Origin: Longimicrobium sp.
Lineage (GTDB): Bacteria > Gemmatimonadota > Gemmatimonadetes > Longimicrobiales > Longimicrobiaceae
DNA: 34,373 nt
Direction: 5' to 3'
Assembly (NCBI RefSeq): GCF_035474595.1
Contig: NZ_DATIND010000004.1
Span: 1-34,373, forward strand
Both the position numbers and the translations under genes were made by a program. The notes under the pieces are model-generated. The model did not search any database, was not told the origin of the DNA, and was given only the letters and a program-made list of their open reading frames with translations. Positions 1-34,373 of this stretch are shown here, one piece after another. Numbering within the stretch: position 1 is the first letter of the stretch; each line of letters starts with the position of its first letter.

Positions 1-1156
1 CACGGGCGTGCTCGATGTAGCCGGTGATCCTGTCGAAGGAGACGCGGTCGATCACCGCGCCCATGAAGTTGCGGAAATCCCGCACGTCTCCGACCCGCAC
101 CGTCTCCAGCATGGCGAGCACGCGGTCCCGCACCTCCTCCCAGCGATCGTCGGAGATGTAGACGCGCGACGCGGCGCTGCACTTCTGCCCCTGGTACTCG
201 TAGCCGCCGCGCACGATGGCCGTGGCCAGCGCCACCGGGTCGGCGCTGGCGTGCCCGAGGATGAAGTCCTTGCCCCCCGTCTCGCCCACCAGCCGCGGAT
301 AGCCGGCGTAGCCGCCGATGTTGTTCCCCACCGTCTTCCAGATGTTCTGGAACACCGCGGTGGAGCCGGTGAAGTGGATCCCGGCGAGCGCCCGGTCCTT
401 GAGGAGCACGTCGCTGATCATCACCGGGTCGCCGGGGAGCAGGTTCACCACCCCGGGCGGGAGCCCTGCCTCCTCCAGCAGGCGCATGATGTAGTAGGCG
501 CTGTACATCGCGCTCGCCGCCGGCTTCCATATGGCCACGTTCCCCAGGAGCGCCGGGGCGGTGGGGAGGTTGGCCGCGATGGAGGTGAAGTTGAAGGGCG
601 TCACCGCGTAGACGAAGCCCTCCAGCGGGCGGTGGTCCAGCCGGTTCCACTGCCCCGGGGGAGACTGCGGCTGCTCCGTGTACAGCTTCTGCGCGAAGGC
701 CGCGTTGAAGCGAAAGAAGTCGATCATCTCGCAGGCCGCGTCGATCTCGGCCTGGTGCGCGGTCTTGCTCTGGCCCAGCATGGTGGCGGCGTTCATCACC
801 GGGCGCCACGAGGTGGCCAGCAGGTCGGCGGCGCGGAGGAAAACGGCCAGGCGGTCCTCCCACGGCCAGGCGGCCCACTCGCGCTGCGCCTTCATGGCGG
901 CGTCCACCGCCTGCCGCACCTCGGCCTCGCCCGCGAGATGATACGTCGCCAGCACGTGGCCGTGGTCGTGCGGCATCACCGCGGTGTGCGTGTTCCCCGT
1001 GCGCACCTCGCGCCCGCCGATGATCAGCGGGATCTCGATCTGCTCGCCGGCCATCACCTTCAGCGCGGCCTTCAGCTCCGTGCGCTCCTGCGACCCGGGG
1101 GCGTACCCCAGCACCGGCTCGTTGCGCGGCAGCGGCACCTGCGGAATGCTATTCAT
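1..1156 (-). CDS. pruA: L-glutamate gamma-semialdehyde (P5C) dehydrogenase, partial at the window edge
   Basis: Aldehyde dehydrogenase superfamily enzyme that oxidises glutamate gamma-semialdehyde (from proline via P5C) to glutamate with NAD. 385 codons are visible; members of this group are usually about 540 residues, so the C-terminal third lies outside the window. The N-terminus (MNSIPQVPLPRNEPV) is of the type seen in the eukaryote/Bacteroidota ALDH4-like P5C dehydrogenases. The catalytic pair is present: general base E292 in VGETGGKDF and nucleophile C326 in GQKCSAASR; TPFNFTSIAANLP is the usual cofactor-site segment. ATG at 1156 is chosen because an AGGAGA ribosome site lies just upstream. 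No PutA proline dehydrogenase domain is fused to the visible part. Family assignment is firm; the substrate is inferred from family resemblance. Confidence 0.93.
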   Translation of the reverse strand, partial: MNSIPQVPLPRNEPVLGYAPGSQERTELKAALKVMAGEQIEIPLIIGGREVRTGNTHTAVMPHDHGHVLATYHLAGEAEVRQAVDAAMKAQREWAAWPWEDRLAVFLRAADLLATSWRPVMNAATMLGQSKTAHQAEIDAACEMIDFFRFNAAFAQKLYTEQPQSPPGQWNRLDHRPLEGFVYAVTPFNFTSIAANLPTAPALLGNVAIWKPAASAMYSAYYIMRLLEEAGLPPGVVNLLPGDPVMISDVLLKDRALAGIHFTGSTAVFQNIWKTVGNNIGGYAGYPRLVGETGGKDFILGHASADPVALATAIVRGGYEYQGQKCSAASRVYISDDRWEEVRDRVLAMLETVRVGDVRDFRNFMGAVIDRVSFDRITGYIEHAR

Positions 1157-1338
1157 CACCCGTCTCCTGTAGGCTCGGTTGCAGGGGCGCGTAAACTACC
1201 GAGCGCGTCAACCCCTCGCCACCCGGTGCCCCGCGTTCCGGCAACGCCGTCCTTCCGCCCGGAATCATCTTCCGCCATCTTCTGAACATCCTTTTCTCGA
1301 TCGCCGACCGCACCCACCCACACCTCCCGGAGGGAACG

Positions 1339-1569
1339 ATGAAGAAGCTGAAGCTCGAGATCGAAGCGCTGGAAGTGGAGTCGTTCGAGGCCAGCGAGTC
1401 CAAGGCGGAGGCGGGGACGGTGGAAGGGCGCGGGTGGACGCCGGCATGTGACAGCTTCCGCATCTGCGGGCCCAAGGACCCGAGCTACGATCCGTGCGGC
1501 CCCACCGAGGACCTGGCCTGCACCGGCACCTGCCAGTACAGCGACTGCTCCTGCCTGCTCTGCGGCTGA
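1339..1569 (+). CDS. Cys-rich RiPP-precursor-like peptide (76 aa)
   Basis: Small peptide with a charged leader-like half (MKKLKLEIEALEVESFEAS...) and a Cys-rich half. The second half carries eight cysteines (C37, C43, C53, C61, C65, C70, C72, C75) among Ser/Thr/Pro/Gly, and ends CSCLLCG. A clear GGAGGG ribosome site precedes ATG 1339. The leader style (xLEVESFE followed by GTVxG) resembles what I recall for orphan lanthipeptide-like precursors in Longimicrobium-type genomes; this is recollection, not a search. No modifying enzyme, protease or transporter gene is adjacent: the neighbours are P5C dehydrogenase (divergent) and an Ig-like lipoprotein (convergent). A LanB-like gene exists about 30 kb away at 31968. 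It could also be a small secreted or metal-binding Cys-rich protein. Confidence 0.7.
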   Translation: MKKLKLEIEALEVESFEASESKAEAGTVEGRGWTPACDSFRICGPKDPSYDPCGPTEDLACTGTCQYSDCSCLLCG

Positions 1570-1610
1570 GGACCCGCGCGGTGCCGTGAGGCACGCGGGC
1601 ATGGAACGAA

Positions 1611-1646
1611 ACCGCCCCCCGGAGCACGCGGGCTCCGGGGGGCGGT
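1611..1646. terminator. 15-bp GC-rich hairpin between convergent genes
   Basis: Perfect inverted repeat 1611-1625 / 1632-1646 (ACCGCCCCCCGGAGC and complement) with a 6-nt loop, between the peptide gene ending at 1569 and the lipoprotein gene ending at 1665 on the other strand. No T-tract on either side, so it is a likely bidirectional terminator by position rather than a canonical intrinsic one. Confidence 0.55.
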
Positions 1647-1664
1647 CGAACAGGCGGATATCGC

Positions 1665-2672
1665 TCAGCTGCACACGAGTTGGGGGAAGCACGAGTTGCC
1701 GCCCGACTCCTGCTCGCCCGGGCCGCCGACCAGCGTGGTGACGCTGTTGAGCGCCGGGCCGGTGGCCGAGTCGCGGATCTCCAGCTTGATGGCGCGGTAG
1801 TTGTCGTAGCGCGACATGCTGCGCTCTACCGAGGTCAGGTTGGTGCCCTGCGCCACCACCTCGTAATCGGTGCACGGATCGACGGTGGAGCAGACGCTTT
1901 CCGACCAGACGTAGTAGTACGTTCCGCCGGGCTGCACGCCGGCGCTCACGGTGTAGGGCCCCTCGTACACGTACTGCGGAGCGGAGAGCGTGATGCCCGG
2001 CACCACGTTCAGCGTGGCGTGCGCCACCAGAATGCCGGAGTAGGCGTCGACCGTCACGGTGCCGCGGGCATTGGCGGCCGTGGCCACGCCGGAGGAGCTG
2101 ATCGTGGCGATCGAGGAGTTGGAGGTGCCCCAGCCCAGCATGCTGAGCGGATAGTCGTTGCCGTACTGGTCCACCCCCCGGGCGGTGAAGGTCACGCTCC
2201 CGCCGGCCGCCACCGTGGCGGTCGCCGGCGTGACCACCAGCTGGGACAGCGTGGGGGGCGTGCGTACGGTGACGGTCATCTGGCGGACGTACTGGTCCAC
2301 CTTCAGCGTCAGCACGGTCGTCCCGGCCGAGTACCACGCGACGTGGATGGAGTAGCCGCCGGGCTGGGTGGAGACGATGGTGCCCACGAACGGGTTCGAC
2401 GACGTCCACGTGACGGTGTGGGTGGACAGGTCCACGCCGCAGTGCTCGGGATCCTCGACCTCGGCCATGTAGATGGTCTGGTACTGCGACGCCCGCTCGT
2501 CGATGGACGACGGACCCACGAGCACCACGGACGAGATCTGCCCCGTGCAGGGCGGGGAAAGGCTGTGCGCCGGGGCGGCCGGCGTGGCGCGGCTGGCTGT
2601 GGGCGCGTCGGAGCAGCCTCCGATGGCAACGGCGAGCGTGGACAGCAGCAGAATGGGGCGGGTGAAGCGCAT
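1665..2672 (-). CDS. Lipoprotein with Ig-like (BIG2-type) domain
   Basis: 335 residues. N-terminal lipoprotein signal (hydrophobic ILLLSTLAVAIGGC, lipobox Cys C20). The centre holds a bacterial Ig-like repeat of the BIG2 kind: LSQLVVTPATATVAAGGSVTFTA..., with the typical TSNSSIATISSSGVATA core, preceded by a less regular beta-rich segment containing WTSSNP. The C-terminal part (about 230-335) has Tyr-rich beta segments and several Cys. Presumably exported and surface- or periplasm-exposed; a role in adhesion or structure is only a guess from the fold. GGAGG ribosome site precedes ATG 2672. It stands alone, convergent with the Cys-rich peptide gene. Confidence 0.8.
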   Translation of the reverse strand: MRFTRPILLLSTLAVAIGGCSDAPTASRATPAAPAHSLSPPCTGQISSVVLVGPSSIDERASQYQTIYMAEVEDPEHCGVDLSTHTVTWTSSNPFVGTIVSTQPGGYSIHVAWYSAGTTVLTLKVDQYVRQMTVTVRTPPTLSQLVVTPATATVAAGGSVTFTARGVDQYGNDYPLSMLGWGTSNSSIATISSSGVATAANARGTVTVDAYSGILVAHATLNVVPGITLSAPQYVYEGPYTVSAGVQPGGTYYYVWSESVCSTVDPCTDYEVVAQGTNLTSVERSMSRYDNYRAIKLEIRDSATGPALNSVTTLVGGPGEQESGGNSCFPQLVCS

Positions 2673-2861
2673 CGGGCTTGCCTCCGGTGGGGAACGCGTG
2701 GTGCGCCGGACTGGATTTCAGTCCGGCAGGGTGGGAGAAACAAATGACGGGATGAGCAACGGTAAAAGGATGGGTCCCGATACGCCAGCCGTAACGCCGT
2801 CCATGTGACAAACTGCGTGTGCAGGGCGGGCGCGGCTGGAACGGCGCGCACTCCATGCAGC

Positions 2862-2890
2862 TTGACCCGCGCGGTCCGGAGCGGTAAATT
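2862..2890 (+). promoter_or_regulatory. Sigma-70-type promoter of the NifU-like gene
   Basis: TTGACC (2862-2867), 17-bp spacer, TAAATT (2885-2890). Transcription would start near 2897, giving a leader of about 35 nt before ATG 2932. This placement argues against the upstream in-frame TTG at 2896 as the start codon. Confidence 0.65.
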
Positions 2891-2931
2891 CCGGTTTGGC
2901 AGGAGCTTCCAAACTTCCGCGCGGCCACTGC

Positions 2932-3159
2932 ATGAGCATCGTCGAACAGATCGAAGACACCCTCGACACCATCCGTCCCGCGCTGCGCGAGGACGGCGGC
3001 GACGTTGAGGTCGTGGGGTTCGACGACGGCGTGGTGCAGCTGCGGCTGGTGGGCGCGTGCAGCGCCTGCCCCATCAGCACGATGACGGTGAAGCAGGGGA
3101 TCGAGCGGCGCATCAAGTCCGCCATCCCCGAGGTGCGCGAGGTGCTGGCGGTGGCCTGA
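2932..3159 (+). CDS. NifU-like C-terminal domain Fe-S scaffold protein
   Basis: 75 residues, a stand-alone NifU C-terminal (Nfu) domain. These domains bind a [4Fe-4S] cluster between subunits through a CxxC motif and deliver it to apo-proteins. The motif is seen at C43-S-A-C46 in LVGACSACPISTMTVKQGI; the preceding DGGDVEVVGFDDGVVQLRL is the usual beta hairpin. The length is typical of a minimal Nfu domain. ATG 2932 is chosen because the probable transcription start is about 2897. It lies two genes upstream of an Mrp-type Fe-S carrier ATPase (3916), with a VOC protein between, so the region may be a small Fe-S maturation neighbourhood, though a terminator separates it from the next gene. Confidence 0.9.
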   Translation: MSIVEQIEDTLDTIRPALREDGGDVEVVGFDDGVVQLRLVGACSACPISTMTVKQGIERRIKSAIPEVREVLAVA

Positions 3160-3187
3160 TGCCGCCGGTCTCGTCCACGCAGCAGCA

Positions 3188-3225
3188 GCGCCCGCGCGAG
3201 CCGATGTGCTCGCCGGGCGCTTTTT
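3188..3225 (+). terminator. Intrinsic terminator after the NifU-like gene
   Basis: GCGCCCG...CGGGCGC stem (3188-3200 pairing with 3209-3220, one bulged base) followed directly by TTTTT at 3221-3225. Confidence 0.75.
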
Positions 3226-3227
3226 GT

Positions 3228-3278
3228 AAGTGCGGAAGTGCGCTGGATCCGCGCGTGACAATGCACTTCCGCACTTCG
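3228..3278. repeat. Inverted AAGTGCGGAAGTGC / GCACTTCCGCACTT repeat
   Basis: 14-bp perfect inverted repeat, arms 3228-3241 and 3263-3276. The right arm reads as two octamers GCACTTCC GCACTTCG and belongs to the same short-octamer vocabulary as the arrays at 3881, 14637 and 16089. It sits between the NifU-like terminator and the VOC gene ribosome site. Confidence 0.6.
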
Positions 3279-3304
3279 GTTCTCACCCGCCCGGGAGGTG
3301 TGCG

Positions 3305-3691
3305 ATGGAGAAGGTGACGGGGATCGGCGGGATCTTCTTCAAGTCGGCCGACCCGAAGGCGCTGGGCGAGTGGTACGCGCGCCACCTCGGCATCGACGTG
3401 CAGCCGTGGGGCGGGGCCGCGTTCCGCTGGGGCGCGGGCTCGGACGACGCGCCGTCGGGGACGACGGCGTGGTCGCTGTTCTCCGCGGACACGAAGCATT
3501 TCGCGCCGTCCACCGCGCCGTTCATGCTGAACTACCGGGTGCGCGACCTGGACGCGATGCTCGCGCAGCTCCGCGCGGCGGGCGTGGCGGTGGACGAGAA
3601 GGTCGACGACTCGGAATACGGGCGCTTCGGCTGGGTGATGGACCCGGAAGGCAACCGCATCGAGCTCTGGCAGCCGCCGGAAGGGAGCTGA
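3305..3691 (+). CDS. VOC (glyoxalase/bleomycin-resistance fold) family protein
   Basis: 128 residues with two beta-alpha-beta-beta-beta modules typical of the vicinal oxygen chelate superfamily. First module: GIGGIFFKSADPKALGEWYA; second: YRVRDLDAMLAQLRAAGV ending in DPEGNRIELWQP, the classic metal-ligand Glu strand. Members are metal-dependent lyases, isomerases, dioxygenases or ligand-binding resistance proteins; the substrate cannot be read from the sequence. Start at ATG 3305 is supported by GGGAGG seven bases upstream. Likely monocistronic: terminators lie before (3188-3225) and after (3786-3816). Confidence 0.88.
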   Translation: MEKVTGIGGIFFKSADPKALGEWYARHLGIDVQPWGGAAFRWGAGSDDAPSGTTAWSLFSADTKHFAPSTAPFMLNYRVRDLDAMLAQLRAAGVAVDEKVDDSEYGRFGWVMDPEGNRIELWQPPEGS

Positions 3692-3711
3692 CGCGGGAGC
3701 TCGAGGCCGAG

Positions 3712-3780
3712 GATCTCACCTCCTCCGCGTCTCGAGCCTCTTCCCGCGCCGGACCTCCTCCGCGTCTCCGCGTGAGATCC
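3712..3780. repeat. GCGGAGACGCGGAG-type palindromic element, copy 1
   Basis: Begins GATCTCAC and ends GTGAGATC, with CCTCCGCGTCTC and CTCCGCGTCTCCGCG inside. Same family as 5348, 21564, 29486 and 31295. This copy is the least symmetrical on its left arm. Located just 3' of the VOC gene. Confidence 0.7.
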
Positions 3781-3785
3781 ATCCG

Positions 3786-3816
3786 AAGCCGGCGTCCTCG
3801 CACGGGCGCCGGCTTT
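3786..3816 (+). terminator. Hairpin terminator after the VOC gene
   Basis: AAGCCGGCG (3786-3794) pairs with CGCCGGCTT (3807-3815), 12-nt loop, followed by T and C-rich sequence. Short T-run only. Confidence 0.55.
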
Positions 3817-3880
3817 CGTGTATCCTTCCCGCATCCCGACCGATGTCCGCGCGCCGGTGTATCCGTCGCGGTGAAGCAGC

Positions 3881-3912
3881 GTACTTCCGTACTCTCGTAC
3901 TCTCGTACCTAA
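3881..3912. repeat. Octamer array immediately before the Mrp start codon
   Basis: Four 8-bp units: GTACTTCC, GTACTCTC, GTACTCTC, GTACCTAA, ending 3 nt before ATG 3916. The space where a Shine-Dalgarno sequence would sit is occupied by the repeat. The same layout occurs at 14637-14684 before the HAD gene. Confidence 0.75.
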
Positions 3913-3915
3913 GTG

Positions 3916-5031
3916 ATGACGAACGATCAGCGTGACCAGGTCCTGCGGCGCGTGGCCGCGGCCCTCACGCAGGTGACCCACCCCGTGACCGGTGACGACG
4001 TGGTCTCCTCCGGCCGCGTCCGCGAGCTCGACGTGCTGGAAGACGGCACCGTCCGCTTCCGCTTCCTCCTGCAGGCCGACGACCCCGGCACGCTGGTGCG
4101 CTACGCCCGCGCCGCCGCCGAGAGCGTGGAGGGCGTGGGCAAGGTGAAGATCGACATCACCCTTCCCTCCGTGGGCCGCCCGCAGACGAAGAAGGAGGCG
4201 CTGAAGGCCGGCAGCGTTCCCGCGCCCACGCCCAAGCCCGGCTTGCTGATGGGCGTGAAGCACATCGTGGCGGTCAGCTCCGGCAAGGGCGGGGTGGGGA
4301 AGAGCACGGTGGCCACGAATCTCGCGGTCGCCCTGGCGCAGGCGGGGCGGCGCGTGGGCGTGCTGGACGCCGACGTGTACGGCCCCAACATCCCCACCAT
4401 GTTCGGCGAGCACCGGCGCCCGGCGGTGGTGGGCGAGAAGGGGAGCGAGAAGATCGAGCCGCTGGAGCAGCACGGCGTGCGGCTGATGAGCCTGGGCTTC
4501 CTGCTGGAGCCCGCGCAGGCCGCCATCATGCGCGGCCCCATGATCTCCGGCATCCTGAAGCAGTTCCTGGAGCAGGTGGAGTGGGGCGAGCTGGACTGGC
4601 TGGTGGTCGACATGCCGCCGGGAACGGGCGACGCCCAGCTCTCCCTGGTCCAGACCATCCGTCTGGACGGGGTGGTGATGGTGACCACGCCGCAGGACGT
4701 GGCCACGGGCGACGTGCTGCGGGGGATCAAGATGTTCGAGAAGGTGAAGACGCCGGTGCTGGGGATCGTGGAGAACATGGCCGGCTTCATCTGCCCCTGC
4801 TGCGGCGAGCGCTACGAGATCTTCGGGCGCGCGGGCGGCCAGCGGCTGGCCATGCAGACCGGGCTGGAGCTGCTGGGCGAGGTGCCCATCGAGGTGTCCG
4901 TCCGCGAGGGCGGCGACGCGGGCATCCCCATCCTCGTCTCCGACCCCCACGCCCCCGCCGCCGAGGCGCTCCGCGCCGTGGCCGACCGCGTCGCCGAGAT
5001 CGTGGAGGCCGGCGTCCCCGCCGCGGTCTGA
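3916..5031 (+). CDS. mrp: Mrp/ApbC/NBP35-family Fe-S cluster carrier ATPase
   Basis: 371 residues. N-terminal MIP18/DUF59-like domain (about 1-85, with THPVTGDDVVSSGRV) followed by a MinD/Mrp P-loop ATPase domain. Deviant Walker A SGKGGVGKST (G123-T131), then LDADVYGPNIPTMFG and VDMPPGTGDAQLSL. The cluster-binding motif near the C-terminal end is C293-P-C295-C296. The family binds and transfers [4Fe-4S] clusters in the cytosol in an ATP-dependent way. ATG 3916 is preferred over the GTG three bases earlier; neither has a Shine-Dalgarno sequence, because an octamer repeat runs up to the start. The NifU-like gene at 2932 supports an Fe-S maturation context. Confidence 0.95.
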   Translation: MTNDQRDQVLRRVAAALTQVTHPVTGDDVVSSGRVRELDVLEDGTVRFRFLLQADDPGTLVRYARAAAESVEGVGKVKIDITLPSVGRPQTKKEALKAGSVPAPTPKPGLLMGVKHIVAVSSGKGGVGKSTVATNLAVALAQAGRRVGVLDADVYGPNIPTMFGEHRRPAVVGEKGSEKIEPLEQHGVRLMSLGFLLEPAQAAIMRGPMISGILKQFLEQVEWGELDWLVVDMPPGTGDAQLSLVQTIRLDGVVMVTTPQDVATGDVLRGIKMFEKVKTPVLGIVENMAGFICPCCGERYEIFGRAGGQRLAMQTGLELLGEVPIEVSVREGGDAGIPILVSDPHAPAAEALRAVADRVAEIVEAGVPAAV

Positions 5032-5076
5032 TACCAGATCCGGAAAATGGGTCTGTGCTTCCGCGCCGCCCGGCCT

Positions 5077-5304
5077 GACGTCATCCTGAGGCCGGCCAGA
5101 CTGTCATCAGCGGCTGCACGGTCGGTTGCAGGCCGAAGGATCTATCGCTGCGGCAGCACGTGACTCGACGGGCCGCACTGATCCCGGGGTTCGGGAATCG
5201 ATCGTGCAATCCGGTAGCGCACGTGCGACCTCGCGTATAGATCCTTCGGCCTGCAACCGCTCGTGCGAGGGCAACGACGGTGCGGCCGGCCTCAGGATGA
5301 CGTC
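5077..5304. repeat. Composite inverted MITE-like repeat (two CATCCTGAG...GAAGGATCT elements tail to tail)
   Basis: Left copy 5077-5164 reads GACGTCATCCTGAGGCCGG, then GGTTGCAGGCCGAAGGATCT, then GCACGTGA. The right copy, 5304 back to 5219, has the same blocks on the other strand, so the whole segment is an imperfect palindrome with conserved outer and inner blocks. A third single copy is at 20824-20910. No transposase is encoded. The open frames crossing it are repeat-derived. Confidence 0.75.
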
Positions 5305-5347
5305 TCTCTGTGCGTTTTTAATACACAGGTGACTGCCAGAGCCGGGA

Positions 5348-5393
5348 ATCACGCGAGACGCAGAGAACTCCTCCGCGCCTCCGCGTGAGATCC
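5348..5393. repeat. GCGGAGACGCGGAG-type palindromic element, copy 2 (short)
   Basis: ATCACGCGAGACGCAGAG ... CCTCCGCGTGAGATC; short version of the family. It follows the composite repeat at 5077-5304. The 440-bp gap between Mrp and the minus-strand operon therefore consists almost entirely of repeats plus the hairpin at 5415. Confidence 0.65.
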
Positions 5394-5414
5394 CACGATG
5401 GCTGGAGAATCGAA

Positions 5415-5446
5415 GAGCGGGTGGCGATTCGCATCGCCACCCGCTC
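5415..5446. terminator. 14-bp hairpin terminator of the sigma-factor operon (convergent region)
   Basis: GAGCGGGTGGCGAT (5415-5428), loop TCGC, ATCGCCACCCGCTC (5433-5446), perfect stem. Located just past the stop of the minus-strand gene at 5472; the plus-strand flank GTCTGTCTTTAT is mildly T-rich. Confidence 0.6.
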
Positions 5447-5471
5447 GTCTGTCTTTATCCGCCGATGAGGA

Positions 5472-5714
5472 TCAGTAGCTGGGCGAGTCCAGCCACACCC
5501 GGTCGGAGGAGGAGAGGATCCCCCGCGGGCGCTCGGCCCGCTTGATGAGCTTCACCGCCAGCCAGCCGACGAGCAGGAAGGGGATCGCCTTGAAGGCCAG
5601 CGCCACCAGCGCGGCCGCGAGCCCGATCACCAGCCCCAGCGCGGCGATCGCCACCACGCCCAGCACCACCACCGCCACCATCAGCAGAACCACTCCGAAA
5701 AGCGCGCCGATCAT
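5472..5714 (-). CDS. Small hydrophobic membrane protein
   Basis: 80 residues. Two hydrophobic stretches: about 1-33 (MIGALFGVVLLMVAVVVLG, then AIAALGLVIGLAAALVALAF) and about 37-48 (IPFLLVGWLAVKLI), followed by a short charged tail KRAERPRG and a Ser-rich end. No recognisable family. ATG 5714 is supported by a GGAG site; the frame stays open further upstream, but that would overlap the preceding gene. It is the last gene of the five-gene sigma-factor operon, 34 nt after the lipoprotein gene, so it probably acts in the envelope under the same control. Confidence 0.75.
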   Translation of the reverse strand: MIGALFGVVLLMVAVVVLGVVAIAALGLVIGLAAALVALAFKAIPFLLVGWLAVKLIKRAERPRGILSSSDRVWLDSPSY

Positions 5715-5748
5715 CGTTCGCTCCGTTGCAGCACGCGAGAAGAAAGCT

Positions 5749-6627
5749 TCAGTCGATCCAGTCGATGTCGATCGACCCCACCGCGGCGTTGATCGACAGG
5801 TCCAGCTTGAACTGCGACGACTCGTAGCCGTTCGAGAACCACGCATCGCCCCGCTTCACCATTCCCGTGGGGTCGAAGGAGGTGAGGAACGAGTCCTTGG
5901 TCACCTTCACCCCCAGCGAGCGCGGCAGCCGCAGCCGCACCGCGCCCACGCCCATCCGTACGGACGCGGTGGCGTTCTGGTTCCAGGCACCGCCGAAGTC
6001 CAGCGTGGCCTGCCCCATCCCGCCCTCGAACTCGAACCGCTGCGCCCGCGCGTTCCCCAGCCCGCTCACCCGCAGCTCGGCCGCGCCCGCCTGCACCCGC
6101 ACCCGCCGCGCCGTGATCCGGTTGGGTTGGGCGAAGGTGATGCTGGTCTGGCTGGCGCCCGTCTGCACGCTCACGTCGCGCAGCGACATCCCGCCCAGGT
6201 CCACGTTCGCCTCGCCCGCGCCGAACTGCAGCGACAGGTCCATCGGCACCTCGGGCGACAATTCCACCGTGGCGTGCGCCTGGTCCGAGTCCATCGACCC
6301 GCCGTGCCCGTCGCGCCCCTCCACGCCCAGCCGCAGGCGCCCCGCCTCGCGGTCGTATTCGGCCACGGGGCGGAACTGCGCCTCGTCGTAGCGCAGGTCC
6401 AGCCGGTAGAGAAGGCCGCCCTCGGCGGGGGAGACGCGCAGCCGCCCGGCGCCGTACTGCACCTGCACCGCCAGCTGCTTCTCGCCGGCCACCTGGCGCG
6501 CGCTGGTCATCCCGCGCATCCGCGCGGAGGGGCGCGCCTCGGCGTCGTGGCCGCAGGCCGCCGCCACCGTCGCCAGCGCGGCCACGGCAAGGGCGCCGCG
6601 GACGCGGGGCGGGAAGAGGTCAGACAC
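5749..6627 (-). CDS. Lipoprotein with LiaF/toast-rack-like beta domain
   Basis: 292 residues, GTG start at 6627 overlapping the upstream stop by 8 nt (GTGTCTGA). Lipoprotein signal ALAVAALATVAAAC with lipobox Cys C25. The rest is a repetitive beta structure in which MDLSLQFGAGEANVDLGGMSL, VQTGASQTSITF and FEGGMGQATLDFGG recur at regular intervals. This pattern is typical of the toast-rack / LiaF C-terminal (cell-wall-active antibiotic response) superfamily. In other bacteria such domains act in envelope-stress sensing with sigma factors or two-component systems; here that is supported only by the operon with an ECF sigma and anti-sigma. Exact family is moderately certain. Confidence 0.78.
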   Translation of the reverse strand: MSDLFPPRVRGALAVAALATVAAACGHDAEARPSARMRGMTSARQVAGEKQLAVQVQYGAGRLRVSPAEGGLLYRLDLRYDEAQFRPVAEYDREAGRLRLGVEGRDGHGGSMDSDQAHATVELSPEVPMDLSLQFGAGEANVDLGGMSLRDVSVQTGASQTSITFAQPNRITARRVRVQAGAAELRVSGLGNARAQRFEFEGGMGQATLDFGGAWNQNATASVRMGVGAVRLRLPRSLGVKVTKDSFLTSFDPTGMVKRGDAWFSNGYESSQFKLDLSINAAVGSIDIDWID

Positions 6628-7798
6628 CGGCGCCGCTCCGGTCGAACGCCGGCTCCTCGTCGAAGATCGGGTCGTACGCGGCCGGGCGCGGCTTCCACGG
6701 CCACCCGGCGCGCGTCCCGGCGCGGGTGAGCACCACCGCGCCGAAGCCGATCGTCGCGGCCAGCCACAGCACCATGTACCCGAAGCCGTTCACGATCATC
6801 CCCAGCCACCCCAGGAAGCCGGTGAGCTTCAGCAGGTTGCCCAGGATCTGCGGCGCCACCAGCACGCCCACGCCGGTGAACACGTAGGTGTAGGCGTTGC
6901 GGCGCATGGAGGCGAAGCTGCCGCCCTGCTCGGCCGTGCGCTCGCCCAGCGCGTGGGCCACGCCCAGGACGCCCAGCCCGCCCGCCGCCGCCAGCGCCAC
7001 CCCGAAGAGCGGGATGTACAGCAGGAGCAGGGGGATGCCGATTAAGGTGACGGCCAGGACCACGATGCCGATGATGAAGGCCGGGAGCGTGAGGAAGTTG
7101 GCGGCGATGCCGATGCCGAACGAGCGGCCGGCGTCGCGGCGCACCGTGTGGCTCACCCGCTCCAGCTGCGGCAGCGCGTAGAAGACCAGCGCCGCGCCGA
7201 TCCCGCAGAGGATCAGCCCCAGCGTGAGCGCCGAGACCAGCCCCTCGAAGCCCTCGGTCATGGAGCCCCACCAGCCGTGGCGCATGCGCATGGCCTCGGC
7301 GGCCTCGCGGCGCCCGCGCCCGCGTCCCTCGTCCGCCGGGGCCGCGCGGCCCGCGCCGTCGTCGTCGCTGCTGTTCACCCGCATCTCGCCGAACACGCGG
7401 CCACCCTCGTTGAACAGCTTGCCGCCGCCGTTCACCACCGCGTCGCCGTGGATCACGGCGCCGTGCGCCAGCACCAGGTTGCCGCGGCCGACGGTCACGT
7501 CGCCCATCACCTCGCCCTCCACGCGGACGTCGCCGAAGGGCGCCACCACGTCGCCGTCCACCACCTTGCCGGCGGGCACGGTCAGCCCGTTGAAGGCGAT
7601 GCGGCTTCCTTCCGGCTGCGGAACGGCGGGCTCGGCCGGCAGGGGCGCGGGCGCCAGCACCTGCGGCGCCGCGGCCACGTCGGCCGCCGGGGCGCCGGCC
7701 GGAGCCGGCGGCGCGGGCGGGGCACCCTGCGCCCGGAGCGCGGGGGCCGACGCGAACGCCAGCGCCAGCGCGGAAAGCTTCAGAATCTCAGTGCGCAT
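6620..7798 (-). CDS. Secreted/membrane protein with bactofilin-like polymer-forming segment and TM region
   Basis: 392 residues. Signal peptide (LSALALAFASAPALRAQ), then a Pro/Ala-rich linker (about 24-62). A short bactofilin-like beta-solenoid segment follows: GKVVDGDVVAPFGDVRVEGEV, VTVGRGNLVLAHGAVIHGDA. After a charged Gly/Arg stretch, the C-terminal half has about six hydrophobic segments (ALTLGLILCGIGAALVFYAL, FLTLPAFIIGIVVLAVTLIG and others). The order resembles membrane proteins that carry a polymer-forming domain outside a multi-pass membrane module. It overlaps the anti-sigma gene by 11 nt upstream and the lipoprotein gene by 8 nt downstream, so the three are translationally coupled. 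Function: envelope, otherwise unknown. Confidence 0.8.
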   Translation of the reverse strand: MRTEILKLSALALAFASAPALRAQGAPPAPPAPAGAPAADVAAAPQVLAPAPLPAEPAVPQPEGSRIAFNGLTVPAGKVVDGDVVAPFGDVRVEGEVMGDVTVGRGNLVLAHGAVIHGDAVVNGGGKLFNEGGRVFGEMRVNSSDDDGAGRAAPADEGRGRGRREAAEAMRMRHGWWGSMTEGFEGLVSALTLGLILCGIGAALVFYALPQLERVSHTVRRDAGRSFGIGIAANFLTLPAFIIGIVVLAVTLIGIPLLLLYIPLFGVALAAAGGLGVLGVAHALGERTAEQGGSFASMRRNAYTYVFTGVGVLVAPQILGNLLKLTGFLGWLGMIVNGFGYMVLWLAATIGFGAVVLTRAGTRAGWPWKPRPAAYDPIFDEEPAFDRSGAGV

Positions 7799-8408
7799 GG
7801 GTCATTCCCCCCATCGGGGTCTTCAGAAGACGTACCACCATCCAGCCCGAGAGCGGGATCGCGATCGCGAACACCACGGCCGCCGCGGAAAGCCCGCGGG
7901 TGCCGCCCACCAGGTCGTTCCCGGTGGTCACCAGCCACTCCCACACCCCGCTCCGCACCACCGCCTCGGTCACGCGGACCACCGCCGACCACACCGCGTC
8001 GGCCACCCAGTGGCGGCCCAGCCCGAACAGCGCCCCCGGGCTCATCCCCCTGCCCGCCAGCCAGCCGAACAGCGCCAGAAGCGGAAGGAGCGGGGCCAGC
8101 ACGCCGGCTCCCGACATCATCCACCCCTTCACCGTTCTGGGCAGCCAGCGCCGGCGCAGCACCGCCTCGGGGGCCGCGGCCGGCAGCAGCACGCGCGTCA
8201 TCACCGCGTCGGCAAAGCCGGGCGACGGCTCCCACGAGGGGAGCTGGGCCAGCGACCGGAAGAGCGCGCGGTGCGCGTCCACCTCGGCGGCGCACTGCGC
8301 GCAGTGGCGCACGTGCTCCATCGCCAGGCCCTTCTCCGAGTGGGAGAGGGTGTCCTCGGCGAGCTCCTCGAGCGTCCAGGGCGGCAGATGTGTGGTTTCG
8401 TTCGTCAC
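7788..8408 (-). CDS. Anti-sigma factor with zinc-finger (zf-HC2) domain
   Basis: 206 residues, GTG start at 8408 with GAGGAA upstream. The N-terminal zf-HC2 motif reads H-x3-C-x2-C in MEHVRHCAQCAAEVDAH (about residues 31-47), the ZAS signature of anti-sigma factors that hold ECF sigmas inactive. Two or three hydrophobic segments follow (around 97-115 and 180-197), so it is membrane-anchored. It is downstream of the ECF sigma gene in the same orientation and overlaps the next gene. The 218-nt gap to the sigma gene is unusual for such pairs and contains an inverted heptamer repeat. Confidence 0.85.
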   Translation of the reverse strand: MTNETTHLPPWTLEELAEDTLSHSEKGLAMEHVRHCAQCAAEVDAHRALFRSLAQLPSWEPSPGFADAVMTRVLLPAAAPEAVLRRRWLPRTVKGWMMSGAGVLAPLLPLLALFGWLAGRGMSPGALFGLGRHWVADAVWSAVVRVTEAVVRSGVWEWLVTTGNDLVGGTRGLSAAAVVFAIAIPLSGWMVVRLLKTPMGGMTHAH

Positions 8409-8505
8409 GGTGTTCCTCGTCCGGCTCTCGTTGCTCGTGGCTCTCTACGTCGCTCGCGCTCCGCGGGTTTCAACGATACTTCAGGACTGAACGAAGTCCT
8501 CTTAA

Positions 8506-8544
8506 GTGCTGAGTGCTGAGTGCTGAGTGCTGAGTGCTGAGTGC
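8506..8544. repeat. Tandem heptamer GTGCTGA x5
   Basis: Five perfect GTGCTGA units (8506-8540) plus GTGC. With 8588-8622 it forms a long imperfect inverted repeat between the sigma and anti-sigma genes; on the transcribed strand the two arrays could pair over roughly 35 nt. Confidence 0.85.
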
Positions 8545-8587
8545 CTGGTTCCGCGCACCATGTCCTGATTCCCGCGCCGAACCCACC

Positions 8588-8622
8588 TGGCACTCGGCAC
8601 TGGGCACTAGGCACTAGGCACT
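8588..8622. repeat. Tandem heptamer GGCACTN x5, inverted partner of 8506-8544
   Basis: Five units GGCACTC, GGCACTG, GGCACTA, GGCACTA, GGCACTT, directly after the sigma-factor stop codon on the minus strand. Arms and loop place the anti-sigma ribosome site downstream of a large hairpin. Confidence 0.85.
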
Positions 8623-8626
8623 TTCT

Positions 8627-9220
8627 TCATACTCGGGTATGCGCCAGCATCTCCTGCAGTTCCTTGCGCCCGCGGTGGATGTACGTCTTCACGGTGCCCA
8701 GCGGGAGCGCCATGATCTGCGCGATCTCCTCGTAGGGCAGGTCCTCGATGTGGCGCAGGACGATGGCCTGGCGGTACTCGGGGCGGAGCCTGCCGATGGC
8801 CTGCTCGATCTCGGCGCCCAGCTCGCGCGCCTCGAGCAGCTCCTCGGGGTTCTCGTCGTCCGACTCCACCGTGATGGTGCTGGCCTCGATGTCCTCGGCG
8901 CTCGTGGCATACCGCGAGCCGTCGATGGAAACCGTCTGGATCTCCTTACGCCGGATGAAGTCGATCGTCAGGTTCGTGGCGATCTTGAAGATCCAGCTGG
9001 AGAACTTGTAGGCCGGGTCGTACCGGTCGATGTTGTTGAACACACGGACGAACGTCTCCTGCCCCAGGTCCTCCGCCTGCTCGCGGTCGCGGACCATGCG
9101 GTAGATGAGCGAGAACACCGGACGCTGGTAGCGGTCCAGGAGCTCTCGATACGCCTTCTCGCTCCCCTTCTGGGCGCGGACGACGAGATCGTGGTCGGTG
9201 ATGAGCGACGTCGCGTTCAA
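8627..9220 (-). CDS. ECF RNA polymerase sigma factor (RpoE-like)
   Basis: About 197 residues. Sigma region 2 reads YQRPVFSLIYRMVRDREQAEDL then GQETFVRVFNNID and FSSWIFKIATNLTIDFIRR. Region 4 reads RPEYRQAIVLRHIEDLPYEEI then LPLGTVKTYIHRGRKEL, the helix-turn-helix that reads the -35 element. No ATG exists near the N-terminus. I use TTG at 9220 (MNATSLITDHDLVVRAQKG), since homologues begin close to this point and the predicted promoter would leave only a 10-nt leader for the alternative TTG at 9250. First gene of the operon with the zf-HC2 anti-sigma and three envelope proteins; an envelope-stress regulon is the natural inference. Confidence 0.9.
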   Translation of the reverse strand: MNATSLITDHDLVVRAQKGSEKAYRELLDRYQRPVFSLIYRMVRDREQAEDLGQETFVRVFNNIDRYDPAYKFSSWIFKIATNLTIDFIRRKEIQTVSIDGSRYATSAEDIEASTITVESDDENPEELLEARELGAEIEQAIGRLRPEYRQAIVLRHIEDLPYEEIAQIMALPLGTVKTYIHRGRKELQEMLAHTRV

Positions 9221-9266
9221 TTCCGAAGTGCCATGAGGCAAGGTTCCCAACCCGTCAGGGCACTGG

Positions 9267-9292
9267 TACGGCGGGTGCCCGCGCGGAGTTTC
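9267..9292 (-). promoter_or_regulatory. Candidate autoregulated ECF promoter
   Basis: On the minus strand GAAAC (9292-9288), 17-bp spacer, CGTA (9270-9267), matching the general GAAC/CGT pattern of ECF-dependent promoters. It lies directly upstream of the ECF sigma gene. Match is by eye only. Confidence 0.4.
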
Positions 9293-9377
9293 AAACCGTG
9301 GGCAAGCCTTGCTCGCGGGTGGGTGGACCGGTAGTTTTCCCGGCCTCGTATTCTACAGGGAGAGACGGATTTACGAC

Positions 9378-10115
9378 ATGCCGACCCCATCCGCGCACCC
9401 CGCGGTGCTGCCGGCGCGGGAAGAGAAGGCCGCCGCCGTGCGCCGGATGTTCTCGTCCATCGCGCCGCGATACGACCTGCTGAACCACCTGCTCTCGGCC
9501 AACGTCGACCGCGTCTGGCGCCGCCGCGCCGTGGACCGGCTGGGCTGGGAGCGCGCGCCCGCCGGCACCTACCTGGACAACTGCGCGGGAACGCTGGACC
9601 TGGCCGTGGAGCTCGCCCGCCGCGACGGCTTCCGCGGCCGCGTGGTGGGGAGCGACTTCACCTTCGCCATGCTGGAGCGGGGGACGCCGAAGCTGGAGAA
9701 GCTCTCCATCGAGCCCGCCTGCGCCGACGCCCTCACGCTTCCCTTCGGCGACGCGGCGTTCGACGGGGCCACCGTCGGCTTCGGGGTGCGCAACCTCGCG
9801 GATCTCGATGCCGGTTTGAGGGAGATGGCGCGGGTGCTGAAGCCCCGCGCGCGGCTCGTCATCCTGGAGTTCACCACGCCGTCGTGGCAGCCGTTCCGCG
9901 CGCTGTACCTGGGCTACTTCCTCCGGGTGCTGCCGCTGGTCGGGCGGATGATCTCCAGGCACAACACCGCGTACACCTATCTCCCCGAGTCCGTCCGGCA
10001 GTTTCCCGAGCCGGCGGAGCTGGCGGAGAAGATGCGCCGCGCGGGGTTCGCCGGGGTGGGGTGGAAGACGCTGTCGGGCGGGATCGCGGCGCTGCACTGG
10101 GGGGCGAAGTCGTGA
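9378..10115 (+). CDS. menG: Demethylmenaquinone methyltransferase (UbiE/MenG family)
   Basis: 245 residues. SAM-dependent class I methyltransferase of the UbiE/MenG/COQ5 family, which performs the last C-methylation of menaquinone. Family hallmarks: MFSSIAPRYDLLNHLLSANVD followed by WRRRAVDRL; the SAM motif I in the form LDNCAGTLDLAVELA; DALTLPFGDAAFDGATVGFG then GVRNLAD; and the C-terminal YTYLPESVRQFPEPAELA. Motif I has Leu where many family members have Gly-Asp. ATG 9378 is preceded by GGGAGAG. Its stop overlaps the next start (GTGA). Together with the UbiD, UbiA and UbiX genes downstream and no ubiquinone hydroxylases in view, menaquinone rather than ubiquinone is the likely substrate. 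Confidence 0.92.
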   Translation: MPTPSAHPAVLPAREEKAAAVRRMFSSIAPRYDLLNHLLSANVDRVWRRRAVDRLGWERAPAGTYLDNCAGTLDLAVELARRDGFRGRVVGSDFTFAMLERGTPKLEKLSIEPACADALTLPFGDAAFDGATVGFGVRNLADLDAGLREMARVLKPRARLVILEFTTPSWQPFRALYLGYFLRVLPLVGRMISRHNTAYTYLPESVRQFPEPAELAEKMRRAGFAGVGWKTLSGGIAALHWGAKS

Positions 10116-10387
10116 GCAAGTTCCTGGCGACCTTCGGCACCCTCCTCTTCTTCTCGTTCATCGCCTGCTGCGTGGCCTCGGCGCTGCTGCAGATCCGCGC
10201 GTGGACGCGGCACAAGGTGGAGGGCGCGCCGGTGAACCCCGGCGCGCTCTGGAAGCCCGAGGGCTTCTTCGACGACATCGGCCTGCACCAGATGCGCATC
10301 GCCAAGCGCGCGCTGATCATCGGCGGGGTGATGTACCTGTCGTACGGGCTGCTGATGCTGGTGGCGGGGACGGTGGCGCGGGGGTAG
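10112..10387 (+). CDS. Small membrane protein coupled to MenG
   Basis: 91 residues, GTG start overlapping the MenG stop in GTGA. Two hydrophobic segments (FLATFGTLLFFSFIACCVASAL near the N-terminus, ALIIGGVMYLSYGLLMLVAG near the C-terminus) with a polar connector containing VNPGALWKPEGFFDDIG. No family recognised. Translational coupling suggests co-expression with menaquinone methylation, but no function can be read off. Confidence 0.75.
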   Translation: MSKFLATFGTLLFFSFIACCVASALLQIRAWTRHKVEGAPVNPGALWKPEGFFDDIGLHQMRIAKRALIIGGVMYLSYGLLMLVAGTVARG

Positions 10388-10414
10388 GCAGCTCACCTCT
10401 GGGCGCCGCTCTAT

Positions 10415-10530
10415 CCCCGAATGGAATTCGGGGGCAACAACCGCACGAAGTCCCTGCGGGACTGCGGCCTCCGCATCCGGGCGGTTGGAGAGGTCAGGTC
10501 GCTTCCGAGCTTTGGGATCGCGAGGATGCA
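10415..10530. repeat. Two-hairpin structured repeat, copy 1
   Basis: Hairpin 1: CCCCGAAT (10415-10422), loop GGA, ATTCGGGG (10426-10433). Linker CAACAACCGCACGA. Hairpin 2: AGTCCC..GGGACT near 10449-10463. Related copies: 15361, 14542 and 18914. The similarity to the 15361 copy continues through GAGCTT...GAGGATGC to about 10530. It fills much of the 276-bp gap before the UbiD gene. Confidence 0.75.
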
Positions 10531-10663
10531 TCCCCGCGCCGACCCTCTCCTGCTGTCGGGAGAGGGTGGCGAGCCTCAGCGAGCCGGGTGAGGGCGGGAG
10601 GGTGAGGGATCGCTCCGCCGGCTCGGCGTGAACGAATCGAGATCTTTTCAGATCGGCAGATAG

Positions 10664-12154
10664 ATGGCATTCCAGAACCTCCGCGAGTTTCTCCGCCACC
10701 TGGACCGCACGGGCCAGCTCGTGCGGGTGCGTCACCCCGTCTCGGTGGACCTGGAGATGGCGGAGATCGCCGACCGCACCATGAAGCTTCCCGGCGGCGG
10801 CCCCGCGCTCCTCTTCGAGCGCCCGGTGCTGATGGACGGCACCGAGAGCGACATCCCCGTGGCCATCAACATCTTCGGCAGCTGGCGGCGCATGGCCGAG
10901 GCGCTGGGGGTGCAAAGCGTGGAGGAGCACGCCACCCGCATCGCCGAGCTCATCAAGCCCGAGATCCCCAAGGGGCTGTGGGGCAAGGTGCAGCTGCTGC
11001 CGAAGCTGGCCGAGCTCGCCAAGGTGCCGCCGCGGCCGTACAAGGGGGGGCGTCCCCCGTGCCAGCAGGTGGTGCTGCGCGAGGGCGAGTTCGACCTCAC
11101 GCGGCTGCCGGTGCTGAAGACGTGGCCGAAGGACGGCGGCGCGTTCATCACCCTGCCGATGGTGGTGACGGCCGACCCCGAGACTGGGGTGCAGAACATC
11201 GGCATGTACCGCATGCAGGTGTTCGGGCCGGATTCCACGGGGATGCACTGGCAGCGGCACAAGGGCGGCGCCTCGCACTACCGCGCGTGGAAGAAGAAGC
11301 GTGGGGGGAAGATGCCCGTCGTCGTGGCCATCGGCGGCGACCCGGCCACGATGTACACGCCCAGCGCGCCGCTCCCCCCGGGGATCGACGAGTACCTGTT
11401 CGGCGGCTTCCTGCGCCGCGAGCCCGTCTACACCGCGAAGGCGCTGACCGCCGACCTCACCATCCCCGCCGAGGCGGAGATCGTGCTGGAGGGGTACGTC
11501 GACACCGACGAGGAGATGGCGATCGAGGGCCCCTTCGGCGACCACACGGGGTTCTACACGCTCGAGGATCCGTATCCCACCTTCCACGTCACCACCGTGA
11601 CCATGCGGGAGGACCCGGTGTATCCGGCCACGCTGGTCGGCCGGCCGCCGGTGGAGGACGTGTACCTCGGGGGGGCGACGGAGCGCATCTTCCTCCCGCT
11701 GGCCAGGCTCACGATCCCCGAGATCGTGGACTACCACATGCCGCCCGAGGGGGTGTTCCACAACCTGGTGTTCGTCTCCATCCGCAAGGAGTACCCGGGG
11801 CACGCGTTCAAGGTGATGAACGGGCTGTGGGGGATGGGGCTGATGTCGCTGGCCAAGGTGATCGTGGTGGTGGACGAGGGGATCGACGTGCAGAACCCCT
11901 TCGAGGCGTGGTGGTATACGCTGGGGAACATCGATCCCGAGCGCGACGTGCGCTTCACCCGCGGGCCGGTGGACGACCTGGACCATTCGTCGCAGCTCCC
12001 CGCCTTCGGCAGCAAGATGGGGATCGACGGCACGCGCAAGTGGCCGGAGGAGGGCTTCGTCCGCCCCTGGCCCGACATGATCGAGATGTCCGCCGACGTG
12101 AAGGCCAAGGTCGACCAGCTCTGGACCCGCCTGGGCATCGAACCGCTGGAGTGA
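10664..12154 (+). CDS. ubiD: UbiD-family prenylated-FMN decarboxylase (menaquinone biosynthesis)
   Basis: 496 residues, the normal UbiD length. UbiD enzymes decarboxylate aromatic or polyprenyl-aromatic acids using prenylated FMN made by UbiX. Landmarks: N-terminal NLREFLRHLDRTGQLVRV; central IGGDPATMYTPSAPLPPGID; the acid/base segment IEGPFGDHTGFYT (E288, D293); and the C-terminal MGIDGTRKWPEEGF. With UbiA (12764), UbiX (13666) and MenG (9378) in the same direction it fits the late futalosine menaquinone pathway, where this step is called MqnL; that name is inferred from context. Preceded by the structured repeat at 10415; the nearby ATGs give the usual UbiD N-terminus. Confidence 0.92.
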   Translation: MAFQNLREFLRHLDRTGQLVRVRHPVSVDLEMAEIADRTMKLPGGGPALLFERPVLMDGTESDIPVAINIFGSWRRMAEALGVQSVEEHATRIAELIKPEIPKGLWGKVQLLPKLAELAKVPPRPYKGGRPPCQQVVLREGEFDLTRLPVLKTWPKDGGAFITLPMVVTADPETGVQNIGMYRMQVFGPDSTGMHWQRHKGGASHYRAWKKKRGGKMPVVVAIGGDPATMYTPSAPLPPGIDEYLFGGFLRREPVYTAKALTADLTIPAEAEIVLEGYVDTDEEMAIEGPFGDHTGFYTLEDPYPTFHVTTVTMREDPVYPATLVGRPPVEDVYLGGATERIFLPLARLTIPEIVDYHMPPEGVFHNLVFVSIRKEYPGHAFKVMNGLWGMGLMSLAKVIVVVDEGIDVQNPFEAWWYTLGNIDPERDVRFTRGPVDDLDHSSQLPAFGSKMGIDGTRKWPEEGFVRPWPDMIEMSADVKAKVDQLWTRLGIEPLE

Positions 12155-12164
12155 GGAGGCCGGA

Positions 12165-12374
12165 ATGAGCTACCGCGCAGAGCGTGCGAAGTGGCCGGTG
12201 CGGAAGGGGAAGATCGGAGACGCGGAGCCCAACCCTTACGCGCATCTCACCGCCGAGGAGCGTGTAGGGATGGTGTGGGAGATCACGCGTACAACCTGGG
12301 CCTTCATGGGAGGACTCGATGTTGATTCCACACTACAAAGACATATTGGCCGAGTTGTCAGCCGCGGAGGTTGA
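12165..12374 (+). CDS. Small partner protein of the nucleotidyltransferase gene
   Basis: 69 residues: MSYRAERAKWPVRKGKIGD at the N-terminus, a central LTAEERVGMVWEITRTTWAF and an end in RHIGRVVSRGG. From recall, short proteins with this TxEERxxMVWExT block commonly sit immediately 5' of nucleotidyltransferases like the next gene, with overlapping frames; here the overlap is 56 nt. AGGAGG lies 9 nt upstream of ATG 12165. It starts 10 nt after the UbiD stop, inside the menaquinone gene series. Role unknown; a toxin-antitoxin-like or regulatory partner is a guess. Confidence 0.7.
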   Translation: MSYRAERAKWPVRKGKIGDAEPNPYAHLTAEERVGMVWEITRTTWAFMGGLDVDSTLQRHIGRVVSRGG

Positions 12375-12771
12375 CTACCTCTTGGTGGGCGCATTCGCGA
12401 TTGCCGTGCACCAGTATCCTCGTGCGACGGGTGACATCGACCTGTGGGTGCGGCCGGACGCGGCGAATGCGGAGAAAGTATGGCACGCGTTGGCACGGTT
12501 TGGCGCACCGGTCGACAACGTCACGCCCGAGGAACTGTCGCGCCCGGGCTTCTTCTATCAGGTAGGTGTCGCGCCAGTCCGGATCGACATTCTGACCTCG
12601 ATCGACGGTGTTTCGTTCGAAGAAGCCTGGAGCGAGCGGGAGTACCACGACCTGTTCGGTGTCACGGTTCCGGTGATCAGCCGGCGGCACCTGTTGATCA
12701 ACAAGAAGGCTTCGGGTCGCCCAAAGGACCTGATGGACGCTGCGTGGCTGGAGGGAAAACAACGTGAGTGA
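12319..12771 (+). CDS. Nucleotidyltransferase-fold protein (MNT/AbiEii-like)
   Basis: 150 residues. Pol-beta-type nucleotidyltransferase core: YLLVGAFAIAVHQYPRATGD followed by IDLWV, where GAFAIA and the D-x-D (DID) are the NTP- and metal-binding signature; then VAPVRIDILTSIDGVSFEEAW with a third Asp, and a C-terminal LINKKASGRPKDLMDA that is typical of this group. Such proteins occur as antitoxins, abortive-infection components or stand-alone pairs. It overlaps the small gene upstream by 56 nt and the UbiA gene downstream by 8 nt. Its codon use is less GC-extreme than its neighbours (more A/T at third positions), which hints at later insertion into the operon. Confidence 0.85.
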   Translation: MLIPHYKDILAELSAAEVDYLLVGAFAIAVHQYPRATGDIDLWVRPDAANAEKVWHALARFGAPVDNVTPEELSRPGFFYQVGVAPVRIDILTSIDGVSFEEAWSEREYHDLFGVTVPVISRRHLLINKKASGRPKDLMDAAWLEGKQRE

Positions 12772-13669
12772 GCGAATTCTCGAGGGCCAGCACATCGCCG
12801 GGCGCGGGCGGCTGGTGGACTACGTGAACCTGGTGAAGCTGCCGCACACGCTCTTTGCCATGCCGTTCGCGCTGGTGGGGGCCACGCTGGCCAGCTATCA
12901 CAGCGCCCTCACGCTGAAGGACGTGCTGCTGATCCTGACGGCGTTCACCGCCGCCCGGTTCGCGGCCATGGGCTTCAACCGCATCGTGGACCGGTCGATC
13001 GACGCGAAGAACCCGCGGACGCGCATGCGCGAGATCCCCGCGGGGAAGCTGTCGGTGCCGCAGGCCACGGCGTCGGTCGTCATCGCCAGCCTCGTCTTCA
13101 TCCTGTGCGCGGCGCTGCTGAACCGGATCTGCCTGATCCTGGCGCCGTTCGCGCTGGGGTGGGTGTTCTTCTACTCGTACACCAAGCGCTTCACCCGCTG
13201 GGCGCACCTGGTGTTGGGCTTCGCGCTCGCCATCGCCCCGGTGGGCGCCTATCTGGCCGTGGCGGGGCAGTGGAGCCGGCCGGCGGGGGCGCTGCTGGCG
13301 CTGGCGGGGGCGGTGCTGTGCTGGGTGGCCGGGTTCGACATCCTCTATTCGCTGCAGGACATGGAGTTCGACCGGGGCGAGGGGCTGCACTCCGTGCCCG
13401 CGGCGCTGGGCGCGGGCGGCGCGCTGGCGGTGTCGCGCGCGCTCCACTTCCTGAGCGCCGCCTGCTTCGCCGCGCTGGGGTTCCTGGACGGCGACCTGGG
13501 CATCCTCTACTTCTTCGGCGTGGCGGTGATCGCGGTGATGCTGGTGTACGAGCAGAGCCTGGTGCGCAGGGACGACTTCTCTCGCATCGACGCGGCGTTC
13601 TTCAACGTGAACGGCGCCATCTCGGTGGTGTTCTTCCTGATCGTGCTGGCCGAGCGGGTGTTCGGGTGA
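12764..13669 (+). CDS. ubiA: UbiA-family aromatic prenyltransferase (menaquinone biosynthesis)
   Basis: 301 residues, GTG start overlapping the previous stop by 8 nt. Integral membrane prenyltransferase with about eight or nine TM helices. The first Asp-rich motif is NRIVDRSIDAKNPRTR (N72, D76, D80); the second is DILYSLQDMEFDRGEGLHSVP near residue 200. These bind the Mg-polyprenyl diphosphate. YVNLVKLPHTLFAMPFALVG is the usual N-terminus of the 4-hydroxybenzoate-polyprenyltransferase-like group. In a futalosine-pathway organism this family (MqnP) prenylates 1,4-dihydroxy-6-naphthoate; here that is inferred from UbiD, UbiX and MenG in the cluster. The stop overlaps the UbiX start (GTGA). Confidence 0.93.
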   Translation: MSERILEGQHIAGRGRLVDYVNLVKLPHTLFAMPFALVGATLASYHSALTLKDVLLILTAFTAARFAAMGFNRIVDRSIDAKNPRTRMREIPAGKLSVPQATASVVIASLVFILCAALLNRICLILAPFALGWVFFYSYTKRFTRWAHLVLGFALAIAPVGAYLAVAGQWSRPAGALLALAGAVLCWVAGFDILYSLQDMEFDRGEGLHSVPAALGAGGALAVSRALHFLSAACFAALGFLDGDLGILYFFGVAVIAVMLVYEQSLVRRDDFSRIDAAFFNVNGAISVVFFLIVLAERVFG

Positions 13670-14358
13670 GATCGGCCGCCGGCGCGCCGGTCACGCTGGG
13701 GATCACCGGCGCGTCGGGGGCGCCGTACGCGGTGCGGCTGTTGCGCGCGCTGAACGACACGGGCACGCCGCTGCGGCTCATCGTTTCCAGCTACGGCTGG
13801 CGGCTGCTGGCCGAGGAGACGGGGATCGACGGGGTGGACGCGCTGAAGGCGGCCACCGGCGACTGGAGCCGGGTGGAGCTGTACGACGCGCTGGACCGCG
13901 GCGCCACGCCCGCCTCCGGCTCCGCGCCGTCGCGGGGGATGGTGGTCTGTCCGTGTTCGATGGGGACGCTCGCGTCGATCGCGGCCGGCACCTCGCGCAA
14001 CCTGGTGGAGCGCGCCGCCGACGTGGCGCTGAAGGAGCGCCGCCCGCTGCTCCTGGTCACGCGCGAGACGCCGCTGTCGCTGGTGCACCTGGAGAACATG
14101 ACGCGCCTGACCCGCGCCGGCGCCGTGGTGATGCCCGCCGCGCCCGGCTTCTACCATCGCCCGCGCACCATCGACGACCTGGTGGAGTTCGTGGTCGCGC
14201 GCGTGCTGGACCACCTGGAGATCGAGCACTCGGTGGGGCGGCGGTGGCGGAGCGGGGAGAAGCAGGCGATGGAACCGCAGGCGACGGAACCGCAGGCGAC
14301 GGAACCGCAGGGGACAGGGGACAGGGGACAGGGGACAGGGGACGAGAGCGGCGCCTGA
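13666..14358 (+). CDS. ubiX: UbiX-family flavin prenyltransferase with repeat-derived C-terminal tail
   Basis: 230 residues, GTG start coupled to UbiA by GTGA. UbiX joins dimethylallyl phosphate to FMN to give the prenyl-FMN cofactor of UbiD. Hallmarks: GITGASGAPYAVRLLRAL (FMN and phosphate binding), VVCPCSMGTLASIAAGTSRN, RPLLLVTRETPLSLVHLENM and MPAAPGFYHRP. The conserved domain ends near residue 195 (VARVLDHLEIE). The remaining tail is encoded by tandem repeats (three 15-bp units giving A-T/M-E-P-Q, then 7-bp units giving Gly/Asp/Gln/Thr), so it is probably dispensable. Last gene of the menaquinone series. Confidence 0.93.
   Translation: MRSAAGAPVTLGITGASGAPYAVRLLRALNDTGTPLRLIVSSYGWRLLAEETGIDGVDALKAATGDWSRVELYDALDRGATPASGSAPSRGMVVCPCSMGTLASIAAGTSRNLVERAADVALKERRPLLLVTRETPLSLVHLENMTRLTRAGAVVMPAAPGFYHRPRTIDDLVEFVVARVLDHLEIEHSVGRRWRSGEKQAMEPQATEPQATEPQGTGDRGQGTGDESGA
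14266..14338. repeat. Minisatellite inside the UbiX 3' end (15-bp x3, 7-bp x4)
   Basis: Unit GCGAYGGAACCGCAG at 14266-14280, 14281-14295 and 14296-14310, then GGGACAG at 14311, 14318, 14325 and 14332. In frame with UbiX up to its stop at 14358. Confidence 0.9.
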
Positions 14359-14480
14359 CCGGCCCTGCTCGCCATTGGGAGATGCGAAGCGCCGCGCGTC
14401 GATCGATGCCGTGCGAGGCGCTTCATCGTTTTCTGCTTGGCCCATGCACGCAGTTTCAGCCTCGACGCATGCACGCGCTC

Positions 14481-14537
14481 GTGCATTCGTGCATTCGTGC
14501 ATTCGCAGCCGTGCATCCGTGCAGTCGTGCATTTGTG
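14481..14537. repeat. Octamer array GTGCATTC
   Basis: GTGCATTC three times (14481-14504), then a 6-nt interruption and three variant units GTGCATCC, GTGCAGTC and GTGCATTT. It forms the first half of the 332-bp UbiX-HAD gap, followed by the structured repeat at 14542 and a second array at 14637. Apart from these repeats I see nothing in 14359-14690. Confidence 0.75.
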
Positions 14538-14541
14538 AGGG

Positions 14542-14598
14542 GAAAATGCCACTGAAGTGGCGGCTACAACGGCACGCAGTCCGCCTTCGCGGACTTCC
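14542..14598 (-). repeat. Two-hairpin structured repeat, copy 3 (57 bp)
   Basis: Identical over 57 bp to the reverse complement of 18914-18970. Read along the plus strand here: hairpin GCCACT-GA-AGTGGC, linker CTACAACGGCACGC, hairpin AGTCCGC-CTTC-GCGGACT. The same order (hairpin, CAACnGCAC linker, AGTCC hairpin) occurs at 10415 and 15361. Confidence 0.85.
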
Positions 14599-14636
14599 AG
14601 CACGCCTCGTCATCGGTGCGAGGAATTTGGCCCGGC

Positions 14637-14684
14637 GCACTCACGCACTCACGCACTTTCGCACTCACGCACTTTCGCACCTTG
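14637..14684. repeat. Octamer array immediately before the HAD start codon
   Basis: Six units: GCACTCAC, GCACTCAC, GCACTTTC, GCACTCAC, GCACTTTC, GCACCTTG, ending 6 nt before ATG 14691. No Shine-Dalgarno sequence is left between array and start, as at 3881-3912. Confidence 0.85.
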
Positions 14685-14690
14685 CAGTTG

Positions 14691-15353
14691 ATGACGAACT
14701 ATCCCGACGGCATCCGCGCGGTGCTGTACGACTTCGACGGGACGCTGGCGGACAGCACCGACCTGATCATGCGCTGCTACCGCCACACCATGGCCACGCA
14801 CCTGGGCCAGTGCCCACCGGACGAAGAGTGGCTGGCCGGCTTCGGCACGCCGCTGGACGTGCAGATCGCCCGGTTCGCGCGCTCCGATGACGAGAGCCGC
14901 GCGATGCTGGATACCTACCGCGCCTACCAGGACTCGATCCACGACGAGCTGCTGCGCCCGTTCCCCGGCGCGGCGGAGACGGTGGCCGAGCTGGCGCGGC
15001 GCGGCATCGCCCTGGCCATCGTCACCAGCAAGCACCGGCGCAGCACGCTGCGGGGGATGGGGCTCTGCGGGATCACCGAGCACTTCGACGTGATCGTCAC
15101 CCCCGAGGACGTGGGCAACGCCAAGCCGCACCCGGAGCCCGTCTTGGCCGCGCTGGAGCGGCTGGGCGTCGCGGCGGGCGAGGCGCTGTTCGTGGGGGAT
15201 TCGCCGCACGACATGGCCTCCGGCCGCGCGGCGGGAACGCGCACCGCCGCCGCGCTGTGGGGCCCGTTCCCGCGCGAGTCGCTGCTCGCCGAGCGCCCGG
15301 ACGTGCTGCTGCACCGGCAGGAGGATGTGCTGGAGCTGGTGCGCGGGGGATAG
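14691..15353 (+). CDS. HAD-superfamily hydrolase (phosphoglycolate phosphatase/PpaX-like)
   Basis: 220 residues. HAD subfamily IA: motif I YDFDGTLADSTDLI with nucleophile and acid/base Asp; motif II IVTSKHRRS; motif III K in GNAKPHPEPVLAAL; motif IV FVGDSPHDMASGRAAGT. An alpha-helical cap lies between motifs I and II (about 20-85). Family members hydrolyse phosphoglycolate, pyrophosphate or sugar phosphates; the substrate cannot be decided here. ATG 14691 is the first start after an octamer array and gives the normal N-terminus, with motif I about 16 residues in; no Shine-Dalgarno sequence is visible. Confidence 0.9.
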   Translation: MTNYPDGIRAVLYDFDGTLADSTDLIMRCYRHTMATHLGQCPPDEEWLAGFGTPLDVQIARFARSDDESRAMLDTYRAYQDSIHDELLRPFPGAAETVAELARRGIALAIVTSKHRRSTLRGMGLCGITEHFDVIVTPEDVGNAKPHPEPVLAALERLGVAAGEALFVGDSPHDMASGRAAGTRTAAALWGPFPRESLLAERPDVLLHRQEDVLELVRGG

Positions 15354-15360
15354 ATTCGCC

Positions 15361-15484
15361 CCCGCCAATGAATTGGCGGGCAACAACAGCACAAAGTCCC
15401 TCCGGGACTGCGGCTGCGGCATCCCGGCAGTGGACAGAGACTGATGCGAGACCGGTTGGCGAGCTTGGATCCGGGTGAGGATGC
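15361..15484. repeat. Two-hairpin structured repeat, copy 2
   Basis: Hairpin 1: CCCGCCAAT (15361-15369), loop GA, ATTGGCGGG (15372-15380). Linker CAACAACAGCACAA, then AGTCCCTCCGGGACT. Compared with 10415, the stem bases differ on both arms but stay complementary. Similarity continues through GAGCTT...GAGGATGC to about 15484, which makes an ORF start at 15475 unlikely. Confidence 0.8.
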
Positions 15485-15555
15485 GCGAGGGAACGCTTGA
15501 TGGGGCTGTGGGTTACACCGCCTGGACGATCACTCACGCGCTTCAACCCTTCCCG

Positions 15556-15999
15556 ATGCGAAACCGCCTTCTCCCGATCCTGCTCTGTACCCTGGCGTTG
15601 CTGGCGCCGCGCGCGCTGGTGGCGCAGCGGACCGCACCGCTGGAGGGCTTCGTTGCCTCCGTCGCGCGGATGTGGGCGGCGGGCGACGCGGGCGGGATCA
15701 CCGGGCTGGCGCCGGCGGACGGGCGCATCGTGCTGGACCTGGGGAACGGACAGGCCGGCGCCGTGGAGGCGCGCCACGTGGCCGCCGCGCTGCGCGAGCT
15801 CTTCCGCGACCGCAGCACCGTCTCCGTCCGCCCGACGCAGGTGACGATCGCGGGCGGGCAGCCGCTCTCCGGCTTCGGCGAGCTGAGCTGGACCTCGCGC
15901 CCGCGCGGCGTGAGCGACAGCGAGACCCAGAGCGTGTACGTGGGCGCAGTCTGGGAGGGCGGCGCCTGGAGGGTGCGCGAGCTGCGCGTGCTGCGCTGA
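15556..15999 (+). CDS. Secreted protein of unknown function
   Basis: 147 residues. Signal peptide MRNRLLPILLCTLALLAPRA ending LVAQ (cleavage near residue 24). The mature part is about 120 residues with an alpha/beta pattern (FVASVARMWAAGDAGGITGL, IVLDLGNGQAGAVEARHVAAAL, YVGAVWEGGAWRVRELRVL) that looks like a small cystatin/NTF2-like fold, but no family is recognised. ATG 15556 is chosen because it begins the signal peptide; the frame is open further upstream only through the repeat at 15361-15484. It stands alone between the repeat and a terminator-like hairpin at 16026. Confidence 0.7.
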   Translation: MRNRLLPILLCTLALLAPRALVAQRTAPLEGFVASVARMWAAGDAGGITGLAPADGRIVLDLGNGQAGAVEARHVAAALRELFRDRSTVSVRPTQVTIAGGQPLSGFGELSWTSRPRGVSDSETQSVYVGAVWEGGAWRVRELRVLR

Positions 16000-16025
16000 C
16001 CGCCGTCTCCGGACGGCCGTCACCA

Positions 16026-16053
16026 CGGGCGGGCCCGGCAGCGGGCCCGCCCG
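16026..16053 (+). terminator. GC-rich hairpin after the secreted-protein gene
   Basis: CGGGCGGGCCC (16026-16036), loop GGCAGC, GGGCCCGCCCG (16043-16053), then CTCGCGTTT. Perfect 11-bp stem with a weak T-run. Confidence 0.6.
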
Positions 16054-16088
16054 CTCGCGTTTGATCCCCATCTACCGGAACGCCGTTC

Positions 16089-16128
16089 GTACTTCCGCAC
16101 TCACGCACTTCCGCACTCACGCACCGTT
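16089..16128. repeat. Octamer array upstream of the MscS promoter
   Basis: Units GTACTTCC, GCACTCAC, GCACTTCC, GCACTCAC, GCACCGTT. It ends 5 nt before the -35 box TTGACA at 16134. Confidence 0.85.
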
Positions 16129-16133
16129 TCCGC

Positions 16134-16162
16134 TTGACACGCCCCCCGCCCGCGGGCAGAAT
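16134..16162 (+). promoter_or_regulatory. Sigma-70-type promoter of the MscS gene
   Basis: TTGACA (16134-16139), 17-bp spacer, CAGAAT (16157-16162). A start near 16169 would give a leader of about 47 nt to ATG 16216. Confidence 0.65.
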
Positions 16163-16215
16163 CCCGCGAGCGGCGCCTGACCTTTCGCGGCGCGGCGGAA
16201 ACCGAACCGGCACCG

Positions 16216-17250
16216 ATGCTCCAGAAGGCAGACTCCATCCTGGCCAAGGTGCGCGCGGTCACCAGCCGCGAGCCCACCACCCTGCGCGACCTGCTGCACC
16301 CCGACATCCTGCTGTCGTCGGCGCTGCGGGTGGCGGGGGCGGTGCTGGTCGCGTTCGTGCTGTGGTGGACGCTGCGCATCGTGCTGCGCCGCATCGAGCG
16401 CAAGCTGGGCAAGCCGCAGCCGGGCGCGCTCACCGTAAGCGAGCAGCGCACGCGCACGCTGGTGTCGCTGCTGCGCAGCGTGGGACGGGTGATCATCTTC
16501 GTGATCTTCCTGTTCATGCTGCTCTCGGCCATCGGCCTCGATCTCGGCCCGCTGCTGGCCGGCGCCGGCGTCGTCGGCCTGGCCGTCTCGTTCGGCGCGC
16601 AGTCGCTGGTGAAGGACGTGATCAGCGGCCTGTTCATCCTGATCGAGAACCAGTTCGGGGTGGGCGACGTGGTGCGCATCGAGGGCGTTTCCGGCGCGGT
16701 GGAGCGGATGACGCTGCGCGTGGTCGTTCTCCGCGACGTCCACGGCGTGGTGCACATCGTTCCCAACGGCGAGATCAAGAAGGTCAGCAACCTCACCCGC
16801 ACCTGGTCGCGGGTCGTGCTCGACGTGGGCGTGGCCTACAAGGAGGACGTGGACCGGGTGATCGCGGTGATGCGCGACGTGGGGCGCGAGCTGTGGGACG
16901 ACCCCGAGTGGCGGCCGCTGCTGGTGGACGCGGTGGAGGTGCCGGGGATCGAGAGCTTCGGCGAGAGCTCCGTCACCATCCGGCTGATGGCCAAGACGCT
17001 TCCGCTGAAGCAGTGGGACGTGGCGCGCGAGCTCCGGCGCCGGCTGAAGCGCCGCTTCGACCGCGAGGAGATCGAGATTCCCTTCCCCCACCAGAAGCTG
17101 GTGTGGGACGGCGGCGGCCCGCCCCCGCAGACGGCGCGGATCGACGTCGGCGGGGCGGGCGACGACGAGGCGGGCGACGTGGATGCCGCCGAGGCCGCGG
17201 CCGCGGCGGCGCAGGCCCACGATTCGGCGGTGGAAGATGACGAGGCATAG
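16216..17250 (+). CDS. MscS-family mechanosensitive ion channel
   Basis: 344 residues. Small-conductance mechanosensitive channel that releases solutes on osmotic downshock. TM segments at about 35-57 (ALRVAGAVLVAFVLWWTLRI) and 93-113 (VIIFVIFLFMLLSAIGLDL). The pore helix TM3 follows in LAGAGVVGLAVSFGAQSLVK with the Gly/Ala packing pattern. The beta domain contains ENQFGVGDVVRIEGVSGAVE and IVPNGEIKKVSNLTR, the family signature. The C-terminal tail beyond about 300 is acidic and Ala-rich (EAAAAAAQAHDSAVEDDEA). It has its own promoter and lies 111 nt before cysS. Confidence 0.93.
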   Translation: MLQKADSILAKVRAVTSREPTTLRDLLHPDILLSSALRVAGAVLVAFVLWWTLRIVLRRIERKLGKPQPGALTVSEQRTRTLVSLLRSVGRVIIFVIFLFMLLSAIGLDLGPLLAGAGVVGLAVSFGAQSLVKDVISGLFILIENQFGVGDVVRIEGVSGAVERMTLRVVVLRDVHGVVHIVPNGEIKKVSNLTRTWSRVVLDVGVAYKEDVDRVIAVMRDVGRELWDDPEWRPLLVDAVEVPGIESFGESSVTIRLMAKTLPLKQWDVARELRRRLKRRFDREEIEIPFPHQKLVWDGGGPPPQTARIDVGGAGDDEAGDVDAAEAAAAAAQAHDSAVEDDEA

Positions 17251-17361
17251 CCGGCGATGTAGGGCGGCCCGCGGTTGACCCCGATCTGCCGTCCCGCGCA
17301 CCCGGCGCGGGCGGGGCCGCTCCTTCATCCAGCCCGAGTTCGAAAGGAAACGACCGGACCG

Positions 17362-18807
17362 ATGCCGATCCGCTTCTACAACACGCTGACCCGCAGGGAA
17401 GAGGAGTTCGTCCCCCTGGCCGAAGGCCGGGCGGGGGTGTACTGCTGCGGCCCCACCGTCTACGCGGCGCCGCACATCGGCAACCTGCGCACCTTCTTCT
17501 TCGCCGACACGCTCCGGCGCTTCCTGGAGTTCCGCGGGCTGCAGGTCCGGTTCGTGATGAACCTGACCGACGTGGACGACAAGACCATCCGCGGCGCCCT
17601 CCGCGACGGGGTGAAGCTGGACGCCTACACGCAGCCGTTCATCGACTCGCTCTTTCGCGATTTCGACCGGCTGGGGATCCGCCACGCCGACGCGCATCCG
17701 CGCGCCACGCACTACGTGCCGCAGATGGTGGACATCATCCGCCGCCTGGAGAAGCGCGGGATGGCGTACGAGGCCGACGGCTCGGTCTACTTCGACATCT
17801 CCGAGTTCCCCGGCTACGGCAAGCTGAGCAAGGTCGACGTCTCGGCCGGGCGGCGCGGCGAGCGGGTGGCGGCCGACGAGTACGACCGCGACGACGTGCG
17901 CGACTTCGTGCTGTGGAAGGGCGCGAAGCCCGAGGACGAGCAGGTGGGCGCGGTGTGGGACACGCCCTGGGGGCCCGGGCGCCCGGGGTGGCACATCGAG
18001 TGCTCGGCCATGGCCATGGACGAGCTGGGCGAGACCTTCGACATCCACCTGGGCGGGGTGGACCTGGTCTTTCCGCACCACGAGGACGAGATCGCCCAGA
18101 GCGAGGGGGCCACGGGAAAGCCGTTCGTGCGCTACTGGCTGCACGGCGAGTTCCTGCTCCTGGAGGGCGACAAGATGGCCAAGAGCACCGGCAACATCTT
18201 CAACCTCCAGGACCTGGTGGAGCGCGGGGTGAAGCCGTCGGCCATCCGCTACCTGTTCCTGACCGCGCACTACCGCAGCAAGCTGAACTTCACCTTCGCG
18301 GCGCTGGAGAGCGCGAACGAGGCGGTGCGGCGCATCCGCGGCACGCGCACGCGGCTGCGCGGGCATCCCGAGGCGCGCGACCCCGACCCGGCCGACGAGC
18401 CGGTGCTGCACCCGCTGGCCGACGAGGTGCTGGCCGGCTTCACCGGGGCCATGGACGCGGACCTGAACACCAGCGTGGCGCTTTCCGAGCTGCATCGCCT
18501 CGCCAGCGGGGTGAACCAGCGGCTGGAAACGCTGGGCGCGAAGCCCATCTCGTCTGCCGAGAAGCAGGCGGCGCTGGACGCGTTCGAGCGCATCGACGGC
18601 GTATTCGGCTTCCTGGCGCTGGCCGAGCGCGAGGCGGAGGTGGACGGGGATCTCGCGGCGTGGGTGGAGGAGCGCATCGCCGCGCGGCAGGCGGCGCGGA
18701 AGTCGCGGGACTTCGCCACGGCGGACGCGATCCGCGCGGAATTGTCGGCGCGCGGGGTGACGGTGGAGGACACGGCGCAGGGCGCACGGTGGAGCGTGAC
18801 GGGCTGA
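17362..18807 (+). CDS. cysS: Cysteinyl-tRNA synthetase
   Basis: 481 residues, the standard length. Class I aminoacyl-tRNA synthetase that charges tRNA-Cys. The HIGH box is seen as H38-I-G-N41 in APHIGNLRTFF; the KMSKS box is K271-M-A-K-S275. Zinc/cysteine-site residues are present: C29 in GVYCCGPTVY, C in GWHIECSAMAMD and HHEDE. The C-terminal DALR-type helical domain contains SRDFATADAIRAELSARGVTVEDT. ATG 17362 is preceded by GAAAGGAAA. No serine acetyltransferase or cysteine synthase gene is adjacent; the sulfate-assimilation operon is about 6 kb downstream. Confidence 0.97.
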   Translation: MPIRFYNTLTRREEEFVPLAEGRAGVYCCGPTVYAAPHIGNLRTFFFADTLRRFLEFRGLQVRFVMNLTDVDDKTIRGALRDGVKLDAYTQPFIDSLFRDFDRLGIRHADAHPRATHYVPQMVDIIRRLEKRGMAYEADGSVYFDISEFPGYGKLSKVDVSAGRRGERVAADEYDRDDVRDFVLWKGAKPEDEQVGAVWDTPWGPGRPGWHIECSAMAMDELGETFDIHLGGVDLVFPHHEDEIAQSEGATGKPFVRYWLHGEFLLLEGDKMAKSTGNIFNLQDLVERGVKPSAIRYLFLTAHYRSKLNFTFAALESANEAVRRIRGTRTRLRGHPEARDPDPADEPVLHPLADEVLAGFTGAMDADLNTSVALSELHRLASGVNQRLETLGAKPISSAEKQAALDAFERIDGVFGFLALAEREAEVDGDLAAWVEERIAARQAARKSRDFATADAIRAELSARGVTVEDTAQGARWSVTG

Positions 18808-18837
18808 GCGCCGCGCCTTCCCCGTCCCGATCGTTCG

Positions 18838-18867
18838 CGAAGCCGCCCGCCGCACGGGGCGGCTTCG
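18838..18867 (+). terminator. Hairpin after cysS
   Basis: CGAAGCCGCC (18838-18847) pairs with GGCGGCTTCG (18858-18867), 10-nt loop. No T-tract. Confidence 0.5.
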
Positions 18868-18913
18868 CTGCCATTGGGGACGTGATGCCCGCGAGGGAGG
18901 TGTGGACCGCACC

Positions 18914-18970
18914 GGAAGTCCGCGAAGGCGGACTGCGTGCCGTTGTAGCCGCCACTTCAGTGGCATTTTC
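18914..18970 (+). repeat. Two-hairpin structured repeat, copy 4 (57 bp)
   Basis: 57 bp identical to the reverse complement of 14542-14598; contains AGTCCGC-GAAG-GCGGACT and GCCACT-TC-AGTGGC. Lies in the 244-bp gap between cysS and the lipoprotein gene. Confidence 0.85.
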
Positions 18971-19051
18971 GTGTTTCACTCGGCGGCACCATCGCCATCC
19001 TCGGCCGATGGCAGCTTGGCGATGTTGGAATGAGCTGATTCAGGAGACGGA

Positions 19052-20566
19052 ATGAAGACGATCTGCCTCACCGCCGCCGCCGTCGTGGCGTTTGCGGCGT
19101 GCGGGAACAGCCAGCAGCGCGCGGCGGGCACTGCGGGCGCGTTCTCCACCGTGCGCCGTGCGGACGGGGTGACGGCGCGCTACTTCGCCGCGGGCGATCC
19201 CTTCCTGGAAGCGGGATACCGCCTCTCCGCGGAGTACTGGGAGAAGACGGCGGGCCCCGGCGAGTACATGCTGCGCGGCGCGGTGGACGCCTTCGTTCCC
19301 CCCGTCTTCCAGGCGATGCAGCACGAGGGCGCCGACCGGATGATGCGCGGCTTCGCGACGAGCTTCTTCGGCGCGGCGGCGGGGACGGGGCTGGTGCCCT
19401 TCGCCTACGACACGCGGCTGGAGGACGGCACGCAGACAGGCGGCCGCCAGCCGGTGCAGATGATCGACGCGGCCATGCGCTTCGTGCGCTGGTTCCCCCG
19501 CGACACCGACATTCAGCGCCGCGCCCGCGCGATGGGCGACGCCACGCTGCGCTCCTTCGACCGCCCGGGCGGCGGCGTGTACGGGTGGGCCGTCGCGTCC
19601 ACCGGGCGGCCGGAGATCCCGCGCGTCTACACGGCCAAGCTGGCCGCGGCGCTGGACGGGATGGAGGCGCTCTCCGAGGCCACGGGCGACCCCAGGTACG
19701 CGCGCTGGGCGATGGGAAAGCTGGCCTGGGTGCGCGGGATGCGCGGGCCCGGCACCACGCTGGTGTGCGGCGACTTCACCATCACTGCCCGCGTGCCGGT
19801 GGACAACGGCAAGTGCGACACCGACCTGCTCTACCTCACCCAGCGCGTCTACGCCATCGCCCGCCGCAACGGCGACGCGGGGCTGCGCGCCTGGGCGCTG
19901 GGCGACACGGAGGCGTGGATGACCGGGGGATGGCTGGCGCGGCCGGGCCACTTCGCGCGGAAGCTGTACCCCAACGGCACCCCGGCGGTGACCACGCTGT
20001 ACGGGGACGGGAAGTACAACACGCTCGCGGTGCTGGTGGACGGCTACCGGGCGACGCGCGACGCGCGCTACCTGGCGCGGCTGAAGACGGCGTGGCGCGG
20101 GCTGCGGGCGATGGGGCGCGACGGCCTGGCCCCGGAGATGGTGGAGAACGGGCGAATGGTGCAGTCGCGCGGGCTGGACCCCTCGCAGACCATCTTCCTG
20201 CAGATCCTGGTGGACGCGTACGTGGTGAGCGGCGACCGCGAATTCCTGGACCTGGCGCGCGAGCTGGGCACCGCCATCCTGCGGCATGGGCGCTCCGCGA
20301 TGCGCATGGACTCGGGGCAGGCGGGCGACGCCTTCGTGCGGCTGGGCCTCGCGTCGGCGCAGGTGCACCGCGTGGAGGTCGCGCTCCCCGCGGGCGGCGC
20401 GCGGGTGACGGTGGTGCAGGGCGGGCGCACCATGGTGGACGTCGCGGGCCCGGGCGCGGCGGCGGTCGTCTACCTCGTCCCGGGCGTGGCCACGCTGCGC
20501 ACGGCGGGGGGCGCGCGGGTGGTGTCGGACCGCGTGATCGCGCTGCGGACGACCTCGGCCGATTGA
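19052..20566 (+). CDS. Lipoprotein with predicted (alpha/alpha)6-barrel glycosidase-like fold
   Basis: 504 residues. Lipoprotein signal MKTICLTAAAVVAFAAC (lipobox Cys C17). The body is mainly helical with regularly spaced pairs such as QMIDAAMRFVRWFP, YTAKLAAALDGMEALSEATG then DPRYARWAMGKLAW, and LVDGYRATRDARYLARLKTA then WRGL, the rhythm of six-hairpin toroids (GH-type and epimerase-like enzymes). About 80 residues at the C-terminus are beta-rich (VEVALPAGGARVTVVQGGRT). No catalytic motif can be assigned, so substrate and activity are open. AGGAGACGG precedes ATG 19052. The gene is solitary, with tRNA-Thr directly downstream. Confidence 0.72.
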   Translation: MKTICLTAAAVVAFAACGNSQQRAAGTAGAFSTVRRADGVTARYFAAGDPFLEAGYRLSAEYWEKTAGPGEYMLRGAVDAFVPPVFQAMQHEGADRMMRGFATSFFGAAAGTGLVPFAYDTRLEDGTQTGGRQPVQMIDAAMRFVRWFPRDTDIQRRARAMGDATLRSFDRPGGGVYGWAVASTGRPEIPRVYTAKLAAALDGMEALSEATGDPRYARWAMGKLAWVRGMRGPGTTLVCGDFTITARVPVDNGKCDTDLLYLTQRVYAIARRNGDAGLRAWALGDTEAWMTGGWLARPGHFARKLYPNGTPAVTTLYGDGKYNTLAVLVDGYRATRDARYLARLKTAWRGLRAMGRDGLAPEMVENGRMVQSRGLDPSQTIFLQILVDAYVVSGDREFLDLARELGTAILRHGRSAMRMDSGQAGDAFVRLGLASAQVHRVEVALPAGGARVTVVQGGRTMVDVAGPGAAAVVYLVPGVATLRTAGGARVVSDRVIALRTTSAD

Positions 20567-20575
20567 GGCGCAGAC

Positions 20576-20604
20576 TTGACCCAAGCCCGCCTTCTGCCTA
20601 CGTT
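20576..20604 (+). promoter_or_regulatory. Promoter of tRNA-Thr
   Basis: TTGACC (20576-20581), 17-bp spacer, TACGTT (20599-20604), about 12 bp before the mature tRNA 5' end. Confidence 0.6.
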
Positions 20605-20616
20605 TCCGGGCCCCGC

Positions 20617-20689
20617 GCCGGCGTAGCTCAATTGGCAGAGCAGCTGATTTGTAATCAGCAGGTTATGGGTTCGAGTCCCTTCGCCGGCT
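20617..20689 (+). tRNA. tRNA-Thr (TGT anticodon)
   Basis: 73-nt cloverleaf. Acceptor GCCGGCG/CGCCGGC with discriminator T, D-arm GTAGCTCAATTGGCAGAGC, anticodon stem GCTGA/TCAGC with loop TTTGTAA (anticodon TGT, reads ACA), T-arm GGGTTCGAGTCCC. CCA is not encoded. Confidence 0.97.
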
Positions 20690-20714
20690 CTGGTTTCCCG
20701 ACACGATGCACACG

Positions 20715-20754
20715 AACGCCGCGGCTCCCCCGCCATCGGGAGAGCCGCGGCGTT
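20715..20754 (+). terminator. Terminator after tRNA-Thr
   Basis: AACGCCGCGGCTC (20715-20727) pairs with GAGCCGCGGCGTT (20742-20754), followed by TC. Stem 13 bp, inner CCC/GGG extension possible. Confidence 0.65.
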
Positions 20755-20823
20755 TCGGCGTCCGGATCATCCCGGAAAGATGGGGTTCTGCCGCCCGTCT
20801 CCCCCGATCACCGGTCCCCAGCC

Positions 20824-20910
20824 GACGTCATCCTGAGGCCGGTCACGCCGCAACTCGCAGCAGCACAAGATCTTGCGGGCCGAAGGATCTGTGGGCGCGG
20901 CAGCACGTGA
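20824..20910 (+). repeat. CATCCTGAG...GAAGGATCT dispersed repeat, single copy
   Basis: GACGTCATCCTGAGGCCGG at the start, GGGCCGAAGGATCT and CGCGGCAGCACGTGA at the end. Same blocks and order as each half of 5077-5304, with a diverged middle. Confidence 0.75.
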
Positions 20911-20969
20911 GTCGGTCGGATGCACCGAAGTCCGCCGGGCAAACCCATCCGATCTTCTTCCGGATCGTA

Positions 20970-21425
20970 TCAGCTGCAGAGGAACTTGCCGGTGACCTGG
21001 TAGTAGGGCCGGTAGTCGTCCATGTTGATCGAGGTGGCGGTGGTGCTGGTGGACGTGGAGGTGCCGAACGCCCAACCCCAGAACGAGCAGTTGGAGAGGG
21101 TGGAAACGGCGGTGAGGCGCACCGAGTTGTCCGCCGGCTTGTAGAACGACGCGGGGTCGCCGCTCGCGTCCACGCGGCCCAGCTCGTAAGCGCCCATCGC
21201 CGGGTTGTCGGGCACCAGCTCCACCTTCACGTACCCGGCGGAGTACGAGGCCGGGACCGCGTTGAACGGGTGCGTGCCGACGTACGTCATCGCGGTGACG
21301 TAGTAGGTGCGGGTCCACGTCGACCGCGCCGGCGCGTCGGGGGCGAGCACCTGCCGGGTGTCGTTGCTGCACGCCGCCGCCAGCAGGGCCGTGGCCGCGA
21401 GGAGAATCCGCGCGCTGATTCGCAT
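20970..21425 (-). CDS. Small secreted lipoprotein of unknown function
   Basis: 151 residues. Lipoprotein signal MRISARILLAATALLAAAC (lipobox Cys C19). The mature part is Tyr- and Thr-rich and predicted beta (STWTRTYYVTAMTYVG, YSAGYVKVELVPDNPAMGAY), with a stretch of alternating Ser/Thr (FGTSTSTSTTATS) and two Cys, one in the last residues KFLCS. No family recognised. ATG 21425 has AGGAG upstream; the in-frame upstream Met at 21461 lies before this site. Solitary, with an AT-richer upstream region at 21471-21530. Confidence 0.72.
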   Translation of the reverse strand: MRISARILLAATALLAAACSNDTRQVLAPDAPARSTWTRTYYVTAMTYVGTHPFNAVPASYSAGYVKVELVPDNPAMGAYELGRVDASGDPASFYKPADNSVRLTAVSTLSNCSFWGWAFGTSTSTSTTATSINMDDYRPYYQVTGKFLCS

Positions 21426-21477
21426 CTTCCTGCTCCTGAGGAGGGGTTCGCCGGCCGGCATGGCCGGGCCTCCTCAA

Positions 21478-21506
21478 TCTATATTGTGTCTGAAATAGAT
21501 TTGGAA
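21478..21506 (-). promoter_or_regulatory. Candidate promoter of the small lipoprotein gene
   Basis: On the minus strand TTCCAA (21506-21501), 17-bp spacer, TATAGA (21483-21478), in one of the few AT-rich patches of the window, about 53 bp before ATG 21425. Confidence 0.4.
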
Positions 21507-21563
21507 GATGCGGATGTAGATTCGGCGACGATTCACCTCTGCGGCGCGAGCCCGGCATCGCGG

Positions 21564-21638
21564 GATCTCACGCGGAGACGCGGAGACGCGGAGGAGCAGG
21601 GCAAGCATCTCCGCGCCTCCGCGTCTCCGCGTGAGTCC
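21564..21638. repeat. GCGGAGACGCGGAG-type palindromic element, copy 3
   Basis: GATCTCACGCGGAGACGCGG ... CTCCGCGTCTCCGCGTGAG; long imperfect hairpin of about 30-bp arms. Lies just 3' of the prenyltransferase gene (minus strand) at 21714. Confidence 0.85.
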
Positions 21639-21713
21639 AGGGGAGGATGAGGGCTCGGGGGGTGCCGATCGTTCGGCACGACCATTCCCATTTAGTCTTG
21701 ATAGCCCGCGCGT

Positions 21714-22676
21714 TCACACCAGCGCGGGCTCGAGGTCGTGCTCGTCCACGCCGACCTGGGCGAGGAGGTCGGTGACGGGGGCGGCCAGGCGGTCGATCAT
21801 CTCCAGCACCGGCGCGGGGTCGGGCAGCGCGGCGGCCAGGACGCCGCGCCGCGCGTGCTCCGCCGCGATGCGCATGTGGTGCACGCAGAAGGCGAAGGCG
21901 CCGGAGCGCACCAGGATCTCCCTGGCAATCGCGTGCGCGGCCGGGTCGGTGGCGACGCGTGGCACCAGCGCGTGGAAGTGCTCGCGGTCCGGGTGGTCGG
22001 CCTCCAGCGCGAAGCGCAGCGCCACGTTGTCGCCCGGCCGCTGCCAGTCGGGGTGGATCTCCGCGCCCATCACGTCGCCCAGGTCGTCGCCGAGCTGCAC
22101 CAGGATGCCGAGCGGGATGCCGGCCGCCGCGAGCGCCTCCGCATCTTCCGGCGCCGCGCCGCCGCTCAGGGCACCCATCCGCAGCGCGGCGGTGAAGAGC
22201 GGCGGCGTCTTCGCCTCCACGATCCGCCAGTACGCGTCCTCGTCCTCCGCGCCCGCGGCGTCCATCTCCTGCCCGCGCGACGTTTCCCGCCCGGCGGCGG
22301 CCACGGCGCGCATCAGCGGCGCGCGGATCGCCGCCGGCGCTTCGTCCAGCATCTCCACCGCCATGCACTGCAGGGCCAGCGCGAGGTTGGCGCGCAGCCC
22401 GGGCGGCATGTCCACCACCGAGCGCTCCTCGCCGTCGATCAGGTCGTCGACCAGGTGGATGGCGGCGTGCAGCGCGTGCAGCGACGCGGCCGCGGGGAAC
22501 GCCGCCTCGTCCGCGCCCCCAGCCGCGCGGCACGCCCGCACCGCCAGCTCCGACGGCCCGGCGGCGCTGATCCCGCCCGCCAGCCCGGCCAGCACGCGCA
22601 TGGCGTCCCACTGCTGCTCGTCGGCGCGCCGGAGGAGCGCGCCGCCCACGTACCGCCGCATCGCATCGGTGCTCAT
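21714..22676 (-). CDS. ComQ-like polyprenyl-synthetase-family enzyme, candidate peptide prenyltransferase
   Basis: 320 residues, all-alpha isoprenoid synthase fold. First Asp-rich motif D77-D-L-I-D81 in HLVDDLIDGEE, second D197-D-L-G-D201 in LVQLGDDLGDVMG, plus intermediate RGQEMD (134-139) and VEAKTPPLFTAALRMGALSG. The N-terminal GGKRxRP motif that binds the IPP in chain-elongating enzymes is absent, as is the RR pair normally after the first Asp motif. ComQ of Bacillus, which isoprenylates a Trp of ComX, has the same kind of divergence. The gene is last in a run with three short Trp-containing peptide genes, 71 nt after the third. Inference: it prenylates these peptides. The alternative is a divergent isoprenyl diphosphate synthase serving quinone or terpenoid synthesis. 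ATG 22676 is the first Met before the conserved region. Confidence 0.85.
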   Translation of the reverse strand: MSTDAMRRYVGGALLRRADEQQWDAMRVLAGLAGGISAAGPSELAVRACRAAGGADEAAFPAAASLHALHAAIHLVDDLIDGEERSVVDMPPGLRANLALALQCMAVEMLDEAPAAIRAPLMRAVAAAGRETSRGQEMDAAGAEDEDAYWRIVEAKTPPLFTAALRMGALSGGAAPEDAEALAAAGIPLGILVQLGDDLGDVMGAEIHPDWQRPGDNVALRFALEADHPDREHFHALVPRVATDPAAHAIAREILVRSGAFAFCVHHMRIAAEHARRGVLAAALPDPAPVLEMIDRLAAPVTDLLAQVGVDEHDLEPALV

Positions 22677-22708
22677 CGCCGGCCCCGCTGAAAGGATGGG
22701 ATTCGGAT

Positions 22709-22742
22709 GCTCCGCCGGCGCCGAGACGCGCACCGGCGGAGC
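22709..22742 (-). other. Intercistronic hairpin between peptide C and the prenyltransferase gene
   Basis: GCTCCGCCGG (22709-22718) pairs with CCGGCGGAGC (22733-22742), 10-bp perfect stem. No T-tract, so partial termination or RNA processing is more likely than full termination. Confidence 0.55.
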
Positions 22743-22747
22743 CGAGG

Positions 22748-22915
22748 TCACGCGCCGCGGCTGGGCGGCGCGGCCCAGTCGCCCCACGCGGCGAAGCCCG
22801 CTTCCGCCGCGACGGCGGGGCGGCGGCCGAGCTCGCGGTACGCCCGCACGTCGGCGTTCGCATCGCCGCGGCCGGCGAGCGACGCGCGGAACTGCTGGAT
22901 GCTGACCCTGGGCAT
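22748..22915 (-). CDS. ComX-like precursor peptide C (55 aa)
   Basis: Begins MPRVSIQQFRASLAGRGD and ends with FAAWGDWAAPPSRGA. Shares with peptides A and B the N-terminal MPR(I/V)SIQQFRA block, RAYRE at 24-28, RRP at 31-33, and W44/W47 at identical positions. Length and late Trp fit the ComX pattern of a short unstructured pre-pheromone; eight residues follow the second Trp. The most diverged of the three. The frame differs from that of the prenyltransferase gene, which begins 71 nt downstream. Confidence 0.75.
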   Translation of the reverse strand: MPRVSIQQFRASLAGRGDANADVRAYRELGRRPAVAAEAGFAAWGDWAAPPSRGA

Positions 22916-22943
22916 GGCTCGTCTCCCGGGGATGAAGGTGGAT

Positions 22944-22965
22944 GCCCGCCCGTCCTGGGGTGGGC
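22944..22965 (-). other. Intercistronic hairpin between peptides B and C
   Basis: GCCCGCCC (22944-22951) pairs with GGGTGGGC (22958-22965), one G-T pair. Same position relative to the genes as the hairpins at 22709 and 23227. Confidence 0.45.
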
Positions 22966-23002
22966 GGAGGACCGCCGCGGAAGTGGCGACGCGGCAGGCG
23001 GC

Positions 23003-23176
23003 TCAGGCGTTCGCTTCGGCCGAGACGTCGGGCGGCCACACCGACCAGCCCATCACCCGGGCCCCCGTCGCCAGCTCGGGGCGGCGGGCGATCTCGCGGT
23101 ACGCGCGGACGAGCGCGCCCGGCTCGGCGTGGCCGGCGAGGGACGCGCGGAACTGCTGGATGGAGATGCGGGGCAT
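23003..23176 (-). CDS. ComX-like precursor peptide B (57 aa)
   Basis: Begins MPRISIQQFRASLAGHAEPG, middle RAYREIARRPELATGA, end VMGWSVWPPDVSAEANA. W44 and W47 align exactly with peptides A and C; ten residues follow W47. The N-terminal half is nearly identical to peptide A while the residues around the tryptophans differ, which is the expected pattern for a recognition leader and a variable product region. No secretion signal or double-Gly cleavage site is evident. Confidence 0.8.
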   Translation of the reverse strand: MPRISIQQFRASLAGHAEPGALVRAYREIARRPELATGARVMGWSVWPPDVSAEANA

Positions 23177-23226
23177 GGACGGGCTCGCGGTGGGAGTGGC
23201 GCGCCGCCCGGACGGCGGCGCGGTCG

Positions 23227-23260
23227 TCCGCCGCCGCGGCAGAAACGCCGCGGCGGCGGA
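23227..23260 (-). other. Intercistronic hairpin between peptides A and B
   Basis: TCCGCCGCCGCGGC (23227-23240), loop AGAAAC, GCCGCGGCGGCGGA (23247-23260): a perfect 14-bp stem 10 nt after the stop of peptide A. Confidence 0.65.
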
Positions 23261-23270
23261 GGTGGAGCGC

Positions 23271-23441
23271 TCAGGCGGTGGTTTCGGCGACCGCCGAGGG
23301 CCACGCCGCCCACTCGGCGGCCTGCATCCCCGTCGCCAGGTCGGGGCGGCGGGTGATCTCGCGGTAGGCGCGGAGGAGCGCGCCGGGCTCGGAGCGGTCG
23401 ATGATCCGCGCGCGGAACTGCTGGATGGAGATTCTGGGCAT
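23271..23441 (-). CDS. ComX-like precursor peptide A (56 aa)
   Basis: First gene of the four-gene run. Begins MPRISIQQFRARIIDRSEPG, middle RAYREITRRPDLATGM, end QAAEWAAWPSAVAETTA, with W44 and W47. GGGAG lies 9 nt upstream of ATG 23441. No promoter could be recognised in 23442-23698 on this strand; the region holds only the divergent tRNA-Gly promoter. Small size and lack of a known family make the coding call depend on the three-fold conservation with peptides B and C, which keeps frame, length and the Trp spacing. Confidence 0.8.
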   Translation of the reverse strand: MPRISIQQFRARIIDRSEPGALLRAYREITRRPDLATGMQAAEWAAWPSAVAETTA

Positions 23442-23636
23442 GCGTCGGGCTCCCGGTTGGGTGTGATGCGCGCGGCGGCAGCGGAAGCCGCCGCCGCGGT
23501 CCTGCGTGGACGGTGGAGCGAAAGCGTGTCGCCAGGCGTTCGCGGCCGACGGCATCCGCGACCGGATCGCCCATTCGTTGAAGAGAGATTCCCGTCTGCG
23601 GGGAAACGGACGGGGCGCGAAGACGGCGGCGCGCGA

Positions 23637-23665
23637 TTGTGCGCAAGCGCCGGTTTTGCTATCTT
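23637..23665 (+). promoter_or_regulatory. Promoter of tRNA-Gly
   Basis: TTGTGC (23637-23642), 17-bp spacer, TATCTT (23660-23665), 33 bp before the mature tRNA 5' end. Confidence 0.6.
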
Positions 23666-23698
23666 TTCCGCCGCGCGATCTCCGGACGCGCGGAATGC

Positions 23699-23771
23699 GC
23701 GGGAGTAGCTCAGTTGGTAGAGCGTCAGCCTTCCAAGCTGAATGTCGCGGGTTCGAGTCCCGTCTCCCGCT
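23699..23771 (+). tRNA. tRNA-Gly (TCC anticodon)
   Basis: 73-nt cloverleaf. Acceptor GCGGGAG/CTCCCGC with discriminator T, D-arm GTAGCTCAGTTGGTAGAGC, anticodon stem TCAGC/GCTGA with loop CTTCCAA (anticodon TCC, reads GGA), T-arm GGGTTCGAGTCCC. CCA is not encoded. Confidence 0.97.
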
Positions 23772-23778
23772 CCTCGTC

Positions 23779-23812
23779 GAAGCCCTGCAGCGATCTTTCG
23801 CCGCAGGGCTTC
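23779..23812 (+). terminator. Terminator after tRNA-Gly
   Basis: GAAGCCCTGC (23779-23788) pairs with GCAGGGCTTC (23803-23812), 14-nt loop. No strong T-tract. The following 23813-24061 shows no gene, RNA or repeat that I can support. Confidence 0.6.
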
Positions 23813-24061
23813 GTCGCGTCCGGAGGTCGTCCGATCGTCGGGATGGATGGAGATTCACCGAGGAGATCGGCCTCGATCTCCCGTAGCATGAAACGCATTC
23901 CCCGCGCGGAAGGCGGCACTCGTGGTACGAGCGCACCTCAGCCGGGGCGAGCCGTGCGGCCGGCGAGACGGATCGAATCGCCTTCCGCTGAACTCCCCGT
24001 CTCCGGAGCCCGGAGGTGGACGAGGTTGCGCGCCGAGGCGCGGAGGGAGCGGGCGGAACCC

Positions 24062-24091
24062 TTGACACAACAGGGTCGTCTGCTCTATCGT
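24062..24091 (+). promoter_or_regulatory. Promoter of the sulfate-assimilation operon leader
   Basis: TTGACA (24062-24067), 18-bp spacer, TATCGT (24086-24091). Predicted start near 24098, about 25 nt before the leader-peptide ribosome site and roughly 820 nt before the ferredoxin gene. Confidence 0.7.
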
Positions 24092-24132
24092 CCGTCAGAC
24101 GGTGAATGCCCACGCACGACCCGGAGCACGTC

Positions 24133-24243
24133 GTGAACGCTCGGATGACCTTCTGCACCTGTCCTTGTTGGATGACCTTCGTCCCCCGCGGGGCGACGGG
24201 TGCGGATGGCCTTTCCCCTGGCGAACGCGACGGCTGCAGATAG
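24133..24243 (+). CDS. Cys-rich leader peptide, candidate attenuator uORF (36 aa)
   Basis: GTG start with GGAG (24123-24126) at ideal 6-nt spacing. The peptide begins MNARMTFCTCPCWMTFVPRG and ends DGCR before TAG. Three Cys codons occur within five positions (C8, C10, C12), with a fourth at position 35. An intrinsic terminator with six T follows 27 nt after the stop. The first coding genes downstream are sulfate-assimilation genes, whose product is cysteine. Established precedent: Cys-rich uORFs control sulfur genes in Actinobacteria, and leader-peptide attenuation controls amino-acid operons widely. The function here is inferred. ATG 24145 is an alternative start without a ribosome site. Confidence 0.65.
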   Translation: MNARMTFCTCPCWMTFVPRGATGADGLSPGERDGCR

Positions 24244-24269
24244 CGTCGAAGAGCGAGAGAAGGTGATCC

Positions 24270-24303
24270 ACCCCGGCCTGCCCCGAGCAGGCCGGGGTTT
24301 TTT
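24270..24303 (+). terminator. Intrinsic terminator 1 in the cys leader (attenuator)
   Basis: ACCCCGGCCTGC (24270-24281), loop CCCGA, GCAGGCCGGGGT (24287-24298), continuing into TTTTT. A perfect 12-bp stem and a T-tract of six, the strongest terminator in the window, placed upstream of the operon genes rather than after a gene. Confidence 0.85.
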
Positions 24304-24349
24304 CACGCCGTGACCGGCCCCTGACGACGCAACCGAGAAGCCTCCACCG

Positions 24350-24481
24350 ATGACGCACCGCCAATCCTCCACCCGCAACCGCGTGGGCGCCCCGCAGCGC
24401 CCGGTGTGTTGTCGCCGCTGTATGCGGGCCATGGCCGTGGGCGCCGTGGTCGGGATGCAGGCGTGCGGGTGCGGGCCGTGA
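24350..24481 (+). CDS. Second Cys-rich short ORF in the cys leader (43 aa)
   Basis: ATG 24350, GAGAAG about 10 nt upstream. Begins MTHRQSSTRNRVGAPQRPV, then C20-C21-R-R-C24, a mildly hydrophobic MAVGAVVGM, and ends ACGCGP (C39, C41). Like the first uORF it has clustered Cys codons and is followed by an intrinsic terminator (24526-24560). It could be a second attenuation module or a small Cys-rich metal/sulfur protein. Confidence 0.5.
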   Translation: MTHRQSSTRNRVGAPQRPVCCRRCMRAMAVGAVVGMQACGCGP

Positions 24482-24525
24482 AGCGGTAGCGGCCACCCCC
24501 ACCGGCGGAGCAGCCTCCGCCCTCC

Positions 24526-24560
24526 CGGCCTCGGCACCCTTCGGTGCCGGGGCCGTTTTT
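24526..24560 (+). terminator. Intrinsic terminator 2 in the cys leader
   Basis: CGGCCTCGGCACC (24526-24538) pairs with GGTGCCGGGGCCG (24543-24555) with one G-T pair, loop CTTC, then TTTTT. Stands between the second short ORF and the operon genes. Confidence 0.8.
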
Positions 24561-24656
24561 ATGTCGCGAATCGAGATGCAGACGGAGACGGAGCGGCGGC
24601 GGATGGACATCGCCGGATCCCTATCTCCAGCCACCCTGAAACCCGGAGGTCCGGGC

Positions 24657-24881
24657 ATGAGCGCGAACTCTCTCTGGCACTGGCTGCGGAGCCACGTCGA
24701 GCCGATGCGCGGCCTGGCGTGGGCGACCGGCGCGCACGGGCACGTGCTGTCCGCCTCGGTGCAGCGCCCCGGCGCCCGCGCGGTCACCCCCACGGCGGAC
24801 GCCGCGACGGCGGACGATGGGCCGGAGAAGGAGTGGGAGCCGGGAGTGTGGGCACGGGCGGCGGCCGCCATCTACAGCTGA
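24657..24881 (+). CDS. Small protein of unknown function at the head of the sulfate-assimilation operon
   Basis: 74 residues from ATG 24657, chosen because GGAGGT precedes it; the open frame extends upstream to the second leader terminator but without a good start. Sequence begins MSANSLWHWLRSHVEPMRGL, has an Ala/Thr/Asp-rich middle and ends WARAAAAIYS. It ends 37 nt before the ferredoxin gene, in the same direction. No family recognised; coding status rests on position, ribosome site and frame length only. Confidence 0.5.
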   Translation: MSANSLWHWLRSHVEPMRGLAWATGAHGHVLSASVQRPGARAVTPTADAATADDGPEKEWEPGVWARAAAAIYS

Positions 24882-24918
24882 GCCGTCGCCGAACTGAACC
24901 TGAACCGGGGAGCGAGGG

Positions 24919-25164
24919 ATGACCTACGTGATCGCCGAGCCGTGCATCGGCACCAAGGACGCGAGCTGCGTGGAGGTGTGTCCGGTCGACTGCATCTACG
25001 AGGCGCAGGACCAGTACTACATCAACCCCGACGAGTGCATCGACTGCGGCGCGTGCGAGCCCGAGTGCCCGGTGACGGCCATCTTCCCCGAGACCGACGT
25101 GCCCCCGGAGTGGACGCAGTACATCGAGCGGAACCGCGCGCTCCGCACGGAGGCCGTGGCGTGA
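24919..25164 (+). CDS. Ferredoxin, 7Fe/8Fe FdxA-like
   Basis: 81 residues. Electron carrier with two cluster motifs: first [20 protein letters not shown] then CPVDCIY (C9, C17, C21, C25), second C40-I-D-C43-G-A-C46-E-P-E-C50-P. The pattern C-x7-C-x3-C around the first cluster is that of [3Fe-4S][4Fe-4S] ferredoxins. AGCGAGGG precedes ATG 24919. Coupled to CysC by GTGA. In this operon, which lacks a flavoprotein CysJ, it is the natural electron donor for the sulfite reductase encoded at 27020; this is inference. Confidence 0.95.
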
Positions 25165-25823
25165 GCACCGTCCTGGACGCGCCCTCCGCGCGCAACCTGA
25201 CGTGGCACGCCGGCCAGGTGACGCGCGCCGACCGCGAGCGCGCCCGCGGCCACCGCGGCGCCGCCGTCTGGCTCACCGGGCTTTCCGGCTCGGGAAAGAG
25301 CACGCTGGCGCGGGCGCTGGAAGAGGAGCTGTTCCGGCGCGGCGTGGAAGCCTACGTCCTGGACGGCGACAACCTGCGCCACGGGCTGAACCGCGACCTG
25401 GGCTTCTCGCCCGCCGACCGGGCGGAGAACATCCGCCGCGTGGGCGAGGTGGCGCGGCTGCTGGCCGACTTCGGCGCGGTGGCCGTCACCGCCTTCATCT
25501 CGCCCTACCGCGCCGACCGCGACGGGGTGCGCGCGCTGATGGACGAGGGCGATTTCCTGGAGGTGTTCGTGGACGCCGACCTCGCGACCTGCGAGGCGCG
25601 CGACCCCAAAGGGCTGTATGCGAAGGCGCGCCGCGGCGAGATCGCCGAGTTCACCGGGATCTCCGCGCCCTACGAGGCCCCCGCCGCGCCCGAGCTGGTG
25701 GTCGACAGCGCGCGCCACGACGTGGCCGGGTGCGTCGCCCAGGTGATCGGGCTGCTGGAGGCGCGGGGAATCATCGCCGCCGCGGGGCTCGCGGCGGAAA
25801 ACGAAGACGAGCGAAAGGACTGA
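25161..25823 (+). CDS. cysC: Adenylylsulfate (APS) kinase
   Basis: 220 residues, GTG start overlapping the ferredoxin stop (GTGA). Phosphorylates APS to PAPS. Walker [10 protein letters not shown] (G40-T48); [20 protein letters not shown] binds [18 protein letters not shown]; and [17 protein letters not shown], the mobile lid of the family. It stands alone, not fused to a sulfurylase. Its presence with a CysH lacking the APS-reductase cysteine pairs shows that the route runs through PAPS. ATP sulfurylase follows after 4 nt. Confidence 0.96.
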
Positions 25824-25827
25824 ACGG

Positions 25828-26994
25828 ATGCCCATCACCCCGTACGGCGGCACGCTGGTCGACCTGAGGCCCGAGACGCGCGAGGCCAGCGAGCTGCGGC
25901 GCCGCGCCCGCTCGCTCCCGCAAATCCGCGTCTCCGCGGTGACGCTTTCCGATCTGTATCTCCTGTCCGTCGGCGCGCTGAGCCCGCTGGACGGCTTCAT
26001 GGGCGAGGGGGATTACGACGCGGTGCTGGAGGGTCTGGCGCTCGCGAGCGGCCTCCCCTGGAGCATCCCCCTGACCCTCTCCGCCACCCGCGCCGAGGCC
26101 TCCGCGCTGCGGCCGGGCGACGAGGCCGCGCTGGTGGCCCCGGACGGCGAGACGGCGGCCGTCATCACCGTGCGCGAGGTCTTCGGCTGGAACCGCGACC
26201 GCGAGGCCGAGGCCGTCTACGGCACCCGCGAGCGCGCGCACCCCGGCGTGGCGCGGCTGGACTCGCTGGGCGAGCTGCTGGTGGGCGGCGAGGTGAAGTA
26301 CCTGTATCCCCGCGACGTGAGCGGCTTTCCGGAAGACAACCTGACGCCGGCGGAGACGCGCGAGGAGTTCGCCCGGCGCGGCTGGCGCACCGTGGTGGCC
26401 TTTCAGACGCGCAACCCCGTGCACCGCGCGCACGAGTACCTGCAGAAGGTGGCGCTGGAATCGGTCGACGGGCTCCTTCTCCATCCCCTGGTCGGCGACA
26501 CCAAGGCGGACGACGTGCCCGCCGACGTGCGGATGCGCTGCTACCGCGTGCTGCTGGAGAACTACTATCCCGCAGGCCGCGTCCTCCTCTCCGTCCTTCC
26601 CGCCGCGATGCGGTATGCGGGACCGCGGGAGGCGGTGTTCCACGCCATCATCCGCCGCAACTACGGGGCGACGCACTTCATCGTGGGCCGCGACCACGCC
26701 GGAGTGGGCAACTACTACGGCACCTACGCGGCGCAGGAGATCTTCGACCGCATCGACACCCAGGCGCTGGGGATCGTGCCGCTGAAGTTCGAGCACGCCT
26801 TCTTCTGCCGCGCCTGCGGGCAGATGGCGTCCACCCGCACCTGCCCGCACGGGCGCGAGCACCACGTGGTGCTCTCGGGAACGAAGGTGCGCGAATCGCT
26901 GGCGCGGGGAGAGCGCCCGCCCGCCGAGTTCTCGCGCCCCGAGGTGGCCGACGTGCTGGTCGAGGCCGCCGCCCAGGCCCTGCAGCCCGCCTGA
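25828..26994 (+). CDS. sat: Sulfate adenylyltransferase (ATP sulfurylase, single-subunit)
   Basis: 388 residues, the usual bacterial single-subunit Sat rather than the CysDN heterodimer. Makes APS from ATP and sulfate. Active-site motifs Q193-T-R-N-P-V-H-R-A-H202 and G287-R-D-H-A-G-V-G. A zinc-type cluster lies near the C-terminus: C327-R-A-C330 and C339-P-H. The order in the operon is cysC then sat then cysI, with 4-nt and 25-nt gaps. Confidence 0.96.
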   Translation: MPITPYGGTLVDLRPETREASELRRRARSLPQIRVSAVTLSDLYLLSVGALSPLDGFMGEGDYDAVLEGLALASGLPWSIPLTLSATRAEASALRPGDEAALVAPDGETAAVITVREVFGWNRDREAEAVYGTRERAHPGVARLDSLGELLVGGEVKYLYPRDVSGFPEDNLTPAETREEFARRGWRTVVAFQTRNPVHRAHEYLQKVALESVDGLLLHPLVGDTKADDVPADVRMRCYRVLLENYYPAGRVLLSVLPAAMRYAGPREAVFHAIIRRNYGATHFIVGRDHAGVGNYYGTYAAQEIFDRIDTQALGIVPLKFEHAFFCRACGQMASTRTCPHGREHHVVLSGTKVRESLARGERPPAEFSRPEVADVLVEAAAQALQPA

Positions 26995-27019
26995 TCCACA
27001 CGAACGGAGCTTCGCGGTC

Positions 27020-28723
27020 ATGAGCATCGACACGGAGCTCGACTCGCTCAGCGAGGTCGAGCGCATCAAGGAAGAAAGCGGGGGGCTGCGCGGCACCCTG
27101 GCCGACGAGCTGGAGGCGCCCGGCGACCACCTGTCGGGCGAGGCGCGCCAGCTGATCAAGTTCCACGGCTCGTACGAGCAGGAAGACCGCGACGCGCGCA
27201 AGGAGCGCAAGCAGGCGGGCCTCGGCCCCGCCTACCAGTTCATGGTGCGCTCCAAGGTCCCCGGCGGGGTGCTGACCGCGGCGCAGTACCTGGCGCACGA
27301 CGAGCTGGCGGAGCGGCTGGGCAACGGCACGCTGCGCATCACCACCCGCCAGGGGCTGCAGCTGCACGGCGTGGTGAAGGGCGACCTGCGCCCGGCCATC
27401 GCCGGGCTGAACGAGGCGCTGGTGACCACGCTGGGCGCCTGCGGCGACGTGGTCCGCAACGTCGTCGGCTGCCCCGCGCCCCTCCCCGGCGGCGCGCGCG
27501 AGCAGGCGCTGGCGCTCATCCGCGAGATCTCCGACCGCTTCCTCCCGTCCACGAAGGCGTACCACGAGATCTGGGTGGACGGGGAGAAGGTGGCGGGGGG
27601 CGAGCCCGAGGCGGAGCCCGATCCCGTCTACGGCGATCGCTACCTCCCGCGCAAGTTCAAGATTGGCTTCGCTTTCCCCGACGACAACTGCACCGACGTG
27701 CACACCAACGACCTGGGGCTGCTGGTGATCGCCGGCGGCGACGGGCGGCTGGCGGGGTTCAACGTCCTCGTCGGCGGGGGACTGGGGCGCACGCACGGGA
27801 AGACGGTCACCTATCCGCGCCTGGCCGAGCCGCTGGGCTTCGCCACGGCGGACGAGGTGATCGAGGTGGCGGCGGCGATCGTGGCGGTGCAGCGCGAGCA
27901 CGGCAACCGGGTGGACCGGCGGCGCGCGCGGCTGAAGTACCTGCTGGACGAGCGCGGCATCGAGTGGTTCCGCGCCGAGGTGGAGCGCATCCTGGGGCGC
28001 CCGCTTACCGCGCCGCTCCCCGTGGAGGTGACGGGTGTGCACGACCACCTGGGCTGGCACCGGCAGGGCGACGGGCGCTGGTTCTTCGGCATCTTCGTGG
28101 AGAACGGCCGCATCTCCGACACCCCCGCGCTGCGGCTGCGCACGGCGCTGCGGGCGGTAGCGGAGCGGTTCGCGCCCGGCTTCAACCTCTCCACCCAGCA
28201 GAACGTGCTGCTGACCGACATCGCGGGCGACGACCGCGCGAGCGTGGAGCGGCTGCTGGCGGAGCACGGGCTGGTGCCGCTGCACCAGATCTCCGGCCCG
28301 CGGCGCTGGTCGATGGCCTGCCCGGCGCTCCCCACGTGCGGGCTGGCGCTGGCGGAATCGGAGCGCGTGCTCCCCGCGTTGATGGACCGGCTGGACGCGG
28401 AGCTGGCGCGGCTGGGGCTGCAGGACGAACCGGTGACGGTACGGATGACCGGGTGCCCCAACGGCTGCGCGCGCCCCTACAGCGCCGAGCTGGCGTTCGT
28501 CGGCCGCTCGCTGGGGAAGTACGCGATCTGGCTGGGCGGAAGCGCCGAGGGAACGCGGCTGGCCAAGCCGTGGGCGGACCTGGTTCCCTTCGACGAGCTG
28601 GTGCCGGCGGTGCTCCCGCTCTTCGAGCGCTTCGCCCGGGAGCGCGGGGCGGGGGAGAAGTTCGGCGACTTCCACCGCCGCGTGACGCTGGAGGCGGCGC
28701 CCGCCGCGGAGGTGGCCGCATGA
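27020..28723 (+). CDS. cysI: Assimilatory sulfite reductase, siroheme/4Fe-4S hemoprotein
   Basis: 567 residues. Six-electron reduction of sulfite to sulfide. Two ferrite-type half domains. The siroheme/Fe-S cysteines are C434-P-A-L-P-T-C440 and C479-P-N-G-C483, spaced as in the family. KVPGGVLTAAQYLAHDELAE then NGTLRITTRQGLQLHG is the N-terminal signature closest to CysI of the NADPH enzyme. No CysJ flavoprotein gene is present in the operon, while a ferredoxin is, so ferredoxin dependence is likely. Ferredoxin-nitrite reductases share the fold; the sulfate operon decides the call. The stop overlaps the CysH start (ATGA). Confidence 0.94.
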   Translation: MSIDTELDSLSEVERIKEESGGLRGTLADELEAPGDHLSGEARQLIKFHGSYEQEDRDARKERKQAGLGPAYQFMVRSKVPGGVLTAAQYLAHDELAERLGNGTLRITTRQGLQLHGVVKGDLRPAIAGLNEALVTTLGACGDVVRNVVGCPAPLPGGAREQALALIREISDRFLPSTKAYHEIWVDGEKVAGGEPEAEPDPVYGDRYLPRKFKIGFAFPDDNCTDVHTNDLGLLVIAGGDGRLAGFNVLVGGGLGRTHGKTVTYPRLAEPLGFATADEVIEVAAAIVAVQREHGNRVDRRRARLKYLLDERGIEWFRAEVERILGRPLTAPLPVEVTGVHDHLGWHRQGDGRWFFGIFVENGRISDTPALRLRTALRAVAERFAPGFNLSTQQNVLLTDIAGDDRASVERLLAEHGLVPLHQISGPRRWSMACPALPTCGLALAESERVLPALMDRLDAELARLGLQDEPVTVRMTGCPNGCARPYSAELAFVGRSLGKYAIWLGGSAEGTRLAKPWADLVPFDELVPAVLPLFERFARERGAGEKFGDFHRRVTLEAAPAAEVAA

Positions 28724-29406
28724 GCGCGCTGGCGCTGCCGCAGGTGGACGAGGCGCTGGAGTGCGCCTCGGCGGAGCGGGTGCTGCGCTGGGCGCTGGAT
28801 GCGTTCGCGCCGGGGCGGCTGGGGGTGGTCTCGGCCTTCGGGCCGGGGAGCATCGTGCTGATCGACCTGCTGCACGCGATCGGCGCGGACCTGCCCGTCG
28901 TCTTCATCGACACGCTGCACCACTTCCCCGAGACGCTGGATCTGGTCGAGCGGGTGCGCGAGCGATACGACCTGGACCTGCGCGTCTACCGACCGGCGGA
29001 CACGATCGAGGCGTTCGAAGCGCAGTACGGGCCGCGGCTCTGGGAGCGGGACCTGGAGCGGTACCAGCAGGTCGCGAAGGTGGAGCCCTTCCAGCGCGCG
29101 ACGGAGGGGCTGGACGGGTGGATCACCGGCCGCCGCCGCGACCAGGCCCACACCCGCAGCGTCCTCCCCGTGGTCGAGCGCGGCGAGCGGGTGCGCGTGA
29201 ACCCGCTGGCGTCGTGGAACCGCGCCGAGGTGTGGGGCTACATCGTGCGCAACCGGCTGCCGTACAACGCGCTCCACGACCAGGGCTACGCCAGCATCGG
29301 CGACGCGCCGCTCACCACGCCCACCGCCTCGGGCGAGGACGAGCGCGCCGGGCGCTGGCGGGGCCACGCGAAAACGGAGTGCGGCATCCACGTCGCCTCG
29401 CCCTGA
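28720..29406 (+). CDS. cysH: Phosphoadenylylsulfate (PAPS) reductase
   Basis: 228 residues. Reduces PAPS to sulfite with thioredoxin or a similar donor. The adenylyl-sulfate-binding loop is VVSAFGPGSIVLIDLL; the catalytic Cys is C221 in KTECGIH near the C-terminus. At the place where APS reductases carry the CC...Fe-S ligand pair, this protein has YQQVAKVEPFQRA, close to the E. coli CysH form, so it lacks a [4Fe-4S] cluster and should use PAPS. That agrees with the APS kinase gene in the operon. Coupled to cysI by ATGA; last gene before a terminator. Confidence 0.95.
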   Translation: MSALALPQVDEALECASAERVLRWALDAFAPGRLGVVSAFGPGSIVLIDLLHAIGADLPVVFIDTLHHFPETLDLVERVRERYDLDLRVYRPADTIEAFEAQYGPRLWERDLERYQQVAKVEPFQRATEGLDGWITGRRRDQAHTRSVLPVVERGERVRVNPLASWNRAEVWGYIVRNRLPYNALHDQGYASIGDAPLTTPTASGEDERAGRWRGHAKTECGIHVASP

Positions 29407-29426
29407 ACCGTTTTCGGCGGATGATG

Positions 29427-29462
29427 ACGCCCCCGTCGCGGGTTTAGCGGCGGGGGTGTTTT
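29427..29462 (+). terminator. Intrinsic terminator of the cys operon
   Basis: ACGCCCCCGTCGC (29427-29439) pairs with GCGGCGGGGGTGT (29447-29459), 7-nt loop, followed by TTT to 29462. Confidence 0.8.
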
Positions 29463-29485
29463 CGTGCATGCGCCAGCATCGTCAT

Positions 29486-29565
29486 ATCTCACGCGGAGAC
29501 GCGGAGACGCAGAGAACTCATCGCGCGCCAAACCCCTCTGCGGCTCCGCGTCTCCGCGGGAGATC
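29486..29565. repeat. GCGGAGACGCGGAG-type palindromic element, copy 4
   Basis: ATCTCACGCGGAGACGCGGA ... CTCCGCGTCTCCGCGGGAGAT. Directly 3' of the cys operon terminator. Confidence 0.85.
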
Positions 29566-29641
29566 GAGGATACCGGATCGAGCGACAGTGTTGCGGCGCC
29601 CCCCGAACGCTGCTTACGGTTGGGCCAACAGGAGGCAAACG

Positions 29642-29896
29642 ATGACGGAGGACGAGGCGGAAGATCTGCTCGCGCAGGTGAAGGCGGGGCGGATGCTGCG
29701 CGTGCAGTACGAGGGCCCGGACGCCCATTGCTCGCTGACGGTCCGGTACGAGGACGGATCGGGACTCATCGGCAGCCGGAGCGAGATCCCCTTCGACGTC
29801 CTCTCCCCCTGGCGCGACGAGGTGGCGTCGGCGTGGAGCGAGGACGAACTCGTGCGGTTCCTCACGGGCCTGCGCGGCGAGGTGGAGACCGGCTGA
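29642..29896 (+). CDS. Small acidic protein of unknown function
   Basis: 84 residues, strongly acidic (MTEDEAEDLLAQVKAGRMLR at the start, DEVASAWSEDELVRFLTGLR near the end). A perfect AGGAGG lies 8 nt upstream of ATG 29642. A central beta hairpin (LRVQYEGPDAHCSLTVRYED) is likely. No family recognised; single gene between a palindromic repeat and a peptidase gene. Confidence 0.7.
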   Translation: MTEDEAEDLLAQVKAGRMLRVQYEGPDAHCSLTVRYEDGSGLIGSRSEIPFDVLSPWRDEVASAWSEDELVRFLTGLRGEVETG

Positions 29897-29993
29897 GTGT
29901 TCTCGCGATTCCCGCATTGACGCACGCCGCCGCGCGCCCCAGTCTCTTCGCATCATCCCGATCTCCATCTCCCAATCCTGGACGAGTTACGAG

Positions 29994-31286
29994 ATGACGC
30001 GCTCCCGCATGCGACCCGCATCCATCGTCCCGCTCGCCGCTTTTGCCGCGTCGCTCCTTGCCGCCGGTGTCGCGGCCGCGCAGCAGGGGCAGGCGCCGGC
30101 GGACGAGCGCTATCCCACGCGCTGGGCGCCGCGGATCGCGAGCGCGCCGGCGGTGCGCGACGCGCTGCGGTGGCTGGACGGCAACTTTCCCGCGCAGGTG
30201 CAGGAGTGGGTGCGCATCACGCAGATCCCCGCGCAGTCCACGCACGAGCAGCAGCGCGGCGCCTACGTGGCCGAGCAGATGCGCGCGGCGGGGCTGGAGG
30301 TGTCGGCCGACTCCATCGGCAACGTCACGGGGCGACGGCGGGGGAGCGGCGGCGGGCCGACGGTGGTCTTCGCCACGCACATGGACACCGTGCACCCGAT
30401 GGACACCGACGTCACGGTGAAGGTCGACGGCGGCATCCTGCGCGCGCCGGGCGTGTTCGACAACTCCGCGTCGGTGGCCGACATGCTGGCCGTGATCCGC
30501 GCGATGAACCAGGCCGGCGTGCGCACCCGCGGCGACGTTGTCCTCGTCGCCACGGTGCAGGAGGAGCTGGGGCTGGTGGGGATGGACTGGTGGCTGGCCC
30601 ACAACCCGCGCCCCGACATGGTGGTGGCGGTGGACGGCGGGCTGGGGCCGGTGAGCTACGGCGCGCTGGGGATCTACTGGACGCGCTACCACTTGACCGG
30701 CGAGGGAAGCCACACCAACACCTCCACCGGCAAGCCGCACCCGGCGCACGCCATGGCCGACGCCATCCGCTCCATCTACGAGCTGCGCGTGCCCGAGAAC
30801 CAGGGCGGCGCCGTGTACAACGTGGGGATGGTGGGCGGCGGCAAGGTGTTCAACGCCATCCCGCAGGACGTGTGGTTCACCGTCGACCTGCGCTCCGTGA
30901 ACCCCGCGCTCCTCGATTCGCTCGACGCCGAGATCACCGGCCGCGTGCAGCGCGCGGCGACGGAGAACCACGTGGCGTGGAGCCGCGAGGCCGTGCAGCA
31001 CCAGCGCGCCGCGGGAACGGAGGAGATGCTTCGCGACCGGCGCGCCGACCCGATCGTGCAGACCGCGCTGGACGTGCACCGCTTCCTGGGCATCCCCGCG
31101 CGCGCCGAGGCGACAGGGTCCACCGATTCGAACATGGCGGTGACGCGCGGCATCCCCTCCATCTCGGTGGGCCGCGCGCGCGGCGGCGACCAGCACACGC
31201 TAAGCGAATGGGCCGACCGCGACAGCGCCCTCCCCGCGACCCGGATGCTCCTCCTCCTCGCCGTCAGCCTCGCCGGGATGCGATAG
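29994..31286 (+). CDS. Secreted M20-type zinc metallopeptidase
   Basis: 430 residues. Signal peptide (SIVPLAAFAASLLAAGVAAAQ). M20 family di-zinc exopeptidase: ligand and catalytic segments FATHMDTVHP (His and catalytic Asp), GVFDNSASVADMLAV (bridging Asp), VQEELGLVG (catalytic Glu, ligand Glu), MVVAVDGGLG (Asp) and a C-terminal GGDQHT (His). A dimerisation-domain insert lies between about 215 and 335 (RYHLTGEGSHTNTSTGKPHP). The variant Asp-Asn after GVF, where Gly-Ala is common, is within family variation. Export suggests peptide scavenging; substrate unknown. Solitary gene. Confidence 0.9.
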   Translation: MTRSRMRPASIVPLAAFAASLLAAGVAAAQQGQAPADERYPTRWAPRIASAPAVRDALRWLDGNFPAQVQEWVRITQIPAQSTHEQQRGAYVAEQMRAAGLEVSADSIGNVTGRRRGSGGGPTVVFATHMDTVHPMDTDVTVKVDGGILRAPGVFDNSASVADMLAVIRAMNQAGVRTRGDVVLVATVQEELGLVGMDWWLAHNPRPDMVVAVDGGLGPVSYGALGIYWTRYHLTGEGSHTNTSTGKPHPAHAMADAIRSIYELRVPENQGGAVYNVGMVGGGKVFNAIPQDVWFTVDLRSVNPALLDSLDAEITGRVQRAATENHVAWSREAVQHQRAAGTEEMLRDRRADPIVQTALDVHRFLGIPARAEATGSTDSNMAVTRGIPSISVGRARGGDQHTLSEWADRDSALPATRMLLLLAVSLAGMR

Positions 31287-31294
31287 GATCGCTG

Positions 31295-31375
31295 GATCTC
31301 ACGCGGAGACACGGAGTCGCGGAGGTGCCTGCCACGCACCCCCGCGTCTCCGCGTCTCCGCGTCTCCGCGTGAGG
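31295..31375. repeat. GCGGAGACGCGGAG-type palindromic element, copy 5
   Basis: GATCTCACGCGGAGACACGG ... then CGCGTCTC three times and CCGCGTGAGG; the right arm has a small internal expansion of the CGCGTCTC unit. Directly 3' of the M20 peptidase gene. Confidence 0.85.
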
Positions 31376-31536
31376 CCTTGCGATCTTCGCTCCGCGCTCG
31401 TGCCGTGGACATCGCGGTTCACGCCCGCCCGCCCGCCGTTCATCCCGCGCATGTCGCAGCGAAGCGGGGGAAGCGAGAGATTGGGAGCGGAGGTGCTGGT
31501 TGATCTCGACGCGGCCGGGCGACACCGATCATCCTC

Positions 31537-31607
31537 GCGTCGCGATGGAGCATCCCCGCCGCGTCGCGGATAGAGCATCTCCGCGTGGCGATGGCTCATC
31601 CGTCGCC
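31537..31607. repeat. 24-bp imperfect direct repeats upstream of the LanB-like gene
   Basis: Units 31537-31560, 31561-31584 and a shorter 31585-31607, each with GCGTCGCG-type start, an A/T-containing GATRGAGCATC or GATGGCTCATC core and a CCGC/CCGTC end; a weaker unit precedes at about 31519. The rest of the 681-bp gap 31287-31967 holds palindrome copy 5 and a candidate promoter, with no supported gene. Confidence 0.5.
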
Positions 31608-31740
31608 GGCGCGCGCCGGGAATGCCCGTCGAGCGCCATCTCCGCGCACTTTGGCTCATCCTGCGCACGGGTGCCTTCGCGCGCTGCAACCCGGTGCGGG
31701 AGCACATCCTGCGGGCGCGTCAAAGTGTCGTCTGGCGTAC

Positions 31741-31770
31741 TTGCGGCCCCGCGCGCGGCGGGGTTATCAT
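31741..31770 (+). promoter_or_regulatory. Candidate promoter of the LanB-like gene
   Basis: TTGCGG (31741-31746), 18-bp spacer, TATCAT (31765-31770), leaving an unusually long leader of about 190 nt before ATG 31968. Confidence 0.4.
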
Positions 31771-31967
31771 CGCAATCCGCCGTGCTTTTCGGACACGCCG
31801 GACCCCGCCGCGCCGCCGCTTCCGCGGATGCGCCGGGGCCTCGCCGTCTCCGCCGCCGCACGGCCGGACCGCGGCCGCGGCGGCACCGCGAGGACGCACG
31901 GGGCCGCGCCCCCGCCCCTCTTTCCGCCGCTTCCCGCAGACCCACACTCCCGAGAGCATCCGTACCG

Positions 31968-34373
31968 ATGACCTTACCCTGGGAAGACCGGACCGAGCCC
32001 GGCGAGTGGCTGGGCACGCGCTTCGTCTGCCGCGTCTCCGGCGCGCCCGCCGACAGCGTGGACGAGCTGCGCGCCGCCCGCACCCTGGAGCTCGTCCGCC
32101 GGCTGCACGCCTCCGACGAGCAGCTGCGCGAGCGCCGCGAGCCGCTCTCGGCCCTCCTCTTCGGCGCCATCGGCCGCGCGGGCGACGACAAGCCGCTGCG
32201 CAACAAGCTCATCACCCTGAAGCGCGAGCTGTACAACCTCCGCCCGCTGGCCGCCGCCAAGCTCGACGCCGCGGTCGCGGTGCTGGATGATGGCGATGCC
32301 GAGGGCGTGCGCGCCTTCGCCGGGCTGCTGGAGGAGCGTGCGCGGCTGGAGGGCGAGCTGCGCGAGTCGTACGGCGCCGAGACGCCGGAGCTGCGCCGCC
32401 GCTTCCTCGACCTCCTGGCCGACGCGGACTTCCGCAAGGGGCTGATGATCTCCAGCCGCTCGCTGCACGGCGCGCTGGACCGCTGGGGGCAGGCGGTGGC
32501 CTCGGCCGGGGCCGAGCTGAACGGCAAGGAGGAGAAGACCGAGCGCGGGCTGCTGCGCTACTACACGCGCATGGCCATGAAGGCCACCCCGTTCGCCACC
32601 TTCTGCGCCATCATCCCCGGCGCCTTCGTCGACGAGGCCGGGTACGCGGGCGAGGGCACCTTCCGCTTCGACCGGAACCCGCGCGAGAAGCGCAGCTTCG
32701 TGCGCATCAACAAGTTCATCTACGGCCTGCTCTTCGACCACCTGAAGACGCGCCCCGCCGTCCGCCACGCCCTCCGCGTCGAGCTCAATCCCACGCTCCG
32801 CGAAGAGAGCGGGCGGCTGGTGTTCCTCACCGCCATCGAGGCGCGCGAGGTGTTCCAGCGGCTGGCCAACAACGAGGTGCTGGAGCTGATCACCGGCACC
32901 TTCCGCGGGCTGGGCAAGCCCACCATGGGCGAGCTGATCGCCGCGCTCTCGTCCGATCCGCAGATCGAGGCCGAGCCCGAAGAGGCCGAGGCGTACCTCG
33001 ACAAGCTCATCGAGATCGGCTTCCTGCGCTTCCACACCGGGATCCGCGAGCAGGACGCCGACTGGGACCTGCCCTTCCGCGCGCTGCTGGACGGGATCGA
33101 CGACGAGCACGCCCGCATCTCGTCCGAGCTCCTGGCGCACCTGCGCACCGTGGTCGAGAGCTACACCGACGCCGAGGTGGGCGAGCGGGCGCGGATGATC
33201 GAGGAGATGCACGCGCTGCTGAACGAGGCCATCGAGAAGATGGAGGTGGAGCAGCGCCTCCGCCGCGACATGCCGTTCTACGAAGACGCCACCTCGCCCG
33301 CGCGCGCCGAGGTGCCGCTGACGCCCGCCATCCGCCGCACCTTCGATACCTGGAGCGAGTGGGTGCGCCTCACCAGCCGCGTCTCCTGGCCGCGCGGCGA
33401 GCAGGCCACCATGCGGCACTTCTTCGACACCTTCTACGCCGAGGGCCGGCGCAGCGTCCCCCTCCTGGTCTTCTACGAGGACTTCTACCGCGAGCACTTC
33501 AAGGCGCACGTGGAGAAGGAGGCCAAGGTCCGCGCGGGGGTGCAGGACGACGAGGTGAAGGGGTACAACATCAACAACCCCTACGAGCTCGATTTCGTCA
33601 CCCGGCTGGGCGCCGCGCGCGACCGGCTGGGCGAGGCGATCCGGCAGAAGTGGATGGCCGAGCCCGAGGCCGAGGAGATCACCGTGACCGCGGCCGAGGT
33701 GGACGAGGCGCTGGACGGGGTGGAGAACAGCTCCACCGTCTGCCGCTCGATGGGCACCTTCGCCTGCCTGGTTCCCGGCGGGGACGACGGCGCGCCGCCG
33801 CGGCTGGTGCTGCAGGGCGGCAGCTACACGGCGGGGTTCGGGAAGTACTTCTCCCGCTTCCTGTACATGCTCCCCGACGACGTGCAGGAGCAGGTGCGCC
33901 GCGAGAACGCCGCGCTGACCGACGAGTACCTGGCCGAGATCTGCGGCGACGCGCAGTTCAACGCCAACCTCCATCCCCCGCTGCTGCGCTGGGAGATCAG
34001 CTACCCCACCGGCGAGAGCGGCGCGGCCGACGAGCAGCTGAAGAGCTCCGACATCTTCGTGGAGCCCGATCCCGAGGATCCGTTCACCCTGCGGCTCCGC
34101 CACGGGCCCACCGGGCACCGGGTGATCCCCGTGGACCTGGGCTTCCTGAACCCGCGGATGCGCCCGCCGCTCTACCAGCTCCTGTCGCGCTTCACCCCGC
34201 CCGTCACCTTCGGCCCCGGCCTCCCCGAGTCGCCGGAGCGCCGTCCGCCGCCGCCCCCCGAGCCGACGCCGGAAGCGAAGGCGGAGGACGGGAACGCGGA
34301 GGACGGGAGCGCGGAGGATGGACAGGCGGAAGCCGCGGCCGACGCCCAGCCCGCCGTCGCCGCCGCCGATGCG
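31968..34373 (+). CDS. LanB-like lantibiotic dehydratase (partial, runs off the window)
   Basis: 802 codons visible, still open at the end. LanB enzymes dehydrate Ser/Thr of RiPP precursors by glutamylation from Glu-tRNA. The N-terminal lantibiotic-dehydratase domain is recognised by YTRMAMKATPFATFCAIIPG near residues 200-220 (the R-x-TPFG-F hallmark) and FVRINKFIYGLLFDHL around 245; later WSEWVRLTSRVSWP, LLVFYEDFYREHF and NPYELDFVTRLGA continue the domain. After about residue 730 (LLSRFTPPVTFGPGLP) the sequence becomes a Pro/Glu/Ala-rich low-complexity tail with an (A)EDGN/S repeat. ATG 31968 is the only start giving the normal N-terminus; no good ribosome site. No precursor peptide is visible upstream in the window. 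Confidence 0.85.
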   Translation, partial: MTLPWEDRTEPGEWLGTRFVCRVSGAPADSVDELRAARTLELVRRLHASDEQLRERREPLSALLFGAIGRAGDDKPLRNKLITLKRELYNLRPLAAAKLDAAVAVLDDGDAEGVRAFAGLLEERARLEGELRESYGAETPELRRRFLDLLADADFRKGLMISSRSLHGALDRWGQAVASAGAELNGKEEKTERGLLRYYTRMAMKATPFATFCAIIPGAFVDEAGYAGEGTFRFDRNPREKRSFVRINKFIYGLLFDHLKTRPAVRHALRVELNPTLREESGRLVFLTAIEAREVFQRLANNEVLELITGTFRGLGKPTMGELIAALSSDPQIEAEPEEAEAYLDKLIEIGFLRFHTGIREQDADWDLPFRALLDGIDDEHARISSELLAHLRTVVESYTDAEVGERARMIEEMHALLNEAIEKMEVEQRLRRDMPFYEDATSPARAEVPLTPAIRRTFDTWSEWVRLTSRVSWPRGEQATMRHFFDTFYAEGRRSVPLLVFYEDFYREHFKAHVEKEAKVRAGVQDDEVKGYNINNPYELDFVTRLGAARDRLGEAIRQKWMAEPEAEEITVTAAEVDEALDGVENSSTVCRSMGTFACLVPGGDDGAPPRLVLQGGSYTAGFGKYFSRFLYMLPDDVQEQVRRENAALTDEYLAEICGDAQFNANLHPPLLRWEISYPTGESGAADEQLKSSDIFVEPDPEDPFTLRLRHGPTGHRVIPVDLGFLNPRMRPPLYQLLSRFTPPVTFGPGLPESPERRPPPPPEPTPEAKAEDGNAEDGSAEDGQAEAAADAQPAVAAADA

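Follow-up and report, generated by a model that had tools for sequence, protein, structure and literature searches.

A cysteine-rich peptide gene of Longimicrobium belongs to a large dispersed precursor family with a pinensin-like leader

Pinensins are made with a split LanB together with a LanC related to LanM, and the available portion of the same paper cautions that mining limited to the vicinity of LanC misses precursors that are scattered (PMC7268733). In the class II prochlorosins, precursor genes stand singly or in tandem at scattered sites, with 83 and 79 per genome as the highest counts given in the excerpt of PMC10783134 on which we rely; their leader is of the Nif11 type as far as the partial source text goes, and the accessible part of PMC11251773 assigns the prochlorosins no function. 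A third point of reference is TglI, described in an extract of PMC10880893 as a helical N-terminal part followed by an RRE in the C-terminal part. For Longimicrobium terrae, lanthipeptide clusters are listed from antiSMASH and no scattered family is mentioned (PMC7291104). Likewise, in the titles and abstract openings of the open-licence PMC literature on Longimicrobium/Gemmatimonadota, pinensin, split LanB and class I modification in trans, we found no dispersed class I family.

We analysed a window that is the entire contig C4 (34,373 bases) of a Longimicrobium assembly of 163 contigs (6.57 Mb, 96.85% complete, 3.95% contamination). Our main reading, to which we give a probability of roughly 0.7, is that a short gene near its start codes for a lanthipeptide precursor of the pinensin type (class I, split LanB); it would be one of 181 found in this genome, and a single maturation set, with its genes elsewhere, would read their common leader. 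An earlier note on this DNA had suggested that the gene product is a modified peptide; the results below support that reading, the chemistry itself being an inference.

The target gene and its locus

The target ORF (1339-1569, plus strand) begins with ATG and encodes 76 residues, MKKLKLEIEALEVESFEASESKAEAGTVEGRGWTPACDSFRICGPKDPSYDPCGPTEDLACTGTCQYSDCSCLLCG. It has the strong ribosome site that had been claimed for it, and its eight cysteines do fall within the last 40 residues (positions 37, 43, 53, 61, 65, 70, 72 and 75), residues 1-36 being free of Cys. Residues 4-30 match the NCBIfam model NF038180 leader_pinensin (E 1.5e-4, 21.6 bits, below the curated cut-off of 24); a Pfam scan of the protein returned no match. 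When its own genome was searched with the target protein, 33 further places were found at E < 0.001 (best 2.6e-8), all of which align from residue 1 or 2. Since chance would not account for these same-genome matches together with the NF038180 match, we regard the ORF as confirmed to be a real gene.

The gene is divergent from a truncated aldehyde dehydrogenase (ALDH) gene (Table 1). Maturation genes are indeed absent nearby, as had been said of the near neighbourhood, which holds the ALDH, Big_2 and NifU-like genes; no LanB/LanC cluster surrounds the target, and the LanB of the window lies about 30 kb away. The hairpin downstream of the stop has no T-run on the plus strand, and a terminator scan there gave only a 5-pair site on the minus strand. 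Elsewhere in the window, three tandem paralogous ORFs of 55-57 aa (MPR[IV]SIQQFRA...; 22748-23441, minus strand) lie 5' of a polyprenyl synthetase-like gene (21714-22661, minus strand) and near a tRNA-Gly (23699-23773); a Pfam scan of these ORFs returned no match.

Table 1. Positions of features in the window.
Feature	Position	Strand	Basis or remark
Aldehyde dehydrogenase (ALDH), truncated at contig end; synteny anchor	2..1156	-	PF00171 E 3e-70
Shine-Dalgarno GGAGG	1329..1333	+	5 bases 5' of target ATG; read from sequence
Precursor, leader part, residues 1-28, ending in conserved GTV	1339..1422	+	Leader profile common to 181 genes of the genome; NF038180
Precursor, core part, residues 29-76, eight Cys	1423..1566	+	Border after GTV is a convention only
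Perfect 13-bp GC hairpin 3' of target stop (CCGCCCCCCGGAG ... CTCCGGGGGGCGG)	1612..1645	+	Read from sequence
Big_2-domain gene, other flank of target	1665-2672	-	
NifU-like gene after the Big_2 gene; second synteny anchor	2932..3159	+	PF01106 E 2.3e-28
M20/M28-type peptidase	30153..31286	+	Similar gene precedes LanB-N in relative G008
LanB glutamylation subunit of split LanB, 802 aa read, truncated by contig end	31968..34373	+	PF04738 E 3.4e-37

In the relative G001, a precursor of 100 aa lies between ALDH and NifU; its orientation is that of the target, but its core is for the most part different. No precursor was found in this interval in G008, G006 or G005; this member of the family is therefore not conserved. 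Four further genomes were uninformative for the locus: G009, G014 and G015, in which the neighbours of ALDH differ and no precursor lies within about 1.5 kb, and G002, which gave no ALDH match. Clean core orthology between the target and the G001 gene was considered and is not clear; 5 of the 180 paralogues match the target core as well as or better than this positional counterpart.

The empty intervals, the different core in G001 and the five paralogues would all suit a target that is merely a drifting copy, newly gained or decaying, without a product. We hold this to be quite unlikely, given that the frame is intact, the ribosome site good, the leader full and all eight Cys present, and that the cores of the family show a pooled dN/dS of 0.47. 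The latter value comes from 43 core-matched pairs between the window's genome (G000) and 82 sampled precursors of G008 (leader 0.58; 26 of 27 residues common in the best core pair); it is biased low because the pairs were picked by core similarity, and the target is not among them. Individual precursor sites seem to turn over, with some products kept.

A shared leader on dispersed, divergent cores

A leader profile (A1) was built from 38 leaders, that of the target included, and all 150 candidates scored out of 413 from a first look matched it (E 9e-18 to 5e-8). A first pass gave 178 precursors, and refining the profile on those 178 gave 181, both at E <= 1e-3. These 181 distinct leader-bearing precursors come from the stretches read (~0.89 Mb of 6.57 Mb), which were chosen around leader matches and mostly extend only some 4-5 kb from a match. 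Because the number of candidates scored was capped and only ~0.89 Mb was read, the figure of 181 should be close to a lower bound, and we put the family at roughly 180 or more; some of the weakest members may be chance matches (e.g. one of 32 aa at L125). A search for further precursors with the same leader had been proposed in the earlier note, for which an unshared leader was half of the refuting result; 181 genes share it. The target is an orphan, as it had been called, only in having no maturation gene close by, and not in its kinship, since it belongs to a large dispersed family.

The precursors are spread over 55 contigs in 89 islands, counted as separate when more than 5 kb apart; 56 of these consist of a single gene and the largest hold 9. 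Six of the 181 lie in a maturation cluster on contig C23 and 175 lie outside it. The 178 of the first pass are all different and have a median length of 70 aa; the start codon is ATG in 174 of them, and 162 show a sequence resembling a ribosome site. The leader consensus is MKKLxLxxxxLxVESFxT...GTVxG, with K3, L6, L11, F16, G26 and T27 invariant in the 38 leaders and V13, S15 and V28 nearly so; each of these nine positions is retained in 152 to 180 of the 181 precursors. Mean leader identity is 51% within islands and 46% between them, and mean core identity 32% and 21%, respectively (243 and 1938 pairs). In a sample of every third member, 27 of 61 matched NF038180 at E <= 0.01 (best 6.3e-6) and 34 did not. 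No recurrent neighbour family was detected among genes near the precursors (maximum 4 of 201 near genes).

No clear upstream motif common to the precursors emerged: the initial k-mers resemble Thr-Cys codons of neighbouring precursors, and upstream regions without precursor neighbours (115 vs 413) gave weak k-mers only (best p 1e-4 among hundreds tested). As side observations, two family precursors on contig C119 (L072, 4535-4822 and 7877-8161, minus strand) have cores made of three near-identical repeats (CGG[IV][HQ]TCG.GC), which is internal core duplication, and one of the 61 sampled precursors (A8) also matches TIGR03601 heterocycloanthracin/sonorensin (E 6e-7), perhaps via its Cys-rich repeats.

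Cysteine is nearly confined to the cores (1186 of 8122 core residues vs 9 of 5056 leader residues in 178 precursors), every one of which contains it. Ser plus Thr equal or exceed Cys in 175 of 178 cores, a number not reached by length-matched shuffles (162.9 ± 2.5, maximum 171 in 2000 shuffles). Ser/Thr are enriched around Cys at -1, -5 and +3 (z 21, 17 and 10), and the peak at -5 persists for Cys without Ser/Thr at -1 (197/587 vs 118/588 at -4, in 159 less redundant cores). The commonest spacing between neighbouring Cys is 4 (245 of 1008 pairs), which suits metal-binding or disulfide peptides too. It is possible on these grounds that the dispersed precursors are not thioether-modified at all, being leader-guided, exported, Cys-rich disulfide or metal peptides, so that only the six members in the cluster are true lanthipeptides. 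Yet the dispersed members carry the leader of those six, and their Ser/Thr numbers track Cys. Nor is there a preference for even Cys numbers (98 even and 80 odd in 178 cores, p 0.20), so an all-disulfide fold is not indicated. We consider this explanation unlikely, if still one to keep in mind, and prefer that of a lanthipeptide family modified in trans.

Maturation genes and a predicted leader-binding domain

At E <= 0.001, PF04738 has two matches in the whole genome (window 32421-34190; C23) and PF14028 has one (C23), and LanC-like matches lie on C23, C25, C136 and C87. A search for LanB and LanC genes elsewhere, which had also been proposed, is answered by contig C23, where a split LanB, LanC, exporter and protease are present as one cluster in the order LanB-N fragment, LanB-C (PF14028), LanC (683 aa), six precursors, ABC exporter, HlyD-type adaptor and S8 protease. 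PF04738 and PF14028 are separate ORFs here, as they are in G001, G007, G008, G009, G014 and G015, and the C23 gene order is found, complete or partial, in G001, G002, G007, G008, G009, G014 and G015; in G006, the exporter genes are on the opposite strand. (Genes were called on codon-position GC; plain ORFs were used for most Acidobacteriota and other distant loci.) By profile, LanB-C matches MibB, MadB and NisB, and LanC matches LicM2 best and also NisC. The C23 LanC has a PF05147 match (E 2e-57), and its WCHG and CHG motifs, which we take from NisC to provide the zinc ligands, are invariant in 8 LanC aligned to LicM2. A C39 protease domain was not found in the ABC exporter of the cluster.

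The LanB-like gene at 31968 had been named earlier as a possible source of the enzyme. As judged from its domain match, and from a LanB-N profile (A3) that includes the window protein and matches TbtB 6ec7 (E 3.1e-38), it is a genuine LanB glutamylation subunit. In G008 (L112), the order is peptidase, LanB-N, LanB-C, LanC, precursors and ABC exporter, and the window ends in a similar peptidase followed by LanB-N, which suggests, through synteny in one relative, that the window LanB heads a pinensin-type maturation cluster. That the ends of C4 and C23 hold one and the same LanB copy was rejected (overlap 82.5% in DNA, 146/170 residues); each of the two fragments is identical to the G008 LanB-N at 150/170 residues. 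They may be two copies, in tandem or apart, or may come from two strains that were binned together.

A PEARL pathway would be an alternative for the window LanB-N, whose glutamylation-only architecture is common to PEARLs and split LanB; PEARLs are described as lacking an elimination domain in the part of PMC11117183 available to us. However, PF14028 and LanC genes adjoin LanB-N on C23 and in relatives, and variable Cys-rich cores are unlike a constant scaffold, which leaves this alternative highly improbable.

Other synthetases exist in this genome, C136 carrying one of class II and C87 one of class III; they are not excluded as maturases of the target, and other short ORFs of their own adjoin them. 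On C136 (L040, 297-4231, minus strand) the class II LanM stands with two tandem short Cys-bearing ORFs with an unrelated leader, and on C87 (L041, 5190-8714, plus strand) the class III LanKC lies between two short Cys-bearing ORFs. C25 has an ORF of 1044 aa that ends in a LanC part and is probably a class II LanM, a helper role not being excluded. Among the relatives, contig C273 of G014 (L119, 2311-19998) has genes resembling LanB-C and LanB-N, accompanied by eight short ORFs (EEVA[GK]G followed by Cys), next to a very long ORF, NRPS-like by eye. Two other precursors of relatives, with long Cys-Ser repeats (L113, 4825-5097, plus strand; L111, 14000-14242, minus strand), adjoin LanB genes.

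Leader and LanB-C occur together across genomes. Of 25 genomes searched for both, 9 have both and 16 neither (co-occurrence test 4.9e-7), with leader and LanB-C counts of at least 150 and 1 in the window's genome, 136 and 1 in G001, 11 and 1 in G002, 1 and 1 in G006, 15 and 2 in G007, 150 and 2 in G008, 70 and 2 in G009, 57 and 5 in G014, and 41 and 1 in G015 (leader numbers are lower bounds). Among 200 genomes of the phylum, the leader was found in at least 5, all with LanB-C, which was itself found in 11 (co-occurrence test 1.8e-7); three of those five (G000, G002 and G009) are also in the 25-genome set. No leader was found in the other 6 LanB-C genomes, and in four of these, open frames of >1060 aa at the LanB-C match suggest a fused LanB. 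Leader zeros are not proof of absence, because at most 150 (25-genome set) or 39 (200-genome sample) candidates were scored per genome. The counts are phylogenetically non-independent, relatedness among genomes inflating the tests, and the enzyme surveyed was LanB-C, not LanC. In two of the five, G192 and G194, the single precursor found is close to LanB-C (at 2 kb and 0.2 kb, respectively), the ordinary arrangement, and the scattered state thus seems to reflect an expansion within the family to which the window's genome belongs. The earlier proposal that the target is served in trans, by the gene at 31968 or by a central locus, fits this co-occurrence, trans service itself being inferred.

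The LanC homologue of G015 (L143), which is 53% identical to that of the window's genome, was modelled (pLDDT 84). Its cyclase barrel (residues 5-438) resembles CuvL (Z 28.3). The last 241 residues, modelled separately (pLDDT 85.9), matched 8hci_A of TglHI, a chain that we take to be TglI (Z 12.9, 209 aligned, 4.5 Å), NGO1945 (3dee, Z 12.2), and many RREs, some of them solved with leader: TbiB1 with leader (5v1v, Z 8.9, 88/88 residues, 2.6 Å), lasso B1 (6jx3, Z 8.1), PqqD (7.7), NisB (7.7), and TbtB and MccB (within 7.7-8.9). These RRE scores lie near the level that the structure-comparison tool calls common, and 8hkr_B, by title a methyltransferase and not an RRE, ranks above them (Z 10.8). 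Foldseek gave TglHI as the best match (8hi7, E 2.2e-5) and RREs from E 0.08 upward, and the sequence match of the extension to PqqD is weak (E 0.02). By alignment, the extension also occurs in MAG loci of Gemmatimonadetes, Acidobacteriota, Thermoanaerobaculia and Ignavibacteriales, several of which have a leader-like precursor beside LanB-C. The C-terminal part of LanC is predicted from these models, without leader-binding data, to be a TglI-like RRE of the PqqD/RRE winged-helix fold.

NGO1945-type proteins are partners of DUF692 iron enzymes, and the resemblance of this part to TglI and NGO1945 could again favour dispersed peptides without thioether rings. Against a DUF692 partner, no DUF692 match was obtained among the scanned cluster proteins.

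In the lanthipeptide reading that we prefer, the common leader of about 28-30 residues would be recognised in trans by one shared maturation set, the TglI-like RRE fused to LanC helping to hold it. LanB-N (glutamylation) and LanB-C (elimination) would convert core Ser/Thr to dehydro residues, which LanC would couple to Cys to give thioether rings. The ABC exporter, HlyD adaptor and S8 protease would export the product and remove the leader, and the secreted product may act on other microbes. Recognition in trans, the rings, leader removal by S8, export and such an action are inferred from the genes, and we have no evidence on product, expression or modification.

Comparison with known systems

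With the pinensins, the present system has in common a leader that fits the NF038180 model only weakly (below the cut-off in the target), a split LanB, and a LanC nearest by sequence to the cyclase domains of class II LanM. It differs in having 175 of its 181 precursors away from the C23 maturation cluster, in its widely varying cores, in the predicted RRE on LanC (the LanC of the pinensin producer was outside the comparison), and in phylum, pinensins coming from Bacteroidota. TglI/NGO1945-type RRE proteins have the helical N-terminal part and RRE C-terminal part that match the last third of LanC in the models, but here the RRE would be joined in one protein with a lanthionine cyclase instead of serving as the partner of an iron enzyme.

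The organisation resembles that of the prochlorosins and synechococsins, the class II peptides of marine cyanobacteria: one enzyme set (here inferred) serves many precursors whose leader is conserved while their cores differ, and the genes are dispersed, some single and others in tandem. The enzymes, in contrast, are a split LanB and LanC and not LanM, the target leader has its (weak) match in the pinensin model rather than in a Nif11 one, and LanC has CHG motifs where ProcM-like enzymes have a CCG zinc motif. ProcM-like LanM is not found beside the leader-bearing precursors, whose neighbours are LanB-N, LanB-C and LanC, LanB-C being the co-occurring gene. The precursors found here number 181, compared with at most 83 per genome in the prochlorosin text available.

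Precursor numbers per genome range over at least 1, 11, 15, 41, 57, 70, 136, 150 and 181. We lean, by a narrow margin over even odds, towards the stronger statement that one RRE-equipped class I synthetase set makes at least 181 thioether-ringed peptides, which would be the largest lanthipeptide repertoire of one genome, independent of the prochlorosins and arisen by lineage expansion. A search confined to the surroundings of LanB/LanC overlooks most of the precursors in this genome (175 of 181). If one shared set finishes all of them, as is probable, this would be a natural collection of ringed peptides of unusual size, and its enzymes would be on offer for building libraries of such peptides. 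A scattered lanthipeptide library modified in trans has been described, in the source portions at hand, for the class II prochlorosins; a class I system would be an independent case with another enzyme mechanism and a cyclase that seems to bring its own domain for binding the leader, which allows asking whether it is the zinc motif or the capture of the leader that makes such enzymes promiscuous. Our best reading is that the logic is prochlorosin-like and the enzymes are not, with a repertoire more than twice the largest prochlorosin count (83) in the published text available to us.
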